A stretch of 63,438 nt of DNA, from assembly GCF_000520555.1 (NCBI RefSeq), contig NZ_KI914852.1, forward strand, positions 54,750-118,187, in the 5' to 3' direction. The notes below the pieces were generated by a model that made no database searches, was not told where the DNA came from, and saw only the letters and a list, made by a program, of their open reading frames with translations. This DNA comes from Arthrobacter sp. Br18. Lineage in GTDB: Bacteria; Actinomycetota; Actinomycetes; Actinomycetales; Micrococcaceae. The translations under genes and the position numbers were made by a program. Positions 1-63,438 of this stretch are shown here, in pieces. Positions within the stretch are counted from its first letter, which is position 1, and every line of letters begins with the position of its first letter.

Positions 1-342
1 CCGCCGCTGAGGCTGAGGCTGCGGCGGCAGCCATCGAAGCCGAAAGGGTGCAACGGGAAGCCGACCTGCGCGTCGAGGCCGACCGCGTTGCGGCAAACGC
101 TGCCGCAGCTGTCGAAGCAGCTGCGACCGCTGAACGGGACCGGATCGCGAACCTCCCGCCGCCGCCCGCGCTCTACATCCCGCCGCCGCCCGCGCCCTAT
201 TGCCCCTGCGCCGCCGCCCTACACCCCGCCGGCTCCCGCGCCCTACGTCGCCCCTGCACCGCCGCCCGCGGCTGACCCCTACCCCGGGTACACCGGGCCC
301 CGCTGCTACGCGCCGGGCGGGAAGACCTACCGGCCGTGCTGA
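1..342 (+). pseudogene. 3' part of an Ala/Pro-rich protein gene, frameshifted
   Basis: The gene enters from the left edge. From base 3 it reads an Ala/Glu/Arg-rich helical stretch, then a Pro-rich linker with repeated PPPPALY-like units. At the TATT at 198-201 this frame is lost and would stop at 275. Skipping one T (200 or 201) moves into the frame that continues the same Pro/Ala/Tyr-rich pattern and ends with the Cys-containing tail GPRCYAPGGKTYRPC at 342. Repeat character on both sides of the break shows that one gene was split by a single-base insertion, real or a sequencing error. Such Pro-rich linkers ending in a small Cys tail are common in secreted actinobacterial proteins, but I do not recognise the family. 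The 5' end is outside the window. Confidence 0.6.
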
Positions 343-366
343 CAGCGTCGTCGTGCCTGTCCTGAA

Positions 367-424
367 TCGAGTGTGCAGCAATGACGCCGGGAACACCGAA
401 AAGTCGTCATTTCTGTACACTCGA
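367..424. repeat. Intergenic palindromic repeat, copy 1
   Basis: Two 20-base arms (367-386 and 405-424) are inverted copies matching at 18 of 20 positions, separated by 18 bases. The arm core is GTGYGCAGNAATGACG. A close relative lies at 2906-2960, also just after a gene end and preceded by the same CCTGAATCGAG context. It can form a long hairpin and could act as a bidirectional terminator or be a small dispersed repeat. Confidence 0.75.
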
Positions 425-576
425 TGGGCCTCTACCCGCCGTCCTGACTTCATAACCTGCAAAAGCAAGTAGTTGGCCGAAAAATACACGTAGGCGCTAC
501 TGTGCCATCGCGTCTTGTACTCCCCTAGCTTGTGGTGTCGATCGAATCCTTCGTCGCAACCTTCTCAGGAGTCTCA

Positions 577-2904
577 TTGCGCCCCATTGCCTCGAAAACC
601 GTGTTCACCCGCCGCCTTGCGACCGCCGTCATCCTTCCCGGCATCCTGACTGGCATGCTCGTTGTTGCCGCACCGGCTTCGGCGGAATCCGGCCCGGCCA
701 CCGGCATCTGCAACGGTGTTGTCAATCAAATGGCTCACCGCGGAATGGTGCAGGAAAATCTCCTGAAGGCGGCTGCGCGAAAGAATGCCGTGGTCATCAC
801 CCAGCTCCAGGGTGAGCGTGCGGCGCTTCAGGGTGAAGCGGACAGCATCTCGGCGAAGATTGCCGAGGCAACCAAGACGATTGTGACTCTCGAGGCGGAA
901 GCTGTGCAGCTCGACGCCGCGATCAAGACCGCCACCGAGGACCTCGCCTCAGTCATCAGCCAGCAGGCCGCCACTGTCATAGCGGTCGACGGCGCGAAGG
1001 ACGCGCTTGCCGCCCTGAAGGCCGATCAGGAGTCGGTTACTGCTGAGCTCGCACCGCTTCAGAAGGAGCTCGCCGACCTTCAGGCCGCTTCCGCCCAGCT
1101 GAGTGAGCAGGTCGCCACCGCGACGACCGGAATCGCGGACAAGAACGCCCAGATCAGCGCCGCTACCGACGCCTTGACCACGCTTCAGTCCGCCGCGACG
1201 AAGGCCGCCGACAACCTGACCGCGAAGAACAGCCAGATTACCGTTGCCGAGGGTGAACTCGCGGCACTCGTCGCCGACGCACAGGGCGCCGAGGACGCGG
1301 TGGCCGGAGCCACCCAGGCGGTCGCTGACGCCGACACCGAACTGCAGCGACTTGTGACCAGTGGCACCGCGGCGCAGGCGGAGCTCGACGCCCAGAACGC
1401 GGTTGTAACTGCGGCGAAAACGGCACTCACGCCGCTGCAGGAGAGCGCAGCGGCCGCTGGTGCCGCGGTTACCGCCAAAGAAGCCCAGATAGTGACAGCG
1501 CAGGGTGAGCTGGAAGCCCTGCAAGGCGACGTCGTCGAAGCCGAGGAAGCCCTGGCGGGGAAGAATGCGGAAATCACGACGGCGCAGCGCGCCCTGACGG
1601 GCCTGCAGGCCGACGCGGTCAAGGCAGCCGACGCGTCCGCGGCCAATACCGCGGCCCTGACCGCGGTGAACGCCGAGGTTACCGCTTTGCAGGCGCGGAT
1701 TGCTACTGCGAACGCGGACATCACGGCAAAGCAGTCTGCGCTCACGACAGCCGAGAGTGAGTTGGCCACGCTTCAGGCCCGCAAGACGTTCCTCCCGGGT
1801 GAGATAACCAGACTGCAGGGGATGAACGGCGGGAATAGGGAGACCAGGGAGGCGAGGGCAGCTCTGATCGTAGTGCTGCAGACTGAACTGAAGGCAATCG
1901 ACCCCCAAATCACCGACAAAACCACCAAGATCAAGGGACTTCAGGGTGACCTCGTTACACTCCAGGCCGCCGTCACCACCCTGAGCGCTGACCTGTCGAA
2001 GAAGCAGCAGGAAAGCAGTGCCCTGCAGCAGCAGGCCGCGCCGTTGCAGGCGACGCTGACTACCGCCAACGCCACGGTCGCCACCAAGGAGGGCGAGATC
2101 GCCATCCTGAAGAACGCGCTTCCCTCCCTGTCTGCCGCGGTGACCGCCGCCAATAGCGCCGTTTCCTCGAAGCAGGGCGAACTCACCACCCTGCAGGATC
2201 AGCTGTCCGTGCTGCGCACAGCGGCTGCCACCGCCAACAGTGCAGTGGTGGACCAGGAAAAGTTGGTCGCCGATCTGGAGGCTGAGCTGCCGACGCTGAC
2301 CGAGGGCGTGGCTGAGGCAGGGGAAGCCATCACTGCGCAGCGGATCGTCCTCGACGGACTGCAATCCGACCTCGTTGACGCCAACGAGGACCTCGTGGTC
2401 GCCACCGCGGCCGTCGATACCAAGAAGGCCGAGGTCACGGAACTGAACGGCGCGCTTCCCGACCTTCGGTCCGCGGTGCAGGAAGCCGATGTGGCAGTGG
2501 CCGCCAAGCAGGGCGAAGTATCAACCCTGAACACGCAGCTCGATGGACTGGTCATCCAGCTTGCCGGGCTCAACTCCCAGATCACCGTCAAGGAGCGCGA
2601 GGTGCTTGCGGTGCAGGCACGCGTTGCGCCACTTCTGGCCCAGCTCGATGGCCTCGTCGATGAGATCACTGCAGCGGAAACGCAGATGAAGAACCTGCAG
2701 AGCCAGCTGACGACGTTCGACAAGCAGGTCACCGATGCGCAAACCGCGCTCCGCAACCTCGAGGCGCAGAAGAAGCAGAACAAGGACGCGATCACGGCAC
2801 AGCGGGTCATCGTGAAGGATCTCGAGAACAAGCTGGGTAGCGTCCAGAAGGCCATCCGGGCAATTGATGGACAGATAGCTCTTGGGGGCTGCGTCGCATC
2901 CTGA
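577..2904 (+). CDS. Secreted long coiled-coil protein of unknown function (775 aa)
   Basis: I chose the TTG at 577 because AGGAG lies at 567-571, five bases upstream; a longer frame opens at a GTG at 532 without such a site. The protein starts with a signal peptide: Arg-rich start, hydrophobic core, and an APASA cleavage site near residue 36. The rest is almost entirely Ala/Leu/Gln/Glu/Lys heptad sequence with recurring units of the type AKxAEITxAQxALxxLQ, predicting a very long coiled coil. Residues about 404-422 (around 1785-1845) break the pattern with a Pro-Gly and a Met-Asn-Gly-Gly-Asn stretch, at the midpoint of the mature chain. Only two cysteines exist, near residue 45 and near residue 772. 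No catalytic or anchor domain is visible. Its function is unknown; a surface or wall-associated spacer is only a guess. Confidence 0.88.
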   Translation: MRPIASKTVFTRRLATAVILPGILTGMLVVAAPASAESGPATGICNGVVNQMAHRGMVQENLLKAAARKNAVVITQLQGERAALQGEADSISAKIAEATKTIVTLEAEAVQLDAAIKTATEDLASVISQQAATVIAVDGAKDALAALKADQESVTAELAPLQKELADLQAASAQLSEQVATATTGIADKNAQISAATDALTTLQSAATKAADNLTAKNSQITVAEGELAALVADAQGAEDAVAGATQAVADADTELQRLVTSGTAAQAELDAQNAVVTAAKTALTPLQESAAAAGAAVTAKEAQIVTAQGELEALQGDVVEAEEALAGKNAEITTAQRALTGLQADAVKAADASAANTAALTAVNAEVTALQARIATANADITAKQSALTTAESELATLQARKTFLPGEITRLQGMNGGNRETREARAALIVVLQTELKAIDPQITDKTTKIKGLQGDLVTLQAAVTTLSADLSKKQQESSALQQQAAPLQATLTTANATVATKEGEIAILKNALPSLSAAVTAANSAVSSKQGELTTLQDQLSVLRTAAATANSAVVDQEKLVADLEAELPTLTEGVAEAGEAITAQRIVLDGLQSDLVDANEDLVVATAAVDTKKAEVTELNGALPDLRSAVQEADVAVAAKQGEVSTLNTQLDGLVIQLAGLNSQITVKEREVLAVQARVAPLLAQLDGLVDEITAAETQMKNLQSQLTTFDKQVTDAQTALRNLEAQKKQNKDAITAQRVIVKDLENKLGSVQKAIRAIDGQIALGGCVAS

Positions 2905-2905
2905 A

Positions 2906-2960
2906 TCGAGTGCGCAGGAATGACGTGAAATCCGCCGGCGGGCCGTCATTTCTGCGCACT
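2906..2960. repeat. Intergenic palindromic repeat, copy 2
   Basis: Inverted arms at 2906-2925 and 2944-2960 match at 16 of 17 paired positions. The arms share the core GTGYGCAGNAATGACG with the copy at 367-424. The repeat begins two bases after the stop of the coiled-coil gene, so it could end its transcript. The 18-base centre differs from copy 1, so only the arms are conserved. Confidence 0.75.
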
Positions 2961-3054
2961 GGAGGGGTGAGTCCGTTCGATGTCCCCCTCGCGCACGCCC
3001 AGCCGGTGGACTAGATTCGAAGGAACACATCCTCGAGAATAATGGAGCATCCCC

Positions 3055-3438
3055 ATGAAGAACAAGCTTGTATTCACCGCCGGCATGGCCGCCGGTTATG
3101 TCCTCGGCACCCGTGCGGGCCGGGGTAGCTACGAGAAGATCAAGGCGAAGGCCACTGAGCTGTGGAACAACCCCAAGGTCCAGGAGACACTCTCGAGTAC
3201 CACCGAGACAGTCAAGACCAAGGCGCCGGCCGTGCAGGAGAAGCTCGGCGGCGTTCTGAAGCGCGACAAGTCGTCGGATTCGTCCGGTAACGGATCGGGC
3301 TCCGGGAAGCCCACGGTGCCGGTGGTGACGTCCACCGGCACAGGCGAAGGAACGACGGGGCCTGCTGGAGGCAGCCCGGAGCAGGTCGACATCACGCCCT
3401 TCCTGAACCAGGACGACGAGACCCGCCCGCCTCTGTAG
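3055..3438 (+). CDS. YtxH-like small membrane-associated protein
   Basis: This is a 127-residue protein. The start (MKNKLVFTAGMAAGYVLGTR) forms a short glycine-rich membrane helix followed at once by basic residues, the usual opening of actinobacterial YtxH-type proteins. An amphipathic Lys/Glu helix region and a low-complexity Ser/Gly/Pro/Thr tail follow. A GGAG lies about eight bases upstream of the ATG. Relatives are common in Arthrobacter and are sometimes mislabelled protoporphyrinogen oxidase; no oxidase domain is present. The role is unknown, perhaps envelope or stress related. Confidence 0.75.
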   Translation: MKNKLVFTAGMAAGYVLGTRAGRGSYEKIKAKATELWNNPKVQETLSSTTETVKTKAPAVQEKLGGVLKRDKSSDSSGNGSGSGKPTVPVVTSTGTGEGTTGPAGGSPEQVDITPFLNQDDETRPPL

Positions 3439-3471
3439 GACTCTGGAGTACCGGAACTGCAGGACACCGCG

Positions 3472-3753
3472 TTGGCTGCCGAAACGCAGCGCCTCACCGC
3501 CACCATCATGGGCGAGGTGCAGGCGGTGGGGTTCCGTTATTGGGCCCGCGGTCAGGCCGAGGAACTCGGCCTGACCGGTTCCGCCACCAACAATGCCGAC
3601 GGGTCGGTCGCTCTGGTGGCGGAGGGCCTGACGTCGGGCCTCAACGAACTCCTGCGACGCATCCGGTCGGGAGATTCACCCGGCCGTGTCGACCATGTCG
3701 ATGCAACTGTCGAAGAAGCAAGTGGAGGCTGCGCCGGGTTCGAGTGCCTATGA
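3472..3753 (+). CDS. acyP: Acylphosphatase
   Basis: Acylphosphatase hydrolyses the carboxyl-phosphate bond of acyl phosphates (EC 3.6.1.7). The 93-residue length is typical. The signature GEVQAVGFRYWARGQAEELG near residues 14-33 supplies the phosphate-binding loop with the catalytic Arg, and the Asn pair near residues 41-42 supplies the catalytic Asn. The start is a TTG with an AGGA about ten bases upstream. An in-frame ATG at 3508 lies too close to the active-site loop to be likely. The gene follows the YtxH-like gene by 33 bases and may be co-transcribed. Confidence 0.9.
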   Translation: MAAETQRLTATIMGEVQAVGFRYWARGQAEELGLTGSATNNADGSVALVAEGLTSGLNELLRRIRSGDSPGRVDHVDATVEEASGGCAGFECL

Positions 3754-3840
3754 TGCAGCAAGCGGTCAGCTGAGGCAGGCCGCCGGACGCGGCCACCCGA
3801 CGCAGGTCACGGGTCACAGGCTCATCGAACCGCAGTCCCC

Positions 3841-4521
3841 CTAGATAGATGCCTTTTCGGCCTCGGCATCCTCGAAAGCAAGGATCGCATTCACCGACAC
3901 GGCGGTTCGGTAGGCATCCCCCGCCGCGGACACCAGTTGCGCACTCGGATCCGCCACATTGCCTACGGCCCATACGCGGTCGGCGCTGGTCCGGCCAGGA
4001 TCGTCGGTCGCAACGCAGCCGTCCTCACGGAACTCGCAGCCGAGAGCCGAGATCAGCGGCGAATCGACGTCTGCCAGCGGCTCGCAGAACAGCGCCGCGC
4101 AATCCACAGCAGTCCCATCGGCAAGCTCAACGAAGTCGAGGCCGGCAGCACCGGGAACAAGGCGTCGGACTTCCCCGTCGACCAGCCGCACACCCCGCGC
4201 TGAGAGCGTGAGCGAATCCTCCGGCGGGACGGCCCCCAGAGTGTGGGTGAACAGCGTGACCTTCGCGGACCACTGCCGCAACAGCACTGCCTGCTGCAGC
4301 GATGTCTCCCCGGTTGCGAGGACGCCGAGTTCGCGGTCGCGCACCTCCCAGCCATGGCAATAGGGGCACTGCAGCAGTCCCTTGCCCCAGGCTTCACGCG
4401 CGCCGTCGACGTCCGGCAGGATGTCCCTCAGCCCGGTCGCCAGTACCAGGGCCGCGCTGAGACCAGCCACTCCACCGCCGACCACGACGACGTCGAACCG
4501 GTTCGCTGCCCCATTGATCAT
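3841..4521 (-). CDS. Thioredoxin-reductase-like flavoprotein with internal deletion
   Basis: The product is 226 residues. It opens with a Rossmann FAD-binding motif (VVVVGGGVAGLSAALVLA, residues 11-28), then jumps directly to TGLRDILPDVDG. In this family that segment normally lies about 75 residues further on, after the FAD-contacting GxPRN loop and helical segment. The redox motif CPYCHGWEV and the NAD(P)-binding and C-terminal parts (WAVGNVADPSAQLVSAAGDA) are intact. Family members are about 300 residues, so an in-frame deletion near 4434-4446 accounts for the shortfall. Such a protein may not bind FAD properly. It lies 72 bases downstream of malQ on the same strand. It was probably an NAD(P)/FAD disulfide oxidoreductase and may now be a decayed gene. 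Confidence 0.8.
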   Translation of the reverse strand: MINGAANRFDVVVVGGGVAGLSAALVLATGLRDILPDVDGAREAWGKGLLQCPYCHGWEVRDRELGVLATGETSLQQAVLLRQWSAKVTLFTHTLGAVPPEDSLTLSARGVRLVDGEVRRLVPGAAGLDFVELADGTAVDCAALFCEPLADVDSPLISALGCEFREDGCVATDDPGRTSADRVWAVGNVADPSAQLVSAAGDAYRTAVSVNAILAFEDAEAEKASI

Positions 4522-4593
4522 GCTCCTATCTGACTACGGCGAAGAATAGCCGGTCAGCTCGCTCTGTCTCGTGCGGAGTCACTTGACGCGGCG

Positions 4594-6750
4594 TTACCCC
4601 TTGCTGCCCGCAGCGCCGGCACCGTCCGCATCCCCCAGAACCGTCACCAGCGAGGTAAAGCGTACATTTTCCCGTAACTCGTCGATCAAAACGGCCCTGC
4701 CGTCAGCGTCGGCCAGCGGAATCCGCCAGTTGGGGTACTCGTCGCTGGTGCCCGGCTGGTTCTGCGTCCGGCGTTCCCCCACGGCATCGGCCAGCGCCAC
4801 ACCAAGGAGCACCGACGGCGACTGCGCAATCAGCGCGTGCAGTGCCTCGACCGTCTGCTGCACCGACGCCGTTCCCTCCGCGGGCAGCAGATTCCGCTTA
4901 CGCAGCAGGGACAGGAAGGTTTCCTGCACGGCGCGGTCCTCCTCCCGCTCCACCTCGACCGGCCGGCTGAGCAGCCCGAGTTTCTCCCGCAGCGCTACAT
5001 GCTCGCCCGCGAGGTAGCCGGCCGACGGCGGGAGATCATGCGTGGTCACTGTGGTCAGGCAGCCCTGCCGGTACTTCTCGGGAACGATGGGGCCGTCGTC
5101 GTCCTGCTCGAACCACAGGATCGAGGTACCGAAAATACCGCGCTCCGCCAGGTACTCCTGCACACCGGGTTCGAAGACGCCAAGGTCCTCGCCGACGACG
5201 ACGGCGCCCGCGCGCTCCGCCTCCAGTGCGAGGATTCCAATGAGCGCCTCATGGTCGTAGTACACGTAGGCGCCGCCCCCGGGCGCCGACCCCTGCGGAA
5301 TCCACCACAGCCGGAAGAGACCGAGGATGTGGTCGATCCGGATACCTCCCGCATGCCGGAGAATGTTGCGCAGCATGTCCCGGAATGCCTGGTAGCCGGA
5401 TTCGGCCAGCCGTTCGGGATGCCACGGGGGCTGGCTCCAGTCCTGACCGTGCTGGTTGAACATGTCCGGCGGCGCGCCAACGCTGATCCCGGAGGCCAGC
5501 ACGTCCTGCAGGGTCCAGGCGTCGGCTCCGCTCGGGTGGACGCCCACCGCGAGGTCGTGCATGATGCCGATGCCCATCCCGCTGTCGGTGGCCTCGAGTT
5601 GGGCCTCCTGCAACTGCTCGTCACACAGCCACTGGAGCCACTCGTGGAATTCGATGCGGGATGCCAGTCGCTCGGTCTGCGCCAACGCCTCCGCACTGCC
5701 CGGCCTCCCTACCTTCGCCCACTCGGGCCCGCCAGGAGCGTACGTCTCCGCGAGGGCCGACCACAGCGCGAAGTCCTTCAGCCCCTGGCCCTGGTGCACG
5801 AGGAACTCCTCGAAATCGCTATGCCGCTGCGAAGGACGCTCGACCTGGAAAATCAGCTCGAGCGCCTCGAGTTTTGCCGCGAAGGACGCATCCCGGTCCA
5901 GCAGGTCCGCGCTGCTGTTCGCCTGCGCGAAGCGGCCGGCAAGCTCGTCGATGCGCACCCGTGCGGCGCCGTCGAGGCGTGCATACTCCGGGATATCCTC
6001 GACCCGCAGGTACATGGGATGGAAGAAGCGCCGTGTGGTGGGCAGGTAGGGCGAAGGTTCGACGGGCGGTACCGGTTCCGCGGCGTGCAGCGGATTGACC
6101 AGCACGAAGCCTGCGCCCTTTTCGGCGGCGACCTGCGCAAGGGCACCGAGATCACCAAGGTCGCCGATTCCCCAGGACCGCGACGACCGCACCGAATACA
6201 GCTGCGCCATGAGCCCCCAGGATCGTGTGTCGAGGAGTCGCTGCGTGGTCGAGAGGCAGTCGGGGGTGATCACTAGGGAACACTGCTCCTGGAGCCCGTC
6301 AACCTCAGCGTGAAGGGTATGCCAGCCCAGTGGCAGCGCGTGAGGGAGCACCGCGGAGAGGCTGGAACGCTTCTCGCCGTCGACCTCGCGCTCCGCAATA
6401 GGCTCCGGATCGACGGTGCCGCTGTAGTGGATGCCGTCCTCGCCAGTAGCCCAGACGCGCACCTCGGCACCGGCGGGTGCGTGCACGGGAATAGGGCCGA
6501 GCCGGCTTTCCCGGACGACGACGACGCGCGGCAGCAACCTGCGCCACGGAGCGGCGTCCAGCTCGGCGAGGGATCGCTCGATGTCCCGATCAGTGCCCGC
6601 GGGCACGTCCAGGGCGGTCAGTACCGCCACGAGGGTGTGTTCCTCGACCTGCTTCGGTGCGCCGTCCCACCCCAGAAAGGTGGTGCCCACCCGGTGTGCC
6701 TCGGCGAGCCGCTGGAGGGCGGTGGGCGTGCTTACGGTGGAATCAGCCAT
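4594..6750 (-). CDS. malQ: 4-alpha-glucanotransferase (amylomaltase)
   Basis: MalQ transfers maltooligosaccharide segments between alpha-1,4-glucans in maltodextrin and glycogen metabolism (EC 2.4.1.25, GH77). The 718-residue length suits the long actinobacterial form with an N-terminal beta-sandwich extension before the barrel. Visible GH77 landmarks are SRSWGIGDLGDL, GGIRIDHILGLFRLWWIP (nucleophile Asp), a VVGEDLGVFEP segment (acid/base Glu) and TTVTTHDLPPSAGYL. I chose the ATG at 6750 because TACATT at 6757-6762 is followed by six bases and then the ATG, suggesting a leaderless mRNA; a GTG at 6786 would add 12 residues. The cytosolic enzyme fits with the two GH13 proteins in the window. 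Confidence 0.93.
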   Translation of the reverse strand: MADSTVSTPTALQRLAEAHRVGTTFLGWDGAPKQVEEHTLVAVLTALDVPAGTDRDIERSLAELDAAPWRRLLPRVVVVRESRLGPIPVHAPAGAEVRVWATGEDGIHYSGTVDPEPIAEREVDGEKRSSLSAVLPHALPLGWHTLHAEVDGLQEQCSLVITPDCLSTTQRLLDTRSWGLMAQLYSVRSSRSWGIGDLGDLGALAQVAAEKGAGFVLVNPLHAAEPVPPVEPSPYLPTTRRFFHPMYLRVEDIPEYARLDGAARVRIDELAGRFAQANSSADLLDRDASFAAKLEALELIFQVERPSQRHSDFEEFLVHQGQGLKDFALWSALAETYAPGGPEWAKVGRPGSAEALAQTERLASRIEFHEWLQWLCDEQLQEAQLEATDSGMGIGIMHDLAVGVHPSGADAWTLQDVLASGISVGAPPDMFNQHGQDWSQPPWHPERLAESGYQAFRDMLRNILRHAGGIRIDHILGLFRLWWIPQGSAPGGGAYVYYDHEALIGILALEAERAGAVVVGEDLGVFEPGVQEYLAERGIFGTSILWFEQDDDGPIVPEKYRQGCLTTVTTHDLPPSAGYLAGEHVALREKLGLLSRPVEVEREEDRAVQETFLSLLRKRNLLPAEGTASVQQTVEALHALIAQSPSVLLGVALADAVGERRTQNQPGTSDEYPNWRIPLADADGRAVLIDELRENVRFTSLVTVLGDADGAGAAGSKG

Positions 6751-6811
6751 TCCTCCAATGTAGGCGGCGCCCGCTCGGTACTCCACTTTTTCACGACGTC
6801 CCCGACGGCGG

Positions 6812-6868
6812 GGCAGGTGTGGCGGCGGGCAGGTGTGGCGGCAGGGCAGGTGCGGCAGGTGTGGCGGC
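6812..6868. repeat. Short GC-rich near-tandem repeats
   Basis: The 15-mer GGCAGGTGTGGCGGC occurs at 6812-6826, 6828-6842 and 6854-6868, within the intergenic stretch between malQ and the small transporter partner. The stretch has no coding potential that I can support. The strand is very purine-rich. Confidence 0.6.
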
Positions 6869-6894
6869 GGCGCCGACAGCGGGGCAGGTATGCC

Positions 6895-6932
6895 GACGGC
6901 GGGACTGGTGTGGAACCTGTCCCGCCGCCGTC
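6895..6932 (-). terminator. Possible terminator hairpin downstream of the OFA operon
   Basis: GACGGCGGGAC at 6895-6905 pairs, with a small bulge, with GTCCCGCCGCCGTC at 6919-6932. The hairpin lies 21 bases beyond the stop of the 34-residue gene. There is no clear U-run, so termination efficiency is uncertain. Confidence 0.45.
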
Positions 6933-6952
6933 GTCCTGCCGCTCTTCGGAAA

Positions 6953-7057
6953 CTACCCCCCGAAGAGGGCCGAGGCCCTGGTCAGCGTCTGGAAGACGCC
7001 GTAGGCGAGGGGCACTCCCACGAGTGCCCAGACGAATGCGATTCGTGCTCCGGTCAT
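6953..7057 (-). CDS. MFS transporter small subunit (34 aa)
   Basis: This small gene starts with an ATG that overlaps the TGA of the upstream OFA transporter (ATGA at 7057-7054), implying translational coupling. The product starts MTGARIAFVWALVGVPLAYG and ends LFGG; it forms a single hydrophobic helix. Tiny proteins of this kind are annotated as MFS transporter small subunits downstream of oxalate/formate-antiporter-like proteins in actinobacteria. The role is inferred from position and from that family; no biochemical role is visible. Confidence 0.8.
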   Translation of the reverse strand: MTGARIAFVWALVGVPLAYGVFQTLTRASALFGG

Positions 7058-8448
7058 TTGGTACCTCCACGTGCTGGTTCTTTGCGTGCGCTGTTGACGG
7101 GTTCATGGAACTTGGAGTTGACAGGCTTCACCAGCAGGTTGGCGATGAACCCGATGATCAGCAACCCCACCATGGTGAGGAGGGCCGGCTGGTAGGCGGC
7201 GGCCGTCAACTCGCCGGGCGTGCCCTGCGCGTCGAGGAAGCCGTTGATGATCAGGGGTCCGGCGATGCCTGCCGCGGACCACGCGGTCAGGAGACGCCCA
7301 TGGATGGCGCCCACCTGATAGGTGCCGAAAAGATCCCTCAGGTAGGCCGGAACGGTGGCGAAGCCGCCCCCGTAGAAGGAGATGATGAAGAACGCCAGGA
7401 AGACGAACAGCAGGGTGGTGCTCGCGCCGAACAGCGCCAGGATCGAGTACAGCACCGCGCCCACGCCCAGGTAGACCATGTAGATGCGCTTGCGGCCGAT
7501 GATGTCCGACGTGGACGACCAGACGAAGCGGCCTCCCATATTGGCGATCGACAGCAGCCCGACGAAGCCGCCGGCGACGGCGACGGTGACCGCAGTGGAG
7601 CCGTCGGCGCCGCGGAAGAAGTCCTGGATCATCGGGGAGGCCTGCTCAAGGATGCCGATGCCTGCGGTGACGTTGCAGAAGAGGACGATCCACACGAGCC
7701 AGAACTGCTTGGTCTTGATGGCGTTTTTCGCCGACACGTTGTCCGATGTGACGAGGGGCTTGGATTTGAGGCTCGCCGGGTCGAAGCCGTCGGGCTTCCA
7801 GTCAGCAGCGGGCACCTTGATGGTGAAGGCCCCGAACAGCATGTAGACCAGGTACACCGCAGCGAGTGTGAGGAAGAGCTTGGCGACCGAATCGCCGCTG
7901 GCCACCCAGCCCTCGGCGCTGGAGTTCGGGTCGTAGAAGCGCAGCAGCTGCGTGGACAGCGGGCTCGCGATCAGCGCTCCGCCGCCGAATCCCATGATGG
8001 CCATGCCCGTGGCGAGTCCCGGACGGTCCGGGAACCACTTGATGAGGGTGGAGACCGGCGAGATGTAGCCGATTCCCAGGCCGATTCCGCCAATGAAGCC
8101 ATACCCCAGGTAGACCAGCCACAGCTGGTCGGTGAAGATGCCGATGGCACCCACCACGAAGCCGGAGGTCCAGAACAGCGCGGACGTGGCCATCGCTTTC
8201 CGTGGGCCGTTCTTGTCCACCCAGGTGCCCATGACGGCGGCGGACAGCCCCAGCATCACGATGGCAATGGAGAAGATGACACCGATCTGCGTCAGGCTGG
8301 CGTCAAAGTGCTGCACCAGTGCGGTCTTGTAGACGCTTGTGGCGTACGCCTGGCCGATGCACAGATGCACCGCGAGCGCGGCAGGCGGGATCAGCCAGCG
8401 GTTGAATCCTGGCGGTGCGATGGTGTGGTCCCGGTCGAGCCAACTCAT
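7054..8448 (-). CDS. OFA-family MFS transporter (oxalate/formate antiporter type)
   Basis: This is a 464-residue major facilitator with about 12 membrane segments. The first helix region contains IGQAYATSVYKTALVQHF, and the loop DKNGPRKAM between helices 2 and 3 is the MFS motif A. The IKWFPDRPGLATGMAIMGFG stretch is typical of the oxalate/formate antiporter family. An AGGAG lies six bases upstream of the ATG. The next gene overlaps by four bases and encodes a one-helix partner. The substrate is probably a small carboxylate, but it cannot be read from sequence. The 185-bp divergent region to the permease at 8634 holds its promoter. Confidence 0.88.
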   Translation of the reverse strand: MSWLDRDHTIAPPGFNRWLIPPAALAVHLCIGQAYATSVYKTALVQHFDASLTQIGVIFSIAIVMLGLSAAVMGTWVDKNGPRKAMATSALFWTSGFVVGAIGIFTDQLWLVYLGYGFIGGIGLGIGYISPVSTLIKWFPDRPGLATGMAIMGFGGGALIASPLSTQLLRFYDPNSSAEGWVASGDSVAKLFLTLAAVYLVYMLFGAFTIKVPAADWKPDGFDPASLKSKPLVTSDNVSAKNAIKTKQFWLVWIVLFCNVTAGIGILEQASPMIQDFFRGADGSTAVTVAVAGGFVGLLSIANMGGRFVWSSTSDIIGRKRIYMVYLGVGAVLYSILALFGASTTLLFVFLAFFIISFYGGGFATVPAYLRDLFGTYQVGAIHGRLLTAWSAAGIAGPLIINGFLDAQGTPGELTAAAYQPALLTMVGLLIIGFIANLLVKPVNSKFHEPVNSARKEPARGGTK

Positions 8449-8633
8449 GGAAACTCCTTGTTCGTTGCAGCATGGATGGCTGCCCCCGAGCCATGGTTCA
8501 TGAGGGCAATTATGCGGTGCATCACAACCGAGTGGGAACTCGCAACGCCGGACGGTAGTTCTGACGCGGTGGGCGGCAATGTGCTAGGAGCTTTTCCTCA
8601 GCCTGCTTAGTGGATTTCGCCTAGACTTCTCGA

Positions 8634-9959
8634 ATGGCGACCACCGAGCAATCCCCGGACACAAAGCTGAAGCGCGGCATCACCGGTCCGCTGCTCTTCC
8701 TGTTCATCCTCGGCGATGTGCTGGGTGCCGGGGTCTATGCACTGGTGGGCGTCATCTCGGCCGAGGTGGGCGGCGCGCTGTGGGTACCCCTGATGGTGGC
8801 GCTGGTCCTGGCACTGCTGACCGCCGGATCCTACGCCGAGCTGGTGACGAAGTACCCGAAGGCCGGCGGTGCGGCGGTCTTCGCCGAACGGGCCTTCCGG
8901 AAGCCCTTCCTCTCCTTCCTCGTCGGATTCTGTATGCTCGCGGCCGGTGTCACCAGCGCCGCAGGCCTCGCCCTGGCCTTCACCGGCGACTACCTCAGCG
9001 CGTTCATCGACGTGCCTGCGGCACCCGCAGCCCTCGTGTTCCTCCTCCTGATTGCCCTCCTCAACGCCCGCGGCATCAAGGAGTCGGTGCACAGCAACGT
9101 GGTGATGACCGTCATCGAGGTGTCAGGGCTCATCCTGGTGATCGTGGTCGTGGGCTTCTTCCTCGCCGGAGGCAACGGCGATGTCTCCCGCGTCACCGAG
9201 TTTCCTGTCGGGGTGAGTCCCGCCTCCGCTATTCTCGGCGCATCACTGATCGCCTACTACTCCTTCGTCGGGTTCGAGGTGTCCGCCAACGTGGCGGAGG
9301 AAGTCCGGGACGTGAGCCGCGTGTACCCCCGCGCACTCTTCGGCGCCCTCCTGACGGCCGGCGTCGTGTACCTGCTGATCGGCCTGGCGTCTTCGGCGGC
9401 TCTGCCGGCCGAGGAGCTGGCAGGGTCGACGTCCCCGCTGCTCGACGTCGTGGCAGCGACCGGGGCCGGCGTCCCGCCGTGGCTCTTCGGCCTGATCGCC
9501 CTGGTCGCGGTGGCGAACGGCGCGCTCCTGACGCTGATCATGGCGAGCCGCATCACCTTCGGAATGGCCGAGCAGGGGCTTTTTCCTTCCATCTTCGGGA
9601 AAGTCCTCCCGAACCGCCGGACACCCTGGGTCGCAATCGTTGCGACGACGGCGGTCGCCATGATCCTGACACTCTCGGGAGACCTCGCCTCACTGGCGCA
9701 GACGGTGGTGCTTCTTCTCCTTTTCGTCTTCCTGAGCACCAACATTGCAGTCCTCGTGCTGCGCCGCGATCAGGTGCAGCACCAGCACTTCCGCATCCCT
9801 GCAGTGGTCCCCGTCCTTGCCGTCGCTTCCTGCGTCCTCCTCCTCACCCAGCAGGGTGGGGAGATCTGGCTTCGTACCGCCATTCTGCTGGCCCTGGGAC
9901 TCGCGCTGTACCTCATCCAGAAGCTGGTGCGCGCACGGAAGGCCGGCAAGTCCGCGTAA
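8634..9959 (+). CDS. APC-family amino acid permease
   Basis: This 441-residue protein has about 12 hydrophobic segments and the first-helix motif GDVLGAGVYALVG, which forms the unwound substrate-binding helix in APC permeases. KYPKAGGAAVFAERAF between helices 2 and 3 and the helix 6 region SFVGFEVSANVAEEV are also characteristic. It probably imports or exchanges amino acids; the substrate is unknown. TAGACT at 8622-8627 ends six bases before the ATG and no Shine-Dalgarno is present, so the mRNA is probably leaderless. Confidence 0.88.
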   Translation: MATTEQSPDTKLKRGITGPLLFLFILGDVLGAGVYALVGVISAEVGGALWVPLMVALVLALLTAGSYAELVTKYPKAGGAAVFAERAFRKPFLSFLVGFCMLAAGVTSAAGLALAFTGDYLSAFIDVPAAPAALVFLLLIALLNARGIKESVHSNVVMTVIEVSGLILVIVVVGFFLAGGNGDVSRVTEFPVGVSPASAILGASLIAYYSFVGFEVSANVAEEVRDVSRVYPRALFGALLTAGVVYLLIGLASSAALPAEELAGSTSPLLDVVAATGAGVPPWLFGLIALVAVANGALLTLIMASRITFGMAEQGLFPSIFGKVLPNRRTPWVAIVATTAVAMILTLSGDLASLAQTVVLLLLFVFLSTNIAVLVLRRDQVQHQHFRIPAVVPVLAVASCVLLLTQQGGEIWLRTAILLALGLALYLIQKLVRARKAGKSA

Positions 9960-9983
9960 CCGGGGTTCTCGGGGAGCCAGTCA

Positions 9984-10526
9984 CTACCAGCCGTGTGGAG
10001 CCGGCCTGCGGGTGCTGGGTAGTGAATTGTTGACACGCCACTCGTGGATCCAGCCGGGAAGAACCAGGTCCGCCGGCGGCGCTCCGAATGCGGCGATGAT
10101 CTCCTCATTGCTCACCGGACCGCTCCTGGAGACAAGGCGGGTGGCAATGACCGCGCGCGCATAGATCTCACCGCCGCTCACCGTCCGCTGCTCGAAATAG
10201 ACGGCCCGTTCGTCCAGGCCGATGATGCGCGTCTCCACGGTGTACCGCTGGCCGAGCTGGAGCGACTTCCGGAAGCTGATCGTCTCCCCCGCCGCCACTG
10301 GGCTCCACCCCTTGCTGCGCATCATCTTCCAGACGCCGCTGCGGACCATCAGGTCGAATCGGCCCAGATCCATCACGGACAGGTACATGCCGTTGTTCAG
10401 GTGCAGCGCGATATCGATGTCCGTCAGAAGGACGCGCAGCGATATCGATGAGTTCCCCCAGATACTGAGGTCCGGGCGCCGTCCCGAGCGGAGGAGTTGG
10501 AGCAGAGTGCGGAAGATGAGATGCAT
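9984..10526 (-). CDS. Acyl-CoA thioesterase family protein (hotdog fold)
   Basis: This is a 180-residue single hotdog-domain protein. DIDIALHLNNGMYLSVMDLGRFDL near residues 36-59 matches the 4HBT_2 / THEM6-like group, where the Asp-x-x-x-H-x-N region forms the active site. It probably hydrolyses acyl-CoA, with unknown chain specificity. I chose the ATG at 10526 because TAATAT (10538-10533 on this strand) is followed by exactly six bases and then this ATG; a GTG at 10532 would lie inside that gap. The gene diverges from the isomerase-family gene at 10589 and the two promoters sit back to back. Confidence 0.85.
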   Translation of the reverse strand: MHLIFRTLLQLLRSGRRPDLSIWGNSSISLRVLLTDIDIALHLNNGMYLSVMDLGRFDLMVRSGVWKMMRSKGWSPVAAGETISFRKSLQLGQRYTVETRIIGLDERAVYFEQRTVSGGEIYARAVIATRLVSRSGPVSNEEIIAAFGAPPADLVLPGWIHEWRVNNSLPSTRRPAPHGW

Positions 10527-10588
10527 CTGCACATATTACTAGTCGGTAACATGGCGGCGTCGCGCGAGGCAGTGTTTAGACTCGGGGA

Positions 10589-11365
10589 ATGAGACAGCCC
10601 TATCCGTACGCCCTGTCCTTCGGCCGTTATCGGGAGTTGTTGTCCTCGGAATTCGAGGCGCTGGCCGCTTTGATCGACGGAACCCTCGCGGTACCCGTGC
10701 CATCCTGCCCCGGGTGGAGCGGTGAGGACCTCGTGCGGCACACCGCCATCGTCTACCTCCAGAAGGCCGAGACGATCCGCACCGGATCGAGGCCCGGGAA
10801 GGGGTGGCCGCCCGTCGGCATCGGCAGCATGCCGCCCGGGGCGCTCCTCTGGCATTGCTACGAACGCCTGATCGCGCAGTTCGACGCACATGATCCCGAC
10901 GACGCGGCGGAGAGTTGGGTGCCGGGCGACCAGACGGTCGGCTTCTGGGTGAGGCGCCTCACCCATGAGACCGCCATGCACCGGTACGACCTCGAACTCG
11001 CAGGCGGCGGGCCGACAACCGCGTTCGATGCGGACCTCGCGGTGGACGGCATCGACGAGGTGCTCTCGGTGATGCTGGGGCGCGGCCGCGCCGACCCCGC
11101 GGCCAGCGGCGCCGTCGTCCTGGTGGAAAGCGCGGGCCGCTCCTGGTCGGTATCCCTCGAGCAGGCCGCCGCGCGGCTCGACCGGACGCCGGTAGCCGAG
11201 GGCGGCGCAGCCGACAGCGCCGCACCGGATACCGCGGCCTCAACTGTTCGAGGGGCTCCGCAGGAAGTCCTCCTCTGGCTCTGGGGACGGGGCACCCTGC
11301 CCTCCAGCTCCATTTCCGGCGATGCGGTGAGTGAACTCCGCAGCCGCCTGGCCCGAGCCCTTTGA
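10589..11365 (+). CDS. Maleylpyruvate isomerase-family, mycothiol-dependent protein
   Basis: This 258-residue protein has an N-terminal four-helix DinB/MDMPI domain and a C-terminal MDMPI_C domain. Likely metal-binding residues are in CPGWSGEDLVRHTAIV (His near residue 52) and RRLTHETAMHRYDLELA (two His, about residues 126-131). The family uses mycothiol, the low-molecular-weight thiol of actinobacteria, for isomerase or transferase chemistry; the substrate here is unknown. TAGACT at 10577-10582 with a six-base gap suggests a leaderless start. Confidence 0.87.
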   Translation: MRQPYPYALSFGRYRELLSSEFEALAALIDGTLAVPVPSCPGWSGEDLVRHTAIVYLQKAETIRTGSRPGKGWPPVGIGSMPPGALLWHCYERLIAQFDAHDPDDAAESWVPGDQTVGFWVRRLTHETAMHRYDLELAGGGPTTAFDADLAVDGIDEVLSVMLGRGRADPAASGAVVLVESAGRSWSVSLEQAAARLDRTPVAEGGAADSAAPDTAASTVRGAPQEVLLWLWGRGTLPSSSISGDAVSELRSRLARAL

Positions 11366-11395
11366 CCCCCTCCCCCCAACCACCACAGGAGCCTC

Positions 11396-12229
11396 ATGAC
11401 CCTGGTATCCGTACCCACCGTCCACCTGCGCAACGGCGCCGACCTTCCCCTGCTCGGGTTGGGAACCTGGCCGCTGAACGACGCCGAGGCAGCTGACACC
11501 GTTGCCACGGCAATCGACGCCGGTTACCGCCTCATCGACACCGCCGAGAACTATCACAACGAGGCGGGTGTGGGTGAGGGAATCCACCGTTCCGGCATCG
11601 ACCGCAGCGAGCTGTTTCTCACCACCAAGTTCAACAGCCAATGGCACGGGCACGACGGCGTGCGGCAGGCCTTCCGCACCAGCAGCCGCCTGCTGGGTGT
11701 CGACTACATCGACCTGCTGCTGGTGCACTGGCCCAATCCCGGCCAGGACCGTTACGTGGAGGCAGTGCAGGGCATCGCCGCACTGCTTGAGGAAGGACTC
11801 GTGCGGGCGGTGGGAACCTCGAACTTCAAGGCCTCCCACCTTCAGCGCGTTATCGATGCCGGAGTGGTACCCGAGGTCAATCAGATCCAGCTCGACCCCC
11901 GCCGCACGCGGCGGGACATCCGCGACTTCCACGCACAGCACTCCATCGTGACCGAGGCGTGGAGTCCCCTCGGCCCCGGCAGCAATCTTCTCGAGGAGCC
12001 GGCCGTCACCGCGCTGGCCGAGCAGCACGGGAAGTCGCCGGCCCAGATCGTGCTCCGCTGGCACGTGCAACAGGGCGTCGTGGCGATACCCAAGTCAGCC
12101 CACCCCGACCGGCTGGCCCAGAACATCGATATCTTCGATTTCGACCTGTCGGAGCAGGAGCTGAGCAGTATCTCTGCGCTCGACACGGGTTCTGCAGAAA
12201 TCACCGATTCGGATGTTTTCGGGCACTGA
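11396..12229 (+). CDS. Aldo/keto reductase (2,5-diketogluconate reductase type)
   Basis: This is a 277-residue NADPH-dependent TIM-barrel reductase. The catalytic tetrad is visible: Asp and Tyr in RLIDTAENYHNE, Lys in LTTKFNSQ, and His in LLVHWPNP. The cofactor region near IPKSAHPDRLAQNIDIFDF is also typical. AGGAG lies seven bases before the ATG. It may follow the upstream isomerase-family gene in one transcript, with a 30-base gap. The substrate is unknown. The last codons lie within a 15-bp tandem repeat. Confidence 0.92.
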   Translation: MTLVSVPTVHLRNGADLPLLGLGTWPLNDAEAADTVATAIDAGYRLIDTAENYHNEAGVGEGIHRSGIDRSELFLTTKFNSQWHGHDGVRQAFRTSSRLLGVDYIDLLLVHWPNPGQDRYVEAVQGIAALLEEGLVRAVGTSNFKASHLQRVIDAGVVPEVNQIQLDPRRTRRDIRDFHAQHSIVTEAWSPLGPGSNLLEEPAVTALAEQHGKSPAQIVLRWHVQQGVVAIPKSAHPDRLAQNIDIFDFDLSEQELSSISALDTGSAEITDSDVFGH

Positions 12230-12260
12230 CTTTTCGGGCACTGCCTTTTCAGGCACTGCC
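12216..12260 (+). repeat. Three tandem 15-bp repeats across a stop codon
   Basis: Units at 12216-12230, 12231-12245 and 12246-12260 read TTTTCGGGCACTGMC, with one base change in unit 3 (CAGG for CGGG). The first unit contains the aldo/keto reductase stop codon. The unit length is a multiple of three, so copy-number change would not shift the frame. Confidence 0.85.
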
Positions 12261-12324
12261 AACGTCGCTTCGACCGCGCTCGTGCATATCGCGCTGGCCG
12301 GGCCTCGACCCAGGGGGAATTGAA

Positions 12325-13101
12325 TTGATTGAACTTGCCGTGATATTCCTTGCGGGGTTCTGGGCCGGCATGATCAACGTGGTCGTCGGCTCCGGCACGC
12401 TCGTGACCTTCCCCGTGCTGCTGCTGTTCGGGTACCCACCCATCGTCGCGAACATCTCGAACAATGTCGGCCTCGTGGCCGGCGGTATCACGGGATCGTG
12501 GGGCTACCGTCGCGAGATCGCCGCGAACAAGCGACTGCTGCTGACCCTGCTGCCCCTGTCCGCGGCCGGCGGCATTGCGGGCGCTCTCCTGCTCCTTGTG
12601 CTCCCGCCCGAAGCCTTCCGGGCGATCGTTCCCGTCCTGATCGTCATCGGGCTCGTCATGGTGACCGTCGCACCTGCAGTGCAGCGCCGTGCTGCCGCGA
12701 AGGCAGGCGAGGCACCGTCGCCTACCAGTACTTCCACCCCAGCGCGGATCATCCTGCTCCTCGGAATCCTCGTCCTCGGGGTGTACGGCGGCTATTTCGG
12801 CGCGGCGCAGGGAATTCTCATCGTCGGCCTCATGAGCGTTATGACGCTCGAGAGCCTGCAAAGAATCAATGCCGTCAAGAATGTCCTGACCACGGCGGTG
12901 AACGGCATCGCTGCCGTCACGTTCATGGTGTTCGCCTGGGAATTCATCGACTGGAGGGTCACCGCTGCTATCGCAGCCGGGGCCACGCTCGGGGGTCTGT
13001 TCGGGGCCAGGGTGGGCAGGCGTCTGTCGCCGAATGTCCTCCGGGTCACGATCCTCACCATCGGCACCATCGCGCTTGTCCGAATCCTCTTCTTCGACTG
13101 A
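12325..13101 (+). CDS. TSUP family (TauE/SafE) membrane transporter
   Basis: This 258-residue membrane protein has about eight hydrophobic helices. It shows the duplicated TSUP signature: GFWAGMINVVVGSGTLVTFP near the start and GVYGGYFGAAQGILIVGLM in the second half. Family members export or import sulfite, sulfoacetate or related anions. The reading frame is open far upstream, but I chose the TTG at 12325: AGGGGG at 12312-12317 lies seven bases upstream and the family motif starts about ten residues in. The substrate is unknown. Confidence 0.85.
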   Translation: MIELAVIFLAGFWAGMINVVVGSGTLVTFPVLLLFGYPPIVANISNNVGLVAGGITGSWGYRREIAANKRLLLTLLPLSAAGGIAGALLLLVLPPEAFRAIVPVLIVIGLVMVTVAPAVQRRAAAKAGEAPSPTSTSTPARIILLLGILVLGVYGGYFGAAQGILIVGLMSVMTLESLQRINAVKNVLTTAVNGIAAVTFMVFAWEFIDWRVTAAIAAGATLGGLFGARVGRRLSPNVLRVTILTIGTIALVRILFFD

Positions 13102-13116
13102 CCCTTCGCGACCTCC

Positions 13117-13779
13117 TCACGGCCAGAGCAGGTCGGTCCGCCACCCGTCGCCGAACCGCGTGTACAGCAGCCGGGTATGGCGCCGTTCCGGATCCGCCTG
13201 CCAAAACTCGACGGCGTTCGGGGCAACGGTGAACACCGTCCAATCCGGCGATCCGAGGCTCCCGTGCCTGTCGATCAGCTCCAACTGGTCGGCGACGGCC
13301 GCGTCGAGCTCCTCCCTGTCCTGCATCCTCCCGCTCTGGTGCCCAGCCAGCACCAGCGCCCGGGCGGCCGGGTGGCGCCGCTGGAAATCGGCGTCATTCT
13401 CCTCGGTGCCGGCCGGGGACACCGTGCCGCGTACGCGAACCTGGCGGCCGGAGTCGGGCCAGAAAAAGGTCAGCGCCGCCACCGGTCGTGCGGCCAGTTG
13501 GCGCCCCTTGGGGCTGTCGCTGCTCGACGCGACCGACCACCCGGACGCGCTGACATCCTTCAGGATCACCACGCGGGCGTCAGGTGCGCCGTCGTCGTCC
13601 ACGGTGGCGAGGTTGACGGCGTGCGGGGCGAGGACCCCGGAGTCCACCGCGGCAGTGAGCCAGTCAAGGAAAAGATCAATGGGGGAGGCGGGTGCACCGG
13701 CAGGTTCGAAGACGGGCATGGATTCTGGGAAAACGGGCACTCCGCTGATCAGGTCGCGGGCCAGTCCGGGGTTGCTCAT
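13117..13779 (-). CDS. Pyridoxine/pyridoxamine 5'-phosphate oxidase family protein
   Basis: This 220-residue split-barrel flavoprotein resembles PdxH. It has an FMN-binding DARVVILKDV segment near residues 67-76, a SPKGRQL helix, a FFWPDSGRQVRVRG strand pair and a C-terminal WRTDLLWP in place of the canonical PdxH ending. The GRQVRVRG and DGWRTDLL regions contact FMN and substrate in PdxH. It may oxidise pyridoxamine or pyridoxine phosphate, but the divergent C-terminus leaves room for another substrate. TAGGGT six bases before the ATG (13791-13786) suggests a leaderless start. It converges on the TSUP gene. Confidence 0.83.
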   Translation of the reverse strand: MSNPGLARDLISGVPVFPESMPVFEPAGAPASPIDLFLDWLTAAVDSGVLAPHAVNLATVDDDGAPDARVVILKDVSASGWSVASSSDSPKGRQLAARPVAALTFFWPDSGRQVRVRGTVSPAGTEENDADFQRRHPAARALVLAGHQSGRMQDREELDAAVADQLELIDRHGSLGSPDWTVFTVAPNAVEFWQADPERRHTRLLYTRFGDGWRTDLLWP

Positions 13780-13864
13780 GCCGACACCCTATCCCCGATG
13801 CCGGACTCGTTGGCCATGCAATAAGCAGGTGCGGAACGGAGAACCGGCACCCTAGAGTCGAAGG

Positions 13865-14668
13865 ATGCCCGCACATGAAGAACACCGGATCGGCTCACGG
13901 GACCTCAGGCGCTGGAGCACGCCGGCGGGTCGCTGGCTGGTAAGGACCGTCCGGCCGCTCGCGGCGTGGATAGGGCCGCACTGGGTCCTTCTGCTCATCA
14001 TCGCGGTGGGAGGCGGCCTCGCCGCTGCACTCACAGCGGCTTCCGCCGAAGTCTATGAAGCGGTCGTTGAAGCGAACGGTGTCGCTGCCCTCGACCAGCC
14101 TGCCCTCGACCTCGCAATTGCGCTGCGGGAGCCGTGGCTGAACGGCCTGGTCACGGCGTACACCCACGTGGGCGGGCCGATCGGCATGCCCCTGCTCGCG
14201 GCTTCCGTGATGGTCCTGCTTGCCGTTCGGCGGAGATCCTGGACGCCGGTGATCCTGCTACCGGCAGCAGCGTTCGGATCCCTCCTGATGACCATCGCCG
14301 GCAAGGAAGCCATCGGGCGGCTGCGTCCCGCCCTTGAGTTCGCCGTTCCACCGTTCGAGCAATCGCCGTCATTTCCGAGCGGCCATGCGCTGAACGCCCT
14401 GGTCATCGCAGGCATTGTGGCCTACCTGCTGGTGCTCCGCCAGAACCGCAAGCGCACCCGTGCGCTCACCATCGGCCTCGCCATCGCCTTTGCCCTGACC
14501 ATGGGCCTCAGCCGGGTGTACCTGGGACACCACTGGCTGACCGATGTGCTGGTCGCGTGGACGCTCGGGGTCGCCTGGCTGTCACTCGTGGTCACGGCGC
14601 ACCGCCTGCTGCTGACCTTCCGCCCGAGCAACAGGAGGAAACGTTTCGAACCGCGGGTGAACGGCTAA
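13865..14668 (+). CDS. PAP2-superfamily membrane phosphatase
   Basis: This 267-residue membrane protein has about six helices. The three PAP2 motifs are present in order: KEAIGRLRP, PSFPSGH and SRVYLGHHWLTD. They supply the phosphate-binding Lys/Arg and the two catalytic His. It probably dephosphorylates a lipid phosphate such as undecaprenyl diphosphate or phosphatidate, with the active site facing outward. TAGAGT at 13853-13858 with a six-base gap suggests a leaderless start. Its 3' end overlaps the converging gene by four bases. Confidence 0.9.
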   Translation: MPAHEEHRIGSRDLRRWSTPAGRWLVRTVRPLAAWIGPHWVLLLIIAVGGGLAAALTAASAEVYEAVVEANGVAALDQPALDLAIALREPWLNGLVTAYTHVGGPIGMPLLAASVMVLLAVRRRSWTPVILLPAAAFGSLLMTIAGKEAIGRLRPALEFAVPPFEQSPSFPSGHALNALVIAGIVAYLLVLRQNRKRTRALTIGLAIAFALTMGLSRVYLGHHWLTDVLVAWTLGVAWLSLVVTAHRLLLTFRPSNRRKRFEPRVNG

Positions 14669-15111
14669 CGGGGGGCCTCGGAAAGCTCTTTCAACTTTTC
14701 GAGCGCCAAGGGCCAGGCTTCCCTGAGCATCGCGGCGAAATCCCCTGTGCTGTCCATCTCAATGTCGACAGTGGTGACCCCGTTCGATTCGGTGAAGGTG
14801 TAGTTCTCCTCGGTACCGCTGATCTGTCGGGCCACCTCGCTGGTGAGGTCATCGACCCCGTTCACCACCTGCCCCCGATAACGGATCGAGATGTACTCAT
14901 GCCTTTTGTTCTCCGCCACGGTGCCGACCAAACCTTCGAAGGAACCGTCCTCACTGGGCCCGAGGAACCGGATGGTACCTCCTTCGTCCCACGTGCCGAG
15001 AAAGTGGGACCCTTCCTGGAAGTCCCCGGTCCACTTCCGGTAGGTTTCTTCCCCAAGCATGGTGTTCCACACGACACTGACGGGAGCCTGAATGGTCGCC
15101 GAGAACCGCAA
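14665..15111 (-). CDS. SRPBCC (START-like) domain protein
   Basis: This 148-residue single-domain protein starts LRFSATIQAPVSVVWNTML and continues with GEETYRKWTGDFQEGSHF, the opening of the AHSA1/SRPBCC helix-grip fold. The fold binds hydrophobic ligands. I chose the TTG at 15111, with AGGG about six bases upstream, because a TACAAT -10 box at 15131-15126 would place the transcript start inside the longer frame that opens with ATG at 15174, and the longer form would overlap the divergent alkB start. The ligand is unknown. Confidence 0.78.
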   Translation of the reverse strand: MRFSATIQAPVSVVWNTMLGEETYRKWTGDFQEGSHFLGTWDEGGTIRFLGPSEDGSFEGLVGTVAENKRHEYISIRYRGQVVNGVDDLTSEVARQISGTEENYTFTESNGVTTVDIEMDSTGDFAAMLREAWPLALEKLKELSEAPR

Positions 15112-15162
15112 CTTTTCCCTAACGGATTGTAGCCCCGCAGCGTCCCGTGAGGATATAAACCA

Positions 15163-15828
15163 ATGACGGAACATTCCGCCTCACTCCTGCCGCGGGAGCG
15201 GAGCGAGCCCGCACCAGGCGCCGTCCATGTTCCCGACTGGCTGACGCTCCAGGAGCAGGTCGACCTGGTTGCTGCATGCCGCGGATGGGCCACGGGTCGG
15301 GTACCGATGCGCTCGGTGGTTCTGCCGAACGGTGGCAGAATGTCGGTGAAGACCGTCTGCCTCGGCTGGCACTGGCAACCCTATCGATACAGCAGGACGG
15401 CCGATGACGCCGGCGGAGCCCCGGTGGCTCCCTTCCCGGACTCGCTGACGCGACTCGGGCAGGATGCCATTGCTGAAGCTTTCGGGGCGGACGACGCGGC
15501 CGGCTACTTACCGGACGCGGCGCTGATCAACTTCTACGACGCTGCCGCAAAGATGGGGATGCACCAGGACAGGGAGGAACGTGTTGGTGCGCCAGTGGTC
15601 TCCCTCAGCCTCGGCGATTCGTGCCTGTTTCGCTTCGGGAACACCGAAACCCGCAATCGGCCGTGGCAGGATCTGCAGTTGCAGTCGGGGGACCTGTTCG
15701 TCTTCGGTGGTGCTTCACGATTTGCGTATCACGGTGTCCGGAAAACCATAGCGGGAACCGCAGATCCAGCCCTGGGACTTCGCGGGCGTCTCAACATCAC
15801 GTTGAGGGTCACGGGTCTTCCCGGCTGA
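15163..15828 (+). CDS. alkB: AlkB-type 2-oxoglutarate/Fe(II) dioxygenase, alkylation repair
   Basis: AlkB oxidatively removes methyl groups from N1-methyladenine and N3-methylcytosine in DNA or RNA. This 221-residue protein shows the Fe(II) triad: H and D in MGMHQDREE near residue 133, and a distal His in FAYHGVRK. RGRLNITLRVTG near the C-terminus supplies the 2-oxoglutarate-binding Arg and substrate Arg. LINFYDAAAKMGMHQD is diagnostic of the family. It is divergent from the SRPBCC gene. GAGGA lies nine bases before the ATG. No adaptive-response regulator is adjacent. Confidence 0.92.
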   Translation: MTEHSASLLPRERSEPAPGAVHVPDWLTLQEQVDLVAACRGWATGRVPMRSVVLPNGGRMSVKTVCLGWHWQPYRYSRTADDAGGAPVAPFPDSLTRLGQDAIAEAFGADDAAGYLPDAALINFYDAAAKMGMHQDREERVGAPVVSLSLGDSCLFRFGNTETRNRPWQDLQLQSGDLFVFGGASRFAYHGVRKTIAGTADPALGLRGRLNITLRVTGLPG

Positions 15829-15866
15829 CTACCGCCGGGAAGACCTCCCGCAGCCGTTCGTGCGTG

Positions 15867-16511
15867 TCAGGCTTCCTGCTGCGCCGCTTCTCTGGCGGCA
15901 GTCAGGAGCTTGAAACGCCGGCGCTGCTTGGTGGGAATAAGGGACAGGAACTGCGGGTGTGCCATCAGGAAGTCCTGGGCCTCGGGGCAGTACGGCATGA
16001 TGGCCAGTCGGCGCCGGTGGGCGTTGAACAGCACGGCCTGCATGAGCACGGGCTCAAGACCCATACGCCGGAATCGGGAATCGATGACTGCCTGCAGGAG
16101 CAGGACATCGCCGCCGCGCATCTCGTACTGCACATAGCCGGCCATGACACCGTTGCGGTACAGCTCGAAGCGCGAGAACAAAGCGTTGTCACGGAACTTC
16201 TCCCGCGTACTTTCAGGTTCGGCAGGCGCTTCAGCGGCGGACTCGCGGAGCTCGAGCTCCTCGACCAGGGCCTCATAGCGGTCCCGGGTTTCCATCGACG
16301 GGTAATCAGTATCGAGCAGCTGATAAGTGCGGTTGCACAGGGTACGCAGTTGCCGCGTCGAAACCTCCGAGAGGTCGGCGGGAAACTGTGGTTCCTCCCC
16401 GGTGCGGGGGGTAGCGGCCGTGGGACTCGACGTCCGGGACCAGTCGAAGGGGTGCATCGATTCGGCCGGGTGGGCCTGCTCGCGGTCAAGTACTTGGGGA
16501 AATTGTTCCAT
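15867..16511 (-). CDS. GNAT-like N-acetyltransferase domain protein
   Basis: This 214-residue protein has an N-terminal acidic/Pro linker and Leu-rich helices (residues about 1-105), then an acetyltransferase-like C-terminal half: GVMAGYVQYEMRGGDVLLLQ, DSRFRRMGLEPVLMQAVL and RRRLAIMPYCPEAQDFLMAHP. The Arg-Arg-Met-Gly-Leu turn resembles the acetyl-CoA-binding R/Q-x-x-G-x loop of GNAT proteins. I chose the ATG at 16511 because GGAG lies seven bases upstream; the GTG at 16523 overlaps that site. The substrate is unknown. Confidence 0.75.
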   Translation of the reverse strand: MEQFPQVLDREQAHPAESMHPFDWSRTSSPTAATPRTGEEPQFPADLSEVSTRQLRTLCNRTYQLLDTDYPSMETRDRYEALVEELELRESAAEAPAEPESTREKFRDNALFSRFELYRNGVMAGYVQYEMRGGDVLLLQAVIDSRFRRMGLEPVLMQAVLFNAHRRRLAIMPYCPEAQDFLMAHPQFLSLIPTKQRRRFKLLTAAREAAQQEA

Positions 16512-16604
16512 GGTTAACTCCACGTTGTGGTTCCATGGCCTGCTTCTCGACCGGTGCTAGAAGTCTAGGGGAGAAGCTCGAAAAGCGAAAGCTCAGCGCA
16601 CTGA

Positions 16605-17291
16605 CTATTCCCTGAACCCTGCTTCCCGGTAGAAACCCTCGATATGACGACCGATGAGGTCCGCGGCCTGTTGCCCGTTTCCCCCCTGAATTGCCTTCAG
16701 AATGTCCCGGTGCTCATTCCTCAGCCGCGCGGCGGTGGACTGCCAGTCCGGCAGTGCAGCTGTAAGTCCTTGCGTATAGGACTGGATGGATTCGCGCAGG
16801 GAAGCCATCATGGCGCCCACCAGGATATTTCCTGCAGCTTCCGCAAGGGCAACGTGGAAAAGGGCGTCGAGCGCAAGAAATTCCGGTGCGCCCAGGCCGG
16901 GACGGTCCATGTCGTCGAGCAGGTGTTCCGCTGCTGCGAGGGAGGCCGCATCACCCTTCGCGTGTGCGCCCGCCCATGTCTCCAGCAGCAGCCTGGTCTG
17001 CACGATGTCGGCCACCGGCAAGTGGGAGCTGGCAATGTGCAGCCGAAGGGTCGAGCCAAGCGCCGCAGCGGGATTCGCCGTCACGAACGTGCCCGCTGCA
17101 GGTCCCGAGCCCACCCCGGCCTTGAGCACACCCAGCGCCTCCAGCACCCGGATGCCTTCCCTCACCGACGTCCGCGAGATCTTCAGTTGCCCGGCCATCG
17201 CCCGCTCGCCGGGGAGTTGAGCACCGATCCCGAGCCGCCCTGCCGCCAATTCTGCTTCGAGCCATGCAGAAACGACCTGGTGATTACGCAT
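16605..17291 (-). CDS. FadR-family GntR regulator, probable lactate-responsive repressor
   Basis: This 228-residue protein has an N-terminal GntR winged helix (residues about 3-70; [20 protein letters not shown] then [14 protein letters not shown]) and a C-terminal FCD all-helical effector domain with metal-binding His candidates in [18 protein letters not shown] and GRHIEGFY. It is divergent from the lactate dehydrogenase, and two TGTGGTCNGACCACA palindromes lie between them, the operator shape of the FadR/LldR group. TATGCT (17303-17298) six bases before the ATG suggests a leaderless mRNA whose promoter overlaps operator 1, so it is probably autoregulated. LldR-type function is inferred. 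Confidence 0.9.
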
Positions 17292-17308
17292 GGCGCCAGC
17301 ATAGCTTG

Positions 17309-17323
17309 TGTGGTCGGACCACA
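17309..17323. promoter_or_regulatory. GntR/FadR operator 1
   Basis: TGTGGTCGGACCACA is a perfect 7+1+7 palindrome of the TGGTCNGACCA type bound by FadR-family regulators. It lies between a plausible lldD -35 (TTGTGT 17306-17311) and -10 (TAAAGT 17329-17334), and just upstream of the regulator's own -10. It could block both promoters. Confidence 0.85.
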
Positions 17324-17335
17324 ACCCGTAAAGTC

Positions 17336-17350
17336 TGTGGTCAGACCACA
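17336..17350. promoter_or_regulatory. GntR/FadR operator 2
   Basis: TGTGGTCAGACCACA repeats operator 1 with one central base changed; the centres are 27 bp apart. It begins just after the proposed lldD -10 box and covers the expected transcription start, a standard repressor position. Confidence 0.85.
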
Positions 17351-17378
17351 CGAGCCCACTACCGAGCAAAGGTATGCC

Positions 17379-18632
17379 ATGCAGCCCATCACGCCAGCCA
17401 TTACTCCACCCGCCCCTCCAGCACTCCGCAGGCGGATGCCGAAGGTTGCCGACCTCGCACCCCTGATGCAGTTCAAGAAACCTGAATTCAGCTCCGCCGC
17501 GCGGCTGCGCAGGGCCAACACCATCGGGGACCTTCGCGCCATAGCCAAGCGCCGCACCCCCACAGCACCCTTCGACTACACGGACGGCGCCGCCGAGGCG
17601 GAAATCTCCCTGCGCCGTGCCCGGGAAGCATTTCTCGACCTCGAGTTCCGCCCCGGCATCCTCCGCAACGTGGAGAAAATCAGTACGTCGACCCCCATTC
17701 TCGGGCAGCTTTCCGCGCAGCCGTTCGGCATAGCCCCCACCGGCTTCACCCGGATGATGCAGTCGGAGGGTGAATATGCCGGGTCGCAGGCCGCGGAAGC
17801 CGCGGGCATCCCGTACACGCTCTCCACGATGGGCACCGCCTCCATCGAGGACGTCGCAGCTGCGGCCCCCCGAGGGCGCAACTGGTTCCAGCTCTATCTC
17901 TGGACCGACCGTGACCGGTCCATGGAGCTGATCAGCCGCGCCGCTGCCGCGGGCAACGACACCCTGATGGTCACCGTCGATACCGCCGTCGCCGGAGCCC
18001 GCCTGCGTGATGTCCGCAACGGCATGACGATTCCGCCCGCGCTCACGCTGAAAACCGTGGTGGACGCTTCCTACCGCCCGGCGTGGTGGTTCAACTTCCT
18101 CACCCACGAGCCGCTGTCCTTTGCCTCGCTGTCCCGCTACTCCGGCACTGTGGCAGACCTCATCAACTCCATGTTCGATCCCACCCTCACCTACGAGGAC
18201 CTTGACTGGCTGCGCGGCGTCTGGAAGGGCAATCTGGTGGTCAAGGGCATCCAGACGCTCGACGACGCCAGGCGCGCCGTGGACCATGGCGCCGACGGCA
18301 TCATCCTCTCGAACCACGGCGGACGCCAGCTCGACCGCGCTCCGGTTCCACTGCATCTGCTCCCCCAGGTCTCCGCAGAGCTCAAGGGCAAAACTGCCAT
18401 CATCCTGGACACGGGCATCCTGAGTGGCGGAGACATTGTCGCCGCGCTCGCGCTGGGTGCGGATTTCACGCTGATCGGCAGGGCCTACCTGTACGGGCTG
18501 ATGGCGGGCGGCCGGCCCGGAGTCGACCGGGCCATCGAGATCCTTGCCACGCAGACCGCCCGCACCATGCAGTTGCTCGGAGTCAACAGTGTCGAGGAGC
18601 TCAATGCGGACCACGTGAAGCTTCTACATTGA
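17379..18632 (+). CDS. lldD: FMN-dependent L-lactate dehydrogenase / 2-hydroxyacid oxidase
   Basis: This 417-residue TIM-barrel flavoenzyme oxidises L-lactate or a similar 2-hydroxyacid to the 2-oxoacid, passing electrons to the quinone pool or oxygen. Visible family residues are [30 protein letters not shown], the FMN loop [28 protein letters not shown], the Lys of NLVVKGIQ, and [14 protein letters not shown] with the catalytic His near residue 313. I chose the ATG at 17379, with AAAGG six bases upstream. Two FadR-type operators in the promoter point to induction by lactate. A lactate permease is not adjacent. Confidence 0.92.
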
Positions 18633-18752
18633 GAATTGAATAAATTCTGTCTCATTCTGGTATCGGGAAGCACGAATAACGCTCGATAGAGCTACTATTC
18701 AAAAAGCGGGCATGCCGGGGGGCGGGGCCCTTTAGTGCTGAGGTCTCAACCT

Positions 18753-19073
18753 ATGAAGCGTGAACGCGCGCATTTCCCATTAGTATACCGGCGGGCCCGT
18801 ACTGTGCTGTTCGCAGTCGGGCTTTTCTGGCTGTGGGCACTTTTCGGGAGTGCCGCCTTTATCGTCGGGCTGTCCGACTCCCCGATGTACGCAATCATCG
18901 CCCTGTACGGCGTGAGTGTCGCCATTCTCGTGTCAATTCCGGTTGCTTTCCTGGCGATCGCCTGGATGCTGCTCAACCGGCCCCGGGCGATGCCCCACGA
19001 CGTCGTCCGGCACCTGCCGCTGCAACCTCCCGCCGACCCACCCCTCGAGTGGAACAGCAAGCACGTGTCCTGA
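18753..19073 (+). CDS. Small two-helix membrane protein of unknown function
   Basis: This 106-residue protein has two hydrophobic segments (about residues 18-42 and 46-75) joined by a short loop with DSPMYAIIALYG, and a polar Pro-rich tail. The basic N-terminus suggests both ends are cytoplasmic. The ATG at 18753 is preceded by a TGAGG about ten bases upstream; a GTG at 18735 would add six residues. I do not recognise the family. The 120 bp upstream contains an AT-rich imperfect palindrome (18632-18648) that may end lldD transcription. Confidence 0.65.
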   Translation: MKRERAHFPLVYRRARTVLFAVGLFWLWALFGSAAFIVGLSDSPMYAIIALYGVSVAILVSIPVAFLAIAWMLLNRPRAMPHDVVRHLPLQPPADPPLEWNSKHVS

Positions 19074-19213
19074 ATTCGCCAGTGTTTGCAGCAACGGAGT
19101 CCAACCGCAATGAATTGGGGCATCGACACCATCTGCCGAATGCTCTGAATATGCCCTGATGATTGCCATACGCTGGATACACGCATTCGCACACTCTGCA
19201 GGCAGGAGCTCTC

Positions 19214-19693
19214 ATGCGGTTGAACGCAGCAGCCGGACCCGGCCTCAGGTCGAGTGTCGTCAGTGGACTTCTGTTCGGGTGCGGCCTCGTTGCTTTCGTC
19301 GACGAGGCGGTTTTCCACCAGATCCTCTCCTGGCACCATTTCTATGACCGCTCCACGAGCGCTGCAGGCTTGGTGTCCGACGGCGTTTTCCATGCGTTCA
19401 GCTGGGGCGCAACCGTGTGTGCGCTCTTTCTGTTCGCAGACCTCCGCCACCGCCGGCTACTGTCGCTTCCGGTGTGGACGGGCGGCGTCCTGCTGGGCGC
19501 AGGTGTGTTCCAGCTGTACGACGGCGTGGTGCAGCACAAGGTGTTCGGCCTGCACCAGATTCGCTATGGAGTGGACCTCGCGATGTATGACCTCCTCTGG
19601 AACCTCACCGCCGTGGTCCTGATCGTCAGCGGCGCGGCGGTGCTCCTGGTGCAGCGGCGGCGTTCGGGGCGCACGGCACGGCCACCCGGGTAG
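19214..19693 (+). CDS. DUF2243 membrane protein
   Basis: This 159-residue protein has four membrane helices. It carries the DUF2243 hallmark FVDEAVFHQILSWHHFYD near residues 27-44, rich in His and acidic residues, and a later QLYDGVVQHKVFGLHQIRYG. The ATG at 19214 follows AGGAG by five bases. It is eight bases upstream of the CtaG-like gene, a pairing I recognise from other actinobacteria, so a role in copper or haem-oxidase assembly is possible but unproven. The 140 bp upstream contains no gene that I can support. Confidence 0.85.
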   Translation: MRLNAAAGPGLRSSVVSGLLFGCGLVAFVDEAVFHQILSWHHFYDRSTSAAGLVSDGVFHAFSWGATVCALFLFADLRHRRLLSLPVWTGGVLLGAGVFQLYDGVVQHKVFGLHQIRYGVDLAMYDLLWNLTAVVLIVSGAAVLLVQRRRSGRTARPPG

Positions 19694-19700
19694 GGCAGCA

Positions 19701-20558
19701 GTGTTCATCCCAGGACTCTCCGCTGTGTTCACCGCCGCATCTCCCCATGGGCCCGCGGCCGCGCCTCCTGTCGACGCCGCCGACCTCGCCGTCATAATGC
19801 TGTGGCTGACCCTCAGCGCGGCGTACTGCGCAGCAACGTGGCGACCGGGTGTGATCTGGCCGCGGCGGAGGACGGCCCTCTGGTGCACCGGCGCGTTTCT
19901 GGGGGCAGCGGCCACCGCAGGACCGTTCGCCGCCGCCGCCCACGCCGACTTTGCATCCGCCATGGCCGTCCATCTGCTGCTGGGCATGGTGATCCCGCTC
20001 TTCTGGGTGCTGGCCGCCCCGCTGACGCTGGCGCTGAAGCGGCTGCCGGTGCACTCCTCCCGCCGCCTGACGCGGATCCTCCGCTCCGGTCCCGTCCGTG
20101 TGCTGTCCCATCCGGTTGCTGCGGGGCTGGTCACCACGGTGCCGCTGTGGGCGCTGTACGTCGGGGGGGTCCATATACACCTCGGCCATCATCCCGCTGC
20201 CCTGCCCCTTCTGCACCTGCACTTCCTGTTGAGCGGACTCCTGTTCACCTACGCGATCATCGGCATCGACCCGAATCCCCATCGATCCGGTGTGGTAGTG
20301 CGGGGAACCGTACTTCTGCTCACCATCGCAGCGCACGGAATTCTCGCGAAATCCCTCTACGCCACACCGCCGGCCGGCCTCACCGCCGCCGAGGCCGAGC
20401 CGGGGGCGCTACTGATGTACTACGGCGGCGACGCCGTGCACGCCGGAATCCTGGTGGTGTTCGGCTACCAGACCTACTCCGGCGCCCGACGCCGCGAAGC
20501 CCGGCAGGACGCCCGTCGGGGCACCCCGGACACGTGGGGACCCGTCCACCCGTACTAG
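19701..20558 (+). CDS. Cytochrome c oxidase assembly protein (CtaG/caa3 type)
   Basis: This 285-residue membrane protein has about seven helices. The CtaG_caa3-like landmarks are AVHLLLGMVIPLFWVLAAPL, HPVAAGLVTTVPLWALYV, then HLGHHPAALPLLHLHFLLSG, IIGIDPNPHR and a His-containing MYYGGDAVHAGILVVFGYQ. Family members help insert copper into cytochrome c oxidase. The GTG start is close behind the DUF2243 gene, so the two are probably one operon. The stop codon TAG (20556-20558) lies inside a TAGGAT hexamer that may be the -10 box of the next gene. Confidence 0.85.
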   Translation: MFIPGLSAVFTAASPHGPAAAPPVDAADLAVIMLWLTLSAAYCAATWRPGVIWPRRRTALWCTGAFLGAAATAGPFAAAAHADFASAMAVHLLLGMVIPLFWVLAAPLTLALKRLPVHSSRRLTRILRSGPVRVLSHPVAAGLVTTVPLWALYVGGVHIHLGHHPAALPLLHLHFLLSGLLFTYAIIGIDPNPHRSGVVVRGTVLLLTIAAHGILAKSLYATPPAGLTAAEAEPGALLMYYGGDAVHAGILVVFGYQTYSGARRREARQDARRGTPDTWGPVHPY

Positions 20559-20584
20559 GATCGGGGAAACTGAGGGGTGAATCT

Positions 20585-21940
20585 ATGACATCGGAACCAT
20601 CCTGGGTGCACCACGTCATATGGTGGCAGGTCTATCCGCTGGGATTCGTCGGAGCCGGGAAGGAGGCCGGCGTTGTCGAACCGGTAGTCCACAGTCTGGT
20701 TCACCTGGTCGATTGGCTCGATTACGCGGTGGAGCTCGGCGCATCGGGACTCGCCCTCGGACCTATCTTCGCTTCAGAGACACACGGGTACGACACCTCG
20801 GACTACTTCCGGGTGGACCCGCGACTGGGCGACGACAATGATTTCCGCGCAGTTGTCGACGAGGCCCACAGCCGCGGGCTCCGCGTCCTGCTCGATGGTG
20901 TCTTCAACCACACCGGCCGCTCGTTCCAGCAGTTCCAGGATGCCGTGCGCCTCGGCCGGTCGGCACCGACCGCCGGCTGGTTCCGCTTCCACTGGCCCCC
21001 CACCGGCTCCGGCAGCGATGATTCAGGGGCCGCAGTTCCCTATGACGACTTCGAGGGCCACCATTCCCTCGTGGCCCTCGACCACGAGGAGCCGGAGGTG
21101 GCACGCTTCGTCGCCGACGTGATGAAGCACTGGCTCCGCCGCGGCGCCGACGGCTGGAGGCTCGACGCCGCGTACGCCGTGCCGTCTTCGTTCTGGTCTG
21201 CCGTACTGAGCGATGTCCGCGCCGAATTCCCCGACGCCTATTTCCTGGGTGAGTACATTCACGGCGATTACGCCGCGGACGTCCGCGCGGGCACACTCGA
21301 CTCCGCAACGCAGTACCAGCTGTGGAAAGCGGTGTGGAGCGGCCTCAACGACCGGAATTTCTTCGAGCTCGCCGCCGCACTCGACCGGCACAACGGCCTC
21401 CTCGAAACGTTCACTCCCCTGACCTTCGTGGGAAACCATGATGTGACGCGGCTCGCCACCCGGCTCGACGACCCGGCCCTGCTGGCCCATGCCCTGGTCA
21501 TCCTGTTCACCGTCGGGGGCACTCCTTCCATCTATTACGGCGATGAGCAGGCATTCCGCGGGCTGAAGGAGGACCGCGCAGGGGGCGACGACGCAGTGCG
21601 CCCGGAGTTCCCGGCGTCGCCGTCGGATCTCGCTGCGTCGGGCTGGCCCGTGTACCACCTCCACCAGCAGCTGATCGGCCTGCGGCGCAGGCATCCCTGG
21701 CTGCACACCGCACGCACGAAGATCCACATGCTAAGGAACGACCACCTCGTGTACGAGGCCGTGGGCGGGAACTCGTCGATCGTCGTGGCCCTGAATCTCT
21801 CGGAATCGCCCGCCACAGTGGAGGTTCCGGCGACCGCCGCCGCCGCCGTCGTTCTCGCAGGCGACGCAGGCCTCGACCCGGGCGGCCATCGGCTTGCGAT
21901 GCCGTCGCGCGGCTGGGCCGTTCTCGGCAGTTCCCGCTAG
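20585..21940 (+). CDS. GH13 alpha-amylase family enzyme, intracellular
   Basis: This is a 451-residue GH13 barrel protein without a signal peptide. The conserved regions are visible: DGVFNHTG (region I), GWRLDAAYAV with the nucleophile Asp (region II), FLGEYIHG with the acid/base Glu (region III) and FVGNHDVTR (region IV). YYGDEQAFRG follows as in maltogenic or trehalose-forming members. It acts on alpha-glucans; exact specificity cannot be assigned. I chose the ATG at 20585, with GAGGGG eight bases upstream, although the frame is open for 780 bases before it (antisense-free overlap with the CtaG-like gene). Confidence 0.9.
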   Translation: MTSEPSWVHHVIWWQVYPLGFVGAGKEAGVVEPVVHSLVHLVDWLDYAVELGASGLALGPIFASETHGYDTSDYFRVDPRLGDDNDFRAVVDEAHSRGLRVLLDGVFNHTGRSFQQFQDAVRLGRSAPTAGWFRFHWPPTGSGSDDSGAAVPYDDFEGHHSLVALDHEEPEVARFVADVMKHWLRRGADGWRLDAAYAVPSSFWSAVLSDVRAEFPDAYFLGEYIHGDYAADVRAGTLDSATQYQLWKAVWSGLNDRNFFELAAALDRHNGLLETFTPLTFVGNHDVTRLATRLDDPALLAHALVILFTVGGTPSIYYGDEQAFRGLKEDRAGGDDAVRPEFPASPSDLAASGWPVYHLHQQLIGLRRRHPWLHTARTKIHMLRNDHLVYEAVGGNSSIVVALNLSESPATVEVPATAAAAVVLAGDAGLDPGGHRLAMPSRGWAVLGSSR

Positions 21941-22022
21941 CGCAGGATTTTCTGCAACAATCCCTCAGGCGTGGCATGCACTATCGCCCGGGAAGGGACA
22001 CAATTATTGTCAGGAGGAATTC

Positions 22023-22322
22023 ATGAACCCAAACGCCGACCGCGTCGCCCAATCCGAGGTTGGACACTCCGAGCCGGGATTCACCGCCTGGCCCCGGCCC
22101 CTGTCGACCCAGGCGCTGGGAACTGTCAAGAAAGCCCTGCTCGTAGTGCTGGTCCTCATCGGTGCCTATCAGATTGTGCCTGCGGGCAATTTCGGATCCG
22201 CCGTGAGCCAGGCCTTCACCCTCCTGGTGATCCTGTCCTGGCTCGGGCCCGGGGTTCGGGTGCTGATGCAGCTGTCACGAGGCCGGCGCGGTTCCCAGCA
22301 GGAGGATCCACCTGCCGTCTAG
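22023..22322 (+). CDS. Small membrane protein of unknown function
   Basis: This is a 99-residue protein. A polar N-terminus of about 35 residues is followed by two hydrophobic segments (ALLVVLVLIGAYQIV and FTLLVILSWLGPGVRVLM) and a short basic tail. AGGAGG lies six bases before the ATG, one of the best Shine-Dalgarno sites in the window. I do not recognise the family. The gene stands alone between the GH13 gene and the HNH nuclease. Confidence 0.7.
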   Translation: MNPNADRVAQSEVGHSEPGFTAWPRPLSTQALGTVKKALLVVLVLIGAYQIVPAGNFGSAVSQAFTLLVILSWLGPGVRVLMQLSRGRRGSQQEDPPAV

Positions 22323-22421
22323 GTGGCCGGTTGCCGGGCTGACGGCTACGGGACCGATGGCCTGCCGCTGATTGCTTGCCGGACTGATTGCCGGCGTCAG
22401 GGCTGGTGACACACTGGGACG

Positions 22422-23276
22422 ATGACGGCAATCCTCCTTGGCTGGAATCCCGATCACGGAAACAGTTGGGAGCCGAACTACCCGGTGGTCCGCGACCGGC
22501 TCTTCCGCTGCGGGACAGTGCGCAAACGTTGGAGTGTCCGCGGCCTGATGCACGGTGCGGCAGACGCGGACGCCTGGCTCGTCCTGCAGGGCACGGGCAC
22601 CGGCGGCCTGATCGGTCACGGGGTCGTGGCGTCAGCGGTCGTCGAGGATATCGACGACGGCCCGTGCGTCGACGTCGAATTCGACGCCCTGCTGGATCCC
22701 GGCGACCATGTCCGGCTCCACGAGCTTGCCGCCCTGCTGCCGGCAGTCCCCTGGGAGGCGGCATCCCTGTCCGGCCGCCACCTGACGGAAGCAGAGGAAA
22801 CGGCAATTCGGGGTCTATGGGAAGATCATCGACCGCTCGATGACATCGATCCGATCCTGCCCGTTCCCGGAGCCTACCCGCAGGCCGCTCTCACGAGGGT
22901 GTCGATGAACCGCTATGAGCGCGATCCCGAGGCCCGCAGGATCTGCCTCGCCCAGCACGGGTTCTCCTGCGCCGTGTGCCGCTTCGACTTCGAGGCCGCC
23001 TATGGACCCATTGGGCGGGGATTCATCTCCATCCATCATCTCGTTCCGGCGTCGCAGCTTTCCTCCGGCTACGAGCTGGACCCCATCCAGGATCTGCTGC
23101 CGCTCTGCCCGAACTGCCATGCCATGGCGCACCGCCGGGGGGTTGCCCTCACCCCCGCTGAGCTCCGCCGGATGATGTCCGGAGCCGGGTTCGTGGAGGG
23201 ATCGGTCGTGACGCAGAATCAGCTAGACTCCCAAGCTGGTGCCCGGAAGCTTCTGGGCGAGTCAAGTCCGCATTAA
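22422..23276 (+). CDS. HNH endonuclease with EVE/PUA-like N-terminal region
   Basis: This 284-residue protein ends in an HNH nuclease domain: CAVCRFDFEAAYG, then FISIHHLVPASQL with the catalytic His pair, then LCPNCHAMAHRR, giving two zinc Cys pairs and the final His. The N-terminal 110 residues begin LGWNPDHGNSWEPNYPVV and include WSVRGLMHGAADADAWLVLQ and GLIGHGVVASAVV, resembling small modified-base-binding EVE/PUA-like domains. An EVE-HNH layout would be a stand-alone type IV restriction enzyme, which cuts modified DNA. No methyltransferase is adjacent. The nuclease call is firm; the N-terminal assignment is inference. CACACT with a six-base gap may be its -10. Confidence 0.85.
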   Translation: MTAILLGWNPDHGNSWEPNYPVVRDRLFRCGTVRKRWSVRGLMHGAADADAWLVLQGTGTGGLIGHGVVASAVVEDIDDGPCVDVEFDALLDPGDHVRLHELAALLPAVPWEAASLSGRHLTEAEETAIRGLWEDHRPLDDIDPILPVPGAYPQAALTRVSMNRYERDPEARRICLAQHGFSCAVCRFDFEAAYGPIGRGFISIHHLVPASQLSSGYELDPIQDLLPLCPNCHAMAHRRGVALTPAELRRMMSGAGFVEGSVVTQNQLDSQAGARKLLGESSPH

Positions 23277-23341
23277 CCCTTGACCTGGCCTCGTGTTGGC
23301 CGGGCATCATGGGAAGTCCGCAATCGAAAAGGAAAATCACC

Positions 23342-23602
23342 ATGATTGGCTTCATCATCGCCGGCCTCGTCATTGGCGCGCTCGCACGGCTCATCAAGCC
23401 CGGCAAGCAGAACCTCGGCCTGCTCGCCACCCTCCTGCTGGGCCTCGTGGGCTCGGTGATCGGCGGCGTCATCGCAAGCCTGCTCGGCACGGGGAACATC
23501 TTCGAGCTGAACATCTTCGGCTTCATCGTCTCAGTCATCGCCGCAGTGCTTCTCATCGGAGTTGCGGAAGGAGTGGCCGGACGTCGCAGGGTGACGCGCT
23601 AG
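23342..23602 (+). CDS. GlsB/YeaQ/YmgE family stress-response membrane protein
   Basis: This 86-residue protein has three membrane helices with the transglycosylase-associated family pattern: MIGFIIAGLVIGALARLIKPG, a glycine-zipper second helix (LLLGLVGSVIGGVIASLLG) and a third helix ending in GVAGRRRVTR. AAGGA lies about nine bases upstream of the chosen ATG. Family members are small membrane proteins induced by stress; no enzyme activity is established. Confidence 0.9.
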   Translation: MIGFIIAGLVIGALARLIKPGKQNLGLLATLLLGLVGSVIGGVIASLLGTGNIFELNIFGFIVSVIAAVLLIGVAEGVAGRRRVTR

Positions 23603-23746
23603 CAGACAGGGCCGGCAGCATCGGATGGCCGGCCGCAGGGCGCTCGCCCACCTCCGTAACAGACAGTGGAATAACAATTGCCTTATGGCGGTTGTGGCAT
23701 GGACATGTACGCTATAGCGCGTCCATCAGAAGGAGAAGTTCGCCCC

Positions 23747-24052
23747 ATGGCAACAGATTACGACGCACCTCGCGTCAGCCAGGAAGATCAACCAGCCAAC
23801 GAATCGCTCGAGGCGATCCAGGCACAGAGAAGCGCAACCACCCAGACGTCGCTCATCGACGTCGAAGACAGCGACACCGCGGAGGGCTTCGACCTGCCGG
23901 GCGCCGACCTGTCCCACGAGGAACTGCTCATCCAGGTGGTGCCGGAGCAGGAGGACGAGTTCACCTGCATGTCCTGCTACCTGGTGCATCACCGCAGTCA
24001 GCTGGCCCGGGAGAAGAACGGAAACAAGTACTGCACGGAGTGCGAGGGATAG
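23747..24052 (+). CDS. DUF4193 domain protein (zinc-finger-like)
   Basis: This is a 101-residue protein of the actinobacterial DUF4193 family. It opens with the conserved MATDYDAPR, has an acidic middle (LIDVEDSDTAEGFDLPGADL), and ends with EDEFTCMSCYLVHHRSQLA and YCTECEG. The two C-x-x-C pairs probably bind zinc. Small acidic zinc-ribbon proteins of this type often sit near RNA polymerase or stress functions, but the role here is unknown. AAGGAG lies upstream of the ATG at a somewhat long distance. Confidence 0.93.
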   Translation: MATDYDAPRVSQEDQPANESLEAIQAQRSATTQTSLIDVEDSDTAEGFDLPGADLSHEELLIQVVPEQEDEFTCMSCYLVHHRSQLAREKNGNKYCTECEG

Positions 24053-24078
24053 ACAACCCACGACAGCCGCGGGAGCAG

Positions 24079-24115
24079 CGCCGTCGACCGCCGCGTGAAG
24101 GCGCGGGCGACGGCG
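24079..24115 (+). terminator. Possible terminator after the DUF4193 gene
   Basis: CGCCGTCG at 24079-24086 is the exact inverted copy of CGACGGCG at 24108-24115, with further GC pairing possible in the 21-base loop. It lies 27 bases beyond the stop. No U-run follows, as is common in high-GC genomes. Confidence 0.45.
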
Positions 24116-24167
24116 GGAATCCGCCTGCGCGGAGGCGCCGGGCCTCGTGCGGGGGCGCGGGAAACAG

Positions 24168-24240
24168 TGGAGCTTAGGGGAATCGAACCCCTGACCTTTT
24201 CATTGCGAACGAAACGCTCTACCAACTGAGCTAAAGCCCC
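24168..24240 (-). tRNA. tRNA-Ala, anticodon CGC
   Basis: On the minus strand the sequence folds as a complete tRNA. The acceptor stem is GGGGCTT/AAGCTCC with one G-U pair, followed by discriminator A. The D arm is GCTC-AGTTGGTA-GAGC. The anticodon loop TTCGCAA carries anticodon CGC (codon GCG, alanine). The T arm is AGGGG-TTCGATT-CCCCT. CCA is not encoded. No duplicated 3' fragment suggesting an integrated element is visible in the window. Confidence 0.96.
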
Positions 24241-24340
24241 AAACAGTTTCCACTGTATCCAACTATCCGGAGCGTTGCTCAACCCGGTACCCGCAGCAGC
24301 CCAGGACCAATCGTCAGGGCTCGAGAGTAGGCTTCTCCCC

Positions 24341-25912
24341 ATGCCCCGGAAAGAACCAGCAGTACGCTCGCCGACCACTCACCCCGGAGAGCTCCGCCCC
24401 TGGCCGGCTCTGTGGTCGCTGGTCATCGGCTTCTTCATGATTCTCGTTGACTCGACCATCGTTTCCGTGGCCACGCCCGCCATCATGGAGGGCCTGGACG
24501 CCGGAATCGACAGCGTGATCTGGGTGACCAGTGCCTACCTGCTGGCCTTCGCCGTGCCGCTCCTCGTCACCGGCCGGCTCGGTGACAGGTTCGGGCCGCG
24601 GCGCATCTACCTCATCGGGCTCGTGGTCTTCACCGTTTCGAGCGCATGGTGCGGCTTCGCTGATTCCATCGAGGCGCTGATCCTCGCTCGGGTACTCCAG
24701 GGTCTCGGCGCGGCACTGATGACGCCCCAGACCATGTCGGTGATCACCCGGATCTTCCCGCCCGAACGCCGCGGAGCCGCCATGGGCCTCTGGGGATCCG
24801 TCGCAGGAATCGCCACCCTGATCGGTCCTGTGCTCGGCGGCGTACTCGTCGACACCGCCGGCTGGGAATGGATCTTCTTCGTGAACGTGCCCGTGGGTGT
24901 TGTCGGCTTCATCCTCGCGCTCCGCCTGGTTCCCCGTCTCGAAACCACCGCGCGGCGCTTCGATCTGCTCGGGGTCTTCCTCAGCGCGGCCGGCATGTTC
25001 TGCCTGGTCTTCGGCATCCAGGAGGGCGAAACCTACAACTGGGGCACTATCGCCGGCCCCCTCTCCGTCTGGTCCCTGATCATCACGGGGCTCGTACTCC
25101 TGACGGCCTTCGTCATCTGGCAGCGGGTGAACCGCGGCGAGCCGCTCGTCCCGTTGAAGCTGTTCCGCGACCGCAACTTCTCGCTCGCAAACACCTCGAT
25201 CACGGCCATGGGATTCTCCATCACCACCATGGCGCTCCCCCTGATGCTCTACGCCCAGACCGTCCGCGGGCTTTCCCCCACCCAGGCTGCGCTGCTCCTC
25301 ACCCCGATGGCCGTCATCTCCGGCATCCTTGCGCCCTTCGTCGGAAAATTCGTGCAGCGCAGCAACCCGAAGTACATGGCGGTTGCCGGGTTTGCGGGGA
25401 TGTCCGCCGCACTTTTCTGGCTGGGCTCGATCCTCACCACCGATGTGCCCCTCTGGCAGCTCCTGCTCCCCATCTCCCTCCTCGGACTCGCAAGCGCCGG
25501 TATCTGGGCACCTGTCTCACTCACTGCCACCCGCAATCTCGCTCCCTCACTTGCCGGTGCCGGATCCGGTGTCTACAACACCACCAGGCAGGTCGGCGCA
25601 GTGCTCGGAAGTTCGGCCATCGCCGCGATCATGCAGGCACGGCTCCTCGCCAACGTGAGCGGTGGGGGCGTCAGCGCGACTCCGGGCAATCCACTGCCAC
25701 CCGAGGCTCAGGCGGGGTACGCCCTGGCCATGGGCCAGTCGCTGTACCTGCCGGCCGCCGTCGTCCTCATCGGTTTCGCAGCAGCACTGTTCTTCGCGAA
25801 ACCGGAGCAGAACACCGCATGGGCGGCGGATTCCGCGGCACTTACCGCACCGCGTACCGCAACCCCGACCGCAGGGTCGACATCCGGTGAGGAGGCGCAC
25901 GCCGGGTCGTAG
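24341..25912 (+). CDS. DHA2-family MFS drug/H+ antiporter (14-TMS)
   Basis: This 523-residue efflux protein has about 14 hydrophobic helices. Motif D1 appears in FFMILVDSTIVSVATPAI, motif A in GRLGDRFGPRRIY, motif B in ILARVLQGLGAALMTPQTMS and the antiporter motif C in GSVAGIATLIGPVLGGVL. These mark the DHA2 (EmrB/QacA) drug:H+ antiporters; the drug is unknown. TAGGCT at 24328-24333, seven bases before the ATG at 24341, indicates a leaderless start and argues against the longer frame from 24275. No dedicated regulator is adjacent. Confidence 0.92.
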   Translation: MPRKEPAVRSPTTHPGELRPWPALWSLVIGFFMILVDSTIVSVATPAIMEGLDAGIDSVIWVTSAYLLAFAVPLLVTGRLGDRFGPRRIYLIGLVVFTVSSAWCGFADSIEALILARVLQGLGAALMTPQTMSVITRIFPPERRGAAMGLWGSVAGIATLIGPVLGGVLVDTAGWEWIFFVNVPVGVVGFILALRLVPRLETTARRFDLLGVFLSAAGMFCLVFGIQEGETYNWGTIAGPLSVWSLIITGLVLLTAFVIWQRVNRGEPLVPLKLFRDRNFSLANTSITAMGFSITTMALPLMLYAQTVRGLSPTQAALLLTPMAVISGILAPFVGKFVQRSNPKYMAVAGFAGMSAALFWLGSILTTDVPLWQLLLPISLLGLASAGIWAPVSLTATRNLAPSLAGAGSGVYNTTRQVGAVLGSSAIAAIMQARLLANVSGGGVSATPGNPLPPEAQAGYALAMGQSLYLPAAVVLIGFAAALFFAKPEQNTAWAADSAALTAPRTATPTAGSTSGEEAHAGS

Positions 25913-25947
25913 TCGTTGCCTGCATCAACCAGCTGTAGTCTCGAGTC

Positions 25948-27417
25948 ATGGCTGATGAGACGACTGACACCTCGAAAGACACTCCGACCCCGGTCAAGGA
26001 CGTGAGCGACGACTTCGTCACGCGCAGCCACACCTCACCCTCGGGCCTGAAGTACACCTCCACCACGGGCCGCCTCGTGCTGCGCCAGGAGGAGACCAAG
26101 GACGGGAAGTCCGACGGATTCAAGCCGAAGGCGGAAATCTTCCTCATCGCCTACACCAAGGACGACGCCGAGGAAGGCCGCCCTGTGACCTTCGCCTTCA
26201 ACGGCGGTCCGGGCTCGGCCTCCGTCTGGCTGCACCTCGGCCTGCTCGGTCCTCGCCTCGTGGAATCGGGGGACGTCGGCTCCATGGCCCCAGCGCCGTT
26301 CGGGCTTTCGGACAACCCCGAGTCACTCCTGGAATCCAGTGACCTCGTGATGATCGACCCCGTCAACACCGGTTTCTCCCGCGTGGTGGAGGGCGAGAAG
26401 TCCGACGGCTTCCACGCCTTCGTCGAGGACCGGGACCTGGTGGCCGAGGTCATCCGGCTCTGGACCACCCGCAATTCCCGCTGGCTGTCGCCCAAGTATC
26501 TGATCGGTGAGTCCTACGGAACCTTGAGAGCCGTCGCGGTTGCCGGGCGGCTGTTCGACGCCTACGGCATGGCCGTCAATGGACTGGGGCTCATATCGAC
26601 GGTCCTCAACATGTCGACGCTGCGATTCTTCCCCGGGAGCGATCTCCCCTACGCACTCCACCTGCCCACCTACGCTGCCATCGCCCACTACCACGGCCGC
26701 CATGAGGGCCGCGGGCTCGCGGAGGTGGTGCGCGAGGCCGAAGAGTTCGCCGCACGGGACTTCGGGTACGCCCTCACTCAGGGGGACCGTCTGACAACGG
26801 AGGAGTACGACGCCGTCGTGGAGCGGCTGCACTCCATCACCACCCTGGACGAGGACTTCATCCGCCGCACCAATCTGAGGTGGGCGTATTCCGAGTTCGC
26901 GGCAGAACTGCTGCGCGGCGAAGGCCTCTCGGTGGGCCGCATCGACGGGCGGTTCACCGCGAGGCCCGAAAGTCTCCAGGCCTCCGACTCCTCGGACGAC
27001 CCCAGCATCCGGGCCATCACCGGCCCCTACTCCGCCGCGATGAACCATTACGTTCGAGCTGAACTGGGATACGAGAACGATCTTCCCTACGAGATCCTCA
27101 CCGCCCGCGTCCATCCCTGGAGCTACCGTACGTTCGAGGGTGCGCCCGTGGACGTCTCGGGCGTCCTCGAGCGGCTCCTGGTGAACAACCCGCACCTCCG
27201 GGTGCACGTGGACTACGGCTACCACGACGGCGCCACACCGCACTTCGCGGCGGAATACGTCTGGGCACACATGAATCTGGATGAGAGCTCACGCGCACGC
27301 TTCACCCACCACTATCACGAGGCCGGACACATGATGTACCTCAACCCCGTAGCACGCCGGGCACAGCTGCAGGCACTGCAACTGTTCGTCTCGAACACCC
27401 CGCACGGCACCCGATAG
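25948..27417 (+). CDS. S10-family serine carboxypeptidase-like peptidase
   Basis: This 489-residue alpha/beta-hydrolase peptidase has the S10 signatures. FNGGPGSASVWLHLGLLGPR (residues about 87-106) forms the oxyanion hole, YLIGESYGTLRA carries the nucleophile Ser near residue 192, VDYGYHDGATP supplies the probable Asp, and HEAGHMMYL the His. There is no signal peptide, so unlike secreted or vacuolar carboxypeptidases it should act in the cytosol. TAGTCT at 25936-25941 with a six-base gap suggests a leaderless start. The natural substrate is unknown. Confidence 0.92.
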   Translation: MADETTDTSKDTPTPVKDVSDDFVTRSHTSPSGLKYTSTTGRLVLRQEETKDGKSDGFKPKAEIFLIAYTKDDAEEGRPVTFAFNGGPGSASVWLHLGLLGPRLVESGDVGSMAPAPFGLSDNPESLLESSDLVMIDPVNTGFSRVVEGEKSDGFHAFVEDRDLVAEVIRLWTTRNSRWLSPKYLIGESYGTLRAVAVAGRLFDAYGMAVNGLGLISTVLNMSTLRFFPGSDLPYALHLPTYAAIAHYHGRHEGRGLAEVVREAEEFAARDFGYALTQGDRLTTEEYDAVVERLHSITTLDEDFIRRTNLRWAYSEFAAELLRGEGLSVGRIDGRFTARPESLQASDSSDDPSIRAITGPYSAAMNHYVRAELGYENDLPYEILTARVHPWSYRTFEGAPVDVSGVLERLLVNNPHLRVHVDYGYHDGATPHFAAEYVWAHMNLDESSRARFTHHYHEAGHMMYLNPVARRAQLQALQLFVSNTPHGTR

Positions 27418-27467
27418 TAAGTATGATGAGGAATATCTCCGGCAACTTCTTCCGATAGGACCACCCC

Positions 27468-27590
27468 ATGCTGAAACGAATCCTCTGGGCTCTCGCCCCC
27501 GTCATCGCCTCGAAGATCATGGCAAAGCGCCGGGGCAACCAGGGAACGCGCGCGGAGAAGACGCGTTACACCAAGAAGCGCGGCAGGTAA
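27468..27590 (+). CDS. Small basic protein (40 aa)
   Basis: This gene is short. ATAGGA lies seven bases before the ATG. The product begins with MLKRILWALAPVIASKIMAK, a short amphipathic or membrane-touching helix, and ends with a strongly basic tail (TRYTKKRGR). It lies 50 bases after the S10 peptidase gene on the same strand. I do not recognise it with certainty; small proteins of this shape occur in related actinobacteria. The good ribosome site and sharp composition change support it as real. Confidence 0.65.
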   Translation: MLKRILWALAPVIASKIMAKRRGNQGTRAEKTRYTKKRGR

Positions 27591-27675
27591 CCCGCTGGCT
27601 GGGGCCGCTCGTAGCGGCCGGGCGCCAAGGGAGGCGGCGGTGTCGCTGACGGGTGAGGTTTGAGGCGCTGCCGGC

Positions 27676-28176
27676 TCACCGCGCCAGGAAGTGGATCCAC
27701 ACGCCCACGATCCAGATGCTTCCTGCCGCGAGAGCCAGTCCCAGTTCGGCAAGAATGCCCAGCCCGGCGGCCTTCAGCGCGTGGCCGCTCGACGCAAGCG
27801 CGGGTCTGAAGCTGCGCTGGCGGTGATACTCGCTGCCGAACAAACCTGCGGCAAAGCCGACGAACAGCCCGACGACGGGGATGACGAACATCCCGATCAC
27901 TGCCAGAACCAGTCCGATGGTGATCGACCTGGCCGGGATTCGACGACGCTGAAGTGTTCGACCCGTGAGCACCAGCCCCGCGACAAGGCCGGCGACCGCG
28001 AGAGCGGACCCGAGTCCGAACACCACCCACCCGGTGGCGCCGCCCACGGAAAACGCCCACAGCAGGAGTGCCCCGATGATGAGGATGCTGCCGGGAAGGA
28101 TCGGCACTACTACGCCGGCAATCCCCACCGCTATCAGCACCGCGGTCAGGATTGTCATCAGAATCTCGAATTCCAT
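27676..28176 (-). CDS. DUF456 membrane protein
   Basis: This 166-residue protein has about five hydrophobic segments. It shows the DUF456 pattern: an opening VLIAVGIAGVVVPILPGSIL with a conserved Pro-x-x-Pro-Gly, then a glycine-rich FVIPVVGLFVGFAAGLFGSEY. The function of the family is unknown. GAGACT at 28188-28183, six bases before the ATG, may be a weak -10 for a leaderless start. Confidence 0.87.
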   Translation of the reverse strand: MEFEILMTILTAVLIAVGIAGVVVPILPGSILIIGALLLWAFSVGGATGWVVFGLGSALAVAGLVAGLVLTGRTLQRRRIPARSITIGLVLAVIGMFVIPVVGLFVGFAAGLFGSEYHRQRSFRPALASSGHALKAAGLGILAELGLALAAGSIWIVGVWIHFLAR

Positions 28177-28272
28177 TCCGCCAGTCTCCCATCCCCTCGC
28201 TGGCGTGGCCGTTCCCGCCCCTGCAATACTAAGTAGACTTACGGCTTCACGGCCCTGACATCAGGAGGACTA

Positions 28273-29196
28273 GTGAGTACATCAGGACCAGGGAATACGG
28301 AGGGCAGGGACCGGGGGTCCCATGCCGAGGGTGTCCCCTCCGCCGACGGCGGCTCCAATGACACCACCCGGACTCCTGCGGCCGGAGCAAGCAGCATCGG
28401 CGAAGCACCCGATCCGGGAACCAGTCGAATGCCGGCGGCGAACACCGGCAGCGGCGATGCGGACGCCACGCGTGAGCACACGCAGGTTTTTCCCGTGAGC
28501 CACACCAAGGACACCAGCCAGGACCAGCACGCCGGTCATCGCCTGGATCCTGACCAGAACGCCGCCCGCAACCACCGCGCCGGCTCCGGCAACGACGGGT
28601 ATCGTGACCGGGACGCGGTACCCACCGCAGCTGACCGGCAGGCACTGCACCAGCGTGAGAAGGAGAGATTCGGCGGTATGAAGTTCGGGTCGGCGTTCTT
28701 CGGCTGGCTCACCGCAACAGGTATGGCTGTCCTGCTCACCGCCCTGCTGGCTGCGGTGGGCGCCGCGTTCGGCCTGTCCACGAACACCAATCTCGGTGAA
28801 GCGGCGAACCAGGCATCACAGACCGCCGGCATCATCTCCGCCGTGGTTCTGCTGGTCCTACTTCTGATCTCCTACTTCGCCGGCGGCTATGTCGCCGGCC
28901 GGATGGCCCGGTTCGACGGCGCCAAGCAGGGAATCGCCGTCTGGCTGTGGGCTGTCATCATTGCCATCGTCGTGGCGGTCATCGGTCTGATTGCGGGAAG
29001 TCAGGCCGATATCTTCGCCAACATCAACAGTTTCCCCAGCCTTCCCGTCAGTGAGGGCGACTTCACCACGGCCGGGATCATCGCCATCGTCGCCGCAGCC
29101 CTGACGGCCCTCCTCGGGGCAGTGCTCGGTGGGCTCGCCGGAATGCGGTACCACCGGCGTATCGACCGCGCAGATTTCGATGAGGCCCGCAGCTAG
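28273..29196 (+). CDS. Membrane protein with long disordered N-terminus
   Basis: This is a 307-residue protein. The first 135 residues are polar, rich in Gly, Ser, Asp and Thr, and predicted disordered. Four hydrophobic segments follow (beginning FGSAFFGWLTATGMAVLLTAL) with small-residue zippers such as SYFAGGYVAGRMARFDG and a final LGGLAGMRYHRRIDRADFDE. AGGAGG lies five bases before the GTG start, which supports this long form. I do not recognise a named family beyond actinobacterial small-residue-rich membrane proteins. It diverges from the DUF456 gene. Confidence 0.75.
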   Translation: MSTSGPGNTEGRDRGSHAEGVPSADGGSNDTTRTPAAGASSIGEAPDPGTSRMPAANTGSGDADATREHTQVFPVSHTKDTSQDQHAGHRLDPDQNAARNHRAGSGNDGYRDRDAVPTAADRQALHQREKERFGGMKFGSAFFGWLTATGMAVLLTALLAAVGAAFGLSTNTNLGEAANQASQTAGIISAVVLLVLLLISYFAGGYVAGRMARFDGAKQGIAVWLWAVIIAIVVAVIGLIAGSQADIFANINSFPSLPVSEGDFTTAGIIAIVAAALTALLGAVLGGLAGMRYHRRIDRADFDEARS

Positions 29197-29253
29197 CAGC
29201 AGGCAAACCGCAGCGAAACCTGTGGATGCACGAGCGCGTGCGCCTACACGGAA

Positions 29254-29282
29254 CGCCCGGCTCCCTCCCCGGGGGCCGGGCG
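29254..29282. terminator. Bidirectional terminator hairpin
   Basis: CGCCCGG (29254-29260) pairs with CCGGGCG (29276-29282), with extra GC pairing inside the loop and a short T-rich stretch (TCCTTCT) after it. It sits between converging genes that end at 29196 and 29324. Confidence 0.65.
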
Positions 29283-29323
29283 TCCTTCTGCCCCTCAGTG
29301 TTTCCAACCCTTGCTGGCGGCAG

Positions 29324-30241
29324 TTACGGGGCAGGCATGCCTCCGTTGACGTTGAGCGTCTCGCCGAGCACATAGCTCGATTCCGGCGAGGCAAGAAAGA
29401 CATAGGCCGGGGCCAGCTCGGTGGGCTGACCGGCGCGGCCAAGGGGTGTGCTCTTGCCGAACTCGGGCAGGGCTTCCTTGGGCTGGCCGTCGGACACCTG
29501 GAGTGGAGTCCAGATGGGGCCCGGCGCCACGGCGTTGACGCGGATGCCCTTGGGCGCAAGCTGCTGGGCCAGGCCTTTGGTGAAGTTGTTGATCGCGGCC
29601 TTGGTGCTCGCGTAGTCGAGGAGCGTCGGCGAGGGCTCGTAGGCCTGGATGGACGTGGTGTTGATGATCGTGGATCCGGGCTGGAGGTGCTTGAGGGCTT
29701 CCCTTGTCACACGGAAGAACGAGTAGATGTTCGTCTTGTAGGTGTGGTCGAGCTGCTCGTCGCTCAGCTCCTCGAGCGACTCGACGGCTACCTGCTTGCC
29801 TGCGTTGTTGACGAGGATATCGAGCCCGCCCAGTTCCTCGGCCGCCTGCCGGACCAGCGCTGTGCAGTACTCGGGGTCCTTCAGGTCACCGGGAATCCGA
29901 ACAGCCTTGCGACCCGCTTCCTCGATGAGGGAGACAATCGTTTCAGCATCCGCTTCCTCCTCCGGCAGGTATGAAAGGGCGACGTCGGCACCCTCCCGCG
30001 CAAAGGCGATGGCAACTGCTGCTCCAATTCCGGAATCGGCGCCCGTGATCAGCGCTTTGCGGCCCGACAGTCGGCCCGTCCCCCGGTAGGAAGTTTCGCC
30101 GCGGTCGGCAAGCGGCTCGAGGTCGCGGTCCAGACCCGGCTCCGGCTGGTCCTGCTTGGGCGGCGCGATGCTCTCGAAACGTGTGACGGGATTCTGGAAC
30201 GTGTACTGGTCCGGGGTTCCCGCCGGGCTTTCAGCTGTCAT
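29324..30241 (-). CDS. SDR-family oxidoreductase with N-terminal extension
   Basis: This is a 305-residue short-chain dehydrogenase. After a 55-residue Pro/Glu-rich extension, the Rossmann motif TGADSGIGAAVAIAFAREGA starts the domain. LVNNAGKQ, the catalytic Ser in INTTSIQAY, and YASTKAAINNF complete the Asn-Ser-Tyr-Lys set. The extension and overall layout match the YhdG/YhxC-like group found in stress-responsive loci. GGGAG lies seven bases before the ATG. The substrate is unknown. Confidence 0.9.
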   Translation of the reverse strand: MTAESPAGTPDQYTFQNPVTRFESIAPPKQDQPEPGLDRDLEPLADRGETSYRGTGRLSGRKALITGADSGIGAAVAIAFAREGADVALSYLPEEEADAETIVSLIEEAGRKAVRIPGDLKDPEYCTALVRQAAEELGGLDILVNNAGKQVAVESLEELSDEQLDHTYKTNIYSFFRVTREALKHLQPGSTIINTTSIQAYEPSPTLLDYASTKAAINNFTKGLAQQLAPKGIRVNAVAPGPIWTPLQVSDGQPKEALPEFGKSTPLGRAGQPTELAPAYVFLASPESSYVLGETLNVNGGMPAP

Positions 30242-30345
30242 GACTCACTCCCATGGCCGGTGTGCGGTGGCTGGGGCCAGCATCAAATGCTAAGCCTGCT
30301 TACGACACTAGGTGGTGGGTTCGAGAGAGACAAGGAATGACCCTT

Positions 30346-30444
30346 CTAAAGAATGGTCGAGAAAAATCCTGCTCCGATCGAAAGGATCATGGCCGCCACG
30401 AGGAGCCAGACAATGGGGACACGGTACCTGTTGATGAAGCGCAT
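30346..30444 (-). CDS. Single-helix membrane micropeptide (32 aa)
   Basis: A short frame on the minus strand encodes a basic start (MRFINRYR), then one hydrophobic helix (VPIVWLLVAAMILSIGAG) and a short FFSTIL end. TAGACT at 30458-30453 lies eight bases before the ATG, so it could be read from a leaderless or near-leaderless mRNA divergent from the flavin reductase. The positive-inside pattern and promoter support it; lack of a Shine-Dalgarno and its size leave doubt. The remaining 261-bp gap around it holds nothing else that I can support. Confidence 0.5.
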   Translation of the reverse strand: MRFINRYRVPIVWLLVAAMILSIGAGFFSTIL

Positions 30445-30502
30445 ATCAGACAAGTCTAACGGCGGCGCAACCCACCTCCACGCTCCCGGTTAGGCTGGTT
30501 CC

Positions 30503-31126
30503 ATGCGCCGAGACTTCAAACCCTCCACCGAGCGAAGCCGGGATTTCTACCGCTTCCTGACTGCGGTGGTGGTTCCCCGGCCGATCGCCTGGGTATCATC
30601 CCGGTCCGCTGACGGCATCGACAACCTGGCCCCGCATTCCTTCTTCACCATCGCATCGGTCAACCCGCCCATCGTCCAGTTCACGTCCGTGGGCCGAAAA
30701 GACTCCGTGCGCAACATCGAGGCCACAGGCGAGTTCACTGTCAACATCACCCCCGAAAGCCTCTTCGAGGCCGTGAACGCCACGGGGACGGCCTTCCCGC
30801 CGGACGTCAGCGAGTTCGACGCCGTCGGGGTGACCCGGGAGGCAAGCCTTACTGTCGCGCCGCCGCGCGTCCGCGAATCCCCCGTTTCCCTGGAGTGCCG
30901 TCTGCACTCGACGCAGCAGATGGGCAACTGCACCCTGGTGTTCGGCGAGGTGCTGCATGGCGTGGTGTCCGAGGAGTGCCTCGACGGAAACCACCCCCGA
31001 ATTGATGCGCTCAAGCCGCTTTCGCGCCTCGGCCTCAACGAGTGGGGCACAGCGGGAACTATCCGTCGCATTCAGCGTATTCCGCTGGAGGAATGGCCCG
31101 ATGATTACCACGCAGCCCTCCGATAG
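30503..31126 (+). CDS. Flavin reductase-like / FMN-binding split-barrel protein
   Basis: This is a 207-residue protein of the flavin-reductase-like domain family. VVVPRPIAWVSSRSADGIDNLAPHSFFT near residues 22-50 is the FMN-binding segment of the flavoprotein oxygenase group, followed by RKDSVRNIEATGEFTVNI. TAGGCT at 30491-30496 with a six-base gap indicates a leaderless start. It could supply reduced flavin to an oxygenase or act by itself; no partner oxygenase is adjacent. Confidence 0.88.
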   Translation: MRRDFKPSTERSRDFYRFLTAVVVPRPIAWVSSRSADGIDNLAPHSFFTIASVNPPIVQFTSVGRKDSVRNIEATGEFTVNITPESLFEAVNATGTAFPPDVSEFDAVGVTREASLTVAPPRVRESPVSLECRLHSTQQMGNCTLVFGEVLHGVVSEECLDGNHPRIDALKPLSRLGLNEWGTAGTIRRIQRIPLEEWPDDYHAALR

Positions 31127-31198
31127 AGTTCTGTACCGCCGGCCCTGGATCAGCCAGTACCGTTTCCGCCGACTTCCGCGATCCACCGAAGGAGCCCC

Positions 31199-31429
31199 AT
31201 GTTCTTCCTTTTCGGCCTCACAACCCGCGAACGCATGCTTTTCGCGCGCACCGCCACCTGCCACTTCTGCGGACAGTACGTCCCGCAGCGCGTTGTACAG
31301 CGGCGGACCAAGCTGACTGTTTTCTTCATTCCGCTGTTGACCCTGAGCCGCAAGCGCCTGATGGTGTGCAGCAACTGCGGAGGATCGTCGAAGATCAGCG
31401 CCGGCCAGCAGAGAGCCATGGCCCGCTGA
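31199..31429 (+). CDS. Zinc-ribbon domain protein (76 aa)
   Basis: This small protein has two C-x-x-C pairs (residues 21/24 and about 57/60), the arrangement of the zinc-ribbon_15 family. A Val/Phe-rich hydrophobic stretch (KLTVFFIPLLTL) lies between them. AAGGAG lies five bases before the ATG. Such proteins are common single genes in Arthrobacter; the function is unknown. Confidence 0.87.
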   Translation: MFFLFGLTTRERMLFARTATCHFCGQYVPQRVVQRRTKLTVFFIPLLTLSRKRLMVCSNCGGSSKISAGQQRAMAR

Positions 31430-31464
31430 GCAGTCCGGGCCGGATCGCCGCGCTCGAACCCGTG

Positions 31465-32310
31465 TCAGGCGTTCCAGAGTCCGTAGGAATCGGCAAGCGA
31501 GGAAATCTTCTGTGCGCGGGCAAGTCGCGGCAGATAGGAGCCGTCGCCCACGACCGCGCCCGCCGCATGGGCGCTGAGGAGCTCGAGCGCCCACTGGATT
31601 TCGGAATCGCTGGGCGATAGCCCCCGGTTGATGGTGTCGGCGGCATCCGGCAGAAGGCAGAGCTTGCCCGTCATTCCCATGGACGCCGTGACTTTGCAGG
31701 CCTCGAACAGCTTGTCGCCGAGCGCCCCCACCGTGGGGCCGTCGATGGGTCCCGGCAGTTGACCAACCCGTGAGGCCACCACAAGTTTCGAGCGGGCATA
31801 GGCAAGCGCCATCGGATCATCGGATGCACCGGTATCGCGGCGGAAATCGCCGACCCCGAAGGCGAGGCGGAAGGTACCCGGGGCGCTGGCGATCGCCGTC
31901 GCGTTCTCGATGCCCAGGGCGGATTCGACCAGGGCAAGCACGGGCGTCCCCGCCTGGAGCCGCATCGCGGTATGCGTCACCTGCTCGGGTTTCTCCGTCA
32001 TGGCGAGCATGACTCCCCTCAACCCCGGCGCCTTCGACAGGGCGGCAAGGTCGTCAGCCCAGTAGTCGGTCTCGATACCGTTGACGCGCACCCACGCTGT
32101 CATGCCCGTAGAGAGCGCTTCAACCACACGCTCCCGGGCGGCCACCTTCCCGTCGGCCGGCACCGCATCCTCCATGTCGAACACCACGGAGTCCGCTTCC
32201 GAGGTCAGCGCGGGAACAAAATGGTCCTCGGAGGCCGCCGATGCAAGGAGCCACGAGCGGGAGAGCTTGGCGGGAAGCGCCGCAGCGCGGCTGTTTCTAA
32301 GGGAGGCCAT
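31465..32310 (-). CDS. HpcH/HpaI aldolase / citrate lyase beta-subunit family (CitE-like)
   Basis: This is a 281-residue TIM-barrel lyase. SVVFDMEDAVPADGKVAAR near residues 42-60 gives the Mg-binding acidic region, GTPVLALVESALGIENA carries a second conserved Glu, and FGVGDFRRDTG and CLLPDAADTINRGL follow as in CitE-like proteins. It may cleave a malyl- or citramalyl-CoA-type substrate. I chose the ATG at 32310 because TACTGT (32322-32317) with a six-base gap marks a leaderless start; frames opening at 32382 or 32340 would precede that promoter. No citrate lyase alpha subunit is present. Confidence 0.87.
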   Translation of the reverse strand: MASLRNSRAAALPAKLSRSWLLASAASEDHFVPALTSEADSVVFDMEDAVPADGKVAARERVVEALSTGMTAWVRVNGIETDYWADDLAALSKAPGLRGVMLAMTEKPEQVTHTAMRLQAGTPVLALVESALGIENATAIASAPGTFRLAFGVGDFRRDTGASDDPMALAYARSKLVVASRVGQLPGPIDGPTVGALGDKLFEACKVTASMGMTGKLCLLPDAADTINRGLSPSDSEIQWALELLSAHAAGAVVGDGSYLPRLARAQKISSLADSYGLWNA

Positions 32311-32424
32311 AGGAAAACAGTACTGACGTGGAGCGGGCATTATCCACCGCGCCGCGGGAAGGCCGATAAACACTACGACCAAAAGGGCCGCCGAAGTGCT
32401 GCGTCGAGCACATAGGGTGTGAGC

Positions 32425-33129
32425 GTGGACCTCATCTCAGGAACTTTCCTCACCGAACTCACGCTCGCCTGCGCGGCGTTCGTGTTGTCGTCGCTCATCG
32501 GACTGGAACGGCAGATCCGACAGAAAAGCGCCGGATTGAGGACCCATGCGCTGGTCGGAACCGGCTCAGCCGTCTTCACGCTCGTCTCGGCGTATGGCTT
32601 CGCCTCGGTCACCGGGCCCGACTCGGCTCTGGACCCATCCCGGATAGCAGCGCAGATCGTCTCAGGAGTCGGTTTCCTCGGAGCGGGAGTGATTTTCATG
32701 AACAGGGACGTGGTGCGAGGCCTCACCACGGCTGCCACCATCTGGATGTCGGCCGCAGTGGGCATGGCGTGCGGAGCAGGAATGGTTCCCCTTGCCGTGA
32801 CGGCAACCGTTCTGCACTTCGTTGCCGTCGGGCTGCTGGCTCCACTGGCCAAACTCCTCCCGCTGGCGGACAGGAAAAGGACCGTCGAAGTCCGGTACCT
32901 CGACGGCCAGGGCGTGTTGCGCGAGGCGCTGGCCGCATCAACCGAAATGGGCTTCGACGCTTCCATCCTGTCCACCCGCAAAATCTCCGACGGGACTGCC
33001 CCGCAGGTCCTCGTGCGGATGAAATTCCACGGAAAGGTGTCACTGAGGGACCTGCTGACCCAGCTCAGCGAAGTGCCTGGCGTCCTGGGCGTCACCACAA
33101 CTGACGACGCCCAGGGCGACGGGGACTGA
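32425..33129 (+). CDS. MgtC/SapB family membrane protein
   Basis: This 234-residue protein has about five membrane helices, then a soluble C-terminal ACT-like domain. The MgtC signature is clear: LIGLERQIRQKSAGLRTHALVG, GVGFLGAGVIFMNRDVVRGL and TTAATIWMSAAVGMACGAG. Family members help bacteria cope with low Mg or acid by acting on the F-ATPase or phosphate uptake. I chose GTG at 32425 because TAGGGT (32413-32418) lies six bases upstream; the GTG at 32419 directly abuts that hexamer. Confidence 0.9.
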   Translation: MDLISGTFLTELTLACAAFVLSSLIGLERQIRQKSAGLRTHALVGTGSAVFTLVSAYGFASVTGPDSALDPSRIAAQIVSGVGFLGAGVIFMNRDVVRGLTTAATIWMSAAVGMACGAGMVPLAVTATVLHFVAVGLLAPLAKLLPLADRKRTVEVRYLDGQGVLREALAASTEMGFDASILSTRKISDGTAPQVLVRMKFHGKVSLRDLLTQLSEVPGVLGVTTTDDAQGDGD

Positions 33130-33131
33130 AT

Positions 33132-35861
33132 CTACTCGGTACCGATCAGGTGTGTCCGATGGTCATACACGAATCTCACCGGTCCGCCGACGTGGTTATA
33201 AGAGATGTTGCTCCCGTCCCTGCCTCCGCCCGCGCCGTAGTTCTCGGTCCAGGATCGATTCAGGGCGGCCTTGTAGTCGTACGTTCCCGCGGGGAGGTCG
33301 GCGACCTCGAGGATCCATAGCTGTGTCGCCTCATCGAAGCGCATCTGGGCCTGATCACAGGTCGGATCCCAGTCGGCCCCGCACCCGAGTTCGGAGTCGA
33401 GGCTTCCCGCGACAGCCACGGTGTCCGGCTGGTCGACGGTGGAACCCACCGTCACCGTCCGGAGATCGCTGACGGACCCGTCCAACACCGCTCGGTACCG
33501 GATTTCCGTACCCTCACCGAGGTTCAGGGCAGTGAGATCGTCGACGGCGGTGTAGGTCGGGGAAGAGTCGTCCGCGCCGATCGCAGTCCACTCACCGCCG
33601 GCTACGCTCCGCTGGAGGGTCACTGCATAGTCCGATCTCTCCGGGCTCACGGTCGCCGTGACGTCGACGTCGTCCTGGACCCGGGATCCTTCGACGGGCA
33701 GGTTCATGGAGAGCTTCGGCGCAGGGACGCTGGCCGAACGCTGGCCGGACGTCCTCGTGTGGTCGGCGTTGTCGAGCACTACCGCCCGGTACTCGAGGGC
33801 CTCACCGGCGGCGAATCCGCTGACGTCGTGGTAGACGCCGTAGGGCGCGTTGTCGTCGGTGCCGATGTTCGTCCAGACCCCATCCGTGGTCCGCGCCTCG
33901 AAGCTCACCTCGTAGAACGAGGAACCGTCGACGTCGGCGGCAACCTTCATGCGGCCGTTGTCCTCCGGAGCGGGCAGGGGTTCCTGCAGCGTGACGGCCG
34001 GGGCCTCCTTCGAGTGCGGAGTCCGACCCGAGGCTTCATACACCACGGCGGACAATGCGGGAACGGTAACCGGAAGGGTCCCGTCCGCTGCCGATTTCAC
34101 GCGGTCGGCTGCGTCACCGTAGACCAGTCCGTAGCTGCGCTTTCCCGCGTAGGTCGGGATGGATGCGGTCTGGGGCTCGGTGCTGTTGTTCAGGGCGACG
34201 ACGTACTCACGCTGGTCCCCGGCATCGATACGGGAGAAGGCGTAGATGCCGGGGCCGTCCGCGGCGTACCGGTGCTGGTGGGCCCCGTTGCGCAGGGCAG
34301 GGTGCTCCGCCGTGACCTCCGCGAGCGATTTGATCCCCGTGTACAGCGGGTGGGTCGTGTCGAAGTTGTCCACGGCATGGGTCGATTCCGTACCCAGCAG
34401 GTCGTCGTCCAGGTACTCGCCAACCTGGCTGGCGAACATCGTCTGCCGCGCATCCTGGTCGCCGCCCGGTCCGGTAAAGCCCTGCTCGTCGCCGTAGTAG
34501 ATCACCGGATTGCCGCGGGCGAAGTACATCAGCTCATGCGCGAGGGTGTCCCGGGCGAGAATCTCATCCTCGGGCGCTCCGGGATTGTCCGCGGCGATGA
34601 AGCTGCCGATGCGGCCCATGTCGTGGTTGCCGAGGAAGGTCGGCAGGCTGTAGGCATTCGAGTCGGCATCGGTGTACCAGTCGTCTCCAGCGAAGAAGGA
34701 CTCGAGGTCGGTCGCGGGCGCCCCCTGCGAGGCGTAGCCGCGGGCAGCCGACTGGAACGGGAAGTCCAGGACCGACTGCATCCGGTTGCGCGTGGTGAAC
34801 TGCGAGGTGAAGGCCTTGGAGGTGTCGAAGACCTCGCCGAACATGAAGAATTCGTCCTTGCCCTGTTCCTGTGCGAACGACAGGACTTCGGGACCGAAGT
34901 CCTGCCAGAACTCGTCGTTGACGTGCTTCATCGTGTCGATCCGGAAGCCGTCCACCCCGAAGTCGGCGATCCAGGTCTTGTAGATATCGGCCATTCCGCT
35001 CACCACGCGCGGATGCTCGGTGGACAGGTCGTCGAGGCCGAAGAAGTCACCGTAGTAGGCGTCCTCACCCGCGAAGGTGGTGTCTCCCCGGTTGTGGTAC
35101 AGCGTCGGGTCATTCAGCCATTCGGGTACTTTCAGGGCCTGGTCGGCCTCCGGCACCATCGGAACGTAAGGGAACGACGTCGCCGCATCCAGTGCGGGGA
35201 ACGCACCCGTGCCTGCGAAGTCGCGGTCGTCGAATTCATTGCCCTCCGCGTCGCGGTAGGGCTCCTCATCCTTGGAGATATAGGGCGCACGTTCGCCGGC
35301 GTCGTAGCCGATGACGTCGGCGGTGTGGTTCGTGATGATGTCGAAGTAGACCTTCATGCCCCGTGCGTGCGCCGCGTCGATCAGCGCCTTGAGGTCGTCA
35401 TTGCTGCCGAGGTGCGGGTCGATCTGGGTGAAGTCCGTGATCCAGTAGCCGTGGTATCCGGCGGAGCCGTCCTCGGGCTGGACGGCTCGGTTCTTGAAGC
35501 TGGGTGTCAGCCAGATGGACGTGGTTCCCAGCCCCTCGATGTAGTCGAGCTGGTCCTTCAGCCCTTTGAGATCGCCGCCGTTGAAGAACCCCTTGCGGGT
35601 CGGATCGAAACCGGAAACCAGCGGATCGGAACCGAGCCCGCCGTCGTCGTTCAGTGCTGTGCCGTTCTGGAACCGGTCGGCCATGACGAAGTAGAAATTC
35701 TCGTCAGTGACGGCGCTCCGCAGCGAATGCTGCTCGGTGGCGGACGCAGCTGTGGACGACGGGGGTTGAGGGTCCTGCGGCGCGGCGAGCGCCGGTGGTG
35801 CGAGAACCGAGCCGGTAACGAGGGCAGTGAGCATGACGGCGGTGGCATGGCGGGGGATCAA
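33132..35861 (-). CDS. Secreted GH13 alpha-amylase/pullulanase-type enzyme
   Basis: This is a 909-residue secreted enzyme. The signal peptide ends near LAPPALAAPQ (residue about 27). The GH13 barrel shows YFDIITNHTADV, GFRIDTMKHVN (nucleophile Asp), FFMFGEVFDTS (acid/base Glu) and TFLGNHDMGR. Fn3-like/Ig-like modules of about 90 residues follow, then a C-terminal pullulanase X25-type domain (VAVAGSLDSELGCGADWDPT, ending near FVYDHRTHLIGTE). It should degrade starch or pullulan outside the cell. The TTG start has AGGAG five bases upstream. It converges on the MgtC gene with a two-base gap. Confidence 0.92.
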   Translation of the reverse strand: MIPRHATAVMLTALVTGSVLAPPALAAPQDPQPPSSTAASATEQHSLRSAVTDENFYFVMADRFQNGTALNDDGGLGSDPLVSGFDPTRKGFFNGGDLKGLKDQLDYIEGLGTTSIWLTPSFKNRAVQPEDGSAGYHGYWITDFTQIDPHLGSNDDLKALIDAAHARGMKVYFDIITNHTADVIGYDAGERAPYISKDEEPYRDAEGNEFDDRDFAGTGAFPALDAATSFPYVPMVPEADQALKVPEWLNDPTLYHNRGDTTFAGEDAYYGDFFGLDDLSTEHPRVVSGMADIYKTWIADFGVDGFRIDTMKHVNDEFWQDFGPEVLSFAQEQGKDEFFMFGEVFDTSKAFTSQFTTRNRMQSVLDFPFQSAARGYASQGAPATDLESFFAGDDWYTDADSNAYSLPTFLGNHDMGRIGSFIAADNPGAPEDEILARDTLAHELMYFARGNPVIYYGDEQGFTGPGGDQDARQTMFASQVGEYLDDDLLGTESTHAVDNFDTTHPLYTGIKSLAEVTAEHPALRNGAHQHRYAADGPGIYAFSRIDAGDQREYVVALNNSTEPQTASIPTYAGKRSYGLVYGDAADRVKSAADGTLPVTVPALSAVVYEASGRTPHSKEAPAVTLQEPLPAPEDNGRMKVAADVDGSSFYEVSFEARTTDGVWTNIGTDDNAPYGVYHDVSGFAAGEALEYRAVVLDNADHTRTSGQRSASVPAPKLSMNLPVEGSRVQDDVDVTATVSPERSDYAVTLQRSVAGGEWTAIGADDSSPTYTAVDDLTALNLGEGTEIRYRAVLDGSVSDLRTVTVGSTVDQPDTVAVAGSLDSELGCGADWDPTCDQAQMRFDEATQLWILEVADLPAGTYDYKAALNRSWTENYGAGGGRDGSNISYNHVGGPVRFVYDHRTHLIGTE

Positions 35862-35932
35862 GCTGTCTCCTTTGAAAGGTCACTGCACAGTGTGTAACGC
35901 ATCACATCCGGAGTCAATCGGGCGGCAACACG

Positions 35933-35945
35933 AGGGGAAGCCCCT
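35933..35945. terminator. Small GC hairpin in the amylase/YciI intergenic region
   Basis: AGGGG at 35933-35937 and CCCCT at 35941-35945 form a tight hairpin with a three-base loop. It lies in the 305-bp region between the divergent amylase and YciI genes, which otherwise holds only the amylase promoter side and the ECF42 promoter at 36093-36119. Whether it terminates anything is unclear. Confidence 0.3.
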
Positions 35946-36092
35946 GTTAGACGGGTGCGCACTCCGGAATTCCTCCGGCGTGGAAGGAGCGTCCGCTTAC
36001 CCCAGGTGGCATTCTCACAGCCATCGGACGGGCGGGTGATTTAGGCTGGGACCGACCGCCTGACCATCCGTGGATGTCCTGCCGGCGGGATG

Positions 36093-36119
36093 TGTCGAAG
36101 CTGCACCGTCGGGTCCGAC
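36093..36119 (+). promoter_or_regulatory. Probable ECF42 sigma promoter of the YciI-sigma operon
   Basis: TGTCGA at 36093-36098 is followed after exactly 17 bases by CGAC at 36116-36119. The consensus described for ECF42 promoters, as I recall it, is TGTCGA at -35 and CG[AT]C at -10. It would start transcription near 36126, about 40 bases before the YciI ATG, giving autoregulation. Confidence 0.7.
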
Positions 36120-36166
36120 AAGGAGTTGAGGCGCCACGAGGGCGTCCGGGATGAAGGGAATGCACG

Positions 36167-36568
36167 ATGAGGTACATGCTGCTGATGAACTACGAGAGCG
36201 GCGCGGGCTGCGACGTGCCGATGAGCGAGTGGTCGCCGGAGGATATTTCCGCGCACATCGAATTCCAGCACGCCCTGGGCCGCGAGTTGACCGACACTGG
36301 AGAACTGGCGGACGCCCAGGGCCTGGCCGCACCGGACACCAGCAAGGTGGTGACGTGGGACGGGCGCAACGCGCCGGTGGTCACTGATGGCCCCTTTGCC
36401 GAATCCAAGGAATTCCTCGCCGGCTACTGGATCGTGGACGTGGACTCTGAGCAGCGCGCCCTCGAGATCGCGGCGAAGGCGTCAACGGCGCCCGGCAACG
36501 GTGGAGTCCCGATCCAGCAACCCATCGAGGTCCGGCAGGTGATGGCCGCACCCGCCGTGCAGGGCTGA
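36167..36568 (+). CDS. YciI-family (DGPF) protein, ECF42 partner
   Basis: This 133-residue protein has the YCII/DGPF fold: MRYMLLMNYESG at the start, and VTDGPFAESKEFLAGYWIVD near residues 72-91 containing the DGPF motif. Genes of this family are the usual neighbours and targets of ECF42 sigma factors. It is four bases upstream of the sigma gene and behind a matching promoter. Its biochemical role is not known; YciI-like proteins may be small-molecule enzymes. Confidence 0.93.
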   Translation: MRYMLLMNYESGAGCDVPMSEWSPEDISAHIEFQHALGRELTDTGELADAQGLAAPDTSKVVTWDGRNAPVVTDGPFAESKEFLAGYWIVDVDSEQRALEIAAKASTAPGNGGVPIQQPIEVRQVMAAPAVQG

Positions 36569-36571
36569 GCG

Positions 36572-37819
36572 ATGTCGACGACCGATGTCCCTGAGGAGTT
36601 GCTGCGTCACCTCACGCCGCAGGTCCTCGGGGCGTTGGCTCGCCGGTGCGGCGACTTCTCGGCGGCCGAGGATGCAGTGCAGGAGGCGCTGCTGGCTGCT
36701 GTCCAGGCATGGCCCCGGTCCGGGGTGCCGGCCAATCCGGTCGGGTGGCTGATCCGGGTCGCACAGCGACGCCTCATCGACGACATCAGGAGCGACGCGG
36801 CCCGACGCGCTCGAGAGGTGCTCGTCGCTGTTGATCCGACCGTGCCGGGCGACGTGGCCGGGAACTCACGACAGCAATCCTCCGCGGAGGACGACACACT
36901 GACCCTGCTGATGCTGTGCGCCCACCCCTGCCTTGGCCCGGCTTCCGCAATTGCCCTGACGCTGCGCGCTGTGGGGGGTCTGACAACGGCTCAGATCGCG
37001 GCCGCATTCCTCGTCCCCGAGTCCACCATGGGGCAGCGCATCAGCCGGGCGAAGCAGAGCATCCGCGCCGCCGGAGCCAGGTTCGAACCGCCCGCACCGA
37101 AGGATCGCCGGGAACGCGTCAGAGCCGTGCTCGCGGTGGTCTACCTGATGTTCAACGAGGCGTACGTCTCCCACAGGGACGGTCTGGATCGACCGGACCT
37201 GGCCCTCGAAGCCCTGCGGATCGCCCGGCTCCTGGTCGGTTCGGCACCGGGCGATCCCGAGGCTGTGGGCCTACTCTCCCTCCTCCTCCTCACGCATGCG
37301 CGGCGTCCCGCGCGGACCGATCACGCCGGGCGTCTGGTGCCCCTGGACGAACAGGACCGACGATTGTGGGACGCCGGCATGATCGAGGAGGGGCATGGAT
37401 TGCTGCTGCGCGCTCTGGGGGCAGGGGCCGTCGGTCCCTACCAGGTGCAGGCTGCCATCGCGGCGCTGCACGACGAGGCCTCCTCGGCCGAAGCGACGGA
37501 TTGGCCGCAGATCTCCGCCCTGTACACGCTTCTTGAACGGATGGCACCCGGCCCGATGGTGACCCTCAACCGCGCGATCGCTGTCGGGATGGTGTCCGGT
37601 CCGCAGGCCGCACTCACCCTGCTCGACGGCCTGGAAATCCTGTCGGACCATCACCGTCTCCACGCTGTCCGCGCGCATCTGCTTGAACGCATCGGCCGAT
37701 TGACCGAGGCACGCAGTGAATTCGAACGTGCTGCCGGACTGACCGCCAACACTGCGGAACACTATTACCTGATCACCAGGGCCGCACAATTGGCCCGCGG
37801 GGACGACGGCGGCCGCTGA
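36572..37819 (+). CDS. ECF42-group RNA polymerase sigma factor with C-terminal extension
   Basis: This 415-residue protein has sigma region 2 (DFSAAEDAVQEALLAAVQAW and NPVGWLIRVAQRRLIDDIRS) and region 4 (LTTAQIAAAFLVPESTMGQR then ISRAKQSIRAAGARF). A long helical extension of over 200 residues follows (DUF6596 then a TPR-like end: YLMFNEAYVSH, LNRAIAVGMVSGPQAAL, AEHYYLITRAAQLARG). This layout is ECF42, in which the extension rather than an anti-sigma factor is thought to control activity. No anti-sigma gene is near. It is co-transcribed with the YciI gene. Confidence 0.94.
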   Translation: MSTTDVPEELLRHLTPQVLGALARRCGDFSAAEDAVQEALLAAVQAWPRSGVPANPVGWLIRVAQRRLIDDIRSDAARRAREVLVAVDPTVPGDVAGNSRQQSSAEDDTLTLLMLCAHPCLGPASAIALTLRAVGGLTTAQIAAAFLVPESTMGQRISRAKQSIRAAGARFEPPAPKDRRERVRAVLAVVYLMFNEAYVSHRDGLDRPDLALEALRIARLLVGSAPGDPEAVGLLSLLLLTHARRPARTDHAGRLVPLDEQDRRLWDAGMIEEGHGLLLRALGAGAVGPYQVQAAIAALHDEASSAEATDWPQISALYTLLERMAPGPMVTLNRAIAVGMVSGPQAALTLLDGLEILSDHHRLHAVRAHLLERIGRLTEARSEFERAAGLTANTAEHYYLITRAAQLARGDDGGR

Positions 37820-37859
37820 CCAGGATCCCGTGCAGCAGATCGGCCGGTGAAATACAGGG

Positions 37860-38135
37860 TCAGGTGTACCAGAACCAGCGCGGCGGGCTCCACGTCTCGG
37901 GTACTGAATGGGCACTGAAGGAACCGCAGGCCGAGCACGAGTAACTCGCGCTGCCGAGAATGCGGCGGCCGTGGCCGATCCCCACCCGTGCCGGAACATA
38001 CTCTTCGAAGATGAGGTAGTCGGCGGTGTTACACGGCTGGCACCAGGGCACTTCCCCGGTAACGGTCAAGGGGATGATCCCCCGTGCGCGGCGCACCGCC
38101 CGATTCTGGTCGACAGTCGTCATTATTCCCACCAT
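37860..38135 (-). CDS. Small Cys-rich protein of unknown function
   Basis: This 91-residue protein has two C-x-x-C pairs (about residues 32/35 and 68/71), suggesting a zinc ribbon, and Arg/Ile-rich sequence between them. It ends with SPPRWFWYT. It starts at ATG 38135 (GAGGA four bases upstream) or at ATG 38123 (GGTGGG upstream). It converges on the sigma factor gene. I do not recognise a family. Confidence 0.65.
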   Translation of the reverse strand: MVGIMTTVDQNRAVRRARGIIPLTVTGEVPWCQPCNTADYLIFEEYVPARVGIGHGRRILGSASYSCSACGSFSAHSVPETWSPPRWFWYT

Positions 38136-38250
38136 TTCATCCTCGAACCGACGCTGGCACCAGGCAGCAACGGTGCTGATGACAACAGGGTAGTCCTACG
38201 CAGACCCGTTGCAAAGAGCAACGGTGGCGGGCTGCTGGCACAATAGCCCC

Positions 38251-38637
38251 ATGCCTACGAGAACGCCGCGCACCACCCCGGCACTCACGCCACGGGAAGC
38301 CGATGCACTCCGCCACGCGCTCGCGGACAGTGCCGATGTCACAGTGTTCGTCGACGGCACTGCCTTCCGCTTACCCGCGGCAGCGCGGAACGCCGTCGTC
38401 GACCTGCTCGAACGGCTCGGCGACGGCAACACCGTCCAGTGCGTCTCAGTGGCAGAGATGCTCACCACTTCCCAGGCGGCCGAACTCGCCGGAATCTCCC
38501 ACACGTACCTGCGCAACCTCACCGATGCGGGCACGATTCCCGCGGAATACCGGGGTTCCCACCGGCGGATACGGCGGAGCGACGTCGAGCACTGGCTTGA
38601 ACTGCAGCCCCGGTCGGCATCAGAAGCGGGGGCGTAG
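38251..38637 (+). CDS. Excisionase/AlpA-like helix-turn-helix protein
   Basis: This is a 128-residue protein. The C-terminal half is a MerR/excisionase-like winged helix: MLTTSQAAELAGISHTYLRN, then LTDAGTIPAEYRGSHRRI, then RRSDVEHWLEL. The N-terminal half is a small alpha/beta segment (VTVFVDGTAFRLPAAARNAV) seen in antitoxin-like relatives. These proteins often precede a PIN-domain toxin; here the next gene converges and no toxin is present, so it may be a solitary regulator or a remnant antitoxin. Its 3' end overlaps the PucR gene by 18 bases. CACAAT six bases before the ATG may be the -10. Confidence 0.8.
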   Translation: MPTRTPRTTPALTPREADALRHALADSADVTVFVDGTAFRLPAAARNAVVDLLERLGDGNTVQCVSVAEMLTTSQAAELAGISHTYLRNLTDAGTIPAEYRGSHRRIRRSDVEHWLELQPRSASEAGA

Positions 38638-39834
38638 GCCCCAACGCCGTGCCTTGAGCGCCAGATGCAGCTCCAAGCGGACCGCCCCGTTCAGCGGGTC
38701 GGCGCCGATGATCCTGCGGATGCGCGCCAGCCGGTTATAGACGCTGCTGCGGTGGAGGTGCAGCTGCGTCGCCACGTCCTGAACCGAGCCATCCTTGTCG
38801 TACAGCAGCTCAAGCACCGGAAGCAGTTCACCCACGCGGTCGTGCTCCTCGAGCTCCGTGAAGTAGATGCTCCGGGCATCGGACAGCTGCCAACCCATGA
38901 CGCTGAGGAACTGGTAGGCCCCGATCGCCCGGTACTCGGCGATGACACCGAGCTGTTCGTCGACCGCCGAGGCCTGAGCCGCGGAACATGCCTGCGCGTA
39001 ACCTGCCTGCAGGCTCCGCAGGTCGAAGAACGGTTCGCTCACCCCCATGGTGAGCAGCCCCACAGGACGGCCGGCCCGTTTCGCCAGTTCCGTGCGGTAG
39101 CGCTTCAGGACCGCCGTATGCGCGGCATGCCCCACGCCGGGGGTGAGCAGGAGAACGGAATGGGAAGTGGAGCCTGCGCTGAACAGAATGGGACGCACAC
39201 CGACCGTCGCCTGAAGCGCCACCGTCCTGTGCATGGTGGCAGCGGCAAGCGGATCAGCGCCGGGAACCGTGCTCGGGCCCGCTTCCACGACGACGGCGAG
39301 CTGCCATGCACCGCCGGCCGCCACCTCGCGCCAACCACGCAATCCATCCACCGCCGAGGAGATGCCGTTGCAGGCCGCAAGGAATTCCGCCTCGCGTCGG
39401 CTGCGGTGCTCGGATTCGCCCGTATTGCCCTCGAGGAGCAGTCCGGCAAGGTGGTCGAGGTCCACCCGCACCTGCGGCAGGAGAGCGATGATGGCGGCAG
39501 CGGGATCGTCGTCGGAATCCTGCTGCACCCACAGGTAGCCCACGCGGAAGCCCTTGACCAGGAGCGGGACGCAGATACGCCCCAGCATCCCGAGGCCCGG
39601 ATTGGCCGGGACTGCCACCGGCTTGACGGCAACGGCAATGCCGTGGCGGAACTGCCACTCGCTGACATCCGCGGGGACCTTCTTGCTCAGCAGGAAGTTG
39701 ACCCTCACCCGGTCAGCCGCGACCTGGTCGCTGCTGTAGGCGAGCAGGACGCCGTCCAGGTCCTCCAGGGAAAGACCACGTCCCAGTGTGCGGGCGATGC
39801 GTTCGACGGCATCTTCAATCGCTGGTCGCTGCAC
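38620..39834 (-). CDS. PucR-family transcriptional regulator, probable regulator of ald
   Basis: This 404-residue regulator has a GAF-like or PucR-type N-terminal sensing region and a GGDEF-like central region. The C-terminal HTH_30 is ELLYDKDGSVQDVATQLHLH, then RSSVYNRLARIRRIIG, then ADPLNGAVRLELHLALK. It is divergent from alanine dehydrogenase. In Bacillus a PucR-type protein, AdeR, activates ald, and the arrangement is the same here. TAGGCT (39846-39841) six bases before the GTG at 39834 indicates a leaderless start. Function is inferred from context. Confidence 0.9.
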   Translation of the reverse strand: MQRPAIEDAVERIARTLGRGLSLEDLDGVLLAYSSDQVAADRVRVNFLLSKKVPADVSEWQFRHGIAVAVKPVAVPANPGLGMLGRICVPLLVKGFRVGYLWVQQDSDDDPAAAIIALLPQVRVDLDHLAGLLLEGNTGESEHRSRREAEFLAACNGISSAVDGLRGWREVAAGGAWQLAVVVEAGPSTVPGADPLAAATMHRTVALQATVGVRPILFSAGSTSHSVLLLTPGVGHAAHTAVLKRYRTELAKRAGRPVGLLTMGVSEPFFDLRSLQAGYAQACSAAQASAVDEQLGVIAEYRAIGAYQFLSVMGWQLSDARSIYFTELEEHDRVGELLPVLELLYDKDGSVQDVATQLHLHRSSVYNRLARIRRIIGADPLNGAVRLELHLALKARRWGLRPRF

Positions 39835-40068
39835 GGAGCCAGCCTACCGGCATGCGGCCGGTCCCACCGACAGTTGACGCCCCGAAACTCGACAGGTGTC
39901 GATTGCGCCCGCAGCCTCTCCGATGCTAGTGATACGCATCACGTGGGCTTCGGCCGTCCGCTCCCGGACGAGGCTCCCCTGCAGCGGAAAATCCTTCCGA
40001 CGGCGAGTCCATACTGGGAGGGCCCCAAGCTCGCCCTTTCTCGCCCGAACCGCACACTGGAGAATCCC
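39835..40068. promoter_or_regulatory. Divergent control region between the PucR gene and ald
   Basis: The 234-bp region holds the PucR -10 (TAGGCT, minus strand) and two palindromes: CGACAGGTGTCG at 39890-39901 and GTGATACGCATCAC at 39929-39942. They lie 127-179 bases before the ald ATG and are candidate binding sites for the adjacent regulator. No gene is apparent in the region. Confidence 0.5.
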
Positions 40069-41181
40069 ATGATCGTCGGCGTTCCTAAAGAAGTGAAGAA
40101 CAACGAGTTCCGCGTAGCCATCACCGCATCAGGTGTCCACGAATTCCGCTCCCACGGCCATACGGTCCTCATCGAGCGGAACGCCGGTCTCGGCTCCAAC
40201 ATCTCGGATGAGGAATACCTGTCCGCGGGGGCCGAGCTGGTGGAATCAGCGGACGACGTGTGGCAGCGCGCCGACATGGTGCTGAAGGTCAAAGAGCCCG
40301 TGGAACAGGAATATCACCGCTTCCGGCAGGGTCTCATCCTCTTCACGTACCTCCATCTCGCAGCAGAGCCGGAGCTCACGCGTGCACTGCTGGATTCCGG
40401 CGTGACGGCCATCGCCTATGAGACGGTGCAGGACGGCCGCTCCCTGCCGCTGCTGGCCCCGATGTCCGAAGTGGCAGGACGCCTCGCGGTGCAGGTCGGC
40501 GCCCAGGTGATGACGGCCCCCGCCGGAGGCCCGGGCCTGCTCCTGGGCGGGGTGCCCGGCGTACGCCCGGCAAACGTCGTGGTGCTCGGCGCCGGAGTTG
40601 CCGGGACGAATGCCACCGCCATGGCGGTGGGCGCGGGCGCCGACGTGTCGATCCTGGACATCAACATCGCCCGGCTGCGCGAAATCGACGCACTGTATGC
40701 GGGAAGGGTTCGAACCATCGCCTCGAACAGGCTGGAGATCGAGAAGGCGGTCCTGGAAGCCGACCTCGTCATCGGATCAGTCCTGATTCCCGGCGCGAAG
40801 GCACCGAAACTCGTCACCAATGCCCTCGTCGCGCGCATGAAAGACGGCAGTGTCCTCGTGGACATCGCGGTGGACCAGGGGGGCTGCTTCGAGGATTCCC
40901 GTGTCACCACCCACGAAGATCCCACCTTCAAGGTCCACAACTCGTTGTTCTACTGTGTAGGGAATATGCCCGGGGCGGTGCCGAATACCTCGACCTACGC
41001 TTTGACCAACGTCACGCTCCGCTACGCGGTCGCGCTTGCCGACAAGGGGGTCCGCGAGGCCTTCGAAGCCGACGCCGCCCTCAGCCGCGGGCTGAACACC
41101 GCCAGCGGGAAGGTAGCCCACCACTCCGTCTCCAGCGCGCACGGGCTCGAGCTGGCGGAGGACTGGCGCTCACTCGTCTAG
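40069..41181 (+). CDS. ald: Alanine dehydrogenase
   Basis: Ald reversibly deaminates L-alanine to pyruvate and ammonia with NAD (EC 1.4.1.1). The 370-residue length is typical. Landmarks are MIVGVPKEVKNNEFRVAITA (substrate Arg), VLKVKEPVEQEY with the substrate Lys, ILFTYLHLAAEPEL with the catalytic His, the NAD Rossmann turn VVLGAGVAGTNATAMAVG, and DIAVDQGGCFE with the catalytic Asp. GGAG lies seven bases before the ATG. The divergent PucR protein probably regulates it. Confidence 0.96.
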   Translation: MIVGVPKEVKNNEFRVAITASGVHEFRSHGHTVLIERNAGLGSNISDEEYLSAGAELVESADDVWQRADMVLKVKEPVEQEYHRFRQGLILFTYLHLAAEPELTRALLDSGVTAIAYETVQDGRSLPLLAPMSEVAGRLAVQVGAQVMTAPAGGPGLLLGGVPGVRPANVVVLGAGVAGTNATAMAVGAGADVSILDINIARLREIDALYAGRVRTIASNRLEIEKAVLEADLVIGSVLIPGAKAPKLVTNALVARMKDGSVLVDIAVDQGGCFEDSRVTTHEDPTFKVHNSLFYCVGNMPGAVPNTSTYALTNVTLRYAVALADKGVREAFEADAALSRGLNTASGKVAHHSVSSAHGLELAEDWRSLV

Positions 41182-41195
41182 CGGACCCCTCACAT

Positions 41196-41227
41196 CCGTC
41201 AGTCCGTCAGTCCGTCAGTCCGTCAAC
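41196..41227. repeat. 8-bp tandem repeat, about four units
   Basis: CCGTCAGT repeats at 41196-41203, 41204-41211 and 41212-41219, with a partial fourth unit to 41227. The TetR gene ends inside it, so unit number sets its last residues (LTD and stop). Because the unit is not a multiple of three, slippage would alter the C-terminus. Confidence 0.85.
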
Positions 41228-41806
41228 AAGGACATTCCACGCCCGAACCAGCCGTGCCCGCGGCATGCCGCGGTCATCGGAAAGGTGGAGCAGCAGGCCT
41301 GCGTCAAGAAATGCGGCAAGCTGGTAGGCAGCAAGCTCGGAATCGCCCTGCACGCCTGCTTCCCGCAGCAGCATGATCAGATGAAGCCGAACGAGCCGCT
41401 GGGTGGGGTGGGCGAGATCGGGCCCACCCGGTGATCCCGCCGCCCGCACCACCCGGCCGTCGACCTCCAGCCGGTCGATGCTCGCGGCCCCGAATGCGCG
41501 GAGGCGCTCCCTTGCCGGCGCTCCGGGGCCAAGGGGCGGAGGTCCGAACATGAAGGCCTCCTGGAACGTCCGCCCGGTCTGGTCGGCGAGTGCCTGCATC
41601 AGGCCTGCCCTGCTGCCGAAGCGGCGGAAGACGGTGCCCTTGCCGACGCCTGCTTCGCGCGCGACGCCGTCCATGGTGAGACTGTCCACGCCGCTGCAGG
41701 CCACGATGGTCGACGCGGCGTGGAGCAGGAGTCGTCGGTTCCGCGAAGCGTCCCTCCGCTCGCCGTCGTTCCCCGACAGCGGCAGCGACCATTCCATGCG
41801 CTCCAT
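41207..41806 (-). CDS. TetR-family regulator
   Basis: This is a 199-residue TetR repressor. The HTH region is LLHAASTIVACSGVDSLTMD, then GVAREAGVGKGTVFRRFGSR, then AGLMQALADQ. The C-terminal ligand domain includes AAYQLAAFLDAGLLLHL. I chose the ATG at 41806 because TAGAAT (41819-41814) is seven bases upstream and an ATG at 41815 lies within that box. It is divergent from the FMN reductase, with the CGGACCACAGTCCG palindrome in the shared promoter region. Confidence 0.88.
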   Translation of the reverse strand: MERMEWSLPLSGNDGERRDASRNRRLLLHAASTIVACSGVDSLTMDGVAREAGVGKGTVFRRFGSRAGLMQALADQTGRTFQEAFMFGPPPLGPGAPARERLRAFGAASIDRLEVDGRVVRAAGSPGGPDLAHPTQRLVRLHLIMLLREAGVQGDSELAAYQLAAFLDAGLLLHLSDDRGMPRARLVRAWNVLVDGLTD

Positions 41807-41832
41807 GTCGAACATTCTAGTGCGGAATAAAA

Positions 41833-41846
41833 CGGACCACAGTCCG
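41833..41846. promoter_or_regulatory. Probable TetR operator
   Basis: CGGAC-CACA-GTCCG is a perfect inverted repeat. It covers the expected -35 of the tetR promoter and lies just upstream of a TAATGT that may be the -10 of the reductase gene. Related sites are common upstream of such TetR/reductase pairs, so dual repression is likely. Confidence 0.65.
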
Positions 41847-41902
41847 GTTAATGTTGTGTGCCCATCGCCAAATTGTGGGCTTCAAACATTCGGGAGATCA
41901 TC

Positions 41903-42472
41903 ATGGCGAACATCACCATCCTCACCCTCGTCGGCAGCCTGCGGGAAGGTTCCATCAACCGTCAGCTCGCGGAAGTGGCAGTCCTGAATGCCCCGGAAGC
42001 GGTGGACGTCGTAACTTTCGACGGGCTCGCCGACGTGCCCTTCTACAACGAGGACATCGACACCGACGAGCACCGACCCGCTGCGGCGACTGCGCTCCGC
42101 GAAGTCGCGAACCAGGCGGACGCGGTACTGCTCGTTTCGCCCGAGTACAACGGCACCATGCCCGCTGTCCTGAAAAACGCCATCGACTGGCTTTCACGGC
42201 CCTATGGCGCTGGTGCGATCTCGGCCAAACCGGCAGCCGTCATAGGATCGGCGTTCGGCCAGTACGGCGGCGCGTGGGCCCACGACGATGCGCGGCGCTC
42301 GCTCGCGGTTGCCGGAGCAACGGTGATCGATGACACGAAGCTGTCGATCGGCAGTTCGATCACCCGGTTCGCCGAGGTTCACCCCAAGGACGACGCCGAA
42401 GTGGCGGGGCAGGTCATTGGCGTGCTCTCAGCACTCGCAGGTGCAGCAGCACCCGCCAGGACGGCTGCCTAG
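41903..42472 (+). CDS. NAD(P)H-dependent FMN reductase / quinone reductase
   Basis: This is a 189-residue flavodoxin-like reductase. LVGSLREGSINRQLAEVA (residues about 8-25) is the FMN phosphate loop, LLVSPEYNGTMPAVLKNAID is the family signature that binds the isoalloxazine ring, and VIGSAFGQYGGAWAHDDAR is the second FMN segment. It reduces quinones, azo dyes or chromate-type oxidants. I chose the ATG at 41903, with GGGAGA six bases upstream. It is probably repressed by the divergent TetR protein. Confidence 0.92.
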   Translation: MANITILTLVGSLREGSINRQLAEVAVLNAPEAVDVVTFDGLADVPFYNEDIDTDEHRPAAATALREVANQADAVLLVSPEYNGTMPAVLKNAIDWLSRPYGAGAISAKPAAVIGSAFGQYGGAWAHDDARRSLAVAGATVIDDTKLSIGSSITRFAEVHPKDDAEVAGQVIGVLSALAGAAAPARTAA

Positions 42473-42506
42473 GAGTACCTGGCTCACGGCCTGCTCAGTA
42501 CCACTG

Positions 42507-42608
42507 ATGTCCCGCCCATGCAGCGTCCCGGAGGTATGCGCCCGCCGCGCCGGGCTCCCCGGGCCCGTCGTGGAGGCCATCCTGCACTTCCTCGACGACG
42601 CCGGCTGA
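42507..42608 (+). other. Possible short gene fragment (33 aa)
   Basis: The frame from ATG 42507 encodes a short peptide ending CARRAGLPGPVVEAILHFLD plus DAG. That ending resembles a helix-turn-helix opening with the rest missing. There is no Shine-Dalgarno and no continuation. It may be a remnant of a regulator gene or chance. The rest of the 228-bp gap between 42473 and 42700 shows nothing I can support. Confidence 0.2.
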
Positions 42609-42700
42609 ACAATCAAGGGCGTCGGACAGCCCGGTATCGGTTCGTATGCTCATGGTGCTCCTGCTTTCATCGACCGGATGGGCAGCGCCGTGGGACCGGG

Positions 42701-43666
42701 CTACATGCTGCTGCGGGATCCACCCTTGATGGCCAGTTCCGGGTGGCAGGTCCTCGCGAAAAGACCCAGGGCGGCTTCCTCACGGGGCACGAATCCCAGG
42801 CGGTTCAGCGTCATATGGGCGTGATGCACGGTGAGGTGCTGTGCGGTTCTGCTGACCCGCGCCTTCTCCGCCCGGTGCAGGTAGGTGTCAAGGCACCGGA
42901 ACCAGCGGCGCCGCCAGTTCCGGACCTCCGACTCGGACGCCGTCGCGGCCATCCGGGCGTGAAAGCCGGTGGCCTTGGCTGCCACCTGCCGCGTCATTGC
43001 TTCGCGGACGGCGTCGGCCCGCGGGCCGACGTCGGTGGTACACGTCCGGAGGTGCAGATCCCAGTAGAGGTCCCAGGTGATCCTGCGCCGCTCGGGCCGT
43101 CCTGCCGCATGCGGACCATGCATCAGACTGTGGGCCGAGTCGAAAAGGATCAGGGCTCCGAGGGCTGAGCGGCTCTGCATCTTGACGAAGCGCTGGCCGG
43201 CCCACAGGGACAGCTCCGAACTCAGCTCGAACACCTCCTCCGCGAGGTCGAGACCCACAGCACCGCCGTACTTGACCAGATTGGCTTCGAGGTGCGCGTC
43301 GACGACGCCGAGCCCAGGGATGAAACTGTCGCCGACGGCGCTTGAGTAGTGCTGGTGGACCAGAAGCTGCGGGAAGGCGAGGGCGCTCTGTTCCTGGAGC
43401 GGCCGGTTGAGGGCCCTGAGGCGTTCAAGAATGCGCGGGTGGGCCTGGATATGCAGGTTCACCTGCGCCCTCCGGGCCTGGTCCTCATCCCTCGTGAAGT
43501 ACCAGCGTTTCGCTCCAAGCGCCTCGGCCTGCGCCACCAGAGGGGTAACCAGCGCTCCAACGATGCCGTCCGCTACATCGAAGCCACCCGGAGAAAGCGT
43601 GAGGTGCCACCATTGAGTGCCTGCAACGGTTCGTGAGGCGGTTCGAACCGCTGTCAGCTGACTCAT
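42701..43666 (-). CDS. Lantibiotic dehydratase C-domain / thiopeptide-type protein
   Basis: This 321-residue protein resembles the stand-alone C-terminal domain of LanB dehydratases (PF14028, thiopeptide-type). Visible landmarks are WWHLTLSPGGFDVADGIVGA, AKRWYFTRDEDQARRAQVNL, then HIQAHPRILERLRAL, and ANLVKYGGAVGLDLAEEVFE. The domain performs glutamate elimination in LanB proteins or, in thiopeptide systems, a [4+2] pyridine-forming reaction. The glutamylating N-domain (PF04738) is not encoded anywhere in the window. It lies 101 bases after a 46-residue secreted-peptide gene on the same strand, and diverges from a two-HTH regulator. A RiPP role is inferred from this context and not from chemistry seen here. 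Confidence 0.7.
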   Translation of the reverse strand: MSQLTAVRTASRTVAGTQWWHLTLSPGGFDVADGIVGALVTPLVAQAEALGAKRWYFTRDEDQARRAQVNLHIQAHPRILERLRALNRPLQEQSALAFPQLLVHQHYSSAVGDSFIPGLGVVDAHLEANLVKYGGAVGLDLAEEVFELSSELSLWAGQRFVKMQSRSALGALILFDSAHSLMHGPHAAGRPERRRITWDLYWDLHLRTCTTDVGPRADAVREAMTRQVAAKATGFHARMAATASESEVRNWRRRWFRCLDTYLHRAEKARVSRTAQHLTVHHAHMTLNRLGFVPREEAALGLFARTCHPELAIKGGSRSSM

Positions 43667-43694
43667 GGCCCTCTTCTTCAGGGTTAGTGGTTAC

Positions 43695-43708
43695 CCCGCT
43701 GGGGCGGG
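43695..43708 (-). terminator. Weak hairpin between the peptide gene and the LanB-like gene
   Basis: CCCGC (43695-43699) and GCGGG (43704-43708) form a five-bp hairpin with a four-base loop. Partial termination here would favour the precursor over the enzyme, as in many RiPP operons. It is short and unproven. Confidence 0.3.
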
Positions 43709-43767
43709 ATTGTGGGTAAGGATTCACCGGCATGGCGTGCCCGCAAATCCTTTGTCGGGATCAGGCC

Positions 43768-43908
43768 CTACTTCGGCCAGTCCCAGCTACTCGCCGATAT
43801 CGATCCGCTGTACCGGCCCGGATCGTCAGCGGAAGGGCCGGAGGTGGCTCCTCCTGCCGTTCCAACCAGAATGAGGAGCCCGGCCGCTGCACCGATAATC
43901 TTCTTCAT
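43768..43908 (-). CDS. Secreted small peptide, candidate RiPP precursor or signal (46 aa)
   Basis: This gene is short. The frame opens at ATG 43908, with AAAGGGAA ending six bases upstream, and stops at 43768. The N-terminus (MKKIIGAAAGLLILVG) is a classic signal peptide with a small-residue cleavage zone (TAGGATSG). The tail is rich in Ser, Gly, Asp and Trp and ends in ISASSWDWPK. It has no cysteine. It is the first clear gene upstream of the LanB-like gene and divergent from the regulator at 44345. It may be modified, or act as an exported peptide signal sensed by the regulator. Both ideas are inference. Confidence 0.6.
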   Translation of the reverse strand: MKKIIGAAAGLLILVGTAGGATSGPSADDPGRYSGSISASSWDWPK

Positions 43909-43920
43909 GGTGTTTCCCTT

Positions 43921-44199
43921 TCACGATCCGGCAGCCTGCAGAAGAAGGGGCTGCACGTACAACTCCTGCGGCCTGCCCGTCGACCGCGTGCTGCTGATCC
44001 GGTTTCCCAAGAATGGCTGGCGCCTTGAGGCAGTGTCCAGATGCAGGGCCGCCATGTTCAGGACATGGCCTGAACCGGACTCCCGCCCGAACGGGATGAC
44101 CGGCACCACCAGCGAAAACCACCCGAAGCGCGCGGTATTCCGCGCAGTCCCGGGGAACTGGGCACGGAGCACTGCGCGAGGATTGCCAATCGTCCACAT
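43921..44199 (-). other. Open frame upstream of the peptide gene, doubtful
   Basis: A 92-residue frame ends 12 bases before the peptide ATG on the same strand. Its third codon positions are about 80 percent G/C, and it contains a natural-looking GRESGSGHVLNMAALHLDTA stretch. But there is no Shine-Dalgarno (an in-frame TGA lies two codons upstream of its ATG), and I recognise no family. It could be a decayed gene or a long leader. The 435-bp region 43910-44344 otherwise holds the promoters of the divergent pair. Confidence 0.2.
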
Positions 44200-44200
44200 T

Positions 44201-44222
44201 TGTCATTAACTGGACATGTCAT
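44201..44222. promoter_or_regulatory. Direct repeat in the regulator/peptide intergenic region
   Basis: TGTCAT occurs at 44201-44206 and 44217-44222, 16 bases apart, within an AT-richer patch 123 bases before the regulator ATG. They may be half-sites for the adjacent regulator. No better promoter is evident. Confidence 0.35.
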
Positions 44223-44344
44223 GTTTTTCGCGTTCCATCACTGACGAACCCGCACCCTGCAGTACTGCGGCTGTCCGCCCGCAGGCCGCACCGGCGGGTG
44301 GCGGCTGACCGCCGGCGGCCCGACGGCAACAGGAGAACCCCCGA

Positions 44345-45310
44345 ATGGACCCCACGTCTCTGGAGCTCTACCGCTATGCCGTCGGCAACCCCGGCTGGAC
44401 ACGGTTGGCGGCGTCGGAAGCCCTCGGACTGACCATGCGCGACGTCGAAAGCGCCCTCGGCGCACTGATCGAGCGAAAGCTCGTCAGTCCCCAGGCCTCC
44501 GGCGGCGGGGCTTTCGTGGCAGTGTCCCCCGACGTCGCACTCGCCGATCTGGTGGACGCGGATGAGCGCGCCGTGCAGAACCTGAAAACGCGGATCAGTG
44601 CGCAGCGGCGCGAACTCTCGAGCCTTGTTCCGGCATTCCTGGAAGCCCGGAAACACGTGGTCTCCAGTACCTCGGTGGAAACACTCGAGGACCCGCACCT
44701 CATCCACCGGGTACTCATCGACTACGGACGTGACGTAACGGACAGGGTGTACATCGCGCAACCCGGCCAGGGGTCGACCGCGGATGTCCACGAGGAAAGC
44801 GTGCGCAAGGACCTCGACCTTCTTGAGCGCGGCGTGAAGCGCAGGACACTCTACGATGTCAGCACGCGCGACCACGTTCCCACCCGGAAGGCGGTCGCGG
44901 CGATCCAGCAGGGCGGAGGTGAGTTCGGGGCTCTTCCCTTCATCCCCCTGCGCATTCTGATCTTCGACGAAAAACTTGCGCTGGTGGGCCGACAATCGAC
45001 GCGCGAGGACAAGGCGGCGCTCGTCATCCGCGACCGGAGCCTGATCAACATCTTCACCCAGCTTTTCGAGGTTGCCTGGGAGTTGAGCGAACCCTTCCTC
45101 AGCCTGACACCGCACCACTCCCCGCTCACGAGCATGCAGCGCAGCATCCTGCAGGGGCTCTCCGCAGGCCTGCCCGACGAATCGATCGCCCGCCGGCTCG
45201 ACATCAGCGTCCGCACCTGCCGCCGCCATATCGCCTGGATGCTGGAAGCCCTGGGGGCTGAGAGCCGCTTCCAGGCCGGCGTCAAGGCCCGGAACGCGGG
45301 CTGGGTGTAG
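44345..45310 (+). CDS. TrmB/LuxR-type dual helix-turn-helix regulator
   Basis: This 321-residue protein has an N-terminal winged helix of TrmB type (LELYRYAVGNPGWTRLAASE, then ALGLTMRDVESALGALIERKLV), a central sensing region rich in Val/Ile, and a C-terminal LuxR HTH (TSMQRSILQGLSAGLPDESI, then ARRLDISVRTCRRHIAWMLE, then ALGAESRFQAGV). AGGAG lies nine bases before the ATG. It is divergent from the peptide gene and LanB-like gene and is the likely local regulator; a peptide or small-molecule ligand is possible but unknown. The order of two DNA-binding domains with a central sensor is characteristic of regulators near actinobacterial natural-product genes. Confidence 0.85.
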   Translation: MDPTSLELYRYAVGNPGWTRLAASEALGLTMRDVESALGALIERKLVSPQASGGGAFVAVSPDVALADLVDADERAVQNLKTRISAQRRELSSLVPAFLEARKHVVSSTSVETLEDPHLIHRVLIDYGRDVTDRVYIAQPGQGSTADVHEESVRKDLDLLERGVKRRTLYDVSTRDHVPTRKAVAAIQQGGGEFGALPFIPLRILIFDEKLALVGRQSTREDKAALVIRDRSLINIFTQLFEVAWELSEPFLSLTPHHSPLTSMQRSILQGLSAGLPDESIARRLDISVRTCRRHIAWMLEALGAESRFQAGVKARNAGWV

Positions 45311-45334
45311 GCGGCGCCCGACATCCTTCCGGGC

Positions 45335-45350
45335 GTTGTTGAGCAACAAC
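45335..45350. promoter_or_regulatory. Palindrome 1 upstream of the aminotransferase
   Basis: GTTGTTGAGCAACAAC has 7-bp perfect arms and a two-base centre, too tight for a terminator hairpin and thus more likely an operator. It abuts palindrome 2. Confidence 0.6.
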
Positions 45351-45351
45351 T

Positions 45352-45368
45352 GTTGCCTATCAGGCAAC
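45352..45368. promoter_or_regulatory. Palindrome 2 overlapping the aminotransferase -35 box
   Basis: GTTGCCTATCAGGCAAC has 7-bp perfect arms around three bases. It contains TTGCCT (45353-45358), the -35, spaced 16 bases from the -10 TAGACT at 45375-45380. A repressor or activator bound here would affect initiation directly. Confidence 0.65.
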
Positions 45369-45386
45369 CTCCGTTAGACTCGGCGT

Positions 45387-46679
45387 GTGACTTCCGACAA
45401 CATGACCGAGGACCTCCTGCCCGCCGAGACCGAGGCTGCCCTTGAGCGGGCACTCGACGCCGGAGCCCGCCATGACGCGCTTTTCTCCAAGCGCGCCGCT
45501 AATATCAAGCAGTCGGCCGTCCGGGACGTCTTCGACATCTCGATCCGGCCGGGCCTTGTTTCCCTCGCAGGAGGCAGCCCCTACCTCAAGTCCCTCCCGA
45601 TGGAGGAACTGGGGCGCACAGCACAGAAGATCATCGCCGAGCACGGCCTCGAAGCGCTCCAGTACGGCGGGGGTCAGGGAATGGATGAGCTGCGCAGCCT
45701 GATCTGCGACGTCATGGCGGCGGAAGGTATCCCCGGGGCGGATCCGGCCGACATCGTCGTCACCACGGGCTCACAGTCCGCCCAGGACGTCGCGGCGAAG
45801 GTGTTCTGCAATCCGGGTGATGTCATCCTGTGCGAGGACCCCACCTACGTGGGCGCCCTCAACACCTTCGAGGCCTACGAGGTAGATGTCGTCACTATCC
45901 CGATGGACTCGGAGGGGCTGATCCCCGAGGAGCTCGAGCGCACCATTCTTGCCCTCAAGGCGCAGGGCCGATCGATCAAGCTGCTCTACACGATTCCCAG
46001 CTTCAACAACCCGAGCGGCATCACCCTGGCCGCAGACCGCCGCCAGCGCGTCGTCGACCTCTGCCGCGAGCACACCATCCTCGTGCTGGAAGACAACCCG
46101 TACGGCATGCTTCGCTTCGACGGCGAGCCCCTCGCACCCATGCGGGCCGACAACCCCGACGATGTCATCTACCTCGGCTCATTCTCGAAGATCTTCGCGC
46201 CTGGGGTGCGCCTGGGGTGGGCGCTGGTTCCACGTCATCTGTACCGGCGCTTCTACCTGGCATGCGAAGCAGTGGTGCTCTGCCCTTCCCCCCTGACACA
46301 GATGCTGGTGTCGGCATACCTCCGGGACTACGACTGGCTGGGGCACCTCGAGAACATGCGCGGCCTCTATCGGGAGCGCTGCGATGCGATGCTGGGTGCT
46401 CTCGCTGAGCAACTGCCGGACAGCGTGCACTGGACGAAACCCGACGGCGGCTTCTTTGTGTGGGTGACCCTCCCCGAGGGCATCGACACGTACCCCCTGC
46501 TCTATCAGGCGATCGACGCCGGCGTGGTCTTCATCCCCGGCGCGGCCTTCAGCCCCTCCGATGAAACCTCCAACAAGCTGCGCCTCGCCTTCAGTGCCGT
46601 CTCGCCGGAAGACATCGTCACGGGCGTGGCACGCCTCGCGCCGATCCTGCGCCGGGCGATCGCCGACGCGTCGGCGTAA
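45387..46679 (+). CDS. PLP-dependent class I aminotransferase (PatA/LysN-like)
   Basis: This is a 430-residue fold-type I aminotransferase without the GntR domain of MocR proteins. YGGGQGMDELRSLICDVM, TTGSQSAQDVAAKVFCNPGD, YTIPSFNNPSGITLA, VLEDNPYG and the PLP-binding Lys in YLGSFSKIFAPGVRLGW are visible. It matches the 2-aminoadipate/aromatic aminotransferase group. The GTG start follows TAGACT by six bases, indicating a leaderless mRNA. Two palindromes lie just upstream. The amino donor and 2-oxoacid are unknown. Confidence 0.9.
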   Translation: MTSDNMTEDLLPAETEAALERALDAGARHDALFSKRAANIKQSAVRDVFDISIRPGLVSLAGGSPYLKSLPMEELGRTAQKIIAEHGLEALQYGGGQGMDELRSLICDVMAAEGIPGADPADIVVTTGSQSAQDVAAKVFCNPGDVILCEDPTYVGALNTFEAYEVDVVTIPMDSEGLIPEELERTILALKAQGRSIKLLYTIPSFNNPSGITLAADRRQRVVDLCREHTILVLEDNPYGMLRFDGEPLAPMRADNPDDVIYLGSFSKIFAPGVRLGWALVPRHLYRRFYLACEAVVLCPSPLTQMLVSAYLRDYDWLGHLENMRGLYRERCDAMLGALAEQLPDSVHWTKPDGGFFVWVTLPEGIDTYPLLYQAIDAGVVFIPGAAFSPSDETSNKLRLAFSAVSPEDIVTGVARLAPILRRAIADASA

Positions 46680-46769
46680 AACGCTTCCAGGTTGTGCAGC
46701 ACCGGTGGGCCACGCGGACACCCACCACTCGTGCACAGCACAGCTTCCCCGCGGGACGGTCTGCTTTCC

Positions 46770-48335
46770 TCAGTCGAGGAGCAGTGCCGGCTCCTCGAGG
46801 ATCGACGCGACGTCGGCCATGAAGCGGGCGCTGAGGTCCCCGTCCACCACGCGGTGGTCGAACGAGCCGCCCAGCGTGGTGATCCAGCGCGGACACACCT
46901 CGCCGTCGAGCACCCAGGGTTTCTGCTTGATGGTGCCGAAAGCGACAATCGCCACCTCTCCCGGGTTGATGATCGGCGTACCGGTGTCGATCCCGAGGGC
47001 CCCGATATTGGTGATGGTCAGGGTGCCGCCCTGCATCTGCGCCGGCTGGGTGCGGCCGGCGCGGGCGGTCGTCGCCAGTTCGTTCAGCGCAAGCGCGAGT
47101 TCCTTGAGCGAGAGGTCCTGGGCGTCCTTGATATTCGGCACCATGAGCCCGCGGGGAGTGGCGGCGGCGATTCCGAGGTTCAGGAAGTGCTTCACGAGGA
47201 TCTCGTCGTCGGTCCACGTGGCATTGACCGAAGGATTCCGGGCCGCCGCCCAGATGACGGCCTTCGCCAGGATGAGGAGCGGAGATACCTTGATCCCCTC
47301 GAAATCACGCGAGGCCTTGAGCCGCTTGACGAACTCCATGGTTCTCGACGCGTCGACGTCGACGAAGATGCTGACGTGCGGAGCGGTGAAGGCGCTATGG
47401 ACCATGGCCTTCGCGGTGGCCTTCCGGACACCCTTGACTGGAATGCGTTCGATCCTGTCCGCGCCGAACTTCTTCCTGCCGCCCCAGAAGGTGTCGGCGC
47501 CGTCCTGCTCGGCGTCGCGCTGTGCCTGGTAGCTGATGAGGTCCTGTTTCGTGACCTCACCCGATGTGCCGGTGGCCGGAACATCGGCAAGGTTGATGCC
47601 GAGGTCACGTGCGGTTTTGCGGACCGGCGGTTTGGCCAGCACCCGGTTGAGGAGCTGGTTGAGGGGATTGATCCGCGGATTCGCGGCGGGTTCCCGGCTT
47701 TCCGCCGGGCGCTCCTGGGGACGATGAACGCTCGCAGCGCTTCCTCCGACGCCTGATCCTGTCGGCACCGGCTGGCCTGATCCTGTCCGCGCCTGCTGGG
47801 GAGACGGATCTTCCACCGATGCCCGGACCTCGGACGAGGCCGGCGGGGATGCGGGTTTACGCGGCCGACGCCGGGCGGCGTCGGCCTTCGGCCCGGTGCC
47901 TACCAGCGGCCCCGGTGCGGCCGAGGCGATGTCTTCCGCTTCCTGATCCGCGGGTCCGCGGGACGCCGTCGGCGGGGTGGCCAGCTCACCGGGCATATCG
48001 GGCGCCGGTATCGGGGTTGCCGCTTCAGGTTCAGGCGCAGACACCCGCGGCGATCCCGCCCCTGATCCCGCCCCTGCCGATCCTGGTTTCTCGGAGGGGT
48101 CCTCCACGGCGAAAATAGGGGTTCCGACCTCCACGGTCTCGCCCTCCCCGACCAGCAATGCCGACACCACCCCCGCGAACGGCGACGGCAGCTCGACGAG
48201 GGATTTCGCGGTCTCGATCTCCACGATGATGTCGTTCACCGAAACGGTGTCGCCCGGCTGCACTTTCCAGTGCACAATCTCGGCTTCCGTGAGGCCTTCT
48301 CCGACGTCGGGAAGATGAAAGGTGTTCGGTGTCAT
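46770..48335 (-). CDS. 2-oxoacid dehydrogenase E2 (dihydrolipoyl acyltransferase)
   Basis: This 521-residue E2 subunit transfers an acyl group from E1 to CoA. A lipoyl domain starts the protein ([20 protein letters not shown]), with lipoyl-Lys 44 in [14 protein letters not shown] long Pro/Ala/Ser linker of about 120 residues follows, then the E1/E3-binding domain ([20 protein letters not shown]) and the catalytic domain ending with [15 protein letters not shown], whose His and Asp are catalytic. It follows E1-beta by eight bases in the same operon. AAGGA lies six bases upstream. No E3 gene is in the window, so lipoamide dehydrogenase is shared. BCKDH function is likely but PDH-like substrates are possible. 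Confidence 0.93.
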
Positions 48336-48343
48336 CGGATTCC

Positions 48344-49318
48344 TTAGTAGGCGAAGGACCGGTCGAGGGCCTCGAGGATCCGGTCGATGTCCGGAAGGTA
48401 CTGGTCCTCGACCTTCGCAACCGGGTAGGGCATGTGGAACCCGCCGACGCGGATGACCGGCGCCTCGAGCGACAGGAAGGCCCGTTCGGACACCCGGGCC
48501 GCTATTTCGCCGCCGATCCCGCCGAAGGTCGGTGCTTCATGTGCGATCACCAGGCGTCCCGTACGCTGAACGGACTCCGTCACGGTGTCGAAATCTATCG
48601 GCGAGATGGATCGCAGGTCGATGACCTCGACGCTGCGCCCGTCCTGCTCGGCGACCTTCGCTGCGGCGAGTGCAACCGGAACCAACGGCCCGTACGCGAC
48701 CAGCGTCGCGTCGGTGCCCCGGGTGAGAAGGTGCGCGGTGAAGGGGTCGCCGGACGGCGCCGTCGTGTCCACGTTTCCCTTCAGCCAGTACCGCCGCTTC
48801 GGCTCGAACACGATCACCGGGTCGGCGCAGTCGATGGCCTGCTGGATCATCCAGTAGGCGTCCTGCGGGTTCGACGGCGTGATGATCCTCAGGCCCGCAG
48901 TGTGGGCGAACAGTGCCTCCGGTGACTCGGAGTGATGCTCCACGCTGCCGATTCCTCCGCCGTAGGGGATCCGGATCACCACCGGGGCACTGAGCATGCC
49001 GTCGCTGCGTGTGTGGAGCTTCGCCAGCTGCGTGGTGATCTGGTTGAAGCCGGGAAACACGAAACCGTCGAACTGGATCTCGCACACCGGGCGGTACCCG
49101 CGAAGCGCCATCCCGATCGCCGTTCCGATGATGCCCGACTCGGCGAGCGGCGAATCGACGACGCGGCTTGCGCCGAACTCGCCCTTGAGGCCCTCCGTCA
49201 CCCGGTAGACGCCGCCGAGTTCGCCGATATCCTCTCCGATGAGCAAGGTTTTGGGGTTGCTGGCCAGGGAGGCCCTCAGTCCTTCATTGATGGCTTTCGC
49301 CATGGTCAATACCGGCAT
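48344..49318 (-). CDS. 2-oxoacid dehydrogenase E1 beta subunit
   Basis: This is a 324-residue transketolase-fold beta subunit. [54 protein letters not shown] and [19 protein letters not shown] are typical of E1-beta. The ATG at 49318 overlaps the E1-alpha stop by ATGA coupling. It pairs with E1-alpha to bind thiamine diphosphate and decarboxylate the 2-oxoacid. Order E1a-E1b-E2 matches bkd-type operons. Confidence 0.94.
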
Positions 49319-50499
49319 CAGCGGCCGTCCCCGTCCACGGCGAAACCGGCCTCGTAGTCCCGCCAGGCCTGCAGTTCCTCCTGCACCAGTGGGTGCGGCT
49401 CGGCGTACACGGTGTTGAAGCGCTCCTCCATGCCGGGTGCCGCCATGGCCTGCACATCCCGGCGGAGGTCGGAGGCCATGGCCCCGGACTCGGCGGACAG
49501 CTGCGCGAAGAAGACGTCGTCGGCCTTGCCGCTGCTGCGCAGATGCTTCTCGAGGCGGGCCAGCGGATCCTTCGGATGCCAATCGGCGTCGTCGCGTGCA
49601 AGGCGGTACTTCGTCGGATCATCAGCCGTGGTGTGTGCGCTCATCCGGTAGGTAAAAGCTTCGATCAGGACGGGCCCCTTCCCCGAGCGCGCATGATCCA
49701 GGGCCCACCGCGTGACTGCTTCCACCGCGACGACGTCGTTTCCGTCAACGCGGATACCAGGGAAGCCGTACCCTTCGGCCCTCCTGGCAAGGGGCACCCG
49801 GGCCTGCACCGTCGATGGCACCGAGATGGCCCACTGGTTGTTCTGGCAGAAGAACACGACGGGCGCATCGAAGGATGCCGCGAAAACCATCGCCTCGTGG
49901 ATGTCCCCTTCGGAGCTGGCGCCGTCGCCGAAGTAGGCTACCGACACTGCCGGCGGCAGGCCGGGATCTGCAAGCTGGTCGCGCTGGATGCCCATGGCGT
50001 AGCCGACGGCGTGGAGAGCCTGTGCTGCGAGCACGAGCGTATAGAGGTGGAAGTTGCGCTCCCGCGGGTCCCACCCGCCGTTGGTGACCCCGCGGAACAG
50101 GCGAAGGATCTCCCGGAGGCGGACCCCCCGGGTGAGCGCCACCCCGTGTTCCCGGTAGGTGGGGAAGGCGTAGTCCTGCGGCTCGAGTGCGCGCCCGGAA
50201 CCGATCTGGGCGGCTTCCTGCCCCGTGAGGGGCACCCACAGGGCAAGCTGCCCCTGGCGCTGGAGGGCTGTCGCCTCCTGATCGAACCTGCGGATGAGGT
50301 ACATGTCGCGGTAGAGGGCCCTGAGCTCGTCGGCGCCCGTCGCCGCGAAGTGTCCGCGGTAATCGGCGTCGTTCTTGAGAACGCCGTCCGCGTCGAGGAA
50401 CTGCACCAGGTCGGGATCGTCGGCGGAGCCGGACCGCTGCTGGGCGCGAACCATCTCCTCCGACTCGAATTCGGCGGCGGGGAGGCGGCTGCCACTCAT
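49318..50499 (-). CDS. 2-oxoacid dehydrogenase E1 alpha subunit
   Basis: This 393-residue subunit binds thiamine diphosphate-Mg: YFGDGASSEGDIHEAMVFAA, then FCQNNQWAISVP, is the GDG...NN motif. TGQEAAQIGSGRALEPQDYA, TYREHGVALTRG and TYRMSAHTTADDPTKYR are typical of E1-alpha, the last near the phosphorylatable loop in eukaryotes. AAGGAG lies four bases before the ATG. It begins the E1a-E1b-E2 operon; an aminotransferase gene lies 143 bases upstream on the same strand and may be read together. Confidence 0.94.
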   Translation of the reverse strand: MSGSRLPAAEFESEEMVRAQQRSGSADDPDLVQFLDADGVLKNDADYRGHFAATGADELRALYRDMYLIRRFDQEATALQRQGQLALWVPLTGQEAAQIGSGRALEPQDYAFPTYREHGVALTRGVRLREILRLFRGVTNGGWDPRERNFHLYTLVLAAQALHAVGYAMGIQRDQLADPGLPPAVSVAYFGDGASSEGDIHEAMVFAASFDAPVVFFCQNNQWAISVPSTVQARVPLARRAEGYGFPGIRVDGNDVVAVEAVTRWALDHARSGKGPVLIEAFTYRMSAHTTADDPTKYRLARDDADWHPKDPLARLEKHLRSSGKADDVFFAQLSAESGAMASDLRRDVQAMAAPGMEERFNTVYAEPHPLVQEELQAWRDYEAGFAVDGDGR

Positions 50500-50642
50500 G
50501 GCACTCCTTCCAGAATCTCTGACACAGGGATATATGTACCCGCTGGAATATTCCGGACCGGGTCAACCATCGACCTACGTGTCCTCCCGGGCTCGAAGTT
50601 CCAGACTAGCCAGTGGCCGGAGCGGGACCTATTCACGACGAC

Positions 50643-51782
50643 TCAGCAATGCCCGGGGGAATGGGGGTAACCGGCGCAGAGTTCGAGGAACCGGGTATTG
50701 GCCTCGGGTTCCCCGATGCTCACCCGGATGCCCTCCTGGCCGAACGCGCGGACTGACAGTCCCTGCTGCCCGGCGAGTTCGGCGAAGTCCTGCGCGTGGG
50801 ACCCGAGTGCCAGCCAGACGAAATTGCCCTCCGACTCGGGGATCCTCCACCCCAGCCTCTGCAGTCCGTCAACCACGCGGGTTCGTTCCTCCACGATTCC
50901 CTGAACCCGCTGGGACACCTCATGGTGATGCTCGAGGGATGCGATTGCCGCGTGTTCGCCGACCTGGGACACTGCGAACGGCACTGCGCTGACGCGCAGG
51001 TACTCGGTGAGCAGCGGCTGCGCCACCGAGTAGCCGACCCGAAGCCCTGCCAGGCCGTGCGCCTTCGAGAAGGTCCGCAGCACAATGACGTTTTCGTGCT
51101 TCCGATACATCGCGATGCCGTCCACCGCATCGGCATGCCGAACGAATTCCTGGTACGCCTCGTCGATCACCACCACCACGGATTCAGGGATGACCTGCAG
51201 AAACCCCTCGACCTCGTTCGACGAGAGTCCCGGCCCCGTCGGATTGTTGGGAGTACACAGCAGGATCACCCGGGTGCGCTCGGTGACGGCGGCGGCCATC
51301 GCCTCCAGATCGTGGGTTCCATCCGGCCGGACCGGAACCTGCACGCCGGCTGCACCAGCCAATCCGATGCAGATGGGGTAGGCCTCGAAGGAACGCCAGG
51401 CGTAGATCACCTCGTCCGGTGCCTCGAAGTCATTCTGGCCGGCGAAGGCGGCAAGGACCTGGTTCAACGCGCCGAGGCTGCCCGCCCCCGTGACGATATC
51501 CGCTGCGGGAACGTCGAGGTAGGCGGAAAGGGCAGTGCGCAGCGCGGTGGTCATGGGATCCGGGTAACGGTTCACAGCTGTCTGGGCCCGGATCGCGTCA
51601 AGGACGGCAGGAAGGGGAGGAAGGGCGTTCTCATTGGACGACAGTTTGTAGCCCTGCAGGCCCTCGACGACCATGGGTGGCTTGCCCGCCGCATAACGAG
51701 GCAATTTGCCCAGCGCCCTCCGCGGTTGAATGCCGGCGGCGGCCGTTCCGGCGAAGCCGGCCTGATTCTCGGTTGACGTCAT
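50643..51782 (-). CDS. HisC/aromatic-amino-acid aminotransferase family protein
   Basis: This 379-residue PLP aminotransferase has LSSNENALPPLPAVLDAIRA, RYPDPMTTALRTALSAYLDV, TPNNPTGPGLSSNEVEGFL, VVVIDEAYQEFV and the Schiff-base Lys in LRTFSKAHGLAGLRVGYS. The family includes histidinol-phosphate and aromatic aminotransferases. No his genes are nearby, so an aromatic or branched-chain 2-oxoacid role upstream of the dehydrogenase operon is more likely. TAGGCT (51794-51789) with six bases to the ATG indicates a leaderless start. Confidence 0.9.
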   Translation of the reverse strand: MTSTENQAGFAGTAAAGIQPRRALGKLPRYAAGKPPMVVEGLQGYKLSSNENALPPLPAVLDAIRAQTAVNRYPDPMTTALRTALSAYLDVPAADIVTGAGSLGALNQVLAAFAGQNDFEAPDEVIYAWRSFEAYPICIGLAGAAGVQVPVRPDGTHDLEAMAAAVTERTRVILLCTPNNPTGPGLSSNEVEGFLQVIPESVVVVIDEAYQEFVRHADAVDGIAMYRKHENVIVLRTFSKAHGLAGLRVGYSVAQPLLTEYLRVSAVPFAVSQVGEHAAIASLEHHHEVSQRVQGIVEERTRVVDGLQRLGWRIPESEGNFVWLALGSHAQDFAELAGQQGLSVRAFGQEGIRVSIGEPEANTRFLELCAGYPHSPGHC

Positions 51783-51834
51783 GAACCCAGCCTAATGCCG
51801 GGGTGCGCGCAGCCCGGTGTGACAGCATGGTCGG

Positions 51835-52275
51835 ATGTTGAAGTGGATTCTCCGCATCGTGTCCAACGCCGTGGCCCTGTGGGCCGCCGTTACTCTCCTG
51901 CCCGGAATGGAGGTCCTTGCAGATCCCGCCCTGGGGCGTGCCGTGGCCGATGTCGCAGGCACCGCTGTGGAGCCCGCGGGTGCAGAAACCATCAGCGTGG
52001 TCCTCGCCTTCGGTTTCGTCGGCCTGGTCTTCAGCCTGGTCAATGCCCTGATCCGGCCGATCGTGGGGTTCCTGTCGCTCCCGCTCACCATCCTCACCCT
52101 TGGACTGTTCACGATCGTGATCAATGCCGGGATGCTTCTGCTGACGTCCTGGCTTACCTCCTTCACTCCCGTCCGGTTCTCCGTCGATTCGTTCTTCTGG
52201 ACTGCAATTCTCGGGTCACTGATCGTCAGCGTGGTATCGCTGGTCCTCTCGACGCTGACGCGGTCGAGGAACTAG
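51835..52275 (+). CDS. Phage-holin-family-4 type small membrane protein
   Basis: This 146-residue protein has four membrane helices with the pattern of PF04020 proteins: FGFVGLVFSLVNALIRPIVG, then FLSLPLTILTLGLFTIVINA, then GMLLLTSWL. The family name comes from resemblance to phage holins; these chromosomal copies are not phage. It lies alone, divergent from the HisC-type gene and overlapping the end of the hydrolase gene by four bases. The function is unknown. Confidence 0.88.
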   Translation: MLKWILRIVSNAVALWAAVTLLPGMEVLADPALGRAVADVAGTAVEPAGAETISVVLAFGFVGLVFSLVNALIRPIVGFLSLPLTILTLGLFTIVINAGMLLLTSWLTSFTPVRFSVDSFFWTAILGSLIVSVVSLVLSTLTRSRN

Positions 52276-53090
52276 CCCGCCCGACGGCGACCCTTCCCGC
52301 CGCCGTGCCGGTCCCGCGGGGCCGGGCCGGTCGCCGTCGCCGGTATGCGCTCGGCGGTGTACATGCGGCTGGAGGCCACTCCGGAGACGCCGGCGGCGGT
52401 CAGGAGTGACGCAGCTGGAGCGAGGGAGGGCAGCAGGCTCGCGTCCACCAGGCGTGCTCCCTCGGCGTAGTTGGCGAGCTTGTGCGCCGGCCCGAGGCCC
52501 TTACCCTCCACCTCGCCGTCGGGGCCCTCCCCCAACTTCGGCACCGGATGTGCGAGGTTCACCGTCACCCGGTGCTGCTCGTCAGGATTGGGGGCGGCAT
52601 CGACGCCGTGCACGGCGTCATTAGCATGTTCGAGGTGCAGGTACTCGGTCCGCACTGAGCCCTCCCAGCCGGTCGGAGAGCCGACAGTGACAACGAGGCC
52701 GACGTCGTAGGTCGCCGCGAGCCCGGAATCGGCGGCCAGGTTCATCGCGTGGAGCCCGCCCTGGCTGTATCCGGCGACCATCAGCCGGTCACCCGGCTGC
52801 GCACCCGAGTCCTCCAGTGCCCGCGCGACGGCAGGGCCCACGTAGCGGCTGTCCAGGAGTACTGCTTCGGCGTTGCCGGCGTCGACGAAGGGGTTTCCGG
52901 CTTCCAGCCCTGAGCCCTGGGTTCCCGGCAGCACCACGATGTAGACCGGACCCTCCAGTCCCGCTGTCCGCAGCACCTCGAAAGTGCCGGGCCCGCGTTC
53001 CTCCACCGCGGCGATCCGGGTGATCAGTGATCCGACTGTGCCCTCGAAGGGTACGCTCGTGCCGACGTCCTGCGGCGGGGTGATCCGCAC
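52272..53090 (-). pseudogene. 3' part of a disrupted alpha/beta hydrolase gene (272-aa frame)
   Basis: This frame encodes the hydrolase core (MVAGYSQGGLHAMNLA with nucleophile Ser in GYSQG) and the proper C-terminus of a gene broken by the 598-bp tandem duplication at 52521-53716. It opens at an internal GTG (53090) and has no Shine-Dalgarno of its own. Removing one copy of the repeat gives one continuous 430-codon frame from GTG 54162 to the stop at 52272. Confidence 0.8.
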
Positions 53091-53716
53091 CGGGCCCGGC
53101 CGCAGGATTCCCGAGGCGGGGGCCCTCCCCCAACTTCGGCACCGGATGTGCGAGGTTCACCGTCACCCGGTGCTGCTCGTCAGGATTGGGGGCGGCATCG
53201 ACGCCGTGCACGGCGTCATTAGCATGTTCGAGGTGCAGGTACTCGGTCCGCACTGAGCCCTCCCAGCCGGTCGGAGAGCCGACAGTGACAACGAGGCCGA
53301 CGTCGTAGGTCGCCGCGAGCCCGGAATCGGCGGCCAGGTTCATCGCGTGGAGCCCGCCCTGGCTGTATCCGGCGACCATCAGCCGGTCACCCGGCTGCGC
53401 ACCCGAGTCCTCCAGTGCCCGCGCGACGGCAGGGCCCACGTAGCGGCTGTCCAGGAGTACTGCTTCGGCGTTGCCGGCGTCGACGAAGGGGTTTCCGGCT
53501 TCCAGCCCTGAGCCCTGGGTTCCCGGCAGCACCACGATGTAGACCGGACCCTCCAGTCCCGCTGTCCGCAGCACCTCGAAAGTGCCGGGCCCGCGTTCCT
53601 CCACCGCGGCGATCCGGGTGATCAGTGATCCGACTGTGCCCTCGAAGGGTACGCTCGTGCCGACGTCCTGCGGCGGGGTGATCCGCACCGGGCCCGGCCG
53701 CAGGATTCCCGAGGCG
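52521..53716. repeat. Perfect 598-bp tandem duplication
   Basis: 52521-53118 and 53119-53716 appear identical over all 598 bases on direct reading, joined without microhomology. The unit spans most of the hydrolase domain. 598 is not a multiple of three, so the extra copy shifts the frame. Identity means it is very recent, or an assembly artefact such as a contig overlap joined without merging. Confidence 0.95.
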
Positions 53717-54162
53717 ATCCCGACGGCGGCCGCCGCCCGCGCGGCTTCCTCCGTGCGCTGTGAGACCCTGGCGATCGCGCCCTGTGCCGCGGCATCCGCT
53801 GCAAGGTAGGAGAACCGACTGGCAGTGATGCGGCGGGCGGCGTCCGTCAGGTTGTCCTCGTCGGCGAGCACGGCTCGCGCGGCGTCCCGAACGGCGCTGC
53901 AGGCAGCTCCACGGGAGTCGAGCAACCCGGCGCCCGCTCCGCTCTGCCACGCCACGGCGGGCGGAATGTCCTGTCCCAGTTCCAGTTCCACGTAGACCAG
54001 GGCTGCCGCCACCTCGCGCGCTCCCTCCGCGAGGTGGTCAAGCCGAACTGACGCCTGCTCAAGCTCGTCCCACTGGAAGCGGATGCCTCCCACACCGCCT
54101 CGCACTGCTACATAGGCTTCACCATCGGTAACGGGCCTCAGGAAGTCCGAGGGGCGAGTCAC
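52789..54162 (-). pseudogene. 5' part of the disrupted hydrolase gene (457-aa frame)
   Basis: From GTG 54162 the frame encodes an N-terminal helical region (residues about 1-155, WXG-like, beginning with MTRPSDFLRPVTDGEAYVAV), then an alpha/beta hydrolase domain with VVLPGTQGSG and GYSQGG (Ser near 267). At the repeat junction near residue 348 it shifts frame and reads Arg-rich nonsense to a stop at 52789. The GTG overlaps the TGA of the upstream WXG-like gene (GTGA), indicating coupling. The intact form would be 430 residues. It may belong to an actinobacterial esterase group; the substrate is unknown. Confidence 0.85.
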
Positions 54163-54473
54163 TGTCCGGCCGCCACCGCGGAGGCTTCTTCCGCCCGGCG
54201 CAGCGCATCCGCGTGGGCATCGGCAAGCAGCGCAGCAGTCGACAGGAGGGTCACGGACACCGCCATGGCCGCAGCGCGGCTCTGCAGGTAGGCGACGAAC
54301 CGGCTGCCCGCCGGCGATTCCCAGCTCAGCAGGCACACCGACAGCGCCTGTTGCCGGATCGCCTCCAGTTGTCCTGCCTGCCATCGCAGTCTGCTCCCGG
54401 CCGCGTAGGCGGCGGAGCTTCCGGTCATCCACGGCTGGACGGCGTCGTCGTCGTTCCTCCGCATACCCGTCAC
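54159..54473 (-). CDS. WXG100-like small helical protein
   Basis: This is a 104-residue helical protein. LLSWESPAGSRFVAYLQSRA near the middle carries a W-x-S/G-like turn between two helices, as in WXG100 proteins, and Ala-rich helices fill the rest. I chose the GTG at 54473: AGGAGG at 54483-54478 is four bases upstream. The gene overlaps the hydrolase start, so the two are coupled and the small protein is likely its partner. WXG100 proteins are often secreted by ESX systems, but no ESX gene is present. Confidence 0.65.
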   Translation of the reverse strand: MTGMRRNDDDAVQPWMTGSSAAYAAGSRLRWQAGQLEAIRQQALSVCLLSWESPAGSRFVAYLQSRAAAMAVSVTLLSTAALLADAHADALRRAEEASAVAAGQ

Positions 54474-54588
54474 CACGCCTCCTTTCTCCTCCCTCTGGCG
54501 ACCACGCTAGGTGCCGGACAACGGGCCATGACGAGCGAAACGGGCTATGTGGACAGCGTTTACTGAGCGGGCGTGAAAGACTTGAGGC

Positions 54589-56019
54589 ATGGCCGACTCC
54601 GCACTCCTCCGGGTAGAACTTGCTGCCACATCCCACGGGGAAGCCTCCTCCCTCTCTCTGGGGCCGCTCGACGGCCGGTACAGGGAGGCTGTTGCACCCC
54701 TCGTCGACTATCTCTCCGAGGCGGCCCTGAACCGGGACCGGGTGCATGTCGAAGTCGAATGGCTGATCCATCTCACGCGCCAGGGCGTGCTGCCCGGAGC
54801 AGGGCAGCTCGAGCCGGCACAGGAGGAGACGCTGAGGGACATCGTGCTCTCCTTCGACACGGCGTCCGTCGCGGAACTCGCCGACATCGAGAAGGTCACG
54901 GTGCACGACGTCAAAGCCGTGGAGTACTTCATCGGGCGGCGCCTCGCTGGCCTCGGGATCGAGCACCTCAAGCCCCTCGTGCATTTCGGGTGCACGTCGG
55001 AGGACATCAACAACCTTTCCTACGCCCTCGGAGTCAAGGGAGCGGTGGAACGCGTCTGGCTGCCCGCGGCGAAGGACCTCGTGACACACATCGGTGAGCT
55101 CGCGCGCAGTTTCCGCGGCATGGCGATGCTCTCGAGGACCCACGGCCAGCCCGCAACTCCCACCACGCTGGGAAAGGAGATGGCCGTGGTGGCTCACCGC
55201 CTCTCGCGCCAGCTGAAGCGGATCGAGCAGACCGACTACCTCGGCAAGATGAACGGAGCCACCGGAACCTACGCCGCGCATTATGCCTCGGTTCCCGCAG
55301 CGGACTGGCAGCAGGTGTCGCGCTCCTTCGTCGAGGGACTGGGACTGGCCTGGAATCCGCTCACCACGCAGATCGAATCCCATGACTGGCAGGCTGAGCT
55401 GTACGCCGACCTGGCACGCTTCAACCGCATCCTCCACAACTTCTGCACCGACGTCTGGAGCTACATCTCCATCGGGTACTTCGTGCAGGTTCCGGTGGCG
55501 GGTGCTACGGGTTCCTCGACCATGCCGCACAAGGTGAACCCCATCCGGTTCGAGAATGCGGAGGCGAACCTGGAAATCTCCTCCTCGCTGCTGGACGTGC
55601 TGGGTGCCACCCTCGTGACGTCACGATGGCAGCGGGACCTCACGGACTCCTCCAGCCAGCGCAACATCGGCGTGGCGTTCGGGCATTCCCTGCTGGCCAT
55701 CTCCAATGTGGTAAAGGGCCTGGGGCGCCTCGACGTCGCCCCGCTCGCCCTCGCCGCCGACCTCGAGGCCAACTGGGAAGTGCTCGGAGAGGCCATTCAG
55801 ATGGTCATGCGTGCCGAGGCCATTGCCGGCGTTCCGGGCCTGGCCGACCCGTACGAGCGGCTGAAGGAGCTGACCCGGGGCCAACGCGTGGATGCAGTCC
55901 GCATGCAGGAATTCGTCGGCGGGCTGGGGCTCAGCAGGGAGGCCGAGCAGCGCCTCCTGAGCATGACACCGGCGAGCTACACCGGCATCGCCGAGCAACT
56001 CGTGGATCACCTCGGATAG
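54589..56019 (+). CDS. purB: Adenylosuccinate lyase
   Basis: PurB cleaves fumarate from adenylosuccinate and SAICAR in purine synthesis (EC 4.3.2.2). The 476-residue length suits the bacterial form. GPLDGRYREAV, HFGCTSEDINN, LSRTHGQPATPTTLGKEM with a catalytic His, and GSSTMPHKVNPIRFENAE with the flexible catalytic loop are visible. AAGACT six bases before the ATG may be a -10 for a leaderless start. The nuclease-fold gene follows by six bases. Confidence 0.97.
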   Translation: MADSALLRVELAATSHGEASSLSLGPLDGRYREAVAPLVDYLSEAALNRDRVHVEVEWLIHLTRQGVLPGAGQLEPAQEETLRDIVLSFDTASVAELADIEKVTVHDVKAVEYFIGRRLAGLGIEHLKPLVHFGCTSEDINNLSYALGVKGAVERVWLPAAKDLVTHIGELARSFRGMAMLSRTHGQPATPTTLGKEMAVVAHRLSRQLKRIEQTDYLGKMNGATGTYAAHYASVPAADWQQVSRSFVEGLGLAWNPLTTQIESHDWQAELYADLARFNRILHNFCTDVWSYISIGYFVQVPVAGATGSSTMPHKVNPIRFENAEANLEISSSLLDVLGATLVTSRWQRDLTDSSSQRNIGVAFGHSLLAISNVVKGLGRLDVAPLALAADLEANWEVLGEAIQMVMRAEAIAGVPGLADPYERLKELTRGQRVDAVRMQEFVGGLGLSREAEQRLLSMTPASYTGIAEQLVDHLG

Positions 56020-56025
56020 ATCCCG

Positions 56026-56883
56026 GTGACCACCGCACCCGACCCACCGCTGATCGGTGGAGCGCGCACAGCTCTCCACGTCATGAGCTACAACATCCGG
56101 TACGACCGGCATGCGACACAGCCCGGCGAAACCGATTACTGGCCCGAGCGGATCCTGCCACTGCAGCGTCTCCTCAGGCTCGAGCGTCCGGCGGTGCTCG
56201 GAGTGCAGGAAGCCCTCTCCCACCAGCTCACCGCCGTCGAAGCGGCGCTGCCTCCCCACTTCCGGATGATCGGCTACGGCCGCGACGGCGGAAGCAAAGG
56301 GGAGTACTCAGCAATCCTCTATGATGCTCACCGGTTGCAGCTCCTCGAATGGGACCAGTTCTGGCTGTCCGAAACGCCACGCCTCATCGGGTCCATCACC
56401 TGGGGCAACGGGGTCGCGAGGATCGTGACCTGGGGGCGATTCTTCGACACGGTGACACGCCAGGAGATCCTCGTCATCAACACGCACTTCGACCATGATT
56501 CGGATGAGGCCAAACTCCGCAGCGCCCACGCCATCCTGGACCTGGTCCGCGTGTTCCAGCCGCGGCTGCCCACCATCCTCACCGGGGATTTCAACTCGTC
56601 AGCCGGTTCCTCCAGCACCTACGGAGCCTTCCTCGAGTCGGGATTGTTCCTCGACACCTGGGCCGCGGCCGCCGAGCATCGGACTCCCACCTACGGAACC
56701 ACCCCCCGCTACGGGGATCCCGTCGAAGGCGGCCGCCGCATCGACTGGATCCTTTCGTCCCCGGATATCAGCGTGCTGGAAGCTGCCATCAACACCACCC
56801 GGCCGGACGGACGCTATCCCTCCGACCATGCCGCCGTCCAGGCCCTGGTGCTCCTGCCGGACGCGCCCGGACTGCCCGACTAG
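56026..56883 (+). CDS. Endonuclease/exonuclease/phosphatase-fold protein
   Basis: This 285-residue protein has the EEP fold. Motifs are VMSYNIRYD, LGVQEALSHQL with the metal Glu, VINTHFDHDSDEAKLRSAHA, LTGDFNSSAGSSSTYGAF and a final YPSDHAAVQALV with the general base His. The group includes sphingomyelinase-like and DNA-repair enzymes; the target cannot be told. It is probably co-transcribed with purB. The GTG start is six bases after the purB stop. Confidence 0.92.
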   Translation: MTTAPDPPLIGGARTALHVMSYNIRYDRHATQPGETDYWPERILPLQRLLRLERPAVLGVQEALSHQLTAVEAALPPHFRMIGYGRDGGSKGEYSAILYDAHRLQLLEWDQFWLSETPRLIGSITWGNGVARIVTWGRFFDTVTRQEILVINTHFDHDSDEAKLRSAHAILDLVRVFQPRLPTILTGDFNSSAGSSSTYGAFLESGLFLDTWAAAAEHRTPTYGTTPRYGDPVEGGRRIDWILSSPDISVLEAAINTTRPDGRYPSDHAAVQALVLLPDAPGLPD

Positions 56884-57413
56884 GCGGGATCCGCTCGGGG
56901 CGCCAGGAGCACGACGGCTTTGCCGACGCTGTCCCAGCGGCGTGCAGCGACTGCGTGCAGGGGAGGCAGCTCCCGGCGGGATATCGCCGCAGCGGCCCGG
57001 GCCAGCTCCTCGGCCGTCAGCCCCCGGGCGAGGGTGAGGTGCGGTGTCCACTGCCCTGCCATAGTGGTGGGTACGGGGTGAGCAACAGCAAGGACGGCCC
57101 AGATGCGGCGGTGAAGCTCCATCATCGCCGGCGAACAGACCACTTGTCGCGCGAGGACAAACTTGTTCCTCGTCGGAAAGACGAGCAGCCCGGCAGTTGC
57201 CAGTGCGATCGGCAGGGCCTGCGCGGCGGCGGCAAGACCGGCGTCGTGTTCGGCGTCGATCCTCGCCGCCGCTGCGAGCGTGATGTGGGGGCTGTTGCTC
57301 CAGGACGCGTGCCTGGAGGAATTGGGCAGGCCCGTGTCCTCCAGCGCCTTCCAGTCCTCGAGCACCGCGTTCTGCGCTACGGGATCGAGCAGCAGTTCAA
57401 CGCTGTCGGTCAC
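56880..57413 (-). CDS. 2'-5' RNA ligase family protein (2H phosphoesterase)
   Basis: This 177-residue protein has two H-x-T motifs in SNSPHITLAAAARI and GQWTPHLTLARGL, the hallmark of 2H phosphoesterases/2'-5' RNA ligases that act on 2'-5' or cyclic phosphates. The start is a GTG just after the FHA gene, so the two may be co-transcribed. It overlaps the end of the EEP-fold gene by four bases (converging). The substrate is unknown. Confidence 0.87.
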   Translation of the reverse strand: MTDSVELLLDPVAQNAVLEDWKALEDTGLPNSSRHASWSNSPHITLAAAARIDAEHDAGLAAAAQALPIALATAGLLVFPTRNKFVLARQVVCSPAMMELHRRIWAVLAVAHPVPTTMAGQWTPHLTLARGLTAEELARAAAAISRRELPPLHAVAARRWDSVGKAVVLLAPRADPA

Positions 57414-57433
57414 CTGCGATCAGTTCCCCTTCG

Positions 57434-58351
57434 TCAACGGGGCGGCCGCCGGAAGTCCCCGATTCCGGCGGAGCCGTCCTGTTCGGTCGCGCCGGTGCGC
57501 GGGTTCCGCTGCGGGCGCTGGTAGGCGAGCTCCCCGCCGCTCCTGCCGCCGAAGGGCCTCCCGTGATCTGCGTACTCCTCGCGGAAGAAGGCGAGGCGCC
57601 ACGGGCCGAGCTGAACCCTTGCTCCCGTTCGAAGAATGGACTCACCCCTGGCGTTCACGCTTCCGCCGACAGGACCATGGGGGATCAGCACGTACTCGTC
57701 GTCCGCCGTGTGGACGATTTCCGCATGGAGGTCCTGCAACCCCCCGAGCTGCAGCGAACTACCGGGCGCGCTGCCGATACTGGAGCGGTCCTGCGACAGC
57801 TCGAATTCACGCGGAACCTGCCCCTCCCACGTGGCCGAATCCTCGACGAAGATCAGCCGCGGCCTGCCGCTGCCCGGCGCATTGTGGGTGGTGGTGATGG
57901 TGCGCTTGATCCGGCGGTTGGCCGTGGGTACCAGGGGAAACGGCGTCGACGGCGGCATTCCCACTTTCGATCCACTGCTCTCCAACGCCCGCCGGCCGAC
58001 CCTCAGCAGCGGCGCAAGCGTCGACGGGGATCCCAGCCGAATGTGCGGTGAGCGGGTCAGGAGCCGCTGCGCACGGGAACTCTTCACGGCCCCCAGGCTC
58101 ACGAGGTTCCCCTTGGGGCCGGCGACGGAGACGGCGAGCCCCTGACCTGCCAGTGCCTTCGCAAGAGAACGGATGCCCGCAAGGCTCGGCATATCGCTTC
58201 CGCCGAACGCACCCGGATTGTCGACGAAAACCTCGATCGTGGTTCCTGCGGCCGTGACGGTTCCACTCAGGTGTTCCGCCGGGTCGCCGCCCTGGGGAGG
58301 CTCCACGAGCGAGAAGACCAGATCGATGTCGAGATGAATCGGGGAATTCAC
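57434..58351 (-). CDS. FHA-domain protein
   Basis: This is a 305-residue protein. The C-terminal FHA domain (residues about 185-270) is seen in SSIGSAPGSSLQLGGLQDLH and AEIVHTADDEYVLIPHGPVG, with a variant phosphothreonine loop, then GARVQLGPWRLAFFREEYAD. The N-terminal 140 residues form an alpha/beta segment (VFVDNPGAFGGSDMPSLAGI) of no family I recognise. A Pro/Arg-rich tail follows. The GTG start has no clear Shine-Dalgarno. It follows the 84-residue gene by 14 bases and may share its transcript. No Ser/Thr kinase is in the window. Confidence 0.82.
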   Translation of the reverse strand: MNSPIHLDIDLVFSLVEPPQGGDPAEHLSGTVTAAGTTIEVFVDNPGAFGGSDMPSLAGIRSLAKALAGQGLAVSVAGPKGNLVSLGAVKSSRAQRLLTRSPHIRLGSPSTLAPLLRVGRRALESSGSKVGMPPSTPFPLVPTANRRIKRTITTTHNAPGSGRPRLIFVEDSATWEGQVPREFELSQDRSSIGSAPGSSLQLGGLQDLHAEIVHTADDEYVLIPHGPVGGSVNARGESILRTGARVQLGPWRLAFFREEYADHGRPFGGRSGGELAYQRPQRNPRTGATEQDGSAGIGDFRRPPR

Positions 58352-58365
58352 GCCAGAGGCCTGCG

Positions 58366-58620
58366 TCAGCCGCGCAGCGTATCGGAACCGCGGGCGTCGT
58401 TGTCACTCGTGGTGATGCGGAGCGTTCCGTTGAACTTCCAGGTGGCACGCGGCGCATCGGGCCCGATGTCGCGCGGGACCTCGACCGTCATGTCGACGAA
58501 GTTGTAGTCGATGGCGGCCCCCTTGCCTGTCAGGTAGGACCACATTTCTTCGGCGAGGTCCGTCCAGTCCCGGATGGTGTGGTTCTGGCCTGCGGCGGCG
58601 CTGGAGATGTTCTCAGTCAT
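58366..58620 (-). CDS. Small acidic protein of unknown function (84 aa)
   Basis: This 84-residue acidic protein contains RDWTDLAEEMWSYLTGKGAA and IDYNFVDMTVEVPRDIGPDA. AAGGA lies seven bases before the ATG at 58620, better placed than the ATG at 58635. It is immediately upstream of the FHA gene with a 14-base gap, which suggests an operon and a partner role. I do not recognise a family. Confidence 0.75.
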   Translation of the reverse strand: MTENISSAAAGQNHTIRDWTDLAEEMWSYLTGKGAAIDYNFVDMTVEVPRDIGPDAPRATWKFNGTLRITTSDNDARGSDTLRG

Positions 58621-58766
58621 GGTTGATTCCTTCATCGGGTGATCTAACGATGACAGACGTCCTCTAACTCCGCCTGACGTGGGTGATCACAACGATAGCG
58701 GAGCCCGCGGACGAAAAACACCCGCGCGCGACGAGGAGTGCGACGGGTCAGCAGGTTCCCGACCGG

Positions 58767-59750
58767 CTACCACTTCGGGTGGACGGCACTCCGGAAATGA
58801 CGGTCGTAGATTCCGGCGACGGCGCCGTCCAGCTCTGCGCCGAGTCCGAGGTGGGCTGCGGCTTCCGCATTTGCCCGGGCCTGGTCCGGGTTCCGTGCGC
58901 CCGGAATAACGGTGCTGACGCCGTCCTGCGCCGCGACCCAGGCGAGGGCCGCCTGGGCGGTGGAAACGCCGTCGGGCACGAGGCCGGAGAACTCCTGCGC
59001 CGCAGCGAGGCCGGTCCCGAAGTCGACGCCCGCGAAAGTCTCCCCCACGTCGAATGCGGCGCCGTCCCGGTTGAAGTTCCGGTGGTCGTTCTCGGCGAAG
59101 ACGGTCTCCCTCGTGTACTTGCCGGAGAGGAGGCCGGACGCGAGGGGCACCCGGGCGATGATGCCGACGCCGGCGGCCTTCGCCGCCGGCAGGACCTCGT
59201 CCAGCGGCTTGAGGCGGAACGCGTTGAGGATGATCTGCACGCTGGCCGTGTTGCCGTGCCGGATGGCGGTGAGGGCCTCGTCGGAGCGCTCGACGCTCAC
59301 GCCGTAGTTCCTCATCACGCCCTCGCTGACGAGTGTGTCCAACGCGTCGTACACCTCGTCGGAGCTGTAGACGGCGGTGGGCGGGCAGTGCAGCTGGACG
59401 AGGTCGAGCGTGTCGACGCCGAGGTTGGTGCGGGAGCGGTCGGTCCACTGCCGGAAGTTCGACAGGCTGTAGTTCTCCGGTACGTGGTCCACGCGCCGGC
59501 CCATCTTCGTGGCCACCAGGATGTCGTGCCCGGGATTATTCCTGAGGAAGGACCCGATGGTCGCCTCACTGCGGCCGTCCCCGTAGACGTCGGCGGTGTC
59601 GAAGAACGTGACGCCTGCGCCGGCGGCCGCGTCCAGCACCGCGAGCGCGTCCTTGTCCTCCACCTCGCCCCAGTCGGCCCCCAACTGCCAGGTGCCGAGT
59701 CCGATGACGGAAACGGAGCGGCCGGTCTTGCCCAAGTGTCGTTGTTCCAT
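58767..59750 (-). CDS. Aldo/keto reductase (YajO/IolS-like)
   Basis: This 327-residue reductase has MEQRHLGKTGRSVSVIGLGT, FFDTADVYGDGRSEATIGSF with catalytic Asp and Tyr, LVATKMGRRVDHVPENY with the Lys, LVQLHCPPTAVYSSDEVYDA with the His, and RVPLASGLLSGKYTR. I chose the ATG at 59750 because TATAGT (59762-59757) is six bases upstream; the longer frame from 59819 contains that promoter. The substrate is unknown. It is divergent from the Rieske-linked flavoprotein. Confidence 0.92.
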   Translation of the reverse strand: MEQRHLGKTGRSVSVIGLGTWQLGADWGEVEDKDALAVLDAAAGAGVTFFDTADVYGDGRSEATIGSFLRNNPGHDILVATKMGRRVDHVPENYSLSNFRQWTDRSRTNLGVDTLDLVQLHCPPTAVYSSDEVYDALDTLVSEGVMRNYGVSVERSDEALTAIRHGNTASVQIILNAFRLKPLDEVLPAAKAAGVGIIARVPLASGLLSGKYTRETVFAENDHRNFNRDGAAFDVGETFAGVDFGTGLAAAQEFSGLVPDGVSTAQAALAWVAAQDGVSTVIPGARNPDQARANAEAAAHLGLGAELDGAVAGIYDRHFRSAVHPKW

Positions 59751-59837
59751 CGTTCGACTATAGGCGGGCGGTTTGCCCCGCTGCTTGACTGTCGGCATGC
59801 TCAGTGGTGGGCTGGTCACCTACGGAAGGGAACCCGC

Positions 59838-61337
59838 GTGAAGTCGCTGTGGCTCTATACCGCCCCGGAAATACCCGCCGATCCGTTCACCCCGGATGCC
59901 TCCTACGATTCCGTGGTGGTCGGCGCGGGGCTCACGGGCATCACCACGGCCCTGCTGCTGGCGCGCGCAGGGCACAAGGTTGCGGTACTCGAGGCACGGA
60001 CGACGGGCGCGGTCACCACCGGCAACACCACCGCGAAGCTCTCGCTGCTGCAGGGCACGAACATCTCGAAGATCATCCAGCACCACGACGCCGGCCTCGC
60101 CCGCGCCTACGTCACCGCCAATCTGGAAGGCCAGGCCTGGCTGACCCGCTTCTGCGACGACCACGACGTGGCCTATGACCGACGGGACGCCGTCAACTAC
60201 GCGACCACCGACAGCGGAGCCAGGAAGCTCGATGCGGAACACGGGGCCTGTGAAGAGGCCGGCCTTGCCACCGAGCTGGGCAACGCCGCATCACTGCCCT
60301 TCCCTGTGCGGCGAACGCTCCGTCTTCGGAACCAGGCGCAGTTCCATCCCCTGCAGGTCCTCGCGGCGCTGGCCTCGGAGTACCGGCGCCACGGAGGCAA
60401 GCTCATCGAGGGTGTCCGCGTGAAGGGCGTAGCCCGGACCAGCACCAAGGGCGTGGAGCTGAAGACCGGTGCCGGGCCGGTCACGGCCCGCAACGTCATC
60501 CTTGCCAGCGGTTTCCCGATCCTCGACCGGGGAGGCTATTTCGCCGTCCTGAAACCTATGCGGTCCTACTGCATCGCACTCACGGTGACGGACGACCTCC
60601 CGGAGGACATGTACCTCTCGGTGGACTCGCCCGACCGCTCCCTCCGCACCGCTCTGGTTGACGGGAAGAAGTACCTCATCGTGGGGGGCAACGGTCACGT
60701 GGTGGGCCACCGCTCGACGACGCAGGCGCTCGTCGACGACCTGACCCGCTGGGCCCGGGAGCACTTTCCGACGGCGCGCCCCGCCTACGCGTGGTCGGCC
60801 CAGGACTACCGGCCGGCGGCAGCCGTCCCCTACGTGGGCAAGGTCCCGGCGAGCGGCGGTCACATCTACGCAGCCACCGGGTACAACAAGTGGGGCATGA
60901 CGAACGCCGTCGCGGCCTCGCTCGCGCTGTCCAGTGAGATCCTGGGCGGCAACATGCCCTGGGCCGACACCCTGTACAAGACCCGGGTGAGCCCGGCCGA
61001 CGTCCTGGCGACCGCATCCACGGGCGCAGAAGTGGGATTCGAGGCGCTCACCGGCTGGCTGACGGGCCTGGTGAAGACGTCCTCCAGCGCTCCGCCCGAG
61101 GGCGAGGGAATCGTGGTCCGGGAGGGCGCCCGGCCCGTGGCCGTCTGCACGGTCGACGGCGTGGAGCACCGGGTGTCGGCGGTCTGCCCCCACCTGAAGG
61201 GGATCGTGAACTGGAACGACGCCGAGCGGTCCTGGGACTGCCCGCTGCACGGCTCCCGCTTCACCGCGGACGGCAGGGTGCTCGAGGGGCCGTCTACGTC
61301 GGACCTGGCGTTCATCGACAGCCAACCGGCGTCCTGA
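59838..61337 (+). CDS. FAD-dependent oxidoreductase with C-terminal Rieske domain
   Basis: This 499-residue protein has an N-terminal D-amino-acid-oxidase-like FAD domain (VVGAGLTGITTALLLARAGH, then AVLEARTTGAVTTGNTTAKL), and a C-terminal Rieske [2Fe-2S] domain whose ligands are the two Cys and two His in VSAVCPHLKGIVNW and WDCPLHGSRFTADG. The fused cluster suggests electrons go to a partner, not directly to oxygen. The GTG start at 59838 has GGAAGGGAA about six bases upstream. The substrate and partner are unknown. The divergent aldo/keto reductase may act on related compounds. Confidence 0.88.
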   Translation: MKSLWLYTAPEIPADPFTPDASYDSVVVGAGLTGITTALLLARAGHKVAVLEARTTGAVTTGNTTAKLSLLQGTNISKIIQHHDAGLARAYVTANLEGQAWLTRFCDDHDVAYDRRDAVNYATTDSGARKLDAEHGACEEAGLATELGNAASLPFPVRRTLRLRNQAQFHPLQVLAALASEYRRHGGKLIEGVRVKGVARTSTKGVELKTGAGPVTARNVILASGFPILDRGGYFAVLKPMRSYCIALTVTDDLPEDMYLSVDSPDRSLRTALVDGKKYLIVGGNGHVVGHRSTTQALVDDLTRWAREHFPTARPAYAWSAQDYRPAAAVPYVGKVPASGGHIYAATGYNKWGMTNAVAASLALSSEILGGNMPWADTLYKTRVSPADVLATASTGAEVGFEALTGWLTGLVKTSSSAPPEGEGIVVREGARPVAVCTVDGVEHRVSAVCPHLKGIVNWNDAERSWDCPLHGSRFTADGRVLEGPSTSDLAFIDSQPAS

Positions 61338-61388
61338 GCCGGACGCGCAGGCGGCCATGCACCGCACCGGTGCTGTTCCACCCAGCGG

Positions 61389-62672
61389 CTAGATCCACTC
61401 CGCCCGGCGCAGCGGTGGCTCGATACCGCCGGGACGTTGCACCAGCACCTGGTTCACGCCGGTCAGCCCGGTCTCAAAACCGACGGCGCTGACCACCAGA
61501 TAGAGCCGCCACACGCGCGCCCTGCCCGCACCGACGATTCGTACCGCTTCATCCCAGTGTTCCTCGAGGTTCCGCACCCAGGCACGCAGGGTCAGCGCGT
61601 AGTGCTGGCGCAGCGCTTCGACGTCGATCACCTCCAGTCCCGCGGATTCAAGCACCCCCACCACCTCCGCGAGACCCAGCATCTCCCCGTCCGGGAAGAC
61701 ATAGCGGGGGATGAAGGAGTCGGGATCCGGGAGGGTTTCCCCGGCGTTCCAGGAGATGGCGTGGTTGAGCAGCCGTGCGCCGGGACGCAGCAGGTCCTGC
61801 AACCGGGTGGCATAGCGGCCGATCTCCGCCCTGCCCACATGCTCCGACATACCGATGGAACTGACGGCATCAAAGGGGCCGTCGTTCACATCACGGTAGT
61901 CCTGGACCCGGATCTCCACGCGGTCGGCCAGCCCCGCCGCAGCCACGCGCTCCCGGGCGAAGACGGCCTGTTCGCCGGAAAGGGTGACCCCCACCACTGC
62001 CACTCCGTAATGCCGGGCAGCATGCACGGCGAAGCTTCCCCACCCGCACCCCACGTCCAGCACCCGCATCCCGGGCCGCAGCCCCAGCTTGCGACAGACG
62101 AGATCCAGCTTCCTGTCCTGGGCGGCTTCGAGATTCTCCTGCCCGTTTTCCCAGACAGCGCAGGAGTAGACCATCGACGGTCCGAGGACCAGCGAGTAGA
62201 AGGAGTTGCCGACGTCGTAGTGGTGGGAGATCGCCGCAGCGTCACGGCCCCGCGAGTGCCGCTTGCCGGTCCGCACGACGTCGGCCTCTTCCGGCGGCGG
62301 CCGCGGCTGAAGTCCCAGCGCGCCGAGCAGGGCGGCGGACGTCAGCAGCGTCCAGCGTTCGCGCACCCTCAACGGGCGGAACGGCCCGGTCTCGGCGAAC
62401 CTGCCGACGGAGCTCAAGGCGGCGAAGCTCTCGAAGAGATCGCCGGGAGCATCGATGTCGCCGGCGACGTAGGCGCGGCACAGTCCGAGCTGTCCCGGGG
62501 ACCACACCATCCTGCGCAGGGCCCGCCTCGAGTGGAACACGAGCTCAGGAGCGTTGTCCGGGCCGGCAACCGACCCGTCCCAGGCGCGCACCCGGAACGG
62601 GATCCGGTTCGTGCCCAGCACGACGGCGAGCGCCGCCGCGATCCGTGGTGCCGCGCCCCTTGTCCTCGTCAT
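61389..62672 (-). CDS. Cyclopropane-fatty-acid synthase-type methyltransferase
   Basis: This 427-residue SAM methyltransferase is of the Cfa family, which modifies double bonds of unsaturated phospholipid acyl chains. YDVGNSFYSLVLGPSMVYSC, the SAM-binding RVLDVGCGWGSFAVHAARHY, GVTLSGEQ, SSIGMSEHVGRAEIG and a final RNLEEHWDEAVRIVGAGRAR are visible. TAGACA six bases before the ATG suggests a leaderless start. It may produce cyclopropane or methyl-branched lipids; product not proven. Confidence 0.9.
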   Translation of the reverse strand: MTRTRGAAPRIAAALAVVLGTNRIPFRVRAWDGSVAGPDNAPELVFHSRRALRRMVWSPGQLGLCRAYVAGDIDAPGDLFESFAALSSVGRFAETGPFRPLRVRERWTLLTSAALLGALGLQPRPPPEEADVVRTGKRHSRGRDAAAISHHYDVGNSFYSLVLGPSMVYSCAVWENGQENLEAAQDRKLDLVCRKLGLRPGMRVLDVGCGWGSFAVHAARHYGVAVVGVTLSGEQAVFARERVAAAGLADRVEIRVQDYRDVNDGPFDAVSSIGMSEHVGRAEIGRYATRLQDLLRPGARLLNHAISWNAGETLPDPDSFIPRYVFPDGEMLGLAEVVGVLESAGLEVIDVEALRQHYALTLRAWVRNLEEHWDEAVRIVGAGRARVWRLYLVVSAVGFETGLTGVNQVLVQRPGGIEPPLRRAEWI

Positions 62673-62789
62673 GCCTACTGTCTACTCCCGTTCCGTCGAT
62701 TCGTAAACGGAGGCTTCCGCTCCAGCCCGATCGCAATGCCGATGGTGAACTGATGACACGCCTGCCGCGGAACCATAAGCTTCGGTCAT

Positions 62790-63438
62790 GAGCGTGCCGG
62801 CTGTTCCTGGAATCGTGCTGAAGTTCGACGTCGACGACACGGCCCTCCTTCCACCGCTGGCAGATCTGGCAGGAATCGATTCCGTCGACGAGCCCGTCGA
62901 CTCCAAGCTCCGAGCCGAGTATTTCGATACTCAAGACCTGCGCCTGGCTTCACGGGGAATCACGTTGGGTCGGCGAATCGGTGGGAACACTGCGGGCTGG
63001 CATCTCACAGTCCCCGGAGCTGCCGACGAGCGGAAGGAATACCGCGAACCGCTCGAGAGGACGACGAAGGTCATCCCGGAACCGCTCCTCAGGCTGATCC
63101 GCGTGCACACCAGGAACGAGGCACTCACTCCCGTGGCCCGACTGACGACGCAGCGCACCGTGCACCGCCTCCGCGGAATGAACGGCGAGGTCCTGGCCGA
63201 CTTCAGTGACGATCAGGTACACGTCCAGACGCTCTTCTCGGACCAGGGCACCCACTCCTGGCGGGAGTGGGGAATTGAGCGCGTCGACGGGTCCCCGGAC
63301 CTGCTCAAGGCAGGGCAGCACCTGCTGGCGACCCGGGGCATTTCCCCGGCGGGCGGCGGGTCCCGGCTGGTACGCGCCCTGGGCCCGCACCTCCACAGCG
63401 TTCCTGCGGCACGGCCGACCCCGGCTCGGCCGCCCAGG
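62790..63438 (+). CDS. CYTH-domain protein (probable CYTH-CHAD), truncated by window end
   Basis: The frame runs open from ATG 62790 to the window edge (216 codons seen). It starts MSVPAVPGIVLKFDVDDTAL and continues with AEYFDTQDLRLASRGITLGR, TVPGAADERKEYREPLER, LTTQRTVHRL and WGIERVDGSPDLLKAGQHLL. The E-x-K/F motif region and paired acidic and basic strands are of CYTH phosphatases/cyclases that bind triphosphates with divalent metals. Actinobacterial relatives usually continue into a CHAD domain, which may lie beyond the edge. TAAGCT (62778-62783) with a six-base gap indicates a leaderless start. Confidence 0.88.

Follow-up and report, generated by a model that had tools for sequence, protein, structure and literature searches.

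A short peptide gene, a stand-alone PF14028 protein and a divergent TrmB/LuxR-type regulator form a cassette that is conserved throughout several genera, with a fixed order of its parts and a constraint on the W-[D/E]-W motif of the peptide. This three-gene unit, found in Arthrobacter-type soil bacteria, suggests a peptide product or signal of a kind not yet described in bacteria, and we consider it fairly probable that the cassette serves to produce and control a W-[D/E]-W peptide of very few residues, by the mechanism proposed below.

The analyzed stretch of DNA (hereafter the window; 63,438 nt) originates from Arthrobacter sp. Br18 (assembly GCF_000520555.1, contig NZ_KI914852.1, positions 54,750-118,187 of the forward strand). 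The peptide and PF14028 genes adjoin and are co-oriented on the minus strand, while the single-copy regulator gene is divergent on the plus strand, with two operator-like repeats in between. Re-reading of the open reading frames (ORFs) placed the peptide, the enzyme and the divergent regulator where the original prediction had put them. The features are as follows:

43768..43908, minus strand: precursor peptide gene of 46 codons, with a signal-peptide-like N-terminus and a single C-terminal core, SSWDWPK; conserved in relatives
42701..43666, minus strand: stand-alone PF14028 protein (LanB elimination / pyridine-synthase fold), 321 aa
44345..45310, plus strand: regulator with an N-terminal wHTH, a PLD-like TrmB domain and a C-terminal LuxR/NarL HTH, 321 aa
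44201..44218, minus strand: operator-like site 1, CATGTCCAGTTAATGACA, imperfect dyad TGTC-N8-GACA
44050..44067, minus strand: operator-like site 2, CATGTCCTGAACATGGCG, 151 nt from site 1
43694..43708, minus strand: small conserved stem-loop, CCCGCCCCAGCGGGG, then TAACCAC, directly 5' of the ribosome-binding site of the enzyme gene

The peptide ORF encodes 46 aa (MKKIIGAAAGLLILVGTAGGATSGPSADDPGRYSGSISASSWDWPK) and is preceded by AAAGGGAAA 5' of its ATG. For comparison, 117 distinct places encoding members of the enzyme family were collected, i.e., 73 with a divergent regulator, four orthologues without a regulator in the fetched 4 kb, and 40 others. A short ORF with a Shine-Dalgarno-like sequence, W/Y-x-W near its end and a stop 50-170 nt before the enzyme gene (a distance chosen after the loci had been inspected) was present in all 73 regulator-bearing loci, which share descent and are not independent, as holds for all counts over related genera. 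The same combination occurred in 18 of 3650 first-order shuffles (0.5%) and on none of the 73 opposite strands; when the distance condition was dropped, the values were 2.1% of the shuffles and 1/73. The recurrence of a small peptide beside homologous enzyme/regulator pairs, on which the original prediction had staked itself, was thus found at every such locus, and the peptide was also present in the four regulator-less orthologous loci; it was read in these 77 loci and not in every cassette genome. No credible peptide ORF was seen at the remaining 40 places, which hold orphan paralogues, LanB-cluster proteins or fragments. A dedicated look upstream of the orphan paralogues yielded no consistent minigene, and five [WYF].W frames noticed there (L058, L067, L068, L070, and L080) were judged spurious by eye.

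An 18-mer for W-[D/E]-W-P-K-stop occurs once each in 21 of the 22 genomes of the window's genus, the exception being G285, in which the last core (L019) is altered, and in only one of 273 other genomes of the family. That single match, in G061, is on the strand opposite a 322-codon open frame; this genome has neither an enzyme match nor the cassette, and the match was rejected. A chance ORF or an annotation artefact might be suspected, given a gene so short in a G+C-rich region with many spurious ORFs; yet the shuffle and opposite-strand controls, together with this conservation, led us to reject such an origin, whose probability is negligible. The 46-residue ORF with its upstream Shine-Dalgarno-like sequence is therefore confirmed.

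The motif reads W-[D/E]-W in 70 of the 73 precursors, with YDW, WGW, and WAW found once each, and its codons differ synonymously among loci. An earlier description of the C-terminus as Ser/Gly/Trp-rich stands for tryptophan, but richness in Ser and Gly is not a conserved feature; nor are the cores rich in Ser/Thr/Cys, as those of class I lanthipeptides or thiopeptides would be, W-x-W alone being common to the precursors. Forty-eight precursors are long and signal-peptide-like (Sec-like by start motif, length and hydropathy), with one core in 21, two in 21, three in four, four in one, and six in one. Within these long forms, [AVST]-x-A precedes 61 of 85 cores, vs. 31% of positions in the same tails, which suggests that processing may take place there. 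The remaining 25 precursors are not of this type and include MKSWDWF, MTSKVWDWL, and MKKATAPVSIKSWEWF; in genus g32 the leaderless products have 7-17 residues, and in L102 three cores are kept and the hydrophobic stretch is apparently absent. Sec export is therefore not essential to the cassette. The exported signal proposed originally is possible, and any account based on export is weakened by one large clade, and by some other members, in which the precursors have no signal peptide.

The RNA between the peptide and enzyme genes is structured (z -2.45), so that the hairpin noted there previously is real as structured RNA; a terminator between the two genes was rejected, since a terminator scan gave no match in this gap. 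A stem-loop motif, followed by a GGTAACC-like sequence, is situated just 5' of the ribosome-binding site of the enzyme gene in 49 of the 73 regulator-bearing loci and in three of the four peptide loci without a nearby regulator, and in none of the other 40 places. Such a motif and a structured gap, behind a Trp-rich short ORF of down to seven codons, are what one might expect of a regulatory leader or arrest peptide tuning the downstream enzyme gene, like a Trp-rich attenuator or the exported arrest peptides. We nevertheless regard this explanation as very improbable, because 27 of the 48 exported forms carry multiple near-identical cores, unexpected for stalling, the distance from motif to stop varies (WDW-stop, WDWF-stop, WDWPK-stop), no terminator was found and the enzyme gene is not one of Trp metabolism.

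The enzyme scores 61.8 bits against PF14028 Lant_dehydr_C (gathering threshold 24.4) and also matches the fold, which bears out its description as a stand-alone LanB C-domain protein. The epithet 'thiopeptide-type' could not be retained, as the score against TIGR03891 (thiopeptide-type bacteriocin biosynthesis) is only 39.2 bits, the cut-off being 48.45. A His at the position corresponding to NisB H961 (mapped by inference from the HM-x-x-NR motif) is retained in 70 of 73 full-length cassette enzymes. At the two Glu-handling Arg positions, mapped from an alignment with MadB and from the residue list in PMC12241602, the same enzymes have Arg in 32 and Lys in seven (first position) and Arg in 16 and Lys in 49 (second position, where Lys occurs also in three LanB-cluster rows). 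The elimination residues of class I lanthipeptide or split LanB enzymes (R786, R826, and H961 of NisB; R822, R864, and H1005 of MadB) are hence not shared as a set.

A profile search for the glutamylation domain PF04738 found none in the whole own genome, extending the original observation for the window, and, of 26 further cassette genomes that were tested, only G256 gave a match, on a contig other than that of the cassette; the sensitivity of this search is limited, as of three positive-control genomes G005 exceeded the cut-off, G022 fell below it and G253 gave no match. Dehydro-amino-acid chemistry, assumed previously, is not supported as a common reaction, since several cores, e.g., ...AAWDW, have no Ser/Thr/Cys beside W-D-W and the Glu-handling Arg positions are not conserved. 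Recurrence of the peptide at all 73 loci and four more, with no glutamylation domain found, therefore supports the peptide as a substrate or partner of the enzyme; the substrate role proposed originally is compatible with this association. That the PF14028 protein would bind or change the peptide is the natural inference.

Genomes of genus g32 (L043-L084, e.g., L047:4001-4951) encode up to five further, dispersed full-length PF14028 paralogues each, with fragments in G223. These orphans have neither a credible peptide nor an adjoining regulator, and only seven of 36 keep the His; members of the PF14028 fold can therefore persist without the presumed catalysis. It is conceivable, if rather unlikely, that the cassette protein is itself non-enzymatic, i.e., a peptide-binding chaperone, immunity factor or co-receptor holding an unmodified W-[D/E]-W peptide. 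This would agree with the His-less and peptide-less orphans, the unconserved Arg positions, the glutamylation domain not found in the own genome and a seven-residue precursor with almost no leader; the near-universal His of the cassette proteins, however, seems to exceed what mere binding requires.

The regulator matches the LuxR/GerE HTH at its C-terminus (35.7 bits; gathering threshold 23.5). As a single protein it remains below the cut-off of Pfam Regulator_TrmB (14.1 vs. 22.2 bits), and the TrmB relationship becomes clear only with the family profile, which matches archaeal TrmBL2 over profile positions 6-252 (E 1.6e-16). A structural model (pLDDT 86.7, pTM 0.50) matches PLD-like folds, TrmBL2 and TrmB, with a domain arrangement that is uncertain because of the pTM. 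The divergent regulator with two HTHs described earlier is confirmed in this form. Distant homologues outside the family had no enzyme-profile match within 1.5 kb in any of the 29 loci fetched. It was also observed that large-genome actinobacteria (genus g39; L154-L182) have multiple copies of distant TrmB/LuxR regulators, some of them close together. In its available text, PMC9659744, on LuxR genes of Arthrobacter UMCV2, mentions neither TrmB nor thiopeptide.

Between the divergent starts, the window contains the repeats CATGTCC-AGTTAATGACA and CATGTCC-TGAACATGGCG (44201-44218 and 44050-44067), to which the regulator would bind. CATGKCC occurs in at least two copies in 37 of the 73 intergenic regions and in at least one copy in 62 (shuffles: 0.9% and 13%, respectively), and is absent from 11. 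Among the 36 loci with exactly two copies, the spacing is 140-142 in 26, the others having 118, 131, 143, 151, 152, or 215. A search of the own genome that allowed at most two mismatches gave six operator matches, the same number as a reversed-pattern control; the exact ones are the two at the cassette alone. One match with one mismatch was rejected as a target because it lies inside an ABC transporter frame, as were three with two mismatches inside long open frames. The operator-like sites thus look confined to the cassette locus, which argues against a wide regulon and would be odd for a quorum system with a broad one.

Relatives of the enzyme (E<=1e-5) were found in 64 of 295 genomes of the family, and one regulator relative (E<=1e-30) in 62, all among these 64; in the two genomes without it (G005 and G253), the enzyme relatives are more distant and lie next to proteins of LanB size. 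Six genera have both enzyme and regulator in every sampled member (22/22, 23/23, 10/10, 2/2, 2/2, and 1/1). No enzyme relative was found at E<=1e-10 in 395 other genomes of the phylum sample, nor in plasmids or viral contigs (one scan). Of the loci in named genome records, 57 of 61 are titled Arthrobacter; a contig titled Vibrio cholerae strain 35D (L127) carries an Arthrobacter-type cassette (65% enzyme identity) and is probably from a mislabelled or contaminated assembly. In two g32 genomes (L190 and L191) the regulator lies about 9 kb from the peptide-enzyme pair; these represent two of the four regulator-less loci, and only these two genomes were inspected.

In a tree of 112 enzymes, the g32 cassette enzymes with leaderless peptides cluster together (support 87/88, not strong) and the orphan paralogues fall into separate groups; some deep forks of this tree are weak, and long branches were flagged. 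A probable LanB-type cluster in a family member (L087:386-6568) has, besides a PF14028 protein, a regulator that shares 37% identity with that of the window, and this hints that the cassette may descend from a lanthipeptide-like cluster.

Beside the triad, no conserved exporter, protease or second enzyme was recognized (most neighbouring ORF families are without annotation). An FMN reductase/TetR pair and a MocR-like aminotransferase were rejected as cassette parts, as neither is a neighbour across all genera; the latter (45387-46679 in the window) is a PLP aminotransferase like the aminotransferase part of MocR/PdxR regulators, and adjoins the cassette regulator in several genera.

These data also bear on whether the cassette, under a regulator specific to its cluster, yields a small natural product of ribosomal origin, be it antimicrobial, metal-binding or of another kind, rather than a signal. 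Lanthipeptide and thiopeptide pathways have known members of the PF14028 fold, the operator-like sites occur at the cassette locus only, and L087 has its related regulator beside a PF14028 protein and a probable LanB. Antibiotic clusters, however, are usually patchy in distribution, and here enzyme and regulator occur in every sampled member of six genera, with no exporter, immunity or protease gene recognized; we find this explanation unlikely, though worth keeping in mind. Presence in whole genera favours a role in physiology or signalling.

In the preferred reading, i.e., a cassette making and controlling a W-[D/E]-W peptide, the regulator would bind both repeats and control both promoters, and peptide and enzyme would be co-transcribed. 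The cytoplasmic PF14028 protein would bind the W-[D/E]-W core and alter it with the retained His as a base, in a reaction without a Glu-tRNA partner, e.g., an epimerisation, isomerisation or ring closure that starts with removal of a proton from a core residue. Sec-type precursors would leave the cell and be cleaved to pieces of roughly 5-8 residues, frequently at the [AVST]-x-A before each core, and for the leaderless forms of g32 the translation product would be near the final peptide. The product may have a role in physiology or signalling, and the regulator might be its receptor.

Several known systems resemble parts of this cassette. From the class I lanthipeptide LanB elimination domains (NisB, MibB, and MadB) it differs in its own genome lacking a detected glutamylation domain, in the unconserved Arg positions and in substrates without a common Ser/Thr/Cys beside the core; from the stand-alone [4+2] pyridine synthases TbtD/PbtD and TsrE/TsrL, in that no thiopeptide cluster is seen around it and its core has no common Ser/Thr/Cys to become dehydroalanine. 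The gene for the microcin C7 MccA heptapeptide is likewise a seven-codon precursor gene, although its product is modified by an adenylating enzyme instead of being accompanied by a PF14028 protein. TrmB/TrmBL2 regulators lack the added C-terminal LuxR HTH. Some class I clusters have stand-alone elimination-domain proteins, for which PMC7268733 has suggested that they install a modification distinct from elimination; an extra elimination-domain protein of unknown chemistry is the shared trait, whereas those clusters hold a full LanB, of which none was found with the cassette, and the cassette precursors are tiny W-x-W peptides. RRNPP systems, e.g., Phr and SHP/Rgg, combine a small, often Sec-type propeptide, a C-terminal mature unit, intra-propeptide duplications and an adjacent regulator of 250-500 aa (PMC10075063). 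The cassette resembles them in these respects, with a Sec-like N-terminus in 48 of its 73 propeptides and not in the other 25; yet its regulator is of the TrmB/PLD + LuxR HTH type and not a TPR receptor, a PF14028 protein is added and the host is actinobacterial. Searches of PMC full text for the motif, stand-alone elimination domains and TrmB/LuxR peptide systems returned nothing on the cassette among the matches listed (bioRxiv and most subscription papers lie outside this scope).

A bolder interpretation, which we put forward only tentatively, is that of a new class of actinobacterial peptide communication or RiPP system. Here a LanB-elimination-domain protein that no longer depends on dehydration by way of tRNA would put a new modification on the W-[D/E]-W core of precursors ranging from Sec-exported multi-core to seven-codon leaderless forms, and a one-component receptor of the TrmB/LuxR type would read the product. 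If our understanding of the cassette is right, stand-alone LanB elimination domains outside LanB clusters would gain a minimal testable substrate, a heptapeptide, and the family would offer a natural series of RiPP-like precursors with and without leader and signal peptide and with an unchanged core. As the gene may be as small as seven codons, below the reach of ordinary annotation, similar systems may be missed, and the Actinomycetota would gain a candidate peptide signal that is encoded by a gene and has a receptor other than a TPR protein.
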